Part shown: positions 1-57,271 of the stretch, piece after piece
Layout: each line of letters starts with the position of its first letter
Numbering within the stretch: the first letter of the stretch is position 1
Origin: an actinobacterium SCGC AAA278-I18
Lineage (GTDB): Bacteria; Actinomycetota; Actinomycetes; Nanopelagicales; Nanopelagicaceae
Direction: 5' to 3'
DNA: 57,271 nt
NCBI GenBank assembly: GCA_000378865.1
Contig: KB900402.1
Span: forward strand, 1,857 to 59,127
Program-made: the position numbers and the translations under genes
Notes under the pieces: generated by a model
The model's input: the letters and a program-made list of their open reading frames with translations, nothing else
Database searches by the model: none
Told to the model about the DNA's origin: nothing

Positions 1-804
1 ATCTCATTACCAGGTGGCTTTCAATTACAACCTGCGGAGTTGGCAAAGATTGCAATTATTGTTGGTATGGCAATGATTTTGTCAGATCGTGATCAAGTCG
101 ATAAGGATCCATTAGATCTTGATATTTTGAAGGCACTAGCACTATCTGCAGTTCCAGTTTTGTTAATTGTTGTGCAACCAGATTTAGGAACAGTTTTAAT
201 TATCTCTGCTTCGATTTTGGCAATGATTGGCGCATCTGGTGCAAAACCTAGATGGATAGTTGGCCTGCTCTTACTTGCCGCAGCCGGGGGCTTTGTTGCA
301 GTACAAAGTGGAGCGGTAAGTGATTATCAGGTTGCCAGATTACAATCATTTGTAGATCCCACTGCAGATCCACGGGCAACTGGTTATCAATTGCGACAAT
401 CTAGAATCACAATTGGTTCTGGTGGATTCTTTGGTAAGGGTCTATTTAATGGACCACAAACAAATGGTCGATTTGTACCAGAGCAGCAAACTGACTTTAT
501 CTTTACTGTCGCGGGGGAGGAGATTGGTTTTCTTGGCTGCTCAATTATTTTAGCTCTCTTTGTGTTATTTTTTATTAGAGCTTTTTATATTTGCAACCGA
601 AGTAGTGATTTATTTGGCAGGTTGGTATCAATTGGTGTAATTGCTTGGTTTGCATTTCAAGCATTTGAAAATATTGGTATGGCGATGGGACTTATGCCAA
701 TGACGGGTGTGCCATTACCATTTTTGTCATATGGTGGCTCATCGATGTTTGCTAATTTGATTGGGGTAGGGCTATTGCAAAACATCCACTCTCGCACCCG
801 ATAA
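1..804 (+). CDS. rodA: RodA/FtsW-family peptidoglycan polymerase, 3' part
   Basis: This is the C-terminal 267 residues of a SEDS glycosyltransferase, the membrane enzyme that polymerises lipid II with a partner class B PBP during elongation. The open frame runs to the left edge with no stop, so the real start lies outside the window. Seen: a QLQPAELAK-type motif at the left edge, a VPEQQTDFIF loop, several hydrophobic helices, and the family signature PLPFLSYGGSSM near the C terminus. RodA is preferred to FtsW because rne, rplU, rpmA and obg follow, as in other actinobacteria. The polymerase function is family knowledge. Confidence 0.88.
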   Translation: MSLPGGFQLQPAELAKIAIIVGMAMILSDRDQVDKDPLDLDILKALALSAVPVLLIVVQPDLGTVLIISASILAMIGASGAKPRWIVGLLLLAAAGGFVAVQSGAVSDYQVARLQSFVDPTADPRATGYQLRQSRITIGSGGFFGKGLFNGPQTNGRFVPEQQTDFIFTVAGEEIGFLGCSIILALFVLFFIRAFYICNRSSDLFGRLVSIGVIAWFAFQAFENIGMAMGLMPMTGVPLPFLSYGGSSMFANLIGVGLLQNIHSRTR

Positions 805-825
805 CACGCTTAAATTAAGGCAAGT

Positions 826-853
826 TTGCACATCAGCTGTAATCTGCGATACT
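826..853 (+). promoter_or_regulatory. Possible rne promoter
   Basis: TTGCAC (826-831) and GATACT (848-853) are separated by 16 nt. They lie in the 196-base gap between rodA and the rne start and would give an untranslated leader of about 140 nt. The rest of the gap shows only weak short inverted repeats, such as GAGG/CCTC near 873-889. The match is modest and untested. Confidence 0.3.
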
Positions 854-1000
854 TACGCCACGCAATCAGCGCGAGGATAAAGAGCCTCAGCCGCGGTAGC
901 GTCGATATTTTTAGCATAATTAATAGGAATTAATTAAAAAGTATTGAAAGAGGTACTGCAAAACTGCAGTAATTTAAGTTTTGAAAAGGATTTGATTTAT

Positions 1001-3082
1001 ATGGCCGATGAGCCTAAAGCACCACGTAAGCGCGCTGCCAAAAAAGCGGTAGCGGGCGAAGAGAAAAAAATAAGTAAGAAGTCAGCAGCAATTCCAGTTC
1101 CATTATTTCAGGCAGCCCCTGTAACTAAAACTCCGAAGGCAGTTAAAGCTGAAAAAAGTCCCAAGGTTGAATCATCTGATGAGGTTAAAAGCTCAGCCGG
1201 TGATAGCGAGGAGTTTCGTCGTCGTCGTCGCCGCGGTGGTAGAGGACGCCGGCGCAATGGCAAAGAGATTGCAGATGGTGAAGATAATGAGCAGCTAGCA
1301 ACTTTAGATGAAGCTGCAACTAGTGAGGCTGGCACACATAAGCGTCGTCGTCGCCGCCGGGCCAAGGGTGAGGGTGTAACAGCTGGTGAGAGTATTGATG
1401 AGGATGGCGTACTAACTGTAGTTAAGGTGCGCGAGGTACGAGTTAGAGAGCCTAAAACTGAGAGCAAGAGTTTTCCTAGGCGTGATCGAAATAGATTTGA
1501 TCGAGGCGATCGCGGTGATAGGCGAGAGCGTCGTGATTTCACTCGCAAGCGTGGCAGCGTAATTACTGAGTCGGAGTTTTTAGCAAGACGTGAAGCGGTT
1601 GAGCGATCTATGTTAGTTCGCCAAATTGCAGATCGAACTCAGATTGCCATTATTGAAGATGATGTAATGGTTGAGCATTATGTAAATAGAAATAGCAATA
1701 TTTCCTATGTTGGTAACGTCTACTTAGGTAAGGTGCAAAATGTGCTGCCTTCGATGGAGGCGGCCTTCGTAGATATTGGTAAGGGTCGTAACGCAGTTTT
1801 ATATGCTGGTGAGGTTAATTGGGATGCACTTGGCTTATCTGATGCTCAACCACGAAAGATTGAACATGTATTAAAGAGTGGTCAATCAGTATTAGTTCAA
1901 GTAACTAAGGATCCAATTGGTCAAAAGGGTGCAAGATTAACTAGTCAGATCTCTCTCCCTGGTCGCTACCTAGTTTATGTACCTGGTGGCGGCATGAGTG
2001 GAATATCTCGTCGACTACCTGATAATGAACGAAACCGTTTGAAATCTATTTTGAAAAACTTAATTCCAGAGCAAGCTGGCGTAATTATTCGCACCGCTGC
2101 CGAAGGTGCCCCAGAGGCAGAGTTAGAGCGGGATGTAACTCGACTTAAAGAGCAGTGGGATGAAATTGAGCAGAAGGCAAATAACTCAAACACCTCTGCG
2201 CCATCACAACTTTATGGTGAGCCAGATCTAACTGTGCGAGTAATTCGCGATATCTTCAATGAGGATTTCAACAAGATGCTAGTTCAGGGAGATAAAGCCT
2301 GGAGTGATATTCAAGATTACATCAGCCATATTGCGCCAGAGCTTGCTAGCAAGATTGAAAAATGGAGCGGTAGCAGAGATGTATTTGCTGAGAATCGAGT
2401 TGAGGAACAACTTGCAAAGGCATTTGATCGTAAGGTCTATCTCCCATCTGGTGGCTCATTAGTTATTGATCGCACCGAAGCGATGATTGTGATCGATGTT
2501 AACACCGGTAAATTTATTGGTAAGGGTGGAAATCTAGAGGAGACAGTTACCAAAAATAACCTTGAGGCGGCTGAGGAGATTGCTCGACAGCTTCGCCTGC
2601 GGGATATGGGTGGAATTATTGTGATCGACTTTATTGATATGACCCTTGAGGCAAACCGCGAATTGGTTTTGCGCAGATTAACTGAGTGTTTAGGGCGAGA
2701 TCGCACCAAGCATCAGGTTGCCGAAGTTACCTCACTTGGGCTTGTGCAGATGACTCGCAAGCGAGTTGGTCAGGGATTAATTGAGGCCTTCTCAACAACT
2801 TGTGAGAGTTGTGGCGGACGTGGAATTCATATTCATAGTGAGCCAGTAAATAAGGTATCACTTGAGAAGGATATGGAGCAGCGATATGCAAAAACTAGCA
2901 AAGCATCAGCTGATGATGATTCAGATGATAGTGAAGATGATGAGATTGAACAGAGTTCAAACTCAATAGATAAATCATCGGATGAGGATGACTCAAATGA
3001 TGAAGAGATTGAAGTGGTATCAACACCTACTCGCCGCAAAGGGCGTCGGGCTGTGAGTACTGGGGTCATTTCAACTAATTAA
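1001..3082 (+). CDS. rne: Ribonuclease E/G
   Basis: Endoribonuclease for rRNA and mRNA processing, 693 aa from ATG 1001. That start has AAAAGGA 10 nt upstream; an in-frame TTG at 944 is less likely. Residues 1-180 are a low-complexity Lys/Arg-rich and acidic region with Arg runs, as in actinobacterial RNase E. An S1 RNA-binding segment (SYVGNVYLGKVQNVLPSMEA) follows. The two metal-binding aspartates of the catalytic core appear as VIDVNTG (D499) and VIDFIDM (D543), 44 residues apart, close to the E. coli spacing. The Zn-link CESCGG has C601 and C604. The C-terminal tail is Ser/Asp/Glu-rich. The catalytic roles are family knowledge. Confidence 0.93.
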   Translation: MADEPKAPRKRAAKKAVAGEEKKISKKSAAIPVPLFQAAPVTKTPKAVKAEKSPKVESSDEVKSSAGDSEEFRRRRRRGGRGRRRNGKEIADGEDNEQLATLDEAATSEAGTHKRRRRRRAKGEGVTAGESIDEDGVLTVVKVREVRVREPKTESKSFPRRDRNRFDRGDRGDRRERRDFTRKRGSVITESEFLARREAVERSMLVRQIADRTQIAIIEDDVMVEHYVNRNSNISYVGNVYLGKVQNVLPSMEAAFVDIGKGRNAVLYAGEVNWDALGLSDAQPRKIEHVLKSGQSVLVQVTKDPIGQKGARLTSQISLPGRYLVYVPGGGMSGISRRLPDNERNRLKSILKNLIPEQAGVIIRTAAEGAPEAELERDVTRLKEQWDEIEQKANNSNTSAPSQLYGEPDLTVRVIRDIFNEDFNKMLVQGDKAWSDIQDYISHIAPELASKIEKWSGSRDVFAENRVEEQLAKAFDRKVYLPSGGSLVIDRTEAMIVIDVNTGKFIGKGGNLEETVTKNNLEAAEEIARQLRLRDMGGIIVIDFIDMTLEANRELVLRRLTECLGRDRTKHQVAEVTSLGLVQMTRKRVGQGLIEAFSTTCESCGGRGIHIHSEPVNKVSLEKDMEQRYAKTSKASADDDSDDSEDDEIEQSSNSIDKSSDEDDSNDEEIEVVSTPTRRKGRRAVSTGVISTN

Positions 3083-3092
3083 TCGCTCGCAT

Positions 3093-3121
3093 TTGACCCA
3101 GATCAGATCAATCTCTACCCT
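3093..3121 (+). promoter_or_regulatory. Promoter of rplU-rpmA
   Basis: TTGACC (3093-3098) and TACCCT (3116-3121) are separated by exactly 17 nt, in the gap between rne and rplU. Predicted transcription starts near 3128 and leaves a leader of about 60 nt with an AAGGAG site before the GTG start. Confidence 0.6.
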
Positions 3122-3190
3122 TATCTACCTAGCCAGATTCTGCAAGTTGATCGTTAAGAGATTTAGGCTAATAACTAGAAGGAGCACACG

Positions 3191-3499
3191 GTGTACGCGA
3201 TTGTTAAAGCAGGCGGACGTCAAGAGAAGGTTTCAGTTGGTGAAACACTTGTCGTTGATCGTCTTGACGCTGCCGTTGGCGCATCGGTAACTTTTCCAGC
3301 TGTGCTTTTAGTTGATGGCGCAGATGTAACAGCTGATCCAAAAGCATTGGCATCTGTGAAGGTAACTGGTGAGGTACTGGCCGAACAAAAGGGACCAAAG
3401 ATTGCCATCCTTCGTTACAAAAACAAGACTGGTTATCGCCGTCGCCAAGGATTTCGTTCTCAATTAACAAGAGTTAAAATAACTGGAATTAACAAGTAA
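3191..3499 (+). CDS. rplU: 50S ribosomal protein L21
   Basis: Ribosomal protein of the large subunit, 102 aa, the normal family length. It starts at GTG 3191 with AAGGAG at 3179-3184. The sequence begins MYAIVKAGGRQEKVSVGETL and ends with the RRRQGFRSQLTRVKI region, both typical of L21. It is followed at once by rpmA, the usual L21-L27 pair, and appears to be driven by the promoter at 3093-3121. Confidence 0.97.
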   Translation: MYAIVKAGGRQEKVSVGETLVVDRLDAAVGASVTFPAVLLVDGADVTADPKALASVKVTGEVLAEQKGPKIAILRYKNKTGYRRRQGFRSQLTRVKITGINK

Positions 3500-3525
3500 C
3501 TACTAACTAAGGCAGGTGAAAGCAG

Positions 3526-3780
3526 ATGGCAAGTAAAAAGGGTGTCTCCTCCACGCGTAATGGTCGCGACTCAAATGCTCAATACCTTGGCATCAAACGC
3601 TTTGCTGGACAGGTAGTTAAAGGTGGGGAGATTTTGGTTCGCCAACGCGGCACCTACTTCCACCCAGGAAAGAATGTTGGCATTGGAAAAGATGACACAT
3701 TATTTGCGCTAGAAGGTGGCAGTGTTGAGTTCGGTCGCGCTCGCGGTCGTCGAGTAGTTAACATCGTTCCGGCCTCTTAA
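3526..3780 (+). CDS. rpmA: 50S ribosomal protein L27
   Basis: Large-subunit protein near the peptidyl transferase centre, 84 aa. [19 protein letters not shown] and the [16 protein letters not shown] core are diagnostic. The start is ATG 3526 after an AGGTGA-like ribosome site, 26 nt after rplU. There is no N-terminal extension of the Firmicute type that needs processing. A strong terminator follows immediately. Confidence 0.97.
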
Positions 3781-3784
3781 ACCC

Positions 3785-3832
3785 AGCGGATATTTTTAAT
3801 GTGGGTCCGCTAACTGCGGGCCCATTTTTTAT
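3785..3832 (+). terminator. Intrinsic terminator after rpmA, with competing upstream arm
   Basis: TGGGTCCGC (3802-3810) pairs with GCGGGCCCA (3816-3824) over 9 bp including one U-G pair, with a 5-nt loop, followed by six T at 3825-3830. Upstream, AGCGGA (3785-3790) is a perfect complement of TCCGCT (3806-3811), so the two folds exclude each other. The terminator separates rplU-rpmA from obg. Confidence 0.85.
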
Positions 3833-3862
3833 TGATCTAGATATTTAGCGAAAGGAGTTCAC

Positions 3863-5341
3863 ATGGCAACCTTTGTTGATCGCGTAACTCTGCATGCTAG
3901 TGCGGGTAAGGGTGGAGATGGTTGCGTCTCTGTACATCGAGAAAAATTTAAACCATTAGGTGGTCCAGATGGTGGTAATGGCGGCAGGGGTGGAGATGTT
4001 GTTTTAGTAGTAGATCCAGATGCAACCACGCTTTTAGATTTTCACCACTCACCACATCGTAATTCAACTGATGGTAAAAAAGGTGCTGGCGATTTTAATA
4101 ATGGTGCTGAAGGTAAAGATTTAATTCTCTCTGTTCCAAATGGCACAGTTGTTAAAGATGTTAATGGCGATGTAATTGCTGATTTAGTTGGCTTTGGTAC
4201 CAGATTTATGGCAGCTCAAGGTGGTAAGGGCGGTTTAGGAAATGCAGGCCTTGCTAACTCAAAACGACGAGCTCCAGGCTTTGCCCTCTTAGGTGAGCCA
4301 GGTGAGGGCCGGACACTATTTCTAGAATTAAAAAGCGTTGCCGACATTGGTTTAGTTGGTTATCCAAGTGCTGGTAAATCCTCTTTGATTGCAGCGATGT
4401 CAGCTGCTCGTCCAAAAATTGCTGATTATCCATTTACTACATTGGTACCAAACTTAGGAGTTGTGCAAGCGGGTGAAACTAGATTTACCGCAGCTGATGT
4501 ACCAGGTTTAATACCAGGGGCAAGTCATGGCAAAGGTTTAGGACATGAGTTCTTGCGCCATGTTGAGCGGTGCGCAGCATTAGTACATGTTTTAGATTCT
4601 GCCACCTTAGAAAGTGATAGAGATCCAGTTAAGGATTTTGATATTATCGAAGAGGAATTAAAAGAGTATGGCGGCCTATCTGATCGTCCAAGAATTATTG
4701 CGCTAAACAAGATTGATTTACCAGATGGCAAAGCAATGGCAGATATGGTGCAAAAAACATTAGAGTCTCGTGGTTTTCCAGTCTTTCAAGTATCAGCTGC
4801 CTCCCGAGAGGGAATGCAGGAGTTAATTTATGCAATGGCGCAGATAATTCAAAAGGTGCGCAAGGCGCAAAAAGAGGAACAAGTTACTCGGATTGTACTT
4901 AGGCCAATTGCTGTTGATGATGCCGGCTTTGTTGTGACTGCAAATGATGATGGCACATTTAATGTGATTGGTGATAAGCCACAGCGTTGGGTTATGCAAA
5001 CAGATTTTGCAAACGCTGAAGCAATTGGTTATCTAGCAGATCGGCTTGCCTCATATGGTGTTGAGAAAGAGTTATTTAAGAAGGGTGCAAAAGCTGGGGA
5101 TGAGGTAAGAATTGGGATCGGAGATGAAGCGGTTATCTTTGATTGGGAGCCAAGTATTGAAGCAGGAGCTGAGTTGTTAGCCGGAGGACCTAGAGGAGAA
5201 GATCTTCGCCTTTCTACACCTTGGCGAATGGATTTACTTGAAGATGATATTGATCAACTAAGTGATGATGAGATTGAGATGCAATGGGAGTACAACACCG
5301 CAAATCCAAGAAATCCAAGAGTTGATGAAGATGTCCGTTAA
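3863..5341 (+). CDS. obg: GTPase Obg/CgtA
   Basis: Essential GTPase of 50S subunit assembly and stress signalling, 492 aa. The glycine-rich Obg fold fills residues 1-158 ([27 protein letters not shown]). The G domain follows, with P-loop GYPSAGKSS near residue 167, DVPGLI and NKID. The C-terminal OCT domain is at about 330-430, and the protein ends in an acidic tail. ATG 3863 has AAAGGAG upstream. The end overlaps the likely proB start by 11 nt, so the two are probably co-translated. Confidence 0.95.
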
Positions 5342-6113
5342 TTTGAGTAATACTAAAAGAATTGTTATAAAGGTCGGCTCATCAACACTTACTGGACAAG
5401 CTGGGGCTAATTTAGATCCAACAGCAATTGATAAGTTAGTAGATGTAGTTGGAAAACTTAAAGCAGATGGCAAAGAGGTAATTATCGTCTCCTCAGGTGC
5501 TATCGCAGCAGGACTTGCCCCCCTTGGATTATCAGCTCGACCAACTGATTTAACATCCCAGCAAGCAGCAGCTTCGGTTGGTCAAGGCTTACTTATGGCT
5601 AAATACACCCAATCATTTAACAGATTTAAAATTACTACCTCACAACTATTAATTACCTTAGATGATATTACTAAGGCAAATCATTTTGAGAATATTAAGG
5701 GTGTTCTAAACTCACTACTAAAGCAGGGTGTAGTACCAATTATTAATGAAAACGATACGGTTGGAACTGAGGAGATTAAGTTTGGCGACAATGATGGCTT
5801 AGCAGCACTTGTTACTAAGTTAATTGCCGCAGACCTACTTGTTCTAGTTACAGATATCGATGGCTTATATGATGCAAATCCAGCAATGCCTGGGGCTAAT
5901 GCGATTTATCAGGTAGCAGATATATCAAAGCTTGATACCGCAACATTAGGCGGTGCTGGCACTGCCGGTGTTGGCAGTGGTGGTATGGTGACCAAGGTTG
6001 AAGCGGCAAAGGTTGTAACAAGTGCTGGGATTGGCATGGTGTTAACTAAGTTATCTGATCTAGATGAGGCACTCTCTGGCGTGCAGGTTGGAACCTACTT
6101 TTTACCTAATTAA
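5331..6113 (+). CDS. proB: Glutamate 5-kinase, kinase domain only
   Basis: Phosphorylates glutamate in the first step of proline synthesis. ATG 5331 gives a 260-residue protein starting [18 protein letters not shown]; a second ATG six bases upstream is possible. Amino-acid-kinase motifs are present: [28 protein letters not shown] and the [17 protein letters not shown] substrate region. The protein ends after the kinase domain, so the C-terminal PUA domain of E. coli ProB is absent. It overlaps obg by 11 nt and the convergent serine hydrolase by 4 nt at the stop codons. Confidence 0.93.
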
Positions 6114-7270
6114 CTCTTAAGGTTAGAGATTTCAAGTAGCGCTTTTGCAGTATCAGCTTCATGATCTGAATCAGTTGGATTATCACTTAACTTAACAATC
6201 ACAGTTCTAGTTGCTGGATTTATAAATACAAACTGTCCATGTAATCCCAGCATCAAACTTGTATTTGGGTAAGGATGCCAAACCTGTGCGGCATAACCCC
6301 AATTACGATCTAATGTTGTAACTGGTGTAGTCAGGCGATTTAGCCAAGCCTTATCAATTACTCTATTTGGACCGGAATAACCACCATTTAGAAATAACAT
6401 ACCAACTTTGGCGTAATCAATAGCTGATGCGTTAAAGCAACAGAAGGTTTTTTCAGTTCCACCAATTCGATCTACATTCCAGGTTGCTGGGTACTTTGCA
6501 CCAACTACCTGCCACACATTTTTACTAAAGTAATCAGATATTCTCTTGCCAGTTACCTTTTTAATAATCATGCCAAGCATCTGAGTATCAACGCTCATGT
6601 ACTCAGATTTTGATCCTGGTTCAAATGCCATCTTACGGTTGTGTTTTAAAAACCAATCAATATCAGTTGATGCATACATCTGGGCAATTGCTAAACCCCA
6701 ACCAGTAGGTCCAGATGGATAGTTATCACTAACCCCTACACCAGCTTGCATATCAAGTAAATGCTTAATTGTTACTAAATCAAAACTTGTGCCAGCCTTT
6801 AAATCTGGGAAGTAATCGACAAACTTATCGCTCTCTTTAATTTTGCCCTGTGATACTAATTGGCCAATCATAATTGAGGTCATTGTTTTTCCAACTGAGT
6901 ATGAAGGAAGTTGAGTACTTTGAGTTACACCGTCTTTATACCACTCATAACTCATCACACCATTTCTTATAACAATAAATGCATTTGTGTCGGTTTTCTT
7001 TAAAAACTCATTAAATGAAAGGGACGTTCCCTGATACATAATTTCAGCCGGCATTTTTTCAGAGGAAACTGGTAGTGCTATCGGATTACTCGCTGGATCT
7101 ATTACATGCCATGGCATCAAAGTTGGAGTCTTTGAGGCGGGAGCTAATCCTAATTTAATAACTGAAATTGGCTCGGGGTAGTGAATAACTTTGGTTAGAG
7201 CAAATAGTGCAAGATATAAGACTCCTAGGGAAATTACTGTATTACGAAGGATTCTGATTATCCGCATCAC
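6110..7270 (-). CDS. Membrane-anchored serine hydrolase (beta-lactamase / class C PBP family)
   Basis: A 386-residue protein of the serine beta-lactamase-like superfamily. An N-terminal hydrophobic segment (about residues 10-27) anchors it, with the rest presumably outside. The SxxK motif is S125-V-G-K128 and the second-motif tyrosine is Y224-M-S226. The start is GTG 7270 or the adjacent ATG 7267; the frame stays open further upstream, but only into proA. A TATGCT hexamer lies 6 nt before the GTG, suggesting a leaderless mRNA. It sits opposite and between proB and proA. The substrate (cell wall, ester or beta-lactam) cannot be told from sequence. Confidence 0.8.
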   Translation of the reverse strand: MMRIIRILRNTVISLGVLYLALFALTKVIHYPEPISVIKLGLAPASKTPTLMPWHVIDPASNPIALPVSSEKMPAEIMYQGTSLSFNEFLKKTDTNAFIVIRNGVMSYEWYKDGVTQSTQLPSYSVGKTMTSIMIGQLVSQGKIKESDKFVDYFPDLKAGTSFDLVTIKHLLDMQAGVGVSDNYPSGPTGWGLAIAQMYASTDIDWFLKHNRKMAFEPGSKSEYMSVDTQMLGMIIKKVTGKRISDYFSKNVWQVVGAKYPATWNVDRIGGTEKTFCCFNASAIDYAKVGMLFLNGGYSGPNRVIDKAWLNRLTTPVTTLDRNWGYAAQVWHPYPNTSLMLGLHGQFVFINPATRTVIVKLSDNPTDSDHEADTAKALLEISNLKS

Positions 7271-7276
7271 GGCTTT

Positions 7277-7282
7277 AGCATA
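7277..7282 (-). promoter_or_regulatory. -10 element of the serine hydrolase gene
   Basis: On the minus strand TATGCT lies 6 nt before GTG 7270, with no Shine-Dalgarno sequence. This is the geometry of a leaderless transcript. It is 8 bp from the divergent proA -10, so the two promoters may compete. Confidence 0.5.
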
Positions 7283-7290
7283 ATTGACCG

Positions 7291-7296
7291 TAGACT
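7291..7296 (+). promoter_or_regulatory. -10 element of proA
   Basis: TAGACT lies 8 nt upstream of ATG 7305 with no ribosome binding site between. proA is probably transcribed as a leaderless mRNA, independent of proB. Confidence 0.45.
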
Positions 7297-7304
7297 TACT
7301 CCTT

Positions 7305-8573
7305 ATGAGTGACACCACCATTATCTCTGATATCGCACATGCTGCCCGGCTGGCTGCGCGCACATTGGCTATATCCTCAAATGATGAGCGTAATAAAGTT
7401 TTAACAAACATTGCCATTGAACTAGAAAAGAATTTAGATTTAATCTTAGCGGCAAATGAGGTTGATATGGCAGCGGCAAAAAAAGCTGGTATTAACCAAT
7501 CACTACAAGATCGTCTGCTTTTAAATGAGAAAAGAGTTAGGCAGATGGCAGCTGCTGCCAGAGATATTGCTAAATTACCAGATCCATTAGGAAAGGTTTT
7601 AGTTGAACGTGATCTTGAGAATGGCTTAAATCTCAAGCAAAAAACAGTTCCATTTGGAGTAGTTGGAATGGTTTATGAAGCTAGACCTAATGTCACAGTA
7701 GATGCAGCAGTAATATTAATTAAATCTGGTAATGCTGCCTTACTTCGTGGTTCATCCCAAGCTACTGAAAGCAATAAGGTATTGATTGATGTAATGAAAA
7801 AAGCATTTGCGGGCAGTTCAATCTCTAGAGAGGTAATTCAATTAGTTCCGGCCACCGACCGCACCACAGTTACCGCACTGCTTACCGCCCGTGGCTTAGT
7901 TGATTTAGTAATTCCACGAGGAAGTGCGGAGTTAATTAGGGCAGTAATTGATGAGGCAACGGTGCCAACCATTGAAACTGGTGCTGGGGTATGCCATGTT
8001 TATGTGGATAAATCAGCAGATCTTGTAAAAGCGATACCAATTTTAATTAACTCAAAATGTGATCGTCCAAGTGTTTGTAATGCTGCTGAGACATTACTGG
8101 TGCATCAAGATATTGCCGAACAATTTTTACCTCTTGCCCTAAAAGCATTATCACAGGCTGGGGTAGTGATTAATGCTGATGCAAAGAGCAAAGTGATAGC
8201 CGATAAGTTAGGTATCACCGCTAAATTAGCAACTGATAAATCCTTTGCAACTGAGTATGGAACCCTTGAGATAAATGTGGCTCAGGTAGGTGATGTAGTG
8301 GGTGCAATTGAACATATTGCAAAATATGGAACAAACCACACCGAAGCGATTGTGGCAGAGGATAAAGATGTGATTACTACCTTTACTGCATTAAATGATT
8401 GCGCTGCAATTATGGTTAACGCCTCGACAAGATTTACCGATGGTGGGCAAATGGGATTTGGTGCTGAGATTGGAATTTCTAATCAAAAATTACACGCCCG
8501 CGGTCCAATGGGACTAGAGGCGATGACTACAACAACTTGGATTGTTAGCGGAAATGGGCAAATTCGCCAGTGA
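7305..8573 (+). CDS. proA: Gamma-glutamyl phosphate reductase
   Basis: NADPH-dependent second step of proline synthesis, forming glutamate-5-semialdehyde from the ProB product; 422 aa. The catalytic cysteine is C258 in the SVCNAAETLL motif. VPFGVVGMVYEARPNVT and the C-terminal TRFTDGGQMGFGAEIGIS block are typical. ATG 7305 (MSDTTIIS) is chosen; the frame is open to a TTG at 7284, but that would leave no promoter room. The gene is separated from proB by the opposing hydrolase gene, an unusual break of the proBA pair. Confidence 0.95.
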   Translation: MSDTTIISDIAHAARLAARTLAISSNDERNKVLTNIAIELEKNLDLILAANEVDMAAAKKAGINQSLQDRLLLNEKRVRQMAAAARDIAKLPDPLGKVLVERDLENGLNLKQKTVPFGVVGMVYEARPNVTVDAAVILIKSGNAALLRGSSQATESNKVLIDVMKKAFAGSSISREVIQLVPATDRTTVTALLTARGLVDLVIPRGSAELIRAVIDEATVPTIETGAGVCHVYVDKSADLVKAIPILINSKCDRPSVCNAAETLLVHQDIAEQFLPLALKALSQAGVVINADAKSKVIADKLGITAKLATDKSFATEYGTLEINVAQVGDVVGAIEHIAKYGTNHTEAIVAEDKDVITTFTALNDCAAIMVNASTRFTDGGQMGFGAEIGISNQKLHARGPMGLEAMTTTTWIVSGNGQIRQ

Positions 8574-8585
8574 TTTAACACCAGT

Positions 8586-8591
8586 TATACT
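8586..8591 (+). promoter_or_regulatory. -10 element of gatCAB
   Basis: TATACT lies 8 nt before the gatC ATG at 8600, and there is no Shine-Dalgarno sequence between them. A leaderless transcript starting at or near the A of the start codon is likely. Confidence 0.5.
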
Positions 8592-8599
8592 CACCAATT

Positions 8600-8896
8600 A
8601 TGGCCGCAATCTCCCGCGATGAAGTCGCAAACTTAGCCCGGTTAGCTCGAATCACTATGAGTGATGCTGAGTTAGATCACTTAGCAGGTGAGATGGATGT
8701 AATTTTAGGTGCGGTGGCTCGAGTGCAAGAGGTGGCAGGGGCAGATGTACCAGCAACCTCTCATCCACTTGCAGTAAATAATGTAAGCCGTGAAGATGTT
8801 GTAACACCAAGCCTTACACCAGCAGAAACATTATCTGGTGCACCTGCATCTGAGGATCAAAGGTTTAAAGTGCCACAGATATTAGGTGAAGAGTAA
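8600..8896 (+). CDS. gatC: Glu-tRNA(Gln)/Asp-tRNA(Asn) amidotransferase subunit C
   Basis: Small stabilising subunit of the GatCAB amidotransferase, 98 aa, normal length. The start [20 protein letters not shown] and the end with [10 protein letters not shown] match the family. The stop is followed directly by the gatA ATG with no spacer, so the three gat genes form one operon. Confidence 0.95.
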
Positions 8897-10396
8897 ATGA
8901 GTATTAGAGATAACGCCTCAGTAATGGCTGCTGCTCTTGCCAATAAAGAGATCAGCGCGGTTGAGTTAGCAAACCAACATTATGAGCAGATTGCATCAGT
9001 TGATAAAAATGTGCATGCCTTTTTATATTTAGATAAAGAGGGCGCCCTTGCTCAAGCAAAAGAGGTTGATAAGAAACGTGCTGCTGGTGAGAAATTATCC
9101 CCATTAGCTGGTGTGCCACTTGCACTTAAAGATGTAATGACGCAAAAAGGTGTGCCAACTACCTGTGGTTCTAAAATGCTTGAGGGATGGCGCCCACCAT
9201 ATGACTCAACTGTTGTTACAAAATTAAAGAGTGCTGGCATTGTTATTTTAGGCAAAACTAATATGGATGAGTTTGCAATGGGTTCATCAACTGAAAACTC
9301 AGCCTTTGGCCCAACTCATAACCCTTGGGATCTAACTCGTATACCTGGTGGTTCAGGTGGCGGCTCATCCGCATCACTTGCCGCATATGAAGCACCACTT
9401 GCAATTGGTACAGATACTGGTGGATCAATCCGCCAACCTGCTGCGGTAACTGGAACTGTTGGAGTTAAGCCAACTTATGGCGGTGTTTCTCGTTATGGAT
9501 TAGTTGCATTCTCATCCTCACTCGATCAAGCAGGTCCGTGTGCAAGGACAGTTTTAGATGCAGCCCTTTTGCACCAAGTAATCGCTGGGTTTGATCCAAA
9601 GGATTCCACCAGTATTAATCAAGCAGTACCAGATGTGGTAGCTGCTGCTAAAAAACTAGATATAAAAGGTATGAAGATTGGTGTTGTTAAACAATTAGCT
9701 GGAGATGGCTATCAAAAGGGTGTGGAGAGTAAGTTTAATGAGGCGGTTGCAGAGTTAGTTAAATTAGGGGCTGAGATCATTGAAGTATCTTGCCCAAACT
9801 TTGAGTACGCCTTAGCTGCTTACTACCTAATTGCACCAAGTGAGTGCTCATCAAATCTTGCTCGATTTGATTCAATGCGATTTGGTTTACGCATTGGCGA
9901 TGATGGAGTTAAAGGTGCTGAAGAGGTAATGAACTTAACAAGGCAGGCAGGGTTTGGGCGTGAGGTTAAACGGCGAATCATTCTAGGAACATACGCGCTT
10001 TCTTCTGGATATTACGATGCTTATTACGGCTCAGCGCAAAAGGTGCGCACATTAATTAAACGCGACTTTGATGCTGCCTTTGAAAAATGTGATGTATTAA
10101 TTTCACCTACTGCGCCAACTACTGCATTTAAAATTGGCGAGAAGAGTAATGATCCACTTGCGATGTATTTAAATGATATTGCCACAATTCCAGTAAATAT
10201 GGCTGGTATTGGTGGAATGAGTCTGCCTTGTGGATTAGCTGAGGAAGATAATCTGCCGGTTGGTTTTCAAATTATGTCACCTGCGATGAAGGATGATCGG
10301 ATGTATTTAGTTGGTGGAGCCCTTGAAGCAGCGCTACTTTCTAAATGGGGCAAACCGATATTAGATTTTGCGCCAAAGCTTGCAGGTTCAAAATGA
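8897..10396 (+). CDS. gatA: Glu-tRNA(Gln) amidotransferase subunit A
   Basis: Amidase subunit that releases ammonia from glutamine for Gln-tRNA formation, 499 aa. The amidase signature is clear: the lysine in VPLALKDVM, the [16 protein letters not shown] serine-rich block, and the nucleophile region [16 protein letters not shown], giving the Ser-cisSer-Lys triad of the family. It overlaps gatB by the ATGA arrangement. No glnS is visible in the window, in line with the indirect Gln-tRNA route. Confidence 0.97.
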
Positions 10397-11889
10397 GTTT
10401 AAATTACGATCAAGCAATTGAGAAGTATGAGCCAACACTTGGTCTTGAGGTTCATGTTGAGTTAAATACCAAATCAAAGATGTTTTGTGGATGTGCTACT
10501 GAGTTTGGCGCGCAGCCAAATACTCAAACCTGTCCAGTTTGTCTTGGCTTACCAGGTGCGCTACCAGTTGTTAATAAGAAGGCGATCGAAAGCAGCATAT
10601 TAATTGGCTTAGCGCTTAACTGCTCGATTGCGCCATTTTCAAGATTTGCTAGAAAAAATTACTTTTATCCAGATATGCCAAAGAATTTTCAGACCTCTCA
10701 ATACGATGAACCTATCTGTGTTAATGGCTTCTTAGATGTTGAAATCGAGGCAGATGATGGTATGAAGAGTTTTAGAATTGAAATTGAACGGGTACACATG
10801 GAGGAGGACACTGGTAAATCACTTCATGTTGGTGGTTCAACTGGGCGCATTCACGGCGCTGAGTACTCACTCTTAGATTACAACCGCGCTGGTATTCCAT
10901 TGGTTGAAATTGTTACCAAAATAGTTCCTAATACTGGTAAATATGCGCCGCAAGTTGCCCGGGCATATGTGGCTGCCCTGCGCGATATTTTGCGCAGCCT
11001 TAATGTCTCTGATGTAAAGATGGAGCAAGGCTCACTTCGTTGTGATGTTAATTTATCTTTATCAAAGATTGGTAGCGGAAAACTTGGTACAAGGAGTGAG
11101 ACTAAAAATGTTAACTCACTTCGCTCAGTAGAACGGGCAGCAGCTGGTGAGGTGATTAGGCAGGCAAATCGGTTAGAGGCTGGTGAGCGAATTGTGCAGG
11201 AGACTCGTCACTTCTTAGAGGAGAGTGGACAAACTCGTCCTGGAAGATCAAAGGAGCAGGCAGAGGATTACCGATATTTTCCAGAGCCAGATTTAGTTCC
11301 AGTTGCACCAGATGCTAAATGGATTGAAGAGCTTAGAAAAACATTGCCAGAAAAGCCAGCAGCGCGGCGCAAGCGATTACAAACTGCTTGGTCAGTTCCT
11401 GATAAAGAGATGGCAGCGATGGTTAATGCAGAGTTATTAGATACAGTTGAAGAGACGGTAAAACTTGGCGCAGATCCAACTAAGGCACGCAGTTGGTGGC
11501 TAGGAGAGGTATCTAGAGTTGCTAATGACCGAGGAGTTCTACCTACCGAATTGATTTCAGTTAAAGATATTGCTCAAGTTATTGCATTAATAGCAAGTGG
11601 TGAGTTGACCGATAAGTTAGCTAGGCAAGTAGTTGAAGGGGTTATCGCTGGGGAAGGTTCACCAAGTGATGTGATTAGTAAGCGTGGATTAAAGGTTGTC
11701 TCAGATGACTCTGCATTAATGAAGGCGATTGAGGATGCGATCGCTGCTCAGCCAGATACAGCCGAGCGGGTGCGGGGTGGAAATATTCCAGCAGCTGGAG
11801 CGCTAATTGGTGCGGTAATGAAAGCAACTGGTGGACAAGCTGATGCGGCTAAGGTGCGTGAACTATTACTAAAACACTTAGGGCAATAA
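10393..11889 (+). CDS. gatB: Glu-tRNA(Gln) amidotransferase subunit B
   Basis: tRNA-binding and glutamyl-phosphorylating subunit, 498 aa. ATG 10393 overlaps the gatA stop (ATGA) and gives [20 protein letters not shown]. The zinc-binding pattern CGCATEF...CPVC is present, as are [13 protein letters not shown] and the C-terminal YqeY-like tail domain. An in-frame ATG-less extension into gatA back to 10345 is rejected as coding only by chance. Confidence 0.97.
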
Positions 11890-11892
11890 ACT
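11887..11892 (+). promoter_or_regulatory. -10 element of ilvD
   Basis: TAAACT overlaps the gatB stop and lies exactly 6 nt before the ilvD ATG at 11899. No Shine-Dalgarno sequence is present, so leaderless transcription is predicted. Confidence 0.5.
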
Positions 11893-11898
11893 AATCTT

Positions 11899-13590
11899 AT
11901 GAGCGATAACAATCCGCCAAATAAAATGAAGCCAAGATCTGGCTTAGTAACCGATGGTATGGAGCGTGCTCCTGCTCGGGGAATGCTGCGCGCAGTTGGT
12001 ATGAAGGATGAAGATTTTGCTAAACCACAAATTGGTATTGCATCCTCTTGGAATGAAATTACGCCATGTAATTTATCTTTAGATCGTCTAGCTAAAGCAT
12101 CTAAAAAAGGTGTGATTGCTGCCGGTGGTTTTCCAATGCAATTTGGCACTATCTCTGTCTCTGATGGCATCTCAATGGGTCATGAAGGAATGCATTTTTC
12201 TTTAGTATCACGTGAGGTAATTGCTGACTCTGTTGAAACTGTTATGCAGGCAGAGCGGTTCGATGGCATGGTTACCTTCGCAGGTTGTGATAAATCATTA
12301 CCAGCGATGATGATGGCAGCAGCAAGAATGGATGTGGCAAGTGTCTTTGTTTACGCCGGATCTACAATGCCTGGAAAAGTAGATGGCCGCGATGTAACAA
12401 TCATTGATGCATTTGAGGCGGTTGGTGCGTGCGCGCGTGGATTAATCACGCAGGATGAGGTAGATAAAATTGAACGGGCAATCTGTCCAGGTGAGGGTGC
12501 CTGTGGTGGCATGTACACCGCAAACACTATGGCTGCAGTTGGTGAAGCAATTGGCTTATCACTTCCTGGCTCAGCTTCTCCTCCCTCTATTGATAGGCGC
12601 CGTGATGATTACGCTGTTAAATCTGGGGAAGCAGTAGTTGAATTAATCCGTAAGGGAATTACTACTAGACAAATTCTTACCAAGAAAGCATTTGAAAATG
12701 CAATTACAGTTGTTATGGCGCTAGGTGGCTCAACTAATGCTGTTCTGCATTTACTTGCAATTGCCCATGAGGCGGAGGTTGATTTAACACTTGAGGATTT
12801 TCATAGAGTTGGTTCTAAGGTGCCATTGCTTGGGGATTTAAAACCATTTGGTAAGTATGTAATGACTGATGTAGATAAAGTTGGCGGAATTCCGGTAATT
12901 CTTCGTGCGTTATTAGATGCTGGCCTATTACATGGTGATTGTTTAACTGTTACGGGCAAAACAATGGCGGAGAATCTAAAGGATATAACGCCACCAGATC
13001 CAGATGGTGAAATTCTTAAAGCGGTAAGTAATCCACTTTCTCTAGGTGGTGGCATCTCAATTCTTAATGGCTCACTTGCTCCAGATGGCGCAGTTTGTAA
13101 GACAGCTGGAGTTGGCGTTGATCTATTTGAAGGTCCAGCCAAAGTATTTGAAAGAGAACAAGCAGCGATGGATGCATTAGAGAATGGATCAATTGTTGCA
13201 GGTGATGTGGTAGTTATTAGGTATGAGGGACCAAAGGGTGGTCCTGGTATGAGAGAGATGTTAATGATTACTGGCGCAATTAAAGGCGCCGGTCTTGGTA
13301 AATCTGTTTTATTAATTACTGATGGCAGATTCTCTGGTGGCACAACCGGACTTTGCGTTGGACATGTTGCCCCAGAAGCTGTTGATGGTGGTCCAATTGC
13401 ATTTGTTAAAAATGGTGATCGAGTAAGAATCGACACAAAAAATCGAAAATTAGATTTATTAGTAGATGAAAAAGAGATGAGTGAGCGAAAGAAAAGTTTT
13501 AAACCAGTCCCACATAAATACCGCCGCGGGGTATTAGCTAAGTATTCAAAGTTAGTCGGTAGTGCTGCAAAGGGTGCGGTCTGCGATTAA
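11899..13590 (+). CDS. ilvD: Dihydroxy-acid dehydratase
   Basis: Fe-S enzyme forming 2-keto acids in valine, isoleucine and pantothenate synthesis, 563 aa. The family motifs [14 protein letters not shown] and [16 protein letters not shown] carry the cluster cysteines, and the C-terminal [21 protein letters not shown] block is present. It has its own apparent promoter and is separated from the ilvB operon by a 241-nt leader region. It therefore probably escapes the attenuation that controls ilvBNC. Confidence 0.96.
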
Positions 13591-13599
13591 TTGCAGTTT

Positions 13600-13608
13600 T
13601 GTTATAGT
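13600..13608 (+). promoter_or_regulatory. Extended -10 promoter of the ilvB operon leader
   Basis: TGTTATAGT fits an extended -10 (TGn plus TATAGT at 13603-13608), starting 10 nt after the ilvD stop. No good -35 is seen 17 nt upstream. A start near 13615 would give a leader RNA of about 215 nt before ilvB. Confidence 0.5.
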
Positions 13609-13677
13609 CACGCTCAAATATTGAGATCGAAATCTACCAGGTTGACTAGACCCAACTACACCTGAGAAACTACGGCC

Positions 13678-13752
13678 ATGAAGAACACTTCGCTAATCTC
13701 ACAAATCGCGATCACATCTGTGGTCGTGGTGATTATCGAGCGTGCGCGCTAA
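13678..13752 (+). CDS. Branched-chain amino acid leader peptide (attenuator)
   Basis: A 24-codon reading frame starting MKNTSLISQIAITS and continuing with four Val (residues 15-18), two Ile, then ERAR and TAA. Ten of 24 residues are Leu, Ile or Val. It lies in the ilvD-ilvB gap and is followed 19 nt later by an intrinsic terminator, the arrangement of a transcription attenuator. Shortage of charged tRNA-Val or tRNA-Ile would stall the ribosome and raise ilvB operon expression. Similar ilvB leaders are known in other actinobacteria. The ribosome site is weak. It is far below usual gene-calling length. Confidence 0.85.
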   Translation: MKNTSLISQIAITSVVVVIIERAR

Positions 13753-13772
13753 CAGAAATAGTTAGTTCGCAC
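13742..13772 (+). promoter_or_regulatory. Leader hairpin over the leader-peptide stop codon
   Basis: GTGCG (13742-13746) pairs with CGCAC (13768-13772) and CTAAC (13749-13753) with GTTAG (13761-13765), around a 2x2 internal loop. It includes the TAA of the leader peptide and shares base 13772 with the terminator stem. A ribosome ending translation would melt it. Its exact part in attenuation is inference. Confidence 0.5.
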
Positions 13773-13802
13773 CCCTCAGATAAAACTGGGGGGTTTTGTT
13801 TT
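13772..13802 (+). terminator. Attenuator terminator upstream of ilvB
   Basis: CCCCTCAG (13772-13779) pairs with CTGGGGGG (13786-13793) over 8 bp including one U-G pair, loop ATAAAA, followed by TTTTGTTTT (13794-13802). It ends 29 nt before the ilvB ATG. Confidence 0.85.
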
Positions 13803-13831
13803 AGATAAGCAACTAGTTAAGAGAGGAAGCG

Positions 13832-15568
13832 ATGAGCAAGATGAATGGTGCGCAAAGTTTAATTAACGCACTTGAGGCTGCTGGGGTTGATGTCATGTTT
13901 GGCATACCAGGCGGTGCAATTCTTCCTGCTTATGATCCGATCTTTGATTCAAAGATTCGCCATATTTTAGTTCGCCATGAGCAAGGTGCCGGGCACGCTG
14001 CAACTGGATATGCTCAAGCAACTGGTCGAGTTGGAGTTTGTATTGCCACCTCAGGTCCTGGTGCCACAAATTTAGTAACACCACTTGCTGATGCTCAAAT
14101 GGACTCAGTTCCAATTGTGGCTATTACTGGACAGGTACCATCTGCAGCGATTGGTACCGATGCTTTTCAAGAGGCTGATATTCGCGGCGTTACCATGCCA
14201 GTTACCAAACATAATTACTTAATTACTGATCCAGCTGATATCCCACGAGCAATTGCGGAGGCATTTTATATTGCAAGCACTGGTCGCCCCGGTGCAGTGC
14301 TAGTTGATATTGCCAAAGATGCGTTGCAGAAAGAGACCACTTTTAACTATCCAAAAAATGTTTCACTAGCTGGCTATAACCCAGTAGTTGAACCAAAACA
14401 ATCTGCTGTCCTTGATGCAGCAGCATTAATTGCTCAATCAAAGAAGCCAGTGCTCTATGTTGGTGGCGGAGTTATTAAAGCTAATGCGGCAAAAGAGTTA
14501 ATGCAGCTTGCAGAGATTACCGGTGTGCCAGTTGTGACAACTTTGATGGCACGAGGTGCATTCCCTGATTCGCACAAGCAACATCTTGGTATGCCTGGTA
14601 TGCATGGCACAGTTGCCGCGGTTACCGCATTACAAAAGGCAGATTTGCTAATTACCTTAGGCGCTAGATTTGATGACCGAGTAACTGGCAAGCTCTCTAC
14701 CTTTGCACCAAAAGCTAAAATTATTCACGCCGATATTGATCCAGCAGAGATTGGTAAGAATCGCCATGCCGATGTTGCATTGGTAGGAGATCTTAAAAAT
14801 ATCTTGCGAGCGTTAAACCCTGCTACTAAAGCAGCTCTTGCAAAATCTGCGCCAGATTTAACACCATGGCTTAATGAGGTTTATGGCTGGAGATCAAAGT
14901 TTCCACTTGGTTATGACAAACCATCTGATGGCTCTGTCTCACCACAGAATGTAATTGAGCGAATTGGCAAAATCTCAGGTCCTGACACAATATTTACAGC
15001 AGGTGTTGGCCAACATCAGATGTGGGCATCCCAATTTATTGGTTATGAAAAACCTAGAACCTGGCTTAACTCAGGTGGCTTAGGAACGATGGGTTATGCA
15101 GTACCTGCTGCAATGGGGGCAAAGGTAGGAGCTCCTGACACAACAGTCTGGGCAATTGATGGTGATGGTTGTTTTCAAATGACAAATCAAGAGTTAGTAA
15201 CTTGTGCAATAAATAATATTCCAATCAAGGTTGCAGTAATTAATAATGAATCACTAGGAATGGTTCGCCAGTGGCAGACTTTGTTTTATAACCAGCGGTA
15301 TTCAAATACCGATCTGCACTCAAAGCGGATTCCGGATTTTAAATTACTAGCTGAGGCGATGGGTTGTGTGGGACTTCGATGTGAGCGACCTGAGGATGTT
15401 GATAAGACAATTGAGGCTGCAATGGAGATTAATGATCGACCAGTTGTAGTTGATTTTAATGTTCACCGTGATGCAATGGTTTGGCCGATGGTGGCAGCTG
15501 GCACATCAAATGATGATATTACTGTTGCCAGATCTATGGCTCCAGTATGGGATTCACAGGAGTTGTAA
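13832..15568 (+). CDS. ilvB: Acetolactate synthase, large subunit
   Basis: TPP/FAD-dependent enzyme condensing pyruvate (or pyruvate and 2-ketobutyrate), the first common step of valine and isoleucine synthesis; 578 aa. The catalytic-Glu region [18 protein letters not shown] and the TPP motif IDGDGCFQM...NN are present. ATG 13832 follows AGAGGAAG. It is the first gene of the attenuated operon, and its stop overlaps the ilvN start by one base (TAATG). Confidence 0.96.
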
Positions 15569-16119
15569 TGGCAATCCACACATTAGCGGTTTTAGTTGAG
15601 AACTCACCTGGTGTTCTAGCACGGGTTGCTTCATTGTTTTCTCGTCGTGGTTACAACATTGATTCACTCGCTGTTGGTCCAACTGAGAATCCAAAGGTTT
15701 CTCGTATGACTATTGTTTTAAATTTAGAAGGGCATGCTTTAGATCAAGTGAGCGCACAATTATTTAAATTAGTAAATGTAATCGGCATCTCTGAGATGAA
15801 GGATTCTGATTCACTAAAACGAGAGATTTTATTAGTTAAGGTGGCAAATAATGCTGCTAATAAAGAGGTTGCAAGTAAGCATAAGGCGGTTATTTCAGAT
15901 GAAACAACAACAACTATCTCAATAGAGGCGGTTGGGCAATCATTTGAGATTGAAGCACTACTTGCAGATTTAAAGCCAAATGAAATTCGAGAGTTAGTTC
16001 AATCAGGCTTGGTGGCATTAGAGCGGGGCGCCAGCACCTTGGCAGACCGTACGCTAAGCACCATGGGAACTGCTAACGAGTCAGATCCAAATAGTTCCAC
16101 AGCTGATTACCAGAATTAA
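15568..16119 (+). CDS. ilvN: Acetolactate synthase, small regulatory subunit
   Basis: Regulatory partner of IlvB that confers valine feedback inhibition in the family, 183 aa. It has an N-terminal ACT domain (HTLAVLVENSPGVLARVASLF, then RRGYNIDSLAVGPTE) and an ACT-like C-terminal domain. The start is ATG 15568, overlapping the ilvB stop, with AGGAG upstream; the frame extends into ilvB without use. Confidence 0.96.
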   Translation: MAIHTLAVLVENSPGVLARVASLFSRRGYNIDSLAVGPTENPKVSRMTIVLNLEGHALDQVSAQLFKLVNVIGISEMKDSDSLKREILLVKVANNAANKEVASKHKAVISDETTTTISIEAVGQSFEIEALLADLKPNEIRELVQSGLVALERGASTLADRTLSTMGTANESDPNSSTADYQN

Positions 16120-16133
16120 CTACTATCAAATAA

Positions 16134-18773
<2,640 letters not shown>

Positions 18774-18777
<4 letters not shown>

Positions 18778-19811
18778 AGAGTTTTAATTTAGCAGTCATT
18801 GCCGGTGATGGAATTGGACCAGAGGTAGTAGCTGAAGGCATAAAGGTACTAGATGTCATTGCAAAAAAATATGATCTAGCCTTTAACAAAATAGATTATG
18901 AATTAGGTGCTGCTTATTGGCATAAGACTGGTGAAACACTTCCTGATTCAGTAATGGCAGAGCTTGCAAAAGCGGATGTGATTTTATTGGGAGCGGTTGG
19001 GGATCCAACTGTGCCAAGTGGTGTATTAGAGCGAGGATTACTACTTAAATTACGTTTTGCTTTTGAGCATTACATAAATCTGCGGCCAGCAAAGTTATTT
19101 CCTGGCGTTACCTCACCAATTACAAATAATAAAGGTATTGATTTCATAGTAGTTAGAGAGGGAACTGAAGGTTTATATGTTGGTGCTGGCTCAATAAAGG
19201 ATGAGGGCACAAACAAAGAGCTAGCAATTGAGGAGTCTATTAATACCTATAAAGGTATCGAGCGAGTCATTAGAGATGCATTTGGTAGAGCGATGGCACG
19301 TCCTCGTAAGAAACTTACCTTAGTTCATAAGAACAATGTATTAACTAGAGCAGGTGGTCTTTGGACTCGAGTATTTAATGAGGTAGCAAAGGATTTTCCG
19401 CAAGTAACAACAGATTATCTACATGTTGATGCTGCCTCAATGTTTTTTGTAACAAACCCAGAGCGCTTTGATGTAGTGGTAACTGATAATCTATTTGGTG
19501 ACATAATTACTGATATTGCAGCTGCAATCTGTGGTGGAATTGGACTAGCAGCTAGTGGCAATATCAATCCAACCGGTGCCTTTCCTTCTATGTTTGAACC
19601 AGTTCATGGCTCAGCCCCTGATATTGCTGGAAAGAACTTAGCTGATCCAACTGCAACTGTATTATCTGTTGCCATGATGTTAAATCACCTAGGGCAGAGC
19701 CAAGCTGCAAGTGATGTTGAAGCAGCAGTTGCCAAGGATTTGGTAAGCCGTGGTGATAAGAAGCGCTCTACAACTGAAATTGGTGATGCATTGGTAAAGG
19801 CTCTCTCATGA
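18774..19811 (+). CDS. leuB: 3-isopropylmalate dehydrogenase
   Basis: NAD-dependent oxidative decarboxylase, 345 aa. [17 protein letters not shown] at the N terminus and the [19 protein letters not shown] block are typical. It normally serves leucine synthesis; in the citramalate route the same enzyme also oxidises erythro-3-methylmalate, which fits the cimA gene two positions downstream. It overlaps serA and ilvE by ATGA junctions. leuA, leuC and leuD are not in the window. Confidence 0.93.
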
Positions 19812-20893
19812 AGGTAATTAGTAAACCAAATACGAAGCCGCTAGATGCAGCAGAGCGTAATAAAAGAGTTGCCGAGCCTGGCTTTGGTAAGTACTACACC
19901 GACAATATGGTTATTGCCCAGTGGAGTGAAGCAACTGGTTGGTCTGATGCAACATTGCAGGCCTATGGTCCACTCTCATTAGATCCTGCCACCATGGTTT
20001 TTCACTATGGCCAAGAGATATTTGAAGGAATGAAGGCTTATACCCAACCAGATGGCGGTATTTCATTATTTAGACCAGAGGCAAATGCAAAACGTTTTGC
20101 AAAATCAGCGGCCAGAATTACGTTGCCACAGATGCCAGTTGAATTTTTTGTGCAAACAGTTGAGGAGTTAGTTAAGCAAGATAAGGGTTGGGTGCCAAGT
20201 AAAGTTGGTGAATCTTTATATTTACGCCCCTTTATGATTGCAACTGAGGTTGGACTTGGCGTTCGTCCATCTAATCACGCAACCTATGTATTAATTGCCA
20301 CCCCTGCTGCTGCTTACTTTAACGCAGCAAAAGCGGTAACAGTTTGGATCTCAACTGAGTATGTCAGAGCAGCATTAGGTGGCACAGGGGAAGCAAAGTG
20401 CGGTGGAAATTACGCAGCCTCACTCCTTGCACAAAAACAAGCAGCACAAGAGGGTTGTGATCAGGTTGCATATATTGATGCGGTAGAACGCAAGTGGGTA
20501 GAGGAGATGGGTGGCATGAATCTCTACTTTATTAAGGGAAGTGGCAAAGCAGCCAAGATAATGACGCCAAAACTAACCGGCACATTACTTCCTGGCATAA
20601 CCCGTGATTCAATTCTAACTTTAGCTAATGATCTTGGATATAAAACTGAGGAAACCATGATTTCAATTGATGATTGGCGTGATGGGGTTAAATCTGGTGA
20701 GATCACTGAAATCTTTGCTTGTGGCACCGCCGCTGTTGTCTCTGCAGTAGGGGCAGCAAAAAGTGTTCATGGCACTTGGCAAACTGGTGATGGAAATCCT
20801 GGCGTAATTACCAATGAGATTCGCGCAGCACTTCTTGGAATTCAACATGGCTCTGCCCCAGATAAGTATGGCTGGAATAAGCGGATTATCTGA
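19808..20893 (+). CDS. ilvE: Branched-chain amino acid aminotransferase
   Basis: PLP-dependent transaminase for the last step of Val, Ile and Leu synthesis, 361 aa (the long type II form). The PLP lysine is K197 in [16 protein letters not shown], and [10 protein letters not shown] and the [13 protein letters not shown] region match. It is joined to leuB by an ATGA overlap and to cimA by TGATG. Confidence 0.95.
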
Positions 20894-22479
20894 TGACTAT
20901 TAATGATTCATTTCATATCTATGACACCACACTTCGCGATGGCGCCCAACAAGAGGGATTAAATCTCTCTGTCCACGACAAGTTAACTATTGCTCGGCAT
21001 CTAGATGATTTAGGTGTTGGTTTTATTGAAGGTGGTTGGCCAGGGGCTAATCCAAAAGACACTGAGTTTTTTAAATTAGCTCAAACTGAGTTAAAGCTAA
21101 AGAATGCAACCTTTGTAGCCTTTGGTGCAACTAGAAGGCCTGGAGTTAAAGCTGCCGATGATCAACTACTACGGGCATTGCAAGATTCAAAGGCGCCGGT
21201 AGTAACTTTGGTTGCAAAGAGTCATGATCGCCATGTTGATCTTGCGCTTAAGACTGATCTTGATCAAAATCTTGCGATGATCACCGACTCTATTAAGTTT
21301 TTAAAAGCAGGCGGACAAAGAGTTTTCTTAGATGCAGAGCACTTCTTTGATGGTTACCTATCTAATAAGGCATACGCACTTGAGGTGGTAAGAGCTGCGG
21401 TTGAGGCAGGAGCTGATGTTGTAGCACTTTGTGACACAAATGGCGGAATGCTCCCTGATCAATTATCAAATATTGTTCATGAGGTATTAACCTCTTCATC
21501 TGCTCGGCTTGGTATTCATTGCCACAATGACACAGGGTGCGCTGTTGCTAACTCACTTGCTGCAATCTCTGCCGGTGTTACCCATGTGCAAGGAACATTA
21601 AATGGATATGGTGAGCGAACAGGCAATGCCGATTTAGTAAATATCATTGCAAATCTTGAATTAAAGAAAGATAAATTAGTACTACCACAAGGAAAATTGC
21701 AGGAGGCATTTCGTATTTCTCACGCTGTTGCAGAAATTACAAATGTGGCGCCAAGTGCGCGCCAACCATATGTTGGCACCTCAGCCTTTGCTCATAAAGC
21801 AGGGCTTCATGCATCTGCAATCAAGGTAGATCCAATGATGTATCAACACGAAACCCCAGAATCAGTTGGAAATGACATGCGAATGTTGGTCTCTGAGATG
21901 GCAGGCCGGGCTTCAATCGAACTTAAATCAGCAGAGCTTGGAATTGATTTGGGTGGAGATAAAGATTTAATTGGCCGAGTAGTTGAAAAGGTTAAGGATC
22001 TTGAAGGTAAAGGCTTCACCTTTGAAGCAGCTGATGCCTCATTTGAATTACTACTTCGCACCGAAGTTTTAGGTAAGAGGCCAAGCTTTTTCACCATCGA
22101 AGACTGGCAAACCACAGTTCACCAAGATGAATCTGGGAAGGTAACTTCAAAGGCAACTGTAAAGATAAATGCAAAGGGTGAAACAATTTCAGCCCAAGGT
22201 GTTGGAAATGGTCCAGTTAACGCAATTGATAACGCACTTCGTTCTGGTCTTGAGAAGTTTTATCCAGAGCTTTCAAAACTTGAGTTAACTGATTACAAAG
22301 TTCGTATTTTAGAAGGCCGTCTTGGCACCGGGGCAGTAACTAGAGTTTTGGTTGAAACAAGTGATGGAAATGGCGAGTGGAGCACAGTTGGCGTTCATGA
22401 GAACGTAATTGCCGCCTCAGCAATGGCATTAGATGACGCGGTTACCTATGGCTTACTTAGGCAGGGAAGAACGCCATAA
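20893..22479 (+). CDS. cimA: (R)-citramalate synthase
   Basis: Condenses acetyl-CoA with pyruvate to citramalate, giving 2-ketobutyrate for isoleucine without threonine dehydratase; 528 aa. The HMGL-like TIM barrel starts YDTTLRDGAQQEGLNLSV, with the metal site HCHNDTGCAVANSLA and a C-terminal LeuA-dimer regulatory domain. GGWPGANPKD and the overall length favour CimA over 2-isopropylmalate synthase. It is the last gene of the ilvB operon. Substrate choice is from family resemblance and context. Confidence 0.88.
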   Translation: MTINDSFHIYDTTLRDGAQQEGLNLSVHDKLTIARHLDDLGVGFIEGGWPGANPKDTEFFKLAQTELKLKNATFVAFGATRRPGVKAADDQLLRALQDSKAPVVTLVAKSHDRHVDLALKTDLDQNLAMITDSIKFLKAGGQRVFLDAEHFFDGYLSNKAYALEVVRAAVEAGADVVALCDTNGGMLPDQLSNIVHEVLTSSSARLGIHCHNDTGCAVANSLAAISAGVTHVQGTLNGYGERTGNADLVNIIANLELKKDKLVLPQGKLQEAFRISHAVAEITNVAPSARQPYVGTSAFAHKAGLHASAIKVDPMMYQHETPESVGNDMRMLVSEMAGRASIELKSAELGIDLGGDKDLIGRVVEKVKDLEGKGFTFEAADASFELLLRTEVLGKRPSFFTIEDWQTTVHQDESGKVTSKATVKINAKGETISAQGVGNGPVNAIDNALRSGLEKFYPELSKLELTDYKVRILEGRLGTGAVTRVLVETSDGNGEWSTVGVHENVIAASAMALDDAVTYGLLRQGRTP

Positions 22480-22526
22480 ATTTTTAAGTATTTTCCAAAT
22501 ATGGACCTAAAATCTTAATTTAGGCT

Positions 22527-22532
22527 TATACT
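22527..22532 (+). promoter_or_regulatory. Possible -10 of the SGNH-like gene
   Basis: TATACT at 22527-22532 directly follows TAGGCT at 22521-22526 in the 87-nt gap after cimA. Either could serve as -10. No convincing -35 is visible. Confidence 0.35.
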
Positions 22533-22554
22533 CATTCCGCTCCTACTAAATCTT

Positions 22555-22562
22555 GGGGGGGG
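22555..22562 (+). repeat. Homopolymeric G8 tract before a start codon
   Basis: Eight consecutive G end 4 nt before the ATG at 22567, in an AT-rich gap. The tract occupies the ribosome-binding position. Such tracts can change length by slippage, but they also attract assembly errors. Confidence 0.75.
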
Positions 22563-22566
22563 TTCT

Positions 22567-23362
22567 ATGCAGCATCTACTTCCATTACTTAATTTAAGTA
22601 CCTTCTCGCTAAATATTTTAGGTGGTTCCATAATTTCAAATTACGGGTTAAGACCCAATGCAAAAAATATGACAGATTTGATCCTTGTAAGAAATCCATC
22701 AATTAATTTAGACAAAGAAATATCAGTTGGTGGATTGGGTTTTTCTCAAGCTATACCAATTCTCGACGAGCTGCGTCATACAGAAATATTAATTATGTAC
22801 TTCGGTACATCCATTGGCTGGCCAAGAATTAGTAGGAAAATGGAAAACTATCTAAAGCCAGAAATGCTAACTTCAACAACTTTTCATATTCCTCTATACA
22901 AGAGTGTAATTTTAAGTCATCGAATTAAGGCAAAAATCCGCCATCTTGAGCGAAATCTATTTAAATTGATTTTGTACCCATTCGGTCTATATAAACCAAG
23001 GCATTCACTGGAAGATTTACCAAATTTAATTAAAGCCATAGAACATATTGCAGATCGAAAATCTTGTTTAATAATCTGGGTGCAGCATAACGCTTTAGGA
23101 TATCGGAGGTTATGGTTAGAACGAAAGTCTTATAAAAGATATTACAAAGAAATATTATCAAGAACTTGGTAAAGAGAAATCACCACATTTTAGAATTCTT
23201 AGCCCAGGCAATGAATTCCTAGTTCAAGAGAATTATGCACTAGATGGTGTGCACCTCAGTGAGCTAGGTCATGAACGTATGGGAGTGATGATCGGCAATG
23301 AGATCAACCAGGCACTTTCTGAAGTTCGCAATTATGCAAAAAGTGAGTCAGAACAACAGTAA
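22567..23362 (+). pseudogene. SGNH/GDSL-like hydrolase gene broken by a frameshift
   Basis: The first frame codes 201 residues and stops at 23170-23172. Reading continues in the +1 frame from about 23131-23155 to TAA 23360-23362, giving SPGNEFLVQENYALDGVHLS and then ELGHERMG. The upstream part has a GGS block (LNILGGSIISNYG) and an FGTSIGWP segment; the downstream part supplies the D-x-x-H of SGNH block V. One extra base near 23140-23152 explains both frames. The gene is rich in ATA, AGA and AGG codons, unlike its neighbours. It may be a true pseudogene, a contingency gene, or a sequencing error. The SGNH assignment rests on two short blocks only. Confidence 0.6.
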
Positions 23363-23421
23363 TTTGTTAGAAACATAGTAACTACTAGCCCTCCTTAACC
23401 TTTATAGGGAGAAATGCCCGC

Positions 23422-23427
23422 TAATCT
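23422..23427 (+). promoter_or_regulatory. -10 element of xerC
   Basis: TAATCT lies exactly 6 nt before the xerC ATG at 23434, with no Shine-Dalgarno sequence. This again suggests a leaderless start. Confidence 0.45.
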
Positions 23428-23433
23428 CTATTT

Positions 23434-24333
23434 ATGTCCGCCGCCTTGATCACCCAGTATGAGGAACACCTGGCGTTGGTAAGAAATTTATCTGATAACT
23501 CAATTCGGGGATATGTAACAGATTTAGAGTCTTTTCTTAAACATATGGAGAAGATGGGAATTGTTGAGTTTAATCAATTAGAAATTGAGCACATTCGCTC
23601 CTGGCTGGCTAATTTACAAACCACAGGAGTTGCAAGATCAACCTTGACTAGAAGAATTGTTTCAATCAGGGCTTTCACAAATTGGGCCGCAGCTAATGGT
23701 TGGTTGACCTCTGATTTAGGAGTAAACCTTGCAGTTCCTAAACCACATAAAGTGTTGCCTGAGGTTTTAAATGTTGAGGATGCTGCCACAGTATTAAAAG
23801 CACTTGAGGTTAAGTGTGTTGAGGAGCCAAGTGCAATTAATTTACGTGATTTAGCATTGGTTGAGGTTTTATATAGCTCAGGTATTCGAGTATCTGAGCT
23901 TTGTGGTTTAAATCTTGGCGATATTGATCGTAGTAGAAATACTTTAAATGTAATTGGTAAGGGAAATAAGCAGCGGGTTGTACCCCTTGGATTACCAGCG
24001 GTTAGAGCAATTGAGAGTTACTTAAAAAATGCAAGGGGTGAGTTTGTAAATCAAAATTCACAAGATGCACTCTTTTTAGGATCTCGTGGAAAAAGAATTG
24101 ATCAAAGAACAGTTCGGGAGGTTGTTTATGAAGCTATGAAGGCAGTTGGTTCTGATATGGGTCCACATGGACTTCGCCACTCTGCTGCAACTCATTTACT
24201 AGAAGGTGGCGCAGATCTTAGAACCGTGCAAGAGATATTAGGACATGCATCTTTATCTACAACTCAGATCTATACCCATGTTTCACCTGAGCGTTTGCAA
24301 TCTGCCTACAAACAAGCACACCCAAGGGCGTAG
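23434..24333 (+). CDS. xerC: Tyrosine recombinase XerC
   Basis: Resolves chromosome dimers at dif with XerD, 299 aa. The N-terminal SAM-like core-binding domain covers about residues 1-85. The catalytic residues are visible: R152 (SGIRVSEL), the lysine of GKGNKQRVVPL, H245 and R248 (HGLRH), H271 (LGHASLS) and nucleophile Y280. Its place upstream of rpsB-tsf is the actinobacterial position of the housekeeping xerC, so it is not evidence of a mobile element. Confidence 0.93.
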   Translation: MSAALITQYEEHLALVRNLSDNSIRGYVTDLESFLKHMEKMGIVEFNQLEIEHIRSWLANLQTTGVARSTLTRRIVSIRAFTNWAAANGWLTSDLGVNLAVPKPHKVLPEVLNVEDAATVLKALEVKCVEEPSAINLRDLALVEVLYSSGIRVSELCGLNLGDIDRSRNTLNVIGKGNKQRVVPLGLPAVRAIESYLKNARGEFVNQNSQDALFLGSRGKRIDQRTVREVVYEAMKAVGSDMGPHGLRHSAATHLLEGGADLRTVQEILGHASLSTTQIYTHVSPERLQSAYKQAHPRA

Positions 24334-24336
24334 TTT

Positions 24337-25515
24337 GTGAAGGTTGAATTACCAAGTGCGTTTGCGCAATTAGAGAGCAGAATTAAATCTCAAAGCTTTG
24401 TCAGGGCGGTGCTATCGGGGCGCCGTAGAAATATGCAAACCGAGTTTGAACGAGTTGATATCAAGCCGGTATTAATTAAAGATGAGATTAAGTGGCAGAT
24501 AGTTTCAAGTGATGGCAAGAAAGATATAACTAAAAATGTTGAGTTAGATTTTGATTTTACCCCCCTCCTTAGTAGTGGCTTTGCCAATCTACAAGCAGAT
24601 ACCACCACTGAGTCATACTCGGTTCAGATATCTAAAAAAGATGAGGCTATTGTTTCAGTAGGTAAGGTTAAGTTAAGTAGAGATTTAACTCATGACCGGC
24701 AGAAGGACCGAATGCTGGCGGAGAGTAACCAGATATTTAAAGCGCTAGATATGTCAGATATGTTGGGCCGGATTAAACCTAGCAAGATGGATAAGTACAA
24801 GCAGGTGGATGAGTTTTTAAGGTTACTTAATCAAGCAGTAGATGGGCAATTTACCAATCAAGATCAATTATCAGTTGTTGATCTAGGTTGCGGCCATGCT
24901 TACTTAACCTTTGGTGTGGGTGAGTACTTTAAAGATAAGTTTAAAAAAGTTGCAATCTTAGGAGTTGATGAACGAGTAGAGTCAAAAGATCACAATGAGA
25001 GGGTTGCTAGCAAATTAAATATTGATGCAAAATTTATTGCAGCTAAAATTGCTGATACGCCAAACCAGAGAGTTGATATCGCAATCGCACTTCACGCCTG
25101 TGATACCGCAACCGATGATGCAATTTCTTGGGCGGTTAAAAATGGCGCCAAGATTATTATGGCAGCCCCCTGTTGTATGCATGAGTTACAAACTCAAATA
25201 AAAGAGAGCCCTGAGCCTTGGGGCTTACTAACAAAGTATGGATTAGTTAAAGAACGGTTAGTTGATTTAATGACTGATTCACTAAGGGCGCAGATCTTAA
25301 AATTACTTGGCTACCGGGTAGATATTGTTGAGTTTATTGGTGGTGAGCACACCGCCCGTAATATTTTAATTAGAGCGGTTAAAATTGGTGCGCCAGTTTT
25401 AGATATTGATAAGAAAAGGTATGAACAGATGCTCACTGATTGGCAGATAAAGCCATATCTGGCGCAGGTATTAAAGGATGAGTTAAAAGCTGCGGCGGGA
25501 GTAAGTAGTATCTAG
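24337..25515 (+). CDS. SAM-dependent methyltransferase (Methyltransf_32-like)
   Basis: A 392-residue protein with a class I methyltransferase fold in its C-terminal half: SAM motif I VVDLGCGHAYLTF, VAILGVDER, then ALHACDTATDDAI and an APCCMHEL motif typical of this methyltransferase group. The N-terminal 150 residues are less conserved. GTG 24337 follows the xerC stop by 3 nt, so the two are co-transcribed. The substrate is unknown; relatives are often annotated as RNA or generic methyltransferases. Confidence 0.75.
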   Translation: MKVELPSAFAQLESRIKSQSFVRAVLSGRRRNMQTEFERVDIKPVLIKDEIKWQIVSSDGKKDITKNVELDFDFTPLLSSGFANLQADTTTESYSVQISKKDEAIVSVGKVKLSRDLTHDRQKDRMLAESNQIFKALDMSDMLGRIKPSKMDKYKQVDEFLRLLNQAVDGQFTNQDQLSVVDLGCGHAYLTFGVGEYFKDKFKKVAILGVDERVESKDHNERVASKLNIDAKFIAAKIADTPNQRVDIAIALHACDTATDDAISWAVKNGAKIIMAAPCCMHELQTQIKESPEPWGLLTKYGLVKERLVDLMTDSLRAQILKLLGYRVDIVEFIGGEHTARNILIRAVKIGAPVLDIDKKRYEQMLTDWQIKPYLAQVLKDELKAAAGVSSI

Positions 25516-25626
25516 ATGTTGGCAGTAGCTGCTCTTAACCTGACAATCAATTACCTGGTAATTGCCAATTGAAATACCAACCATCACCCCAATCGCTAGG
25601 GTGGTAAGTAGGTAGGTATATTTCAT
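25483..25626 (-). CDS. Possible small membrane protein, 47 aa
   Basis: The minus-strand frame from ATG 25626 codes one clear hydrophobic helix (YLLTTLAIGVMVGISIG) followed by a short tail with two Cys. Its end overlaps the convergent methyltransferase gene by 33 nt. There is no Shine-Dalgarno sequence and the nearest -10-like TAATCC is 11 nt upstream of the ATG, so evidence for expression is weak. Confidence 0.25.
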   Translation of the reverse strand: MKYTYLLTTLAIGVMVGISIGNYQVIDCQVKSSYCQHLDTTYSRRSF

Positions 25627-25803
25627 TGGAAAATACTGGATTATCAAGCAGTGATCCCGCCTGCGTAAGCGCAAAGGTGTGGAAATTAGGCGGTATTTGT
25701 TCAGGTAGGATTTGCCTCAGCACGTAAATGAAAATTTTCGTGACTTCACGCATCTTAAAGTAATTAATTAATTACTAATTAATAACTTATGGACCTGTTC
25801 GGT
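25516..25803 (+). other. Intergenic region between methyltransferase and rpsB leader
   Basis: Apart from the possible 47-aa minus-strand frame, this stretch holds a near-perfect palindrome CAATTACC-T-GGTAATTG (25548-25564), a short inverted repeat CGTGA-CT-TCACG (25739-25750), and AT-rich sequence. TAACTT (25783-25788) could be the rpsB -10. In other actinobacteria an M23 peptidase gene often sits here; I see none. Confidence 0.4.
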
Positions 25804-25910
25804 GTAGTTAGAAATAACTACTCGGTTCTAGATGCTAGGGATCTAGCAAATTGTTAGATCACAAACCGAGTGCTCTTTATTACTTTAGGTAAAAAAGAGT
25901 GAAAAAGGAG
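25804..25910 (+). promoter_or_regulatory. Structured rpsB leader RNA
   Basis: Three stacked elements precede rpsB. P1 is GTAGTTA-gaaa-TAACTAC (25804-25821), a 7-bp stem with a GAAA tetraloop. P2 is ACTCGGTT (25820-25827) with AACCGAGT (25864-25871), 8 bp, enclosing either GCTAG-ggat-CTAGC (25834-25847) or the competing GATCTAG/TTAGATC pair (25840-25846 with 25854-25860). P3 is CTCTTT..TTAC with GTAA..AAAGAG (25873-25899). AAGGAG follows at 25905-25910. This looks like an autoregulatory ribosomal-protein leader for S2; binding by S2 is inference. Confidence 0.65.
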
Positions 25911-25919
25911 TGTGCCGAA

Positions 25920-26741
25920 ATGGCAGTTGTAACAATGCGAGAGCTTCTCGACAGTGGTGTTCACTTTGGACATCAGACTCGTCGATGGAATCCAAAGATG
26001 AAGCGCTATATCTTTACTGAGCGCAACGGTATCTACATCATCGATATCCAACAATCATTAGCCCTAATTGATAGCGCTTATGAGTTTATTAAAGATGCAG
26101 TAGCAAAGGGTGGCCACATTCTTTTCGTTGGCACCAAAAAGCAAGCACATGAGCCAATCAAGCAGCAATCTGCCAGGGTTGGAATGCCTTATGTAACAGA
26201 GAGATGGTTAGGCGGAATGCTTACCAACTTCCCAACTGTTTATAAGCGCGTGCTTCGACTTAAAGAGCTTGAAGCTCTTGAGACCGCTAATGATCAACTT
26301 TTAACAAAGAAAGAGTTACTTGTTCTGCGCCGTGAGCGGGAGAAGTTAAATAAGAACCTTGATGGAATTCGAAATATGACCAAGCTGCCTGCAGCTATTT
26401 GGGTGATTGATACTAAGAAGGAGCACCTTGCTGTTGCTGAAGCAAAGAAGCTTGGTATTCCAGTAATTGCAATCTTAGATACCAACTGCGATCCAGATGA
26501 GGTTGATTTTAAGATTCCTGGAAATGATGATGCAATTCGCTCAATCGCTCTTCTTACTCGCGTAATGACAGATGCAATTGCAGCAGGATTACAGGTTCGA
26601 TCAGCACAAGCAGCAAAGATTGCTGATAAGGCAGCAGCTGAGGCGCTAGCAGCTGCTGAGAAAACAGCTGAGCAACCACTTGCTGATTGGGAAAAAGATT
26701 TAATTAAAGAGCCAACAACAACTGAAACTGCTGGTGCTTAA
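25920..26741 (+). CDS. rpsB: 30S ribosomal protein S2
   Basis: Small-subunit protein, 273 aa. [22 protein letters not shown] and the [14 protein letters not shown] and [20 protein letters not shown] blocks are diagnostic. ATG 25920 has AAGGAG 9 nt upstream; an in-frame start at 25899 would lie inside leader hairpin P3 and is rejected. The Ala-rich C-terminal tail is longer than in E. coli, as in other actinobacteria. The stop is followed at once by tsf. Confidence 0.97.
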
Positions 26742-27569
26742 TTGGCATACACAGCAGAGGATGTTAAAAAACTTCGGGAGCAGACCGCTGCTGGAATGTT
26801 AGATTGCAAAAAAGCCTTAGATGAGGCTGGTGGTGATTACCAAAAAGCGGTAGAAATCATCAGAGTTAAAGGCCAGAAAGGTGTTACTAAACGTGAGGGG
26901 CGAGCAACCTCAAATGGTTTAGTAACTGCAAAAGCTGAGGGTGATTTTGGGGTAATGCTGGAGTTAAATTGCGAGACTGATTTCGTAGCAAAGGGTGAGC
27001 AGTTTCAAGCACTGGCTGCTGAATTACTTAACCATTTAGCTACTACAAAAATTGGTGAACTCGATAAGTTTTTATCTTCAAAACTTAGCTCTGGTAAAAC
27101 AGTTAAAGAGGTAGTTGATGATGGTAATGCGATGCTGGGTGAGAATATTGAGCTTAAGCGAATCTCTGTTTTAACAGGTTCACCAGTTTCACTTTATCTT
27201 CATAAGACATCTCCTGATCTACCACCACAGGTCGGCGTGCTTGTTCAATTAAAGAGTGCAGCTGAGCAGGTTGGTAGAGATATCGCCCAACATATTGCAG
27301 CCTTTGCTCCGCAATTTGTTAGCCGAGATCAGGTACCAGCTGATGAGATTGCTAAAGAGCGTCGTTTAGCTGAAGAGGCAGCACGTAGTGAGGGAAAGCC
27401 GGAAGCTTCAATCACCAAGATTGTTGAGGGCAGAGTTACTGGCTTTGTGAAAGAGGTATCACTGCTTGAGCAAGCCTTTGCTAAGGATGCTAAGAAAACT
27501 GTGCAGCAAATCGTAGATGAGGCAAAGACCGCCGTGTCTGCTTTCAATAGATTCCGCGTAGGTCAGTAA
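26742..27569 (+). CDS. tsf: Elongation factor Ts
   Basis: Guanine nucleotide exchange factor for EF-Tu, 275 aa. MAYTAEDVKKLREQTAAGML and DCKKAL at the start form the UBA-like domain, and the ETDFVAKGEQFQ core motif is clear. The start is TTG 26742, directly after the rpsB stop. This is the universal rpsB-tsf pair. Confidence 0.97.
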   Translation: MAYTAEDVKKLREQTAAGMLDCKKALDEAGGDYQKAVEIIRVKGQKGVTKREGRATSNGLVTAKAEGDFGVMLELNCETDFVAKGEQFQALAAELLNHLATTKIGELDKFLSSKLSSGKTVKEVVDDGNAMLGENIELKRISVLTGSPVSLYLHKTSPDLPPQVGVLVQLKSAAEQVGRDIAQHIAAFAPQFVSRDQVPADEIAKERRLAEEAARSEGKPEASITKIVEGRVTGFVKEVSLLEQAFAKDAKKTVQQIVDEAKTAVSAFNRFRVGQ

Positions 27570-27593
27570 ACTTTTCACATCAACCGTAATTAA

Positions 27594-27641
27594 TTAAGGA
27601 GCACTCATGCCACGTAAAGGTTATAAACGAGTGCTCCTTAA
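27594..27641 (+). promoter_or_regulatory. Perfect 13-bp inverted repeat enclosing the pyrH start codon
   Basis: TTAAGGAGCACTC (27594-27606) is perfectly complementary to GAGTGCTCCTTAA (27629-27641). The left arm contains the Shine-Dalgarno AAGGAG, the ATG at 27607 begins directly after it, and the right arm is codons 8-12 of pyrH (Arg-Val-Leu-Leu-Lys). The right arm contains CTCCTT, a mimic of the 16S rRNA 3' end. No T-run follows, so it is not a terminator. Folding would hide the ribosome binding site. Confidence 0.8.
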
Positions 27642-28323
27642 ATTATCTGGTGAGGTATTTGGTGGCGAAAAAGGCATCGGTGTTGATCCTGATGTAGTTC
27701 ATGATGTAGCAAATCAAATCGCCGAAGTTGTTAGAGGCGGAACTCAAATCGCGATTGTAGTTGGCGGCGGTAATTACTTTAGAGGAGCAGAGCTGCAACA
27801 ACGTGGCATGGATCGGGCGAGAGCTGATTACATGGGAATGCTTGGCACGGTAATGAATTGCCTAGCCTTACAAGATTTTTTAGAAAAAGAGGGAATTGAA
27901 ACTAGAGTGCAAACTGCAATTGCTATGGGACAAGTTGCTGAGCCTTATGTACCACGCAGAGCGATGCGCCACTTAGAAAAAGGAAGAGTTGTAATTTTTG
28001 GCGCCGGTGCTGGAATGCCATTTTTTACCACCGATACCGTTGCTGCTCAGCGCGCACTTGAGATTGGTTCTGAGGCATTACTACTTGCAAAAAGTGGTGT
28101 TGATGGGGTTTATAACGCAGATCCTAAAAAAGATAAATCTGCCACAAAGTATGAAGTGATTTCCTATGATGAGGTTTTAAGTAAATCCCTAGCAGTTGCA
28201 GATGCGGCTGCTTTTGCACTGTGCCGGGAGAATAAATTGCCAATTGTTATCTTTGATCTAAAAAATAAGGGCAATATCAAGCGCGCTGTATCTGGTGAGA
28301 GTGTCGGAACACTGGTCTCCTAA
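27607..28323 (+). CDS. pyrH: Uridylate kinase (UMP kinase)
   Basis: Hexameric bacterial UMP kinase supplying UDP for all pyrimidine nucleotides, 238 aa. [45 protein letters not shown] and [15 protein letters not shown] are family motifs. ATG 27607 lies in the loop of the 13-bp inverted repeat described separately, so translation is likely controlled by RNA folding. It is followed by frr, the usual order. Confidence 0.97.
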
Positions 28324-28385
28324 GTAGATATTTTCCACTTATATCAAGTACGAGTAGAGTTGTATTAGTTAAAGGAGCGTTAAAA

Positions 28386-28949
28386 ATGGCAGATCTAAAT
28401 ACCTCACTTGCAGAGTGCAATACCAAAATGAATAAGGCAATTGATGTTGCCAAAGAGGATTTCTCTGCAATTAGAACTGGCCGGGCTCACCCTTCTATGT
28501 TTGCCAAGTTAATGGTTGATTACTATGGAACTGGCACACCACTTGCTCAACTTGCAACGGTACAAGTTCCCGAGGCTCGGCTTGCCTTAGTTACCCCTTA
28601 TGACAAGGGTGCGATGGCTGCGATAGAAAAGGCGATTAGAGATTCAGATCTTGGTGTTAATCCAGGTTCTGATGGCACAGTAATTAGAGTTAGCTTTCCG
28701 CAACTTACTGAGGAGCGGCGCAAAGAGTTTATAAAGGTGGCAAAAGGCAAAGCCGAAGATTCAAAGGTAGCAATCCGTGCAATTAGGCGAGCTGCTAAAG
28801 AGGCGATGGAGAAGTTAGAAAAAGATGGCAAGGTTGGCAAAGATGATTTAGCCAGAGCTGAGAAAGAGTTAGAAAAGGTTACTGGTGAGCACACCACCAA
28901 GATTGATGAGTTACTAAAGCATAAAGAAGCTGAGTTACTAGAGGTTTAA
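28386..28949 (+). CDS. frr: Ribosome recycling factor
   Basis: Splits post-termination ribosomes with EF-G, 187 aa. IRTGRAHPSMFAKLMVDYYG, NPGSDGTVIRVSFPQLTEERR and the C-terminal coiled region (KELEKVTGEHTTKIDELLKHKE) are typical. ATG 28386 has AAAGGAG upstream. The stop overlaps the cdsA start by one base (TAATG). Confidence 0.97.
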   Translation: MADLNTSLAECNTKMNKAIDVAKEDFSAIRTGRAHPSMFAKLMVDYYGTGTPLAQLATVQVPEARLALVTPYDKGAMAAIEKAIRDSDLGVNPGSDGTVIRVSFPQLTEERRKEFIKVAKGKAEDSKVAIRAIRRAAKEAMEKLEKDGKVGKDDLARAEKELEKVTGEHTTKIDELLKHKEAELLEV

Positions 28950-29797
28950 TGATGGCTGATCTGCACGCAATAAATGATGCGATAAATAAGCGCGCAGGCC
29001 GCAAGTTACTTCCATCGATGATAGTTTCCTTTCTTTTACTTGGCTTAATCTTTGGCACAATTAGTACCGAACCGCTGCTATTTTTTGTACTGATCTGGGT
29101 AGTAATTATGTTGGGTGTGCGGGAGTTAGCACATGCCTATCGCACTGGTGGAATTGAACTACCCGATTATGCGTTGATGATTGCCGCCACTATTTTATTA
29201 GTGGCAACTTGGAGCGGTAATACGCAAGGGTTAGCGGTATCAGCTGCTCTTACCATTCCAATTTTGATGGTTTTTCTACTGCTTATCTCGCAAAAAGATT
29301 TTATTAAACGCTCAACCTCAGCCGTTTTTATAATCTTCTACCTAGCAATCTTAGGTGGCTTTATTTTGCTACTTGCAAATGATCCAGATGGGGTTAAGCG
29401 GATTTTCACATTAGTGGCATTAATTGCCTGCAATGACACATTTGCATACTTTACGGGTGTGCTAATTGGCAGACATAAACTTGCGCCAAGTATTAGCCCT
29501 AAGAAAAGTTGGGAGGGCTTAATTGGTGGCGCAATTGCTGCATTAATAGGTGGCTCATTTATTTTTCACTCACTATTTGAAACCTCTTGGTTAGTTGGCG
29601 CAGCAATTGGCCTAATGGCAGTAATCACCGCTACCTGTGGTGATCTAATTGAATCAGCAATAAAGCGAGATTTAGCGATTAAAGATATGTCTAATTTATT
29701 ACCAGGACATGGTGGAATAATGGATCGATTAGATTCTGCCCTCTTTACCGCACCAGCTGTTTGGTTTGCGTTAGAGCTTATTGCTCGGTATTTATAA
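28949..29797 (+). CDS. cdsA: Phosphatidate cytidylyltransferase
   Basis: Membrane enzyme making CDP-diacylglycerol from phosphatidate and CTP, 282 aa, with about eight hydrophobic helices. The CDS signature SAIKRDLAIKDM...PGHGGIMDRLD lies near the C terminus. The start is ATG 28949, overlapping frr; a second ATG follows directly at 28952. The stop abuts the rlmN start. Confidence 0.94.
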   Translation: MMADLHAINDAINKRAGRKLLPSMIVSFLLLGLIFGTISTEPLLFFVLIWVVIMLGVRELAHAYRTGGIELPDYALMIAATILLVATWSGNTQGLAVSAALTIPILMVFLLLISQKDFIKRSTSAVFIIFYLAILGGFILLLANDPDGVKRIFTLVALIACNDTFAYFTGVLIGRHKLAPSISPKKSWEGLIGGAIAALIGGSFIFHSLFETSWLVGAAIGLMAVITATCGDLIESAIKRDLAIKDMSNLLPGHGGIMDRLDSALFTAPAVWFALELIARYL

Positions 29798-30907
29798 ATG
29801 GTTGATTTAGTATTTGATGCACCAATTGCTAAAAAGAAAGCACCAATTCATTTAGCAGATCTAACTGTGGCAGAGCGCAAAGAGCGGGCTGAAGAGTTAG
29901 GGTTGCCAGCATTTAGAGCTAACCAACTTGCAGTTCATTTTTTTACCCACCATAACGATGATGTTGAGAGCTTTACCGATATTCCAAAGGAGCTGCGCAC
30001 CTCACTTGCTGATGCTTTTTTGCCAAAGTTATTAACCTTAGTTAAATCAGTTACCTGTGATGGCGGAAAGACTCGAAAAGATCTATGGCGCTTACATGAT
30101 GGCGTCTTAGTCGAATCAGTTTTAATGCGTTACACCGATCGCACAACAGTTTGTATCTCCTCCCAAGCAGGTTGTGGCATGGGCTGCCCATTTTGCGCAA
30201 CCGGTCAGGCAGGACTTACCCGAAATCTAAGTGCAGGTGAGATAACCGCTCAGGTTGTAATGGCAGCTCGTGTTTGTGATCTAGGTGAGATGCCAGGTGG
30301 GCCAACTCGCTTATCTAATGTGGTCTTTATGGGTATGGGTGAGCCGATGGCTAATTACAAAGCGGTGATGCAAAGTATTAGAAATATTACAAACCCACAG
30401 CCAGATGGTTTAGGTATTGGCGCACGGTCGGTAACACTTTCAACCGTTGGCTTGGTAAGTGGTATTGAAAAGTTAACTCAAGAGGATCTACCAGTAACAC
30501 TTGCTATCTCACTTCATACTCCAGATGATGAGCTGCGAAATACTTTAGTGCCAGTTAACTCTCGCTGGCAGGTGAAGGAGGTACTTGCGGCGGCAGATAA
30601 GTATGAGATGAAGACTGGCAGAAGATACTCAATTGAGTATGCATTAATTAGAGATATTAATGATCAAGCTTGGCGAGCTGATCTATTGGGAAGATTACTT
30701 AAAAATAGAAATGCACATGTTAATTTAATTCCATTAAACCCAACCCCTGGCTCTAAGTGGACCGCCTCCCGGCGTGAAGATGAGGCAGCATTTGTTGAGA
30801 TCTTAGAGGGGTACTCAGTTGCGGTAACGGTTCGCGATACTAGAGGGCGGGAGATTGATGGTGCTTGCGGTCAATTAGCCGCCGCTGAGGTATCTGGTAA
30901 TTCTTAA
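29798..30907 (+). CDS. rlmN: Dual-specificity 23S rRNA (A2503-C2) / tRNA (A37-C2) methyltransferase RlmN
   Basis: Radical SAM methyltransferase, 369 aa. The cluster motif CxxxCxxC is C126-GMG-C130-PF-C133. [11 protein letters not shown] and the C-terminal [11 protein letters not shown] with a late cysteine are family features. It starts at ATG 29798, directly after the cdsA stop. In relatives dxr often follows; here the polyamine genes intervene. Confidence 0.95.
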
Positions 30908-30910
30908 GTA

Positions 30911-30939
30911 TTGATAAGAGTTGTTGGAATAACTAGACT
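30911..30939 (+). promoter_or_regulatory. Promoter of the aldehyde dehydrogenase gene
   Basis: TTGATA (30911-30916), a 17-nt spacer and TAGACT (30934-30939) form one of the best promoter matches in the window. It begins right after the rlmN stop and leads to a short leader with AAGGAG before GTG 30968. Confidence 0.65.
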
Positions 30940-30967
30940 TGATAATCTAATAACCAAGGAGTGTTAA

Positions 30968-32395
30968 GTGAAGACGCTACAAAACTTTATTAATGGTAAG
31001 TATGTAAGTCCAACCTCTGAGAAGGTGCAGGATTTAATTAATCCATCCACTGGTGAGGTATTTGCAAAGGCGCCAGTCTCTAATGCCTCCGATATTGATA
31101 AGGCTATGAAATCAGCAGCTACCGCCTTTGAAAGTTGGAAGGATTCAACCCCAGGTGAGCGACAAAAAGCTATTAATAAAATTGCTGATGCAATTGAGCT
31201 GCGAAGTGAAGAGTTAATTGGTATTGAATCAGAGAACACCGGTAAACCAATTGCGGTAACTCGGGCAGAAGAAATTGGCCCAATGCTTGACCAGATTAGA
31301 TTCTTCGCTGGCGCTGCTAGAAATCTAGAGGGCAAGGCAGCGGGTGAGTACTTTAAAGGACATACATCTTTTATTAGACGTGAACCAATTGGAGTCTGCG
31401 CGCAGGTAACACCTTGGAATTATCCAATGATGATGGCGGTCTGGAAGTGGGCGCCAGCAATTGCTGCTGGAAATACTGTTGTATTAAAGCCAAGTGATAC
31501 CACACCAGTTTCAACACTTTGGATGGCGCAGTTAATGCAGGAGTTTCTACCAGAGGGTGTAATCAATGTAGTAATAGGTGATCGTGATACTGGCCGGGCA
31601 TTAGTTGAACATGAAATCCCGCAGATGATTTCAATTACCGGCTCCGTTCGTGCTGGTATGGAGGTGGCAACAAGTGCGGCAAAGGATTTAAAAAAGGTTC
31701 ACTTAGAGCTAGGTGGTAAAGCACCAGTTGTAATCTTTGATGATGCAAATCTACAAGCAGCTTGTGAGTGGATTGCAATTGCTGGTTACTTTAACGCAGG
31801 CCAAGATTGCACCTCTGCAACTAGAGTTTTAGTTGAGGCAAGTGCCTATGATGATGTTGTTGCACTACTTTCTGAGCAAGCCAAAAATGTAATTAAAGTT
31901 GGCATGCCACATGAGGATGTATTAGTTGGTCCAGTAAATAATGCTAATCAGTTAGCTAGAGTGCAAGGTTTTATTGATCGCACCCCATCCCATGCCCGCA
32001 TTACCGCAGGAGGTTCTGCAATTGCACGGCCTGGATACTTTTGGAATCCAACTGTGATCGCTGATCTAAAACAAGATGATGAGATGATTCAAAATGAGAT
32101 ATTTGCGCCAGTTATTACTGTGCAGAAATTTACCGATGAGGCACAAGCGGTTCGCTACGCAAACGGAGTTAAGTATGGCTTGGCCTCTAGTGTTTGGACT
32201 AAGGATCATGGCCGGGCGATGAGAATGGCAAAGGCATTTGATTTTGGTTGCGTCTGGATTAATACTCATATTCCAATGGTTGCTGAGATGCCACATGGTG
32301 GCTTTAAGCACTCAGGTGGCGGTAAGGATCTCTCCGGTTATGGCTTTGATGAGTACACCCGCATCAAGCATGTAATGACCAACCTAAACGCCTAA
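30968..32395 (+). CDS. Aldehyde dehydrogenase, probably 4-aminobutyraldehyde dehydrogenase
   Basis: NAD(P)-dependent aldehyde dehydrogenase, 475 aa. The general base is E247 in ELGGKAP and the nucleophile is C281 in FNAGQDCTSATRV. That cysteine motif, and ENTGKP near the N terminus, resemble aminobutyraldehyde dehydrogenases (PatD/PuuC type). The polyamine importer, ureohydrolase and GabT next door support oxidation of 4-aminobutanal to GABA. Betaine aldehyde or another amino-aldehyde is possible. The start is GTG 30968 with AAGGAG. Confidence 0.82.
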   Translation: MKTLQNFINGKYVSPTSEKVQDLINPSTGEVFAKAPVSNASDIDKAMKSAATAFESWKDSTPGERQKAINKIADAIELRSEELIGIESENTGKPIAVTRAEEIGPMLDQIRFFAGAARNLEGKAAGEYFKGHTSFIRREPIGVCAQVTPWNYPMMMAVWKWAPAIAAGNTVVLKPSDTTPVSTLWMAQLMQEFLPEGVINVVIGDRDTGRALVEHEIPQMISITGSVRAGMEVATSAAKDLKKVHLELGGKAPVVIFDDANLQAACEWIAIAGYFNAGQDCTSATRVLVEASAYDDVVALLSEQAKNVIKVGMPHEDVLVGPVNNANQLARVQGFIDRTPSHARITAGGSAIARPGYFWNPTVIADLKQDDEMIQNEIFAPVITVQKFTDEAQAVRYANGVKYGLASSVWTKDHGRAMRMAKAFDFGCVWINTHIPMVAEMPHGGFKHSGGGKDLSGYGFDEYTRIKHVMTNLNA

Positions 32396-32445
32396 TTTAG
32401 CCAAGAATTAATCTTAAATATTTACATTTTCTTTACATAAAACTG

Positions 32446-32510
32446 GCGACAGCAGGCTGATCTAGGTCTAGGCTTTCGCCAAAGCCGCTCAGCGATTGAG
32501 CTCTTAAGAG
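32446..32510 (+). promoter_or_regulatory. Promoter and inverted repeats upstream of potD
   Basis: GCGACA (32446-32451) and TAGGCT (32469-32474), 17 nt apart, could be the promoter. GGCTTT-cgcc-AAAGCC (32471-32486) overlaps the -10, and GCTCA-gcgat-TGAGC (32487-32501) and the palindrome CTCTTAAGAG (32501-32510) follow. The first repeat could be an operator and the others 5' UTR hairpins. No regulator gene is nearby. Confidence 0.4.
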
Positions 32511-32521
32511 AAAGTGATTCA

Positions 32522-33733
32522 ATGTCCAACCAAAATTCCAACACAAATCTACATAAAAAATTAGCAGCCGATAATTCAATTCCAGCAGAGATTAAGAAGT
32601 TAATTAGTAAATCTCTAACTCGGCGCAATGTGTTGGCAGGTGTTGGTGCAGCAGGTGCAGCAGCAACTTTGGCAGCTTGTGGTGGTGGTTCAGGCGGAGC
32701 AGCGGATGCAAATACTGTTCGTTGGGCAAACTGGACGCTTTATTTAGATTATGACTCAGATAAGAAGACCTACCCAACCCTTGATGCATTTGAAGCACAA
32801 ACTGGGCTTAAGGTTTCATACAAAGAAGATGTTAATGACAACGATGAGTTTTATGGAAAAGTTCAAGGCCAATTAAGTTTAGGTAAAGACATTGGTTATG
32901 ACCTAGTTGTATTAACTGACTGGATGGCTGCACGTTGGGTCAGGCTTAATTACGCACAAAAGTTTTCAGCAGAAAATATGCCTAATAAGAAAAATGTTAT
33001 CCCCTCCCTTGCTTCACCATCATTTGATCCAAATCGTGAGCAAACGTTGCCTTGGCAAACAATTATGGGCGGCTTTACTTGGAATAAGGAAAAAATTAAG
33101 GGCGGTATTAGAACTATGGATCAATTATTTGCACCAGCAAATAAAGGAAAGATTGAAGTTCTATCTGAGATGCGTGACACCATGGGAGTTATCATGCTTG
33201 CCCAAGGCGTTGACATAACTAAATTTACTGAGGATCAATTTATGAATGCTATTGATTTCCTGCAAAAGAAGATTAGCGATGGCTTTATCCGCCAAGTAAA
33301 GGGTAATGATTACAAAGAAGACATGATTTCTGGAGATGCAATCGCCGTTATTGGTTGGTCAGGAGATGCTTTCCAGTTAGCTACTGAAAATGATGGCAAA
33401 TTTGATTTTGCTATTCCAGATTCTGGCGGAACTATCTCATCTGATAACTTTATGATTCCAACACCATCGACAAATGCAGCCGGGGCTGAGAAGTTAATGA
33501 ATTATTACTACGACCCAGTAGTTGCCGCAAAGGTTGCAGCATATGTTAATTATGTTTGCCCGGTTGCCGGTGCTCAAGAAGAGTTATTAAAGATTGATCC
33601 AGCACTAGGAAAGAGTGAGTTTATTTTCCCAACCGCTAAGACCTCTGCAAAGTTAAGTATTTTCCGCGGCCTAACCGCTGCTGAAGAGACAAAATTTCAA
33701 ACAGCGTTTCAGACGGCGGCTGGTAATGCGTAA
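32522..33733 (+). CDS. potD: Polyamine ABC transporter, substrate-binding lipoprotein
   Basis: Extracytoplasmic binding protein of the spermidine/putrescine (PotD/PotF) family, 403 aa. The N-terminal region carries a twin arginine (R34-R35 in SLTRRNVLAG), a hydrophobic segment and a lipobox TLAAC with C53, so it is a Tat-exported lipoprotein. FEAQTGLKVSYKEDVNDNDE and YDLVVLTDWMA match the family. Its stop overlaps the potA ATG (TAATG). Which polyamine is bound cannot be fixed from sequence. Confidence 0.88.
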   Translation: MSNQNSNTNLHKKLAADNSIPAEIKKLISKSLTRRNVLAGVGAAGAAATLAACGGGSGGAADANTVRWANWTLYLDYDSDKKTYPTLDAFEAQTGLKVSYKEDVNDNDEFYGKVQGQLSLGKDIGYDLVVLTDWMAARWVRLNYAQKFSAENMPNKKNVIPSLASPSFDPNREQTLPWQTIMGGFTWNKEKIKGGIRTMDQLFAPANKGKIEVLSEMRDTMGVIMLAQGVDITKFTEDQFMNAIDFLQKKISDGFIRQVKGNDYKEDMISGDAIAVIGWSGDAFQLATENDGKFDFAIPDSGGTISSDNFMIPTPSTNAAGAEKLMNYYYDPVVAAKVAAYVNYVCPVAGAQEELLKIDPALGKSEFIFPTAKTSAKLSIFRGLTAAEETKFQTAFQTAAGNA

Positions 33734-34863
33734 TGGCAGTTGATGCCTCAACCTCTGCGCGTGGCGATTTAGTATTAAAAAATCTCACCAAATCCTTTGG
33801 TGATTTCAATGCAGTAGATGATCTCTCACTAGTAATCCCAAAGGGTTCTTTCTTTGCATTACTAGGACCATCTGGTTGTGGCAAAACCACAACACTTCGA
33901 ATGGTTGCAGGATTAGAGGAACCAACCGCCGGCTCAATATTTGTTGGTGAAACTGATATCACCGATATGAAACCATATCGCCGGCCAGTAAATACCGTTT
34001 TTCAAAACTACGCCCTATTTCCACACCTTTCTATCTTTGAAAATATTGCATTTGGTTTGCGCAGACGAGGCATCAGTGATGCTGAGGTTAAAACTGCAGT
34101 AGATAAGGTTTTAAACTTAGTTGAATTACCTCAACTTGCCACAAGAAAGCCAAATCAATTATCAGGTGGTCAGCAACAACGCATTGCTGTTGCTAGAGCA
34201 ATTGTTAACCGGCCAGCACTTTTACTACTAGATGAACCTCTTGGCGCACTTGATTTAAAGCTTCGCCGGCAGATGCAGATTGAGTTAAAGTGGATTCAAA
34301 CTGAGATCGGCATAACTTTTGTGCATGTTACCCATGACCAAGAAGAGGCTATGACTATGGCCGACACAATTGCGGTTATGAATAAGGGCAAGATTGAACA
34401 GATGGGCACACCTGAGGATCTATATGACTCACCAAAGACTGCATTTGTGGCCAACTTCTTAGGCCAATCAAATTTAATCCTGGGTGAAGTAAGTGGTAAC
34501 GATGGAAATAATTTAATTGTTGATTTATTTGGTACCAAAGTGGCTGTTCCTAAGGCGCGCAGTTCAGCACATGGGTCCTCAGTATTAGTTGGAATTAGGC
34601 CTGAGAAATTTAGAATTTCACCTGAAGGCAAAAATGTTTCAGGCAATGTTTTAACAGGCGGAAAAGTCTCAGATGTTTCATATATTGGAGTTTCAACTCA
34701 GTATCAGGTTGAGATGCCATGGGGTAAAGAGTTAATGGTCTTTGAGCAAAATGATGACAATGAAGAGATGCTTCGCAAGGGCCAGCCGGTCACACTTTCT
34801 TGGGAGCCACTCTTTACCTTTGCCTTAGATGGTAGTGAAAACGCTGCAGCCGGATCACATTAA
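33733..34863 (+). CDS. potA: Polyamine ABC transporter, ATP-binding protein
   Basis: ATPase of the importer, 376 aa. Walker A is GPSGCGKT (residues 45-52), the ABC signature LSGGQQQR, Walker B LLLLDEP, and the H-loop VTHDQEEA. The C-terminal TOBE-type domain (about residue 290 on) is typical of PotA/MalK-group ATPases. It sits between the binding protein and the two permeases. Confidence 0.93.
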   Translation: MAVDASTSARGDLVLKNLTKSFGDFNAVDDLSLVIPKGSFFALLGPSGCGKTTTLRMVAGLEEPTAGSIFVGETDITDMKPYRRPVNTVFQNYALFPHLSIFENIAFGLRRRGISDAEVKTAVDKVLNLVELPQLATRKPNQLSGGQQQRIAVARAIVNRPALLLLDEPLGALDLKLRRQMQIELKWIQTEIGITFVHVTHDQEEAMTMADTIAVMNKGKIEQMGTPEDLYDSPKTAFVANFLGQSNLILGEVSGNDGNNLIVDLFGTKVAVPKARSSAHGSSVLVGIRPEKFRISPEGKNVSGNVLTGGKVSDVSYIGVSTQYQVEMPWGKELMVFEQNDDNEEMLRKGQPVTLSWEPLFTFALDGSENAAAGSH

Positions 34864-34865
34864 CA

Positions 34866-35753
34866 ATGGCGGCGATAAAGGGCATTTCTGTTAAATCATT
34901 TGGTTTAAAAGATAATAGATCAGCCCTACCTTATTTATTACTTGCACCCGGATTAATTTACTTAGCTTTATTTTTTGTTTACCCAATTATTGCACTTGGG
35001 CAAATGTCTACTAAGACATCAAGTGGTGAAATTGGCCAATATGAGCAAAGTTTTAGGTTTGCTAATTATGTTGATGCATTTTTAGGAAGTAAAGAACAAT
35101 TTAGTCGCTCATTTATATATGCAACTATTGCAACCTTACTTGCGTTAGCAATTGCTTACCCACTTGCTTATGCAATCGCCTTTAAATCTGGCAAATGGAA
35201 AAACGTATTATTGGTATTAATTGTGGCGCCATTTTTTACTTCTTTTTTACTCAGAACTATCGCTTGGAAGCAAATACTTGGCGAAGAAGGTCCGGTGATA
35301 AAAGTTCTACGAGGAGTTCATATTATTTCTCCACAAACCTCCCTAACCGCCACCTCATTTGCCGTAGTTACCGGTCTTGCCTATAACTTCCTACCTTTTA
35401 TGACATTGCCGCTATACGCCTCCCTTGAGCGAATTGATCCAAGAACTCTTGAAGCATCAGGTGATCTTTATGCAAATGTTTTTACAACATTTCGCAAAGT
35501 AACTCTGCCACTTTCAATGCCAGGTGTAGTTGCTGGAACATTACTTACCTTTATTCCAGCAGCTGGTGATTATATAAATGCAGCAATTTTGGGAAGTCCA
35601 AGTAATAAGATGCTGGGAAATGTAATCGATGCTCGATTCTTTAAAATTGTTGATTATCCAACTGCAGCTGCTCTCTCATTCACATTGATGGCAGCTATTT
35701 TGATTTTAGTTACGGTTTATATTAGAAAAGCTGGAACTGAGGAGTTGGTATGA
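34866..35753 (+). CDS. potB: Polyamine ABC transporter, permease PotB-like
   Basis: Inner-membrane permease of about six helices, 295 aa. The EAA coupling loop reads TLEASGDLYANVFTTFRKV followed by TLPLSMPGV. It starts at ATG 34866, 2 nt after potA, and overlaps potC by ATGA. Being first of the two permease genes is the usual potB position. Confidence 0.9.
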   Translation: MAAIKGISVKSFGLKDNRSALPYLLLAPGLIYLALFFVYPIIALGQMSTKTSSGEIGQYEQSFRFANYVDAFLGSKEQFSRSFIYATIATLLALAIAYPLAYAIAFKSGKWKNVLLVLIVAPFFTSFLLRTIAWKQILGEEGPVIKVLRGVHIISPQTSLTATSFAVVTGLAYNFLPFMTLPLYASLERIDPRTLEASGDLYANVFTTFRKVTLPLSMPGVVAGTLLTFIPAAGDYINAAILGSPSNKMLGNVIDARFFKIVDYPTAAALSFTLMAAILILVTVYIRKAGTEELV

Positions 35754-36547
35754 AAAAACTTACTCGCTGGCTATCTAAGAATTTAATCAAAGTTTATGCA
35801 TTTTTAGGATTTACCTACCTCTTTATTCCAGTCTTTTATACATTTGCCTTTTCCTTTAATGACTCTGGCCGCAGTAATTTGGTTTGGAAGGGTTTCACAT
35901 TAAAGAATTGGAAAAACCCATGTGGTGCTCCAGATATCTGTATGGCGCTGGGCAACTCATTAAAGATCGGCTTAATCTCAACTATTTTGGCAACAATCTT
36001 GGGTACATTAATTGCTTTTGCATTAGGCAGATATAAGTTTGCTGGCCGATCAACCACTAACTTGCTTATCTTCTTACCAATGGCAACTCCAGAGATTGTG
36101 CTTGGTGCATCTTTACTTACTATGTTTTTAAATCTTGGTATTACGCCAGGATTGGTTCCAACCATTATTGCTCACGTAATGTTTTGTATCTCATTTGTGG
36201 TGGTAACTGTTAAGGCGCGTATTGCATCTCTTGATCCTCGGCTTGAGCAGGCAGCAATGGATTTATACGCAAATGAGTGGCAGACATTTAGAAGAGTTAC
36301 CTTGCCATTAGTAGCCCCTGGAATTGCCGCAGCAGCCTTACTTTCATTCTCACTATCCTTTGATGATTTTATTATTACCAACTTCAACTCCGGCACAGTT
36401 ACTACCTTTCCAAAGTTTGTATACACCGCAGCAGCTCGAGGAATTCCAGCCCAAGCAAATGTGATCGGTTCCTCTATGTTCTTCATTGCATTAATCGTGG
36501 TAATTGCTGGGCAAATACTTTCTAATAAGCGCAAGGCTAAGATATAG
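35750..36547 (+). CDS. potC: Polyamine ABC transporter, permease PotC-like
   Basis: Second permease of the heterodimeric channel, 265 aa, about six helices. The EAA loop reads LEQAAMDLYANEWQTFRRV. The short periplasmic loop near residues 30-65 (AFSFNDSGRSNLVWKGF) is typical of PotC/PotI. It ends 2 nt before the ureohydrolase start, so that enzyme belongs to the operon. Confidence 0.9.
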   Translation: MKKLTRWLSKNLIKVYAFLGFTYLFIPVFYTFAFSFNDSGRSNLVWKGFTLKNWKNPCGAPDICMALGNSLKIGLISTILATILGTLIAFALGRYKFAGRSTTNLLIFLPMATPEIVLGASLLTMFLNLGITPGLVPTIIAHVMFCISFVVVTVKARIASLDPRLEQAAMDLYANEWQTFRRVTLPLVAPGIAAAALLSFSLSFDDFIITNFNSGTVTTFPKFVYTAAARGIPAQANVIGSSMFFIALIVVIAGQILSNKRKAKI

Positions 36548-36549
36548 AT

Positions 36550-37551
36550 ATGAGCAACATCGGCAACATGTATGGTCCTGATTTCACTTTTCTTGGTATT
36601 CCACGATGTGATTTAGATAAACCAGAGAGCTATAAAGATGCTGATGTAGTTATTGTTGGCGCACCAATTGATAGTGGAACCTCACATCGATCAGGGGCCA
36701 AGATGGGGCCTCAAGCAATTCGAATGGGTGATTACTTACCTCATGATGCATCCCGGCCACACCTTGCAATGCGAATTGATCCACTGCAAAAGCTAAAGAT
36801 TTATGATGCTGGTGATCTATTAATGCCAGGTGGAGATTTAGTTAAATCATTAAAGGTATTAGAGGTTGCAACTGAGAAGATTTCAAAAGCTGGTGCAATC
36901 GCTGTTATCCTAGGTGGAGATCATTCAATTGCATCGGCTGATGTAACTGGCATTGCAAATCATTTAGGTAAGGGCAAAGTTTCGATGATTCACTTTGATG
37001 CCCATGCCGATACGGGGGAAGATCAATTTGGCGCCCTAATTGGTCATGGCACACCAATGCGCAGATTAATTGAATCAGGATCTGTTCGTGGTGATCGCTT
37101 TTTGCAATTAGGCCTTCGTGGTTACTGGCCAGATGATGCAACATTTAAATGGATGGCAAGTAAAGGGATGAAATCTTATGAAATGACTGAGATTCATCAT
37201 CGCGGTATGAATGCTGTATTAGATGAATCATTTTCAATTCTTACCGATGGTTGTGATGGCGTATTTTTATCTGTTGATATTGATGTAGTAGACCCTGGTA
37301 TGGCACCAGGAACTGGCACGCCAGAGCCAGGTGGCATGACAAGTAGAGAGTTATTAGAGGCGGTCCGCAGAATTTGTCTTGAATTACCAATTGTTGGCGT
37401 TGATATTGTTGAGGTAGCCCCTGCCTATGACACTAGTGATATCACTGCTATTTTGGCTAACCGAGTTGTATTAGAGGCTCTAAGTGCGATTGCATTAAAG
37501 AAGAGTGGTGGTAAGTACTCTGCGGTAAGAAATGTATTGGATCGAGATTAA
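36550..37551 (+). CDS. speB: Agmatinase-family ureohydrolase
   Basis: Binuclear Mn hydrolase of the arginase/agmatinase family, 333 aa. Metal-ligand motifs are intact: GGDHS, HFDAHADTG and SVDIDVVDPGMAPGTGTPEP. The 'TGTPEPGG' ending and N-terminal GAPIDSGTSHRSGAKMGP fit agmatinases, but also guanidinobutyrase, guanidinopropionase and related guanidine hydrolases. It is last in the pot operon, so putrescine formed here, or a guanidino compound taken up by the importer, would feed the neighbouring enzymes. The exact substrate is open. Confidence 0.8.
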   Translation: MSNIGNMYGPDFTFLGIPRCDLDKPESYKDADVVIVGAPIDSGTSHRSGAKMGPQAIRMGDYLPHDASRPHLAMRIDPLQKLKIYDAGDLLMPGGDLVKSLKVLEVATEKISKAGAIAVILGGDHSIASADVTGIANHLGKGKVSMIHFDAHADTGEDQFGALIGHGTPMRRLIESGSVRGDRFLQLGLRGYWPDDATFKWMASKGMKSYEMTEIHHRGMNAVLDESFSILTDGCDGVFLSVDIDVVDPGMAPGTGTPEPGGMTSRELLEAVRRICLELPIVGVDIVEVAPAYDTSDITAILANRVVLEALSAIALKKSGGKYSAVRNVLDRD

Positions 37552-38900
37552 TTTTTAATTGAAGCGATTGCTTCATCTAAAACAGCAAGGCCATCTTTAA
37601 GCAGAGCCTCATCAATCATAAGTGGTGGCAATAATCTAATTACATTTGCGTAAGTACCAGCTGAAAGAATTAAGACTCCCTTGCTAACACAGTATTTAAG
37701 TGCCTCAGTTAGCGCCTCTGGATTTGGCTCAGTAGTTCCAGGTTTTACTAATTCAATTGCCTGCATTGCTCCACGGCCGCGTACCTCACCGATAATTGGA
37801 TACTTCTTAGCCATAGCATTAAGTGCATCATTCATAATTTTACCGATTTTATTAGCACGCTCAACAAGATTATCTTTTTCAATTGTCTCTATCGCACCTA
37901 ATGCTGCAGCACATGCAACTGGGTTTCCTCCATATGTGCCACCTAGACCTGAAAGATGAATTGAATCCATAATCTCAGCTCGGCCAGTCACACCGGCAAG
38001 TGGCAGACCGGCAGCGATTCCTTTAGCGGTGACAATTAAATCTGGAACGACAGATTCATCTTCACATGCAAACATATGACCTGTTCTAGCAAATCCAGTT
38101 TGTACCTCATCTGCAATAAATATAATTCCATTCTCTTTACAGAATTTAGCAAGCCCAGGCAGAAAGCCCTTACATGGAACGATAAATCCACCCTCACCAA
38201 GAATAGGTTCTATGACGATACAAGCGACATTACTCGCGCCAATCTCTTTTTCAATTTTATGGAGCACCATAGACAAAACAGCACTTTCACAAGGTTTAGT
38301 GCATGCGTCACATCGATATGGATAAGCAAGTGGCATGCGATAAACCTCTGGAGCAAAGGGTCCAAATCCATCCTTGTATGGCATGCTCTTAGCTGTCATT
38401 GCCATAGTTAAATTAGTTCTTCCGTGGTACCCATGCTCAAAAACAACAACTGCGGATCGCTTAGTAAATTTACGAGCAATCTTTACGGCATTTTCAATTG
38501 CCTCAGCACCTGAGTTGAAGAGAGCCGATTTCTTCTTATGAGTACCTGGGGTTAAACGATTTAGCGCTTCACAAACCTCAACATAACCGGTATATGGAAC
38601 CACCATAAAACAAGTGTGGGTAAAGGCCTCAATTTGTGTTTTAACATTTTCAATAACCTTACTTGCACTATGGCCGACATTTAATACTGCAATTCCGGCG
38701 CCTAAATCAAGAATTGAATTGCCATCAACATCAATAATAATTGCACCCTCAGCACGTTCAATAAATACTGGAAATGCTGTGCCCAGTGAGGCAGAGACCG
38801 CTTCACCTCTGCGTTTAATTAATTCAGCAGATTTAGGTCCAGGAATAGCGGTAATCAGATTACGCTTTTGCGCAATTGCTGTTTTTGCCTCTGAGTACAT
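37548..38900 (-). CDS. gabT: 4-aminobutyrate aminotransferase
   Basis: Class III PLP transaminase converting GABA to succinate semialdehyde, 450 aa. LFNSGAEAIENAVKIAR, FEHGYHGRTNLTMAMT, FIADEVQTGFARTG and the PLP-lysine region TAKGIAAGLP are present. ATG 38900 is chosen because TAGCAT lies 6 nt upstream on the minus strand; an in-frame TTG two codons earlier would fall inside that spacer. It converges on speB with a 4-nt overlap and completes the putrescine-to-succinate semialdehyde route. Putrescine aminotransferase activity is also possible. Confidence 0.87.
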   Translation of the reverse strand: MYSEAKTAIAQKRNLITAIPGPKSAELIKRRGEAVSASLGTAFPVFIERAEGAIIIDVDGNSILDLGAGIAVLNVGHSASKVIENVKTQIEAFTHTCFMVVPYTGYVEVCEALNRLTPGTHKKKSALFNSGAEAIENAVKIARKFTKRSAVVVFEHGYHGRTNLTMAMTAKSMPYKDGFGPFAPEVYRMPLAYPYRCDACTKPCESAVLSMVLHKIEKEIGASNVACIVIEPILGEGGFIVPCKGFLPGLAKFCKENGIIFIADEVQTGFARTGHMFACEDESVVPDLIVTAKGIAAGLPLAGVTGRAEIMDSIHLSGLGGTYGGNPVACAAALGAIETIEKDNLVERANKIGKIMNDALNAMAKKYPIIGEVRGRGAMQAIELVKPGTTEPNPEALTEALKYCVSKGVLILSAGTYANVIRLLPPLMIDEALLKDGLAVLDEAIASIKN

Positions 38901-38906
38901 GCCCAA

Positions 38907-38912
38907 ATGCTA
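38907..38912 (-). promoter_or_regulatory. -10 element of gabT
   Basis: On the minus strand TAGCAT lies 6 nt before ATG 38900 with no Shine-Dalgarno sequence, implying a leaderless mRNA. Only 50 bp separate the gabT and dxr start codons. Confidence 0.45.
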
Positions 38913-38938
38913 TCTGAAGAGGTGAGCTGGTGGGCAGT

Positions 38939-38944
38939 TAAGAT
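38939..38944 (+). promoter_or_regulatory. -10 element of dxr
   Basis: TAAGAT lies 6 nt before the dxr ATG at 38951. No ribosome site is visible. The -35 region falls close to the gabT -10, so the two promoters share their 50-bp gap. Confidence 0.4.
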
Positions 38945-38950
38945 AGGTGC

Positions 38951-40078
38951 ATGCGTGAAATTGTCGTTCTGGGCTCAACTGGCTCAATTGGTGTGCAAGC
39001 ACTTGAGATTGTTGGCGCCCACCCAGATAAGTTTCGTATAGTCGGAATGAGCGCTGGCCGCAAAAATCCTGCATTACTAATGGAGCAGGCTAAGAAATTT
39101 AATGTGCCAATTGTCGGCAGCATGGCAGCTACTGCGCAAGTAGATGGAGTTAAAGTAATTGATGGTGATAACTCATCAATTGAGATCGCAGCCCTGCCTT
39201 GCGATATTGTCTTAAATGGTATTACTGGATCAATTGGATTAGGACCGACACTCTCTGCGCTCGCAGTTGGTAACAAGGTGGCGCTGGCTAATAAGGAATC
39301 ACTAGTTGCCGGTGGTGATTTAGTAATGAAGTATGGCCGAGATAAATTAATTCCAGTTGACTCAGAGCACTCAGCAATTTTTCAAGCGATGTTAGCTGGC
39401 AAAATAGGTGATATTAAAAAGCTAATTTTAACTGCAAGTGGTGGCCCATTTAGAGATCGAGCAGATATATCTGATGTAACTGTGGCAGATGCGCTAAATC
39501 ATCCAACCTGGTCAATGGGTGAGGTGGTAACAATTAACTCCGCTACCTTACTTAATAAGGGACTTGAGATTATCGAGGCTCATTACTTATTTGGTCTTGA
39601 GTATGAGGCGATTGAGGCGGTTATTCATCCGCAATCAGTGGTGCACTCATTAGTTGAGTTTGTTGATGGCTCAACAATTGCCCAAGCATCCCCTCCTAAT
39701 ATGAAGGGTCCGATTGCATACGCACTTTCCTACCCTGAGCGAATTAATAATGCATGCGCACCAATTGATTGGAGCAAATCTCAGAGTTGGAATTTTTCAC
39801 CAATTGATAATAAGAAGTACCCAGCAATTGATTTAGCAAGAAGGTGTGGTGAGCTAGGCGGTGGATTACCTGCTGTTTATAACGCAGCTAATGAGGTTGC
39901 AGTAGCTGCCTTTTTAGCACAGCAAATAAAGTTCACAGCAATAATTGAGATTGTTAGCAAGGTTGTAAATGCTTTTAACGGTAACGCACCAACTACAATT
40001 AGAGATATCGCAGATGTCAGTGAGATAGAGCAGAGTGCGCGAATGAAAGCGGATGAGTTAATAAAGGAGATCGCTTAA
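38951..40078 (+). CDS. dxr: 1-deoxy-D-xylulose 5-phosphate reductoisomerase
   Basis: NADPH-dependent enzyme forming 2-C-methylerythritol 4-phosphate in the MEP isoprenoid pathway, 375 aa. The dinucleotide motif VLGSTGSIGVQAL, ANKESLVAGG, SGGPFRDR and HPTWSMG are conserved. The stop is followed directly by rseP. ispG of the same pathway lies one gene further. Confidence 0.95.
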   Translation: MREIVVLGSTGSIGVQALEIVGAHPDKFRIVGMSAGRKNPALLMEQAKKFNVPIVGSMAATAQVDGVKVIDGDNSSIEIAALPCDIVLNGITGSIGLGPTLSALAVGNKVALANKESLVAGGDLVMKYGRDKLIPVDSEHSAIFQAMLAGKIGDIKKLILTASGGPFRDRADISDVTVADALNHPTWSMGEVVTINSATLLNKGLEIIEAHYLFGLEYEAIEAVIHPQSVVHSLVEFVDGSTIAQASPPNMKGPIAYALSYPERINNACAPIDWSKSQSWNFSPIDNKKYPAIDLARRCGELGGGLPAVYNAANEVAVAAFLAQQIKFTAIIEIVSKVVNAFNGNAPTTIRDIADVSEIEQSARMKADELIKEIA

Positions 40079-41269
40079 ATGGCTATCGTTGGCGTGCTGG
40101 CATTTGTAATTGCGCTTTTGTTATCGGTAATGATTCATGAGGCCGGGCATTATTTAACCGCTAAAAAATTTGGTATGAAGGTTACTGAGTTCTTTTTAGG
40201 TTTTGGGCAAAAGATTTGGTCAGCACAACGCGGTGAGACTGAGTTTGGTGTGAAAGTAATTCCAGCTGGTGGCTACTGCCGAATTGTTGGCATGTCAGCC
40301 CGGGAGGAGTTAAGTCCAGCAGATTCTGATCGGGCTTTTATTAAGGCATCAGTTGGCAGGCGGCTAATTGTTTTAGGTGCTGGATCATTTTTACACTTTG
40401 TTATTGGCTTTATTTTATTACTACTACTTTTTTCCACTGCTGGCGTAACCTCTGTAACTAGCACAGTTGAAAAGGTAAGTGAGTGCATTCCACAAACTGC
40501 AACTGAGGCTTGCTCTGCTAAATCAACACCCTCACCTGCAAAAAATGTTGGCATATTAGCTGGGGACAAAATTACCAAGGTTGATGGCATATCTTATAAA
40601 GAGTGGGCAGATGTTGTTAAAAAAATCAGAGCATCTGCTGGAAAGCAACTTGAGGTAACTATTGAGCGAAACGGTATGCCGATTAATATTTTAGTTACAC
40701 CAGCGGGCAGAGATGTAGATGGCAAGGTGATTGGTGTATTAGGTGTAGTAAATAAAGTTGGGACGGTAACTTATGGAGCGGGTGAGGCAACTGTTAAAGC
40801 AAGTAAATTCACTGGTGAGATTTTGCAAAATAGCATTACCTCATTAATTTCCTTGCCAGCAAAAATACCTGATTTAGTAAAGCAAACATTTGGTGGTCAA
40901 AAGCGTGATGCACAAGGGCTAGTTGGCGTAGTGGGTGTAGCTAGAGTAAGTGGTGAGACTGCAAATACGAAGGCATTAACTACACGGGAGAAGATCGCAA
41001 CCTTTATTTTAATTATTGCATCCCTTAATTTATTTGTTGGCATGTTTAATATGCTGCCACTACTGCCACTAGATGGTGGACATATGGCAGTTGCTCTTGC
41101 AGATGGTCTGCGTAATTTTCTAGCTAGTAGGCGGGGTTTGCCAAAGCCAGCACCATTTGATGTTGAACGGCTCACACCAATTACCATGGCAGTCTTTGTA
41201 TTAATGGCTGGTTTATCAATTCTTCTACTAGCCGCAGATATCTTTAACCCAATTAGAATGAATTTCTAG
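40079..41269 (+). CDS. rseP: Site-2 protease RseP/Rip1 family
   Basis: Intramembrane zinc metalloprotease that cleaves anti-sigma factors and signal peptides in relatives, 396 aa. The active site H20-E-A-G-H24 is in the first helix, with the second metal-ligand motif MLPLLPLDGGHM near the C-terminal helices. A PDZ domain (about residues 150-230, AGDKITKVDGISYKEW) lies between. It starts right after the dxr stop, the usual dxr-rseP-ispG order. Confidence 0.92.
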   Translation: MAIVGVLAFVIALLLSVMIHEAGHYLTAKKFGMKVTEFFLGFGQKIWSAQRGETEFGVKVIPAGGYCRIVGMSAREELSPADSDRAFIKASVGRRLIVLGAGSFLHFVIGFILLLLLFSTAGVTSVTSTVEKVSECIPQTATEACSAKSTPSPAKNVGILAGDKITKVDGISYKEWADVVKKIRASAGKQLEVTIERNGMPINILVTPAGRDVDGKVIGVLGVVNKVGTVTYGAGEATVKASKFTGEILQNSITSLISLPAKIPDLVKQTFGGQKRDAQGLVGVVGVARVSGETANTKALTTREKIATFILIIASLNLFVGMFNMLPLLPLDGGHMAVALADGLRNFLASRRGLPKPAPFDVERLTPITMAVFVLMAGLSILLLAADIFNPIRMNF

Positions 41270-41270
41270 A

Positions 41271-41276
41271 TAGGCT
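41271..41276 (+). promoter_or_regulatory. -10 element of ispG
   Basis: TAGGCT starts 2 nt after the rseP stop codon and lies 6 nt before the ispG ATG at 41283, with no Shine-Dalgarno sequence. This is a clear leaderless arrangement. Confidence 0.5.
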
Positions 41277-41282
41277 TTACTC

Positions 41283-42434
41283 ATGGTTGATCTAGGTATT
41301 CCATCAGCTCCACCTGCAACACTTATGCCTCGGCGAAAAAGTAAACAATTAAAGGTTGGTTCAGTTTTAGTAGGTGGTGATGCACCAGTCTCTGTGCAAT
41401 CTATGTGCACAACTTTAACTGCTGATGTTGATGCCACCTTGCAACAGATTGCTGAGTTAACCGCCTCTGGTTGCCAAATTGTTAGAGTTGCTGTTCCCTC
41501 CCAAGATGATGCTGACGCACTTGCTCAGATTGCTAAGAAATCACAGATTCCAGTAATTGCAGATATTCACTTTCAACCTAAGTATATTTTTGCCGCAATT
41601 GATGCTGGCTGCGCAGCGGTTAGAGTAAATCCTGGAAATATTAAACAATTTGATGACAAGGTTAAAGAGGTTGCAAAAGCTGCCGGAGATGCAGGGATTC
41701 CAATTCGCATTGGTGTTAATGCTGGATCTTTAGATCCAAGATTGCTAGCAAAGTATGGCAAGGCAACACCTGAAGCGTTAGCTGAGTCTGCGCTATGGGA
41801 GGCATCCTTATTTGAGGAGCATGGCTTTAGCGATATTAAGATCTCTGTTAAACATCATGATCCAGTAACTATGGTTAAGGCTTATCGGATACTTGCTGCA
41901 AAGTGTGATTACCCATTACATCTTGGTGTTACTGAGGCTGGACCAATTTTTCAAGGCACAATTAAATCTGCTACCGCATTTGGCATATTACTTGCTGAAG
42001 GAATTGGCGACACAATCAGAGTTTCACTCTCTGCCCCACCAGTGGAGGAGGTAAAGGTTGGTATTTCAATTTTAGAATCACTCAACCTGCGCCAACGTAA
42101 ATTAGAGATTGTCTCCTGTCCTTCATGTGGGCGGGCCCAGGTTGATGTTTATACCTTGGCTGAAAAAGTTCAAGCTGGATTAGCGGGAATGACTGTGCCA
42201 CTTCGTGTTGCAGTAATGGGCTGTGTTGTTAATGGACCAGGTGAGGCAAGAGAGGCAGATCTTGGTGTGGCATCTGGAAATGGTAAGGGACAGATATTTG
42301 TAAAGGGTGAGGTAATTAAAACTGTGCCAGAGGCACAGATTGTTGAGACATTAATTGAAGAGGCGATGCGTCTTGCTGAACAGATGGAGGCAGCTGGTGT
42401 GGCATCAGGTAAGCCATCAGTTGCAGTTTCCTAA
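41283..42434 (+). CDS. ispG: 4-hydroxy-3-methylbut-2-en-1-yl diphosphate synthase
   Basis: Fe-S enzyme of the MEP pathway (GcpE), 383 aa, the short bacterial form. [33 protein letters not shown] and the cluster cysteines in [11 protein letters not shown] and [10 protein letters not shown] are visible. The promoter at 41271-41276 probably gives it its own leaderless mRNA in addition to read-through from dxr-rseP. Confidence 0.96.
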
Positions 42435-42447
42435 TTCTTATAACCTT

Positions 42448-42618
42448 TTAAATATTACTTTTCCAAAAAGCATACCAAATATAAGCTATAGCAAATATAA
42501 AAATAATTAAGATAACATCCCAAAATCTTCCACCAGCATCAGAATCAAATGCCAATTTAATTGAGTATAAGCCAAGGCAAATAATTACGATAAAGCCTGC
42601 GATAGCAAAAATTGCCAT
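42448..42618 (-). CDS. Small membrane protein, 56 aa, two helices
   Basis: The frame from ATG 42618 codes 56 residues: helix one AIFAIAGFIVIICLGLYSI, a short loop KLAFDSDAGGRF, helix two WDVILIIFIFAIAYIWYAF, and the tail WKSNI. On the minus strand TAACAT (42625-42630) lies 6 nt before the ATG and TTTACA (42649-42654) 18 nt further, a complete leaderless promoter. No family is recognised. It is convergent with ispG across a 13-nt gap and divergent from proS. The promoter fit makes it much better supported than a random frame. Confidence 0.65.
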   Translation of the reverse strand: MAIFAIAGFIVIICLGLYSIKLAFDSDAGGRFWDVILIIFIFAIAYIWYAFWKSNI

Positions 42619-42624
42619 GTATAA

Positions 42625-42654
42625 ATGTTACGCCTCATTTTTTACCGCTGTAAA
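42625..42654 (-). promoter_or_regulatory. Promoter of the 56-aa membrane protein gene
   Basis: Minus strand: TTTACA (42649-42654), an 18-nt spacer, TAACAT (42625-42630), then 6 nt to the ATG at 42618. Confidence 0.55.
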
Positions 42655-42660
42655 AGACCA

Positions 42661-42705
42661 GCCGAGCAGCTCAGGCTTTTAATCTACAATATCTTCTGCC
42701 TGAGC
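42661..42705. terminator. Two overlapping hairpins in the gap before proS
   Basis: GCC-GAG-cag-CTC-a-GGC (42661-42676) followed by TTTT forms a terminator-like hairpin on the plus strand. It overlaps a second, perfect 8-bp pair GCTCAGGC (42669-42676) and GCCTGAGC (42698-42705) with a 21-nt loop and a TTTTT run at 42713-42717. Only one can form at a time. The remaining sequence to proS shows nothing further. Confidence 0.4.
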
Positions 42706-42792
42706 GTAAAGATTTTTGCCTTAATTGGAATAATTACAGATTAATTGGGGCACTTTCTACCCTGCCTCATTAGTTCATTCCAATTGTGTAGG

Positions 42793-42798
42793 TAGGCT
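42793..42798 (+). promoter_or_regulatory. -10 element of proS
   Basis: TAGGCT lies 6 nt before ATG 42805, without a Shine-Dalgarno sequence. The same hexamer and spacing are used at ispG, and this fixes the proS start. Confidence 0.55.
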
Positions 42799-42804
42799 TT
42801 GCCC

Positions 42805-44520
42805 ATGTTAAAGATGTCCACCTTATTACTTCGCACACTGCGAGATGATCCAGCAGATGCTGAGGTGGCATCCCACCGATTACTAGTAAGAGCAGGTTTT
42901 GTGCGCAGAATTGCCGCTGGTATTTATTCATGGCTGCCACTTGGTTACCGCACATTTAGAAAGATTGAACAGGTAGTGCGAGAAGAGATGGATGCAGCTG
43001 GCTTTCAAGAGGTGCACTTTCCAGCATTGCTGCCAAAGGAGCCATATGAATCAACAAATCGTTGGAGTGAGTACGGGCCAGATTTATTTAGATTACAAGA
43101 TCGTAAAGGTAATGATTACCTACTAGGACCAACTCATGAAGAGATGTTCACCTTAATGGTTAAGGGTGAGTTTTCATCATATAAAGATCTGCCACTTTCT
43201 ATTTACCAAATACAGACAAAGTATCGAGATGAAACACGTCCACGGAGTGGAATTATTAGAGGACGAGAGTTTGTTATGAAGGATTCATATAGCTTTGATC
43301 TAGATGATGAAGGACTTGAAGTTTCATATAACAAACACCGGGCAGCTTATATAAAAACCTTTGACAGATTAGGTCTTAAATACAACATTGTTTCGGCAAT
43401 GAGTGGTGCGATGGGTGGATCAAAATCTGAGGAGTTTTTAGCACCATGCCCAACTGGTGAAGATACATATGTGCTTTGTAATTCTTGCGGCTATGCGGCA
43501 AATGTTGAGGCGATGGTTACCAAGATTGCACCATTTAAGGGTGAGAAAGCACCTGCAATTGAATTACTTGATACCCCAAACACTCCAACTATAGATTCAT
43601 TAGTTGAGGTATTAAATAAGAAGTATGCAGCAAATATCACAGCGGCTAATACTTTAAAAAATATATTGCTTATGGCAGATGGTGCGCCAATCTCAGTATT
43701 AGTACCAGGTGATCGTGAGGTTGATTTAAAACGGCTTGGCGCGAATCTGCCTGGAGTTAAAGATTTAAATTTATTTGAGGATGCAGATTTTGCTAAGTAT
43801 CCAAAATTAGCTAAAGGTTATGTTGGACCACAAGATGCTAAATCATTTGGTTTAACACTTTATGCCGACCCAAGAGTTGTTGAAGGCTCATCCTGGGTTA
43901 CTGGTGGAAATAAAAAAGATGTGCATGCCAGGTATGTAACATGTGGGCGAGATTTTAAGGTTGAGCATTATGTTGAGGCAGCTGAAGTGAAAGCCGGAGA
44001 TAGCTGTCCTAAGTGTGAGAAGGCGGTAATTATTGATCGAGCAATTGAGATTGGCCATATTTTTCAACTAGGCAGAAAGTATGCACAAAGTTTAGGTCTT
44101 ACTGTTTTAGATAAAGATGGTAAGCCAAAGGTAGTAACAATGGGCTCTTATGGAATTGGGGTATCAAGGGCGGTAGCAGCAGTAGCAGAGCAAACCTATG
44201 ATGAACTTGGACTTTGTTGGCCAGCTGAGATTGCACCTGCTGATGTTCACATTGTGGCAACTGGTAAAGAGGATCAACCATTTGATGTGGCGGAGAAGAT
44301 TGCTAAAGATTTAGAGGCAAAAGGTTTAGAGGTCTTACTTGATGATCGACGTGAGGCAAGTGCGGGCGTTAAGTTTAAAGATGCAGAATTAATTGGTATT
44401 CCTAAGATAATTATTGTTGGCAAAGCATTAGTAGATGGCAAGGTTGAGATCAGAGATCGCAAATCTGGTGATAAGCAAGAGGTGTTACTAGCTGATGTAG
44501 TTAAAACATTAGTTAAGTAA
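42805..44520 (+). CDS. proS: Prolyl-tRNA synthetase, bacterial type
   Basis: Class II aminoacyl-tRNA synthetase charging tRNA-Pro, 571 aa. ATG 42805 (MLKMSTLLLRTLRD) is set by the leaderless promoter; an in-frame TTG two codons upstream lies in the spacer. Motif 2 and 3 regions are present (YRDETRPRSGIIRGREFVMKD; MGSYGIGVSRAVAAVAEQ). The insertion of about 150 residues starting near 240 is the YbaK-like editing domain that clears Ala-tRNA-Pro. A C-terminal anticodon-binding domain follows. Confidence 0.96.
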   Translation: MLKMSTLLLRTLRDDPADAEVASHRLLVRAGFVRRIAAGIYSWLPLGYRTFRKIEQVVREEMDAAGFQEVHFPALLPKEPYESTNRWSEYGPDLFRLQDRKGNDYLLGPTHEEMFTLMVKGEFSSYKDLPLSIYQIQTKYRDETRPRSGIIRGREFVMKDSYSFDLDDEGLEVSYNKHRAAYIKTFDRLGLKYNIVSAMSGAMGGSKSEEFLAPCPTGEDTYVLCNSCGYAANVEAMVTKIAPFKGEKAPAIELLDTPNTPTIDSLVEVLNKKYAANITAANTLKNILLMADGAPISVLVPGDREVDLKRLGANLPGVKDLNLFEDADFAKYPKLAKGYVGPQDAKSFGLTLYADPRVVEGSSWVTGGNKKDVHARYVTCGRDFKVEHYVEAAEVKAGDSCPKCEKAVIIDRAIEIGHIFQLGRKYAQSLGLTVLDKDGKPKVVTMGSYGIGVSRAVAAVAEQTYDELGLCWPAEIAPADVHIVATGKEDQPFDVAEKIAKDLEAKGLEVLLDDRREASAGVKFKDAELIGIPKIIIVGKALVDGKVEIRDRKSGDKQEVLLADVVKTLVK

Positions 44521-44523
44521 TCT

Positions 44524-45291
44524 ATGAGCGTTGAGGTTTTAATTTTTTTGGCAATCGCCTCAGGATTTGCTGGCTTTGTTGATGCGATGGCAGGTGGCGG
44601 TGGATTAATTCAATTACCAGCATTAATCATTGGGCTACCTAACAAAGAGCTGCCGTTAATCTTAGGAACTAATAAGGTGCCATCAATATTTGGTACAAGT
44701 GCTGCAGCCCGTAATTACTTTAAGAATTTAAAGCCAGATATCCCACTGACCATCACCATGATGGTGCCAGCATTTATTGGCTCAATGGCTGGGGCAGCCT
44801 TTGCTGCCTCTGTGCCAAAGGAGTTCTTTAAACCCTTTATTGTTTTGTTACTAACATCAGTTGCCATCTATACCTGGCGCAAACCAGAGCTAGGAATGAG
44901 TGAGAATTTAAAGTTTACCAATCAAAAAAGATTATTTCTGGTGGCATTAATTGGATTATTTATTGGTTTTTATGATGGCATCTTTGGTCCAGGAACTGGC
45001 ACATTTTTAGTATTCTTTTTAGTCTCAGGTATTGGTTACGCCTTCCTTAAAGCCTCTGGCACTGCCAAGTTAGTAAATATTGCAACTAATGCAGGTGCTA
45101 TTTTAAGTTTTCAAATAACTGGCCATATCTGGTGGCAATTAGGTTTACTGCTCGCCATTGCAAATGTGAGTGGAGCAATACTTGGCTCTCGTCTTGCAAT
45201 CAAAGGTGGATCCCCGCTGGTTCGTAAAGTTTTCTTAGCCGTTACCTTCCTGCTTATCACCCGCGTTGCCTGGGATACCTTTATAAGTTAA
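44524..45291 (+). CDS. TauE/SafE-family (TSUP) membrane permease
   Basis: Polytopic membrane protein of about eight helices, 255 aa. GFVDAMAGGGGLIQLPALI near the N terminus and YDGIFGPGTGTFLVF in the second half are the paired repeats of the sulfite exporter TauE/SafE family. It starts 3 nt after the proS stop. The transported anion (sulfite, sulfonate or another acid) is not evident, and no sulfur gene lies nearby. Confidence 0.85.
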   Translation: MSVEVLIFLAIASGFAGFVDAMAGGGGLIQLPALIIGLPNKELPLILGTNKVPSIFGTSAAARNYFKNLKPDIPLTITMMVPAFIGSMAGAAFAASVPKEFFKPFIVLLLTSVAIYTWRKPELGMSENLKFTNQKRLFLVALIGLFIGFYDGIFGPGTGTFLVFFLVSGIGYAFLKASGTAKLVNIATNAGAILSFQITGHIWWQLGLLLAIANVSGAILGSRLAIKGGSPLVRKVFLAVTFLLITRVAWDTFIS

Positions 45292-45326
45292 ACTAATCTC
45301 ACAACTTAATATCGAAGAAGGAAATT

Positions 45327-45773
45327 ATGGGAAAGAAAGAAGAAATATCAGCGGTGATTACTCCCGCATTAGCCAAACTTGAATTTTATTTAGAGGATAT
45401 AACAATCACCTCAGCTGGCAAGCGCAGCATGCTGACTGTAATAGTAGATGCTGATGCACATCTATCACTTGATCAGGTGACCGTTGCAACTAAAGCAATT
45501 GGTGAGTTGGTAGAAGGTATTCAAAGTTTAGGCGATACCCCATTCACACTTGAGGTGACATCTCCTGGTATAGATCGCCCCCTTACAAAGCCTCGTCATT
45601 GGCGCAAAAATATTGATCGATTAATTAAGGTTATTTTGCTAGATGGCACAGAGGTTAAGGGCAGAATTAAGGATGCTTCGGAATTATCTGCAACAGTTGA
45701 TCAGCAGGTAATTTTATTTACCGATATCAAGCGAGCCACACTTGAGATTGAATTTAAGCAGGTGGGCAAGTGA
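45327..45773 (+). CDS. rimP: Ribosome maturation factor RimP
   Basis: Assists 30S assembly, 148 aa. The N-terminal domain with LEDITITSAGKRSMLTVIVD and the GDTPFTLEVTSPGIDRPLTKPRHW motif are diagnostic. ATG 45327 has AAGAAGGA upstream, with TAAACT near 45289 as a possible -10. The stop overlaps the nusA GTG start. Confidence 0.94.
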   Translation: MGKKEEISAVITPALAKLEFYLEDITITSAGKRSMLTVIVDADAHLSLDQVTVATKAIGELVEGIQSLGDTPFTLEVTSPGIDRPLTKPRHWRKNIDRLIKVILLDGTEVKGRIKDASELSATVDQQVILFTDIKRATLEIEFKQVGK

Positions 45774-46798
45774 GTGTTGAGATTGAAGCACTTAAGATTT
45801 TGGCACAAGAGAAGAAGTTACCGCTTGAGCGGTTGATTAATGCTATTGAAAATGAGGTGGCAGCAGCTTATGCAACCTTGCCAGATGCCAAGCCACATGG
45901 GCGAGCGGTTTTAAATCGCCAAACTGGTGAATTAGTTATTTATGTGCCAGTGCTAGGACCAGATGGTGATCGCATCGATACCGTAACTGATAATCCAGAT
46001 GGCTTTACTAAGTTGGCAGATAAGACTGCAAGAAAAGTAATTAAAGAAAAGATGCGCGAGGCTAAAGATCTTGAGGTTGTAACTGAGTTCTCTGGAAGTG
46101 TTGGTGATGTAATTGGTGGGGTAGTGCAGCAAGGCAGAGATGCAGAGGTTATCTATGTCAGCTTGGGCAGAGTTGAGGGAAAGGTGCCACCAGCTGAGCA
46201 GGTAAAGGGTGAAGTTTTCAAACATGGAGATCGAATTAAATGTTTTGTAGTTGATGTTAAGCAGGGAGAGAAAGGACCTGAGGTGACACTTTCTCGCTCG
46301 CATCCAGCATTTGTAAAGATGTTATTTGCTCTTGAAGTTCCAGAGATTAAAGAGCGGGTGGTAGATATTGTTGGAATTGCAAGAGAGCCAGGGGCAAGAA
46401 CAAAGTTATCGGTTAGAACTCATCGCGCAGGAGTTAGCGCAAAGGGTGCGCTAATTGGTCCGCAGGGAAGCCGTGCGCAAAATGTGATGAATGAATTAAA
46501 TGGTGAAAAGATTGACATTATTGATTTCTCTGAAGATCCAGCAACCTATGTGGCAAATGCATTAGCACCTGCCCGGGTTACCTCAGTTGAGATTGTTGAT
46601 CTAGAGAGTAAATCTGCGAAGGTGGTAGTTCCTGATTTTCAATTATCACTTGCAATTGGTAAAGATGGCCAAAATGCCAGACTTGCTGCTCGGCTTACCC
46701 AATGGCGAATTGATATCCATCCAGATAATCCGGTAACCCATATTAAGGCGGAAAAAGCAGAGGAAGTAGATGCTATTTCACCTGTTGAAGGGGCTTAG
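45770..46798 (+). CDS. nusA: Transcription termination/antitermination factor NusA
   Basis: RNA polymerase-binding elongation factor, 342 aa, the short actinobacterial form without C-terminal acidic repeats. An N-terminal RNAP-binding domain, an S1 domain (about residues 115-190) and two KH domains (GPQGSRAQNVMNELNGEKID; IGKDGQNARLAARLTQWRID) are in order. GTG 45770 overlaps rimP by 4 nt. Confidence 0.95.
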   Translation: MSVEIEALKILAQEKKLPLERLINAIENEVAAAYATLPDAKPHGRAVLNRQTGELVIYVPVLGPDGDRIDTVTDNPDGFTKLADKTARKVIKEKMREAKDLEVVTEFSGSVGDVIGGVVQQGRDAEVIYVSLGRVEGKVPPAEQVKGEVFKHGDRIKCFVVDVKQGEKGPEVTLSRSHPAFVKMLFALEVPEIKERVVDIVGIAREPGARTKLSVRTHRAGVSAKGALIGPQGSRAQNVMNELNGEKIDIIDFSEDPATYVANALAPARVTSVEIVDLESKSAKVVVPDFQLSLAIGKDGQNARLAARLTQWRIDIHPDNPVTHIKAEKAEEVDAISPVEGA

Positions 46799-46810
46799 GG
46801 TAGGGTTGGG

Positions 46811-47071
46811 ATGTTCAGTAAAAAGCAACCACAGCGCAGTTGTATCGCCTGTCGAAGTTTAGAAAATTGGACAGATTTAATTCGCACGGTTTTACTCGGC
46901 AATGAAATAAAGGTCGATATAAATCATCGAATGACTGGTCGGGGAGCATGGCTGCATGGCAAATGTTTTCCGGTAGCAATCGAGCGAAAAGCTTTTAATC
47001 GTTCCTTCAAATATGAAGGTGAGATTAAATTTAAAGAGTTAGAAAATTACTTAAAAAATTTAAGTAATTAA
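46811..47071 (+). CDS. ylxR: YlxR-family RNA-binding / nucleoid-associated protein
   Basis: Small basic protein, 86 aa, of the nusA-infB operon. PQRSCIACR and MTGRGAWLHGKC are variants of the family motifs RTCIGCR and GRGAYLC. The function is poorly defined: RNA-binding and, in some bacteria, transcription-modulating roles. It starts 12 nt after nusA at ATG 46811; the repeated TAGGGT sequence just upstream gives no perfect leaderless spacing. Confidence 0.85.
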   Translation: MFSKKQPQRSCIACRSLENWTDLIRTVLLGNEIKVDINHRMTGRGAWLHGKCFPVAIERKAFNRSFKYEGEIKFKELENYLKNLSN

Positions 47072-47136
47072 CAAAAGTATGGAGCGAGCGAGAATGACAC
47101 TCTAATGAGCACTTCAAGATTATGAGTAGGTCTATT

Positions 47137-47142
47137 TAGGCT
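47137..47142 (+). promoter_or_regulatory. Possible -10 upstream of infB
   Basis: TAGGCT at 47137-47142 lies 37 nt before GTG 47180, with a poor -35 (TTCAAG, 47113-47118). It would give a short leader containing AAGGAG. infB may thus have a promoter in addition to nusA read-through. Confidence 0.3.
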
Positions 47143-47179
47143 CGTGCGTAAATAACGCGGGGCCAGAAGAAGGAGAAGT

Positions 47180-49804
47180 GTGGCCAAGGTCCGCGTTTAT
47201 GAATTAGCTAAAGAGTTAGGGCTTGAAAGTAAAGAGCTGCTAGCTAAGTTAGCAGAGGTCGGCGAATTTGTTCGATCTGCATCATCAACTGTTGAAGCAC
47301 CGGTTGTGCGCAAGTTGATGGATAAATTTCCAAATTTAGTACCGGCTGAGGCTGCGCCAAAAGCTAAGAAGGCACCTGCTAAAAAGGCAGCGGTTAAGAA
47401 AACTGTAAAGGTTGAGGATCTTCCTCCCGAATTACAACAAATGATTGAGGATGCAACACCAGCAGCAAGACCAGTAGCACCAACAGTACGTCCTGCCAAT
47501 AATCCATTTTCGACAACACCAACCACACCAGCTGGTGGAAACGCAATGCCACGTCCACCACGTGCTGGTAATAATCCATTTAGTTCAGGCGGTGGCGGAC
47601 CACGTCCACCTGCAAGACCAATTCGTCCAGGTGAACAAGGAAGAACTCCCGGAAAGTTACAACCAGGACAACGACCACCAATGTCAGGTGCTCGTCCTGG
47701 CTCTGTTCGTCCAGGTTTTGCTGCACGTCCTGCACAAAGTAATCCAAGGCCAACTGGTGGACCAAGTTCACGTCCAACAACTGGTTCATCTGCTTATCGC
47801 ACACCAGGTTCTGCTCCTGCTGCTTCACCATTTGGTGGTAAAGGTGGCGGCCGGCCTCCGCAAAGAGGTGGCGCAGCTGGTGCATTTGGTAAAGGTGGTA
47901 AAGGCAAAGGTAAAAATAGAGGACAAAAGAGTAAGAAAGAAAGACGTGAAGATTTTGAAAATCTACCAGCACCACAATTAGGTGGAGCAGTAGTTCCACG
48001 TGGTGATGGCAAGACTGTGGTGCGAATGCGACGGGGTGCAACACTGATGGATTTTGCAGAGAAAATTAGCGCAGATCCAGCCGCATTAGTCTCTGCTCTA
48101 TTTCATTTAGGTGAGATGGTTACGGCAACTCAATCAGTTGATGAGGATACCTTCACATTACTAGGTGCTGAGCTTGGCTTCTTAATTCAGATCGTAAGTC
48201 CTGAGGATGAAGATCGTGAGTTACTTGAAGAGTTTGATATTAATTTAGAGCAGGAGATTGCTCAGATTGATCCAGCTGATCTAGTTGTGCGCTCGCCAAT
48301 TGTCACAGTTATGGGACATGTTGATCATGGTAAGACTAGATTGCTTGATGCAATTCGTTCAACTGAGGTTGTTAAATCTGAAGCGGGCGGTATTACGCAA
48401 CATATTGGTGCATATCAAATTCATCATGATCACAATGGAACAAATCGTGCGATTACCTTTATCGATACCCCAGGACATGAAGCCTTTACCGCTATGCGTG
48501 CTCGAGGTGCAAAAGTTACAGATATCGCTGTACTAGTTGTGGCAGCAGATGATGGAGTTATGCCACAAACAATTGAAGCTTTAAATCACGCCCAAGCAGC
48601 AGATGTGCCCATCGTAGTTGCAGTTAACAAGATGGATAAAGAGGGTGCTAATCCAGATAAAATCCGTCAACAGTTAACTGAGTATAACTTAATTGCTGAG
48701 GAGTACGGCGGACAAACTATGTTTGTTAACGTCTCTGCTCTTTCTGGCAATGGTATTGATCAATTAATTGATGCGATCTTGCTAACCGCTGATGCAGCCA
48801 TTGATCTACGTGCGATTGCAGATGACATTGCAAGAGGAGTTGCAATTGAAGCAAATCTTGATAAGGGCCGTGGTCCAGTTGCAACTGTTTTAGTGCAACG
48901 TGGAACACTTCATGTGGGAGATGCGATTGTGGCCGGTGGTGCATATGGCCGCGTACGTGCGATGTTAGATGAACATGGTGAAGCGGTTGAAGTTGCTGGT
49001 CCATCTCGTCCAGTACAGGTTCTTGGCTTTACATCAGTACCAGGAGCTGGTGATTCATTTATTGTTGCCGAAGATGATCGAACTGCAAGACAAATTGCGG
49101 AAAAGCGTCAACTTGCTTCCCGCAACGCCTCACTTGCAAAAGCACGCAAGAAGGTTTCACTTGAAGACTTTATGGAGCAATCAAAGGTAAGTACCTTGAA
49201 CTTGATTCTAAAAGGAGATGTTTCTGGATCGGTAGAAGCATTAGAGGATGCGCTGTTGCAATTAGATGTTGGTACCGAGGTTGACTTAAGAGTTATTCAC
49301 CGTGGTGTTGGTGCAATTACTAAGAATGATGTGACTTTGGCATCTGCATCTACTGCGGTAATTATTGGCTTTAATGTTAAGCCGGAGCCACAGACCGCTG
49401 TCTTTGCCGAACATGAAGGCGTGGAGGTTAGGTTCTACACCGTTATCTACAAAGCAATTGAGGAGATTGAAGCATCTCTTAAAGGTCTGCTTAAGCCAGA
49501 GTTTGAAGAGGCTGTCCTTGGTAATGCTGAGGTTCGCGATATATTTAAATCAAGTAAATTTGGAAACATTGCAGGCTGCATAGTCTCTGATGGAAATATA
49601 CGTCGAAATGGCAAGGTGCGTACAATGCGTGCTGGTGTAGTTATTGGTGAAAACTTAAGCATTGAATCACTGCGTAGATTTAAAGATGATGCCACTGAGG
49701 TCCGTGAGGGCTTTGAGTGCGGTATTGGCCTTGGCTCATTTAAGGATCTGCAGGTAGGAGATGTAATTCAGGTTTATGAGATCCGTGAGAAAAAGCGGAC
49801 CTAA
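47180..49804 (+). CDS. infB: Translation initiation factor IF-2
   Basis: GTPase that places fMet-tRNA on the 30S subunit, 874 aa. An N-terminal IF2-N helical domain ([19 protein letters not shown]) is followed by a Lys/Ala stretch and a long disordered region rich in Pro, Arg and Gly (about residues 80-260). The GTPase has GHVDHGKT (379-386), DTPGHEAF and NKMDK; domains II-IV complete the protein. GTG 47180 has AAGGAG upstream. Long frames on the other reading frames of the Pro/Arg region are shadows. Confidence 0.96.
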
Positions 49805-49806
49805 TA

Positions 49807-50220
49807 ATGCCAAGTAATCGTGCGCTAAAGGTTGCAGATCGAATTAAAGAGTTGATTGCAACCACAATTGAATCAAGGGTTAAAGATCCACGGCTTGGTT
49901 TTGTAACCATTACCGATGTTCGAGTTACTGGTGATCTGCAACAAGCTTCAATCTTTTATACCGTGCTAGGTGATACTGCCGCGCATGAAGCAACCGCTGC
50001 AGCATTAAATAGCGCAAAAGGAATGTTGCGCTCTGAGGTTGGCCGCGCACTTGGACTTCGAATAACACCATCTCTTGAATTCTTTTTAGATGGCATGGCT
50101 GAATCTGCCTCTGCAATGAATGATTTAATTGAACAGATGCATAAAGCAGATGCTGAGCTTGCAAAGCTACGTGCAGGTGCTAAACCAGTTGCTGAAGATC
50201 CTTATAAAAAGCGTGATTAG
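49807..50220 (+). CDS. rbfA: Ribosome-binding factor A
   Basis: 30S maturation factor, 137 aa, KH-like fold. NRALKVADRIKELIATTIES, KDPRLGFVTITDVRVTGDLQ and LRSEVGRALGLRITPSLEFF are typical. It starts 2 nt after infB and is followed by truB, the standard order. Confidence 0.94.
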   Translation: MPSNRALKVADRIKELIATTIESRVKDPRLGFVTITDVRVTGDLQQASIFYTVLGDTAAHEATAAALNSAKGMLRSEVGRALGLRITPSLEFFLDGMAESASAMNDLIEQMHKADAELAKLRAGAKPVAEDPYKKRD

Positions 50221-50231
50221 TCGGTGAGTTA

Positions 50232-51107
50232 ATGGATGGCTTTTTACTAATAGATAAAGCCGGTGGTATGACAAGCCATGATGTAGTTGCAATGGCTAGA
50301 AAGCGATTAGATATAAGAAAAGTAGGCCATGCTGGAACCTTAGATCCAATGGCAACTGGTGTCTTAGTTCTAGGTGTTGGAATTGCTACCCGCTTACTTA
50401 CCTACATAACCGATGGTAAGAAAGGTTATGAAGCAACAATATTTTTAGGAAAATCTACTCACACCGATGACAAAGATGGTGATCTAACCTTTACCGCCGG
50501 TCCAGATGTGGTCACAAATATAAGTGATGAGCAAATAAAAGTTGAATTAAATAAATTTATTGGAGAATTTAAGCAACGTCCAAGTTCAGTTTCAGCAATT
50601 AAAATTGATGGGAAAACTGCCCACGCAAGAGTAAGGGCAGGAGAGAGTGTTGAAATTGCTGAGCGGGATGTAAGTATTTATGAGTTAGTAATTAAAGAGA
50701 TTAGGCATTTACCTAATGCAATTGAGGTTGACATTTTAGTTACATGTTCAGCCGGAACATATATCCGAGCCATAGCTAGAGATCTTGGGGCAGTTTTAAA
50801 AACTGGTGGCCATTTAACTTACCTACGAAGGACGATGGTCTCTCCATTTGTAATAGATCAATGCAAGCAGATTAAGGATGCTGATCTAATTCCTATTGGA
50901 GCTGTAGTTGAGAAGTTATTTCCAATTAGAAAACTTGAACTATCTCAAAGTAAAGAGATCTCATTTGGCCGGGTAATTGAGCAAAACTCAAGTGAAGGAG
51001 TTTTTGCAGCTCTTGATAATCAAGGCAATTTTGTGGCATTGCTAGAAAATAAATTACAAGGCAGCCAAATTGTTGCCGCACCCATCCTAGTTAAGGGATC
51101 CGGGTAG
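50232..51107 (+). CDS. truB: tRNA pseudouridine(55) synthase
   Basis: Makes the conserved pseudouridine 55 of the T-loop in tRNAs, 291 aa. The catalytic aspartate is in the HAGTLDPMATGVLV motif, and GFLLIDKAGGMTSHDVVA opens the protein. The C-terminal PUA-like part is short. ATG 50232 follows GGTGAG. Confidence 0.95.
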   Translation: MDGFLLIDKAGGMTSHDVVAMARKRLDIRKVGHAGTLDPMATGVLVLGVGIATRLLTYITDGKKGYEATIFLGKSTHTDDKDGDLTFTAGPDVVTNISDEQIKVELNKFIGEFKQRPSSVSAIKIDGKTAHARVRAGESVEIAERDVSIYELVIKEIRHLPNAIEVDILVTCSAGTYIRAIARDLGAVLKTGGHLTYLRRTMVSPFVIDQCKQIKDADLIPIGAVVEKLFPIRKLELSQSKEISFGRVIEQNSSEGVFAALDNQGNFVALLENKLQGSQIVAAPILVKGSG

Positions 51108-51132
51108 TAGTAGGTTGTGAAAGAATAAGGGA

Positions 51133-52008
51133 ATGAAGAAGGTAATTGCGATCGGTATCTTTGATGGTGTGCATGCGGGCCATCAACAGATTATTGATAT
51201 TGCAAAACATCAAGGCGATGTAACAGTTATGACATTTGATCCACATCCGGCATCAGTGATTGCACCAGAGCGCACGCCAACCCAGCTAGTTACAATTAAG
51301 GATCGAATTGAGTTATTAAAAAAAGCGGGGGCAAGTGCGGTCGAGGTAGTTAACTTTAATAGTGATTTCTCCAAATTAAGCCCTGACCAATTTATTGAGG
51401 ATATTTTAGTTGGCAGATTTGCAGCTGAACATGTAGTAATTGGTGAGAACTTTAACTTTGGATATAAGGCACAAGGAACTCCTAAATATCTTTCTGAGGT
51501 TGGTCCTAAGTATGGCTTTGGTGTCTCTATCGTTAAGTTACAAGAGGATCGTGGTTCAACTATCTCATCCTCTCGAATTAGAAACTTAATTATTGATGGT
51601 CAGATTGAACGAGCAAATGAGTTGTTAACCCGTAATTTTTACTTAAAGGGTCCAGTTATTCATGGTGAAAAACGAGGACGAGAGATTGGTTATCCAACTG
51701 CAAACATTGGCTTGACCTCACTCGCAACGATCCCAGCAGATGGTGTTTATGCTGGCTGGTTAAGTGTTGGTGCAAATAGATGGCCCTCTGCAATTTCAAT
51801 TGGAACTAATCCAACATTTCCAGGTGTTAGAGGCAGACAAGTTGAAGCATATGCATTAGATCAAGTTGGCTTAGAGTTATATGACCAAGAAGGAAAAATT
51901 GAGTTTGGATATAGATTGCGCGACACCTTAAAGTTTGATGGATTAGCTCCACTACTTGAACAGATGAAAAAAGATTGTGATAAGGCCAGGGAATTAACTA
52001 GTAAATAA
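51133..52008 (+). CDS. ribF: Bifunctional riboflavin kinase / FAD synthetase
   Basis: Converts riboflavin to FMN and FMN to FAD, 291 aa. The N-terminal nucleotidyltransferase domain has IGIFDGVHAGHQQII, FDPHPA and STISSSRIRNLI; the C-terminal flavokinase domain has HGEKRGREIGYPTANIGL and the GVYAGW/SIGTNPTF motifs. It starts at ATG 51133, 25 nt after truB. The spacing between AAGGGA and the ATG is too short for a normal ribosome site, so the start is less certain. Confidence 0.93.
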   Translation: MKKVIAIGIFDGVHAGHQQIIDIAKHQGDVTVMTFDPHPASVIAPERTPTQLVTIKDRIELLKKAGASAVEVVNFNSDFSKLSPDQFIEDILVGRFAAEHVVIGENFNFGYKAQGTPKYLSEVGPKYGFGVSIVKLQEDRGSTISSSRIRNLIIDGQIERANELLTRNFYLKGPVIHGEKRGREIGYPTANIGLTSLATIPADGVYAGWLSVGANRWPSAISIGTNPTFPGVRGRQVEAYALDQVGLELYDQEGKIEFGYRLRDTLKFDGLAPLLEQMKKDCDKARELTSK

Positions 52009-52073
52009 CGCTCAATTCTCCCTCGATTTTAAGTATCACCTATAGCGCTGGTAATCTTGCGCCACTAAAGCGA

Positions 52074-52112
52074 GAAGGTGCGCCTTCGTGAATCACACCG
52101 AGGCCCTCGTGA
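52074..52112 (+). promoter_or_regulatory. rpsO leader hairpins
   Basis: GAAGG-tgcg-CCTTC (52074-52087) and a second stem, TCAC (52093-52096) with GTGA (52109-52112) enclosing GAG-gcc-CTC (52100-52108), sit between ribF and rpsO, ending 9 nt before the AAGGAG site. S15 is known to repress its own mRNA through such leaders, including in Actinobacteria. A fold match was not computed. Confidence 0.5.
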
Positions 52113-52133
52113 CAGACAGAAGGAGCAATACAA

Positions 52134-52403
52134 ATGGCATTAACGCCAGCAGCAAAAAAGGAAATAGTAAGTAAGTACGGCTCATCTGCAACCGACACAG
52201 GAAGCCCAGAAGCACAGGTAGCACTTCTTTCAAAGCGTATTGATGAGATAACACAACATTTGCAGACAAACAAAAAGGATCATCACAACCGTCGTGGTTT
52301 GTTATTGATGGTCGGTAAGCGTCGTCGGATTTTGCAGTACCTCGCCAAGACAGATATTGAGCGCTATAGAGCGATTATCGAAAAGCTCGATCTTCGCCGT
52401 TAA
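52134..52403 (+). CDS. rpsO: 30S ribosomal protein S15
   Basis: Primary 16S rRNA-binding protein of the 30S platform, 89 aa, the standard length. [22 protein letters not shown] and [21 protein letters not shown] are diagnostic. ATG 52134 has AAGGAG upstream. It lies directly before pnp, as in most bacteria. Confidence 0.98.
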
Positions 52404-52460
52404 ATAACAATCAGCAAAAAACTTTATTAGCTAAGAGTTTTGGTCCTCGGTAGTGGTTTC

Positions 52461-52528
52461 CGGAAAAGGATTTTCCGTGAACTTCGATCGAAGATCCATT
52501 CTCTTTATGTAAAGTGTTGAGAAATGGA
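52461..52528 (+). promoter_or_regulatory. pnp leader: three stem-loops, the last over a start codon
   Basis: CGGAAAA-gga-TTTTCCG (52461-52477) is a perfect 7-bp hairpin. The 12-nt palindrome CTTCGATCGAAG (52482-52493) follows. Then TCCATT-CTC (52495-52503) pairs with GAG-a-AATGGA (52519-52528), which contains ATG 52524. In E. coli, pnp is autoregulated through RNase III cleavage of a leader stem; a similar role here is inference. Confidence 0.55.
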
Positions 52529-52535
52529 GTGGCCC

Positions 52536-54734
52536 ATGGAGGGTCAAGATGTGCAATCAGCCGTTGCCAAAATAGATAACGGTAAATTTGGAAAGCGGGA
52601 GATCCGCTTTGAAACTGGCCGACTAGCTCGGCAAGCAGCAGGAACTGCTGTTGTTTACTTAGATGATGACAGCATGTTGCTATCTGCAACTACTGCATCA
52701 AAAAATCCGAAGGATCAATTTGATTTCTTCCCATTAACTGTTGATGTGGAAGAGCGGATGTATGCCGCTGGCAAAATTCCTGGATCATTTTTTCGTAGAG
52801 AAGGTCGTCCGTCAGAGGATGCAATCCTTACCTGTCGGTTAATTGATCGTCCACTACGTCCATCCTTTATTAAAGGCTTACGTAATGAGATTCAAATCGT
52901 TGTGACTGTAATGGCATTAAATCCAGATCATATGTATGACGTAATTGCGATTAACGCAGCATCTATGTCTACTCAATTAGCAGGCTTGCCATTCTCTGGC
53001 CCAATCGGTGGTGTGCGAGTTGCACTAATCGAAGGTCAATGGGTTGCTTTCCCAAATCACTCTGATTTGGAAAAAGCTGTTTTTGACATGGTAGTTGCCG
53101 GTCGTATTTCAGATGGTGATGTTGCGATCATGATGGTCGAAGCAGAGGCAACTGTTAAGACAATTGATCTGATTAAGGCTGGCGCGACTGTGCCAACTGA
53201 GGAGATTGTTGGTCAAGGACTTGAGGCTGCAAAGCCATTTATTAAAATCCTTTGCGAGGCGCAATTAGCATTAGCTAAATTAGCCGCTAAGCCAACTGGT
53301 GAGTTCCCAGTATTCCTGGATTACCAAGATGATATTTATGCAGTTGTTGAAAAGGCTGCTAAAGATGATCTAACAAAGGCGTTAACAATTGCTGGTAAGC
53401 AAGAGCGTGAGACAAAGCTTGATGAGATTAATAAGGCAGTTTCTGAGAAGATCACAGTTGATTTTCCAGAGCGTGCTAAAGAGATCTCTGGCGCACTTCG
53501 CTCAGTTACTAAGAAATTAGTACGTCAGCGTGTGTTACGGGATAAGGTGCGTATTGATGGCCGAGGTCTTCGTGATATTCGTGCGTTAACTGCTGAGGTT
53601 GAGGTAATTCCTCGTGTTCACGGCTCTGCAATATTTGAAAGAGGAGAGACACAGATCTTAGGTGTTACCACTTTAAATATGCTTAAGATGGAGCAACAGC
53701 TAGATACTCTTTCACCGGAAGATCACAAGCGTTATATGCACAACTACAACTTCCCGCCATACTCTGTTGGCGAGACTGGAAGAGTTGGTTCACCAAAGCG
53801 ACGAGAAATCGGACATGGCGCTCTAGCAGAACGCGCATTGCTGCCAGTACTTCCAACTCGCGAAGAGTTTCCATATGCAATTCGTCAAGTTTCAGAGGCA
53901 CTTGGTTCAAATGGATCAACATCCATGGGATCTGTTTGTGCTTCAACTATGTCATTACTAAATGCAGGTGTGCCACTTAAGGCATCTGTTGCTGGTATTG
54001 CGATGGGACTTATCTCTGATGAGGTAGATGGCAAAACTGAGTATGTAGCACTTACCGATATTTTGGGTGCAGAGGATGCATTTGGAGATATGGACTTTAA
54101 AGTTGCTGGTACAAAAGAGTTTGTTACCGCTCTTCAATTAGATACAAAGCTTGATGGAATTCCAGCCTCCGTTCTTTCAGCAGCTTTGCTGCAAGCAAAG
54201 GAAGCCAGACTTGCCATCCTTGATGTTATGAACCAAGCAATTTCATCTCCAGATGAGATGTCACTACTTGCTCCTCGAATTATTTCGATCAAGGTGCCAG
54301 TTGACATGATTGGTGCAGTTATCGGGCCTAAGGGCAAGATGATTAATCAGATTCAAGATGAGACTGGTGCAGATATCACTATCGAAGATGATGGAACTAT
54401 CTACATTGGCGCAACTGAAGGATCTGCTGCTGAGGCTGCAAAGGCGCAAATTAATGCAATTGCAAATCCAGTACAACTATCAGTAGGCGATAAGTTCAAT
54501 GGCGCAGTTGTAAAACTTGCTGCCTTTGGTGCTTTTATTAACCTAGCTCCAGGTAAAGATGGTTTGCTACATATCTCGCAAATTCGCAAGATGCATGGTG
54601 GCAAGCGTATTGAAAACCTTGAAGAGGTTATGAAGGTTGGTGAGAAGATTGAGGTTGTAATCAATGAGGTTGATCCAAAGGGTAAATACTCATTAGTTCC
54701 AGCAAATCTTCCAGAAGAAGCAAAGAGCGAGTAA
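52536..54734 (+). CDS. pnp: Polyribonucleotide nucleotidyltransferase (PNPase)
   Basis: Phosphorolytic 3'-5' exoribonuclease of the degradosome, 732 aa. Two RNase PH domains ([20 protein letters not shown]; the second with [14 protein letters not shown] and the [21 protein letters not shown] region, here cited in parts), a KH domain ([20 protein letters not shown]) and a C-terminal S1 domain are in order. ATG 52536 is preferred because GGAG lies 6 nt upstream; ATG 52524, four codons earlier, is the alternative and is held in a hairpin. Confidence 0.95.
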
Positions 54735-54735
54735 T

Positions 54736-56007
54736 TTGGCTAGAACGGTCTTACCTAGTGGCTTACGAATAGTCACTGAAGAGGAAAGATCTGTTCGCTC
54801 TGCAGCTTTTGGTATTTGGGTCAATGTTGGCTCCCGCGATGAGACAGTTTCAACTGCGGGAGCTTCACATTTTTTAGAACACTTATTATTTAAAGGAACA
54901 AAGCGAAGATCATCTCTTGAAATTTCTTCTGCTATTGAAGCAGTCGGTGGCGAAACAAATGCCTTTACCTCCAAGGAGTACACCTGTTTTTATGCGCGGG
55001 TAATTGATAAAGATCTACCCCTTGCAGTTGATGTAATAAGTGATTTGATTACCTCATCAGTTGTTAAGCCAGATGATGTTGATGCTGAGCGTAAGGTTGT
55101 GTTGGAAGAGATTGCAATGCGTGATGATGATCCAAGTGATTTAATCCATGATCTTTTTTTAGAGAGGTACTACGGAGATACACCATTAGGACGACCAATA
55201 TTAGGAACAGTTGAGTCAATAAAAGGTATGAGCCGAAGCACCGTATTTAGTTACTACCAAAAGCGTTATCAGCCAGAGGATTTAGTAGTAGCAGTTGCTG
55301 GAAATATTAAGCATAAGAGTGTGGTGGCAATGGTGGAGGCGGCACTTTCAAAGGATGGCTTTTTAGATCAAGCTAAGAAAGATTATCAGGTGCGAAGTTC
55401 ACCAAAAATTAAAGTACCAGGTAAAGGTAAGGTTACGCTGCTTGATCGCAAAACTGAACAGGCACATATTGTTTATGGTGTACCAGGTGTTGCTAGGGAT
55501 GATAAGCGCAGATTTGCATTGAGCATTTTGTCTTCAGCTTTAGGTGGCGGAATGTCTTCAAGATTGTTTCAAGAGATTAGAGAAAAGCGTGGCCTTGCCT
55601 ATTCAACCTATGCCTATAGCCAACAATTTGCTGGCAGTGGAGTTTTATCTTTTTATGTTGGCTGTAAGCCAGATAAGGCAGAAGAATCAATTAAAATTAT
55701 CCAATCAATATTGCATGATGTGGCAGAGAATGGATTAACCCAGGAGGAGATAAGTAGGGCGAAGGGTGCAGTCTCTGGTTCACTGGTGTTAAGCCAAGAG
55801 GACACCGGCTCACGTATGAGTCGAATTGGTAAAAGTGAGTTGGTTTACGGCCAGGTTCTAAGCTTTGATGAAATTTTGCGCGAGATTTCTAATGTAACAC
55901 ATGAGCAAATTAAGGAAATTGCCCGCCAAATCCTGCCGACATCTCCTACCCTTGCGGTAGTGGGTCCATTTAGGTCTGCTAGTAAATTTGAAAGGCTAAT
56001 CTCATGA
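54736..56007 (+). CDS. M16-family zinc peptidase
   Basis: Insulinase/processing-peptidase family protein, 423 aa. The inverted zinc motif HxxEH is H45-F-L-E48-H49, followed by the VVLEEIAMRDDDPSDL glutamate region; the C-terminal half is the inactive M16 domain (REKRGLAYSTYAY). It starts at TTG 54736, one base after the pnp stop, with GAGCGAG nearby. Homologues follow pnp in other actinobacteria and are often called PepR or mitochondrial-processing-peptidase-like. The natural substrate is unknown. Confidence 0.87.
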   Translation: MARTVLPSGLRIVTEEERSVRSAAFGIWVNVGSRDETVSTAGASHFLEHLLFKGTKRRSSLEISSAIEAVGGETNAFTSKEYTCFYARVIDKDLPLAVDVISDLITSSVVKPDDVDAERKVVLEEIAMRDDDPSDLIHDLFLERYYGDTPLGRPILGTVESIKGMSRSTVFSYYQKRYQPEDLVVAVAGNIKHKSVVAMVEAALSKDGFLDQAKKDYQVRSSPKIKVPGKGKVTLLDRKTEQAHIVYGVPGVARDDKRRFALSILSSALGGGMSSRLFQEIREKRGLAYSTYAYSQQFAGSGVLSFYVGCKPDKAEESIKIIQSILHDVAENGLTQEEISRAKGAVSGSLVLSQEDTGSRMSRIGKSELVYGQVLSFDEILREISNVTHEQIKEIARQILPTSPTLAVVGPFRSASKFERLIS

Positions 56008-56747
56008 AGGTCGCAGTACTAGGTGCCAAAGGAAGAATGGGCATAGAGGCAGTAGCTGCAATTAAGGCAGCAACTGATTTAACTCTAAGTGCGGCATTAG
56101 ATCTTGGGGATTCACTAGATAAGTTAGCTCAAAGCGGCACTGAGATAGTAGTTGATTTCACTCATCCTGATTCAGTTATGAATAATTTAGAGTTTGCAAT
56201 TAATAATGGCATTCATGTTGTAGTTGGAACTACCGGCTTTGATGAGAAGAAACTATCAAAATTAAAAGATTTGCTAAGCAAGCAGCCAAAAGTTGGCGCA
56301 CTTATTGCTCCAAACTTTGGGCTGGGCGCAGTACTTATGATGCAGTTTTCTCAAACTGCAGCAAAGTATTTTGAAAGTGCAGAGATTATTGAGTTACATC
56401 ATGCCAACAAAGTCGATGCTCCATCTGGAACTGCCACTAGAACAGCTGAGATGATTACTGATGCTAGAAAGGCAAGTAAAAAAGGTGTTATGCCAGATGC
56501 CACCAAGAGTTCACTACCCGGGGCACGTGGTGCAAAGGTTGGAGATGTTCCAATTCACTCAGTTAGATCCCATGGTTATGTTGCCCACCAGGAGGTTATC
56601 TTTGGTGATGCTGGTGAGACTTTAACTATTAGACATGACTCAATTGATCGGGCAGGATTTATGCCAGGAGTTTTAATTGGTATTAGAAATGTGGCAAAGT
56701 ATCCAGGGCTAACTATTGGTCTTGAGAATTATATGGAGGGAATGTAA
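56004..56747 (+). CDS. dapB: 4-hydroxy-tetrahydrodipicolinate reductase
   Basis: NAD(P)H-dependent step of lysine and diaminopimelate synthesis, 247 aa. The Rossmann start VAVLGAKGRMG, the catalytic ELHHANKVDAPSGTA and VVGTTGFDEKK are family motifs. It overlaps the M16 gene by ATGA and the next gene by TAATG. Confidence 0.95.
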   Translation: MKVAVLGAKGRMGIEAVAAIKAATDLTLSAALDLGDSLDKLAQSGTEIVVDFTHPDSVMNNLEFAINNGIHVVVGTTGFDEKKLSKLKDLLSKQPKVGALIAPNFGLGAVLMMQFSQTAAKYFESAEIIELHHANKVDAPSGTATRTAEMITDARKASKKGVMPDATKSSLPGARGAKVGDVPIHSVRSHGYVAHQEVIFGDAGETLTIRHDSIDRAGFMPGVLIGIRNVAKYPGLTIGLENYMEGM

Positions 56748-56998
56748 TGAGTGATATAACTATGTATGGTGCTGAATGGTGTGGGGATTGTCGTCGTTCT
56801 AAGAGATTTTTAGATTCTAACAATGTTAAATATAACTATATTGATGTTGAGGCCGATGTATCTGCAAGTGATAAGGTAATTGAAATTAATGGCGGCCAGC
56901 GCTCAATACCAGTAATTATTTTCTCAGATGGAACTCATCTAACTGAGCCATCAGATATTGCTCTTAAAGAGAAACTAGAGTCTTTAAAAGTTCTTTAA
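56747..56998 (+). CDS. Glutaredoxin/mycoredoxin-like protein
   Basis: Thioredoxin-fold redox protein, 83 aa. The active site is W11-C12-G-D-C15 (AEWCGDCRRSKRFL), followed by IDVEAD and the cis-Pro RSIPVIIF segment. The small size and the W-C-x-x-C near the N terminus match actinobacterial mycoredoxin-like proteins, which work with mycothiol; that partner is inference. It is translationally coupled to dapB and converges on the next gene with a 4-nt overlap. Confidence 0.83.
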   Translation: MSDITMYGAEWCGDCRRSKRFLDSNNVKYNYIDVEADVSASDKVIEINGGQRSIPVIIFSDGTHLTEPSDIALKEKLESLKVL

Positions 56999-57271
56999 AA
57001 TATCTGATAGACAACAGCAGAGGTAATTGCTGCTGAAATAACTACGACTGGAAATGGCGCTTTAAACTTAAGCGCAAGTAGTGCTACACCAACGCCAGCT
57101 AACCGTTGATCAATTACTAGCTCTTTTTTCTGGGCAAATGTCTGCACGCCTACTAATGCACTAAGTAGCACAATTGGAACTAAAGTGTTGATTTGCTTAA
57201 CTCTGGGGCTATCAAGCCATTTTTCTGGAACACTATGGCCAATATATTTATTTAAAAATGCGGTAGTACTT
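56995..57271 (-). CDS. azlD: AzlD-family branched-chain amino acid transport protein, 3' part
   Basis: The minus-strand frame runs off the right edge; 91 residues and a stop are visible. LVPIVLLSALVGVQTF, then LVIDQRLAGVGVALLALKFKAP and VVVISAAITSAVVYQI give three hydrophobic segments with the Arg-Leu-Ala-Gly spacing seen in AzlD proteins. AzlD works with AzlC as a branched-chain amino acid exporter; azlC would lie outside the window. It is about the family's full length, so only the first residues are missing. Confidence 0.75.
   Translation of the reverse strand, partial: STTAFLNKYIGHSVPEKWLDSPRVKQINTLVPIVLLSALVGVQTFAQKKELVIDQRLAGVGVALLALKFKAPFPVVVISAAITSAVVYQIF

Follow-up and report, generated by a model that had tools for sequence, protein, structure and literature searches.

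The ilvBNC attenuator (ilvL) of C. glutamicum, or ilvB-II motif, shares with the locus described here a short Val-run peptide that is leaderless (in our case by prediction), a hairpin abutting an intrinsic terminator, a position before ilvB and a three-hairpin layout (PMC11857589, PMC10272879). In C. glutamicum, transcription of ilvBNC starts one nucleotide from the leader start codon, and its three hairpins serve as anti-antiterminator, antiterminator and terminator; the second and third adjoin and compete over three bases at their boundary (PMC11857589). According to work cited in that paper, the message is leaderless and replacement of valine by alanine in the leader abolishes the response. 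The M. tuberculosis ilvB1NC attenuator likewise has in common with our locus a branched-chain upstream open reading frame (uORF), a U-tract terminator and a proposed alternative antiterminator; it differs in its regulatory run, LVVI, and in being described as a three-gene operon, ilvB1-ilvN-ilvC, and changing LVVI to AAAA abolishes induction (PMC13236596). Seliverstov et al. (2005) predicted actinobacterial ilvB leaders that also resemble ours, with short ORFs rich in Ile, Leu and Val (ILV) and, downstream of them, terminators, all ahead of ilvBNC, ilvBHC and ilvB-serA1 operons, in a set without Nanopelagicaceae and without an assigned antiterminator (PMC1262725). A result cited in the same paper counts against the mechanism: altered leader codons were without effect at S. 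coelicolor ilvB. Candidate uORFs rich in branched-chain codons precede ilvB in the ilvB-OMG and Leptospira ilvB motifs too, which belong to other lineages and are likened here by their description (PMC10272879). Our literature search found no report on ilvB leader attenuation in Nanopelagicales.

The window, a stretch of 57,271 nucleotides from the very small freshwater actinobacterium SCGC AAA278-I18 (genome of 944 kb, 76% complete), carries a promoter and leader between ilvD (11899-13590), the 5' neighbor, and ilvB, which begins at 13832. We conclude that this switch is the Nanopelagicaceae version of the ilvB leader attenuator known in other actinobacteria, as in C. glutamicum ilvBNC and M. 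tuberculosis ilvB1, a result that is sound and largely expected; a translation-dependent transcription attenuator of this type is very probably what the region encodes. It differs from C. glutamicum ilvL as follows: the peptide has 24 residues rather than 15, the peptide and RNA sequences differ, two bases rather than three are shared between the adjacent hairpins, and the operon is longer by serA, leuB, ilvE and cimA.

All elements of the switch lie on the forward strand. The promoter (13642-13671) comprises a -35 element, TTGACT (13642-13647), an 18-nt spacer and an extended -10, TGA-GAAACT (hexamer 13666-13671). It was not among the sites listed by a simple sigma-70 scan; we call it because relatives keep the distance from the -35 to the leader start codon fixed, 66 of the 67 Nanopelagicaceae leaders counted having 35 or 36 nt there. 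Six bases separate the end of the -10 from the ATG at 13678, a distance short enough for us to predict a leaderless peptide, with transcription starting at or beside the A of the ATG. The leader ORF, MKNTSLISQIAITSVVVVIIERAR (13678-13752; 24 codons, TAA at 13750-13752), includes the peptide segment SVVVVIIERAR, and its codons at 13720-13737 are GTG GTC GTG GTG ATT ATC. The 156-nt leader RNA is considerably more stable than its shuffles (-50.8 kcal/mol vs -35.8 +/- 3.7; z -4.1, none of 200 as good). In its minimum free energy (MFE) fold, hairpin A (13705-13730, 11 bp) covers the valine codons and is a counterpart of the C. glutamicum anti-antiterminator by position only. Hairpin B (13742-13772), the candidate antiterminator core, lies over the stop codon in both MFE and nascent-RNA folds; a 45-nt segment of the window with most of this hairpin is no more stable than shuffles (z -0.7). 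The intrinsic terminator (13771-13802) has a 9-bp stem (13771-13779/13786-13794) with six GC pairs and a U-tract running to 13802 (tail TTTGTTTT), is the strongest terminator-like site (13771-13794) among those listed for 13560-23700, and is almost invariant in its 5' arm and loop within the window organism's genus. An earlier sequence-only reading of this stretch had proposed an extended -10 promoter, a Val4-Ile2 run, a hairpin over the stop codon and an intrinsic terminator before ilvB, and all four were borne out, the promoter by its fixed spacing in relatives and the terminator also by its conservation; the reading gave 13772 as the single base common to hairpin B and the terminator, but 13771 is shared as well.

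The leader region occurs once in the window's own genome, and the arrangement of leader, hairpin and terminator recurs throughout the family beyond chance. In the ilvB upstream regions of about 100 Nanopelagicaceae genomes, nearly all complete ones include a Val-rich run within a short ORF; a few loci such as L036, L078 and L079, whose terminator variant falls outside the search pattern, were left unscored. The 49 distinct family leader peptides range from 8 to 30 residues, with a mean ILV content of 44% and a longest ILV run of 3 to 7, so that Val/Ile-rich leaders are found family-wide rather than the relatives lacking branched-chain codons that the sequence-only reading had named as grounds for rejecting its claim. 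More remote Actinomycetes share this geometry, MRTRILVLGKRVG and MRLLVVLGQRAG being examples of their peptides, and 41 of 56 named class-wide loci show it under a strict pattern; we therefore take the arrangement to be a probable ancestral feature of the class. Valine codons in the window and family leaders are GTG in 149 of 220 cases (68%), whereas long ORFs use GTG for about 14% of their valines; RNA structure and tRNA charging are candidate causes. In a complete relative, tRNA-Val genes with UAC and GAC anticodons are present and one with CAC is lacking, leaving GUG without a tRNA of its own, which bears on selective charging as an idea for the GUG bias.

Comparative folding of the leader in relatives, suggested by the sequence-only reading as a check, yielded a hairpin B that covaries and a covariance model, built on this hairpin together with the terminator, that matches 140 of 151 family genomes, the best matches lying just upstream of ilvB, with one match in the window's own genome. 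Covariation was assessed on 35 family sequences aligned apart from the genus, because in a joint MAFFT alignment hairpin B fell into two registers offset by five columns. In this family version, five of the 11 pairs of hairpin B have compensatory changes, and hairpin B and the terminator together have 10 cells changed on both sides, compared with 4.1 for shuffles, of which none of 500 reached as many. Control slides of +2 and -3 columns returned the same cell count, but 50% and 25% of those cells were paired, versus 90% without a slide. Hairpin B has two pairing registers, one in the genus (L026-L031) and one in the rest of the family (L002-L024), and in both it remains next to the terminator and the peptide's Arg-Ala end. 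Its end is never more than a few bases from the terminator in the leaders measured, and it starts 9.9 +/- 2.9 nt after the last Val codon, the standard deviations of the ATG-to-terminator and stop-to-hairpin B distances being 15.9 and 5.6. In 49 of 59 distinct leaders, Val is the last codon at which a stall keeps hairpin B intact; these counts, like the others across leaders, come from related sequences and are not independent. Peptide-controlled attenuation, the central claim of the sequence-only reading, is well supported by the Val/Ile leader, terminator and promoter spacing kept across the genera of the family and by homologous leaders that are experimentally attenuators.

Which genes would such a switch control? 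The seven genes downstream, all on the forward strand and each above its own NCBIfam cut-off, encode the acetolactate synthase large subunit IlvB (13832-15568; NF005860, 1069 bits), the small subunit IlvN (15547-16119, overlapping ilvB; NF008864, 166 bits), ketol-acid reductoisomerase IlvC (16158-17189; NF004017, 556 bits), phosphoglycerate dehydrogenase (PGDH) SerA (17182-18777, overlapping ilvC; TIGR01327, 597 bits), 3-isopropylmalate dehydrogenase LeuB (18774-19811; NF002898, 559 bits), branched-chain aminotransferase IlvE (19808-20893; NF009897, 473 bits) and citramalate synthase CimA (20893-22479; TIGR00977, 632 bits). From ilvB to cimA (13832-22479) neighboring genes overlap or almost touch, and from this tight packing we infer that one switch would control all seven; C. 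glutamicum ilvBNC has three promoters (PMC11857589). The gene content given by the sequence-only reading was correct, including serA and cimA, but their presence is not special to this locus, the order being ancestral in actinobacteria. Long Nanopelagicaceae loci have the identical order with ilvD upstream, and other families have the same order with insertions, so the cluster, judged by gene order, is old and was compacted here, not newly assembled. Just 3' of the operon lies a gene of the phage integrase family (XerC/D-like; 23434-24333), after which come a methyltransferase gene and, at 25899, ribosomal protein S2. A TIGR01327 search of eight family genomes found one full-length PGDH in each, the operon serA. 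The threonine deaminase (IlvA) model gave only weak, sub-cut-off matches in eight family genomes (G000, G001, G005, G014, G026, G032, G062 and G123), and the best of these was taken as threonine synthase, since it is flanked by ORFs read as homoserine dehydrogenase and homoserine kinase. For these reasons citramalate is probably the sole entry to isoleucine.

The sequence elements, their conservation, the promoter geometry, the spacing from Val run to hairpin B and the gene order were established directly; the transcription start, ribosome stalling, antitermination and a single transcript for seven genes are modeled from here on. RNA polymerase would start at or beside the leader ATG, and a ribosome would load on the leaderless message. 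With ample charged Val-tRNA (and Ile-tRNA), the ribosome would reach the stop codon and mask the 5' arm of hairpin B, allowing the terminator at 13771-13802 to form and transcription to stop. With charged Val-tRNA scarce, the ribosome would stall in GUG GUC GUG GUG with its leading edge just 5' of hairpin B, which could then form and, in the window organism's genus, extend into the 5' arm of the terminator. The terminator would thereby be delayed, and polymerase would continue into ilvBNC-serA-leuB-ilvE-cimA.

The predicted extension (13733-13783, forward strand) pairs 13733-13740 with 13775-13783 atop hairpin B in nascent-RNA folds, and before the 3' arm of the terminator is made it captures six of the nine terminator 5'-arm bases. 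When stalls were modeled with the ribosome edge set, by assumption, at P-site +15, the extension was kept whole or in part at Val15 or Val16 and lost with stalls beyond Val16; hairpin B alone remained at Val17 or Val18 and was partly or wholly removed from Ile19 on. The computed refolding barriers to the terminator are about 9, 6, 3 and 3 kcal/mol for Val15, Val16, Val17 and Val18, the background being 3. In this model the extension would serve as a workable switch of the mutually exclusive kind, more sensitive to valine than to isoleucine. Since the complete leader folds terminator-on at every ribosome position, any such antitermination must be kinetic. The judgment of the sequence-only reading that no antiterminator excluding the terminator is obvious was too strong, because nascent hairpin B is predicted to form a mutually exclusive antiterminator in the genus by extending into the terminator 5' arm. 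Against a synonymous-codon null the extension is no better than expected, random leaders being as good in 17% of cases for the window and 43% for the family median, and the nascent folds of 76 distinct family sequences include 16 with fewer than three terminator-arm bases paired; we therefore regard it as a prediction and not as a demonstrated selected feature. Hairpin B and its placement are, on comparative grounds, better supported than its extension into the terminator arm.

Could the leader work without hairpin B excluding the terminator at all, through a kinetic or steric effect of the hairpin or of a stalled ribosome abutting the terminator, with no true antiterminator? The failure of the extension to surpass the codon null is what such an arrangement would lead one to expect, and so is the overlap between hairpin B and the terminator, which varies from -1 to 6 nt and is zero in 27 of 69 distinct sequences. 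However, mutations in C. glutamicum support competition at the boundary of two adjoining hairpins with three bases in common (PMC11857589), and the other 60 of the 76 nascent folds pair at least three terminator-arm bases, so that we hold this explanation to be possible but doubtful. It is less probable still that a classical mutually exclusive antiterminator is dispensed with (few or no shared bases, hairpin B being placed by the Val run and not by the stop codon) in combination with a conserved promoter operator and valine control of both the only PGDH and the only isoleucine entry, a composite reading that we consider unlikely. A metabolite-binding riboswitch or T-box could also account for a conserved structured leader before ilvB, a gene that, according to work cited in PMC10272879, is under ppGpp riboswitches in Firmicutes. 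An Rfam 15 search of the leader region gave no family match at gathering score, weak matches having E >= 1.6, and elsewhere in the window an Actino-pnp RNA was found (RF01688, 70.8 bits; 52439-52499). The leader frame, codons and leaderless spacing are all conserved, and the Corynebacterium ilvB-II RNA is unaltered by ppGpp (PMC10272879), which together make a riboswitch or T-box extremely improbable.

The remaining explanation assigns control mainly to a transcription factor acting at a palindrome upstream of the -35, the leader being a minor trim. Of 96 distinct ilvB promoters from Nanopelagicaceae, 79 match the palindrome, TGAGAT-N4-ATCTCA, at 10 or more of its 12 positions (about 0.2% expected by chance for each promoter), mostly exactly 20 nt before the start of the -35, and in the four of eight tested genomes with an exact match this is a single copy at ilvB. 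A wider variant, about TGRGAY-N4-RTCYCA, was seen across family loci (L002-L111), and in some other Actinomycetes similar sites, among them TGAGAC-N4-GTCCCA, occupy roughly the same position. NdgR binds upstream of ilvB in S. coelicolor (PMC4340878), but the palindrome is unlike the published NdgR motif (PMC8222616) and is absent from the ndgR-leuC region of a relative, and its assignment as an NdgR site was rejected. A complete relative (L197) has a lone IclR-type gene divergent from a leuC-like gene, a probable NdgR/LtbR ortholog. The window's own copy (13622-13637, just upstream of the -35) is degenerate, with two mismatches, and a mainly transcriptional control would leave the conserved Val leader and terminator unexplained; we judge it quite improbable. 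The palindrome instead suggests a second, promoter-level control at a candidate operator, in addition to the peptide-controlled attenuator.

If the operon is one transcript, the valine-tuned attenuator would reach serine and isoleucine synthesis as well, since no second full-length serA and no IlvA were found. The Nanopelagicaceae (acI), whose genomes are streamlined, rank among the most abundant bacteria of fresh water, and this peptide attenuator has been kept in nearly every genome examined. Their many diverged leaders amount to a comparative test of the competition between adjacent antiterminator and terminator hairpins in actinobacterial ilvB.
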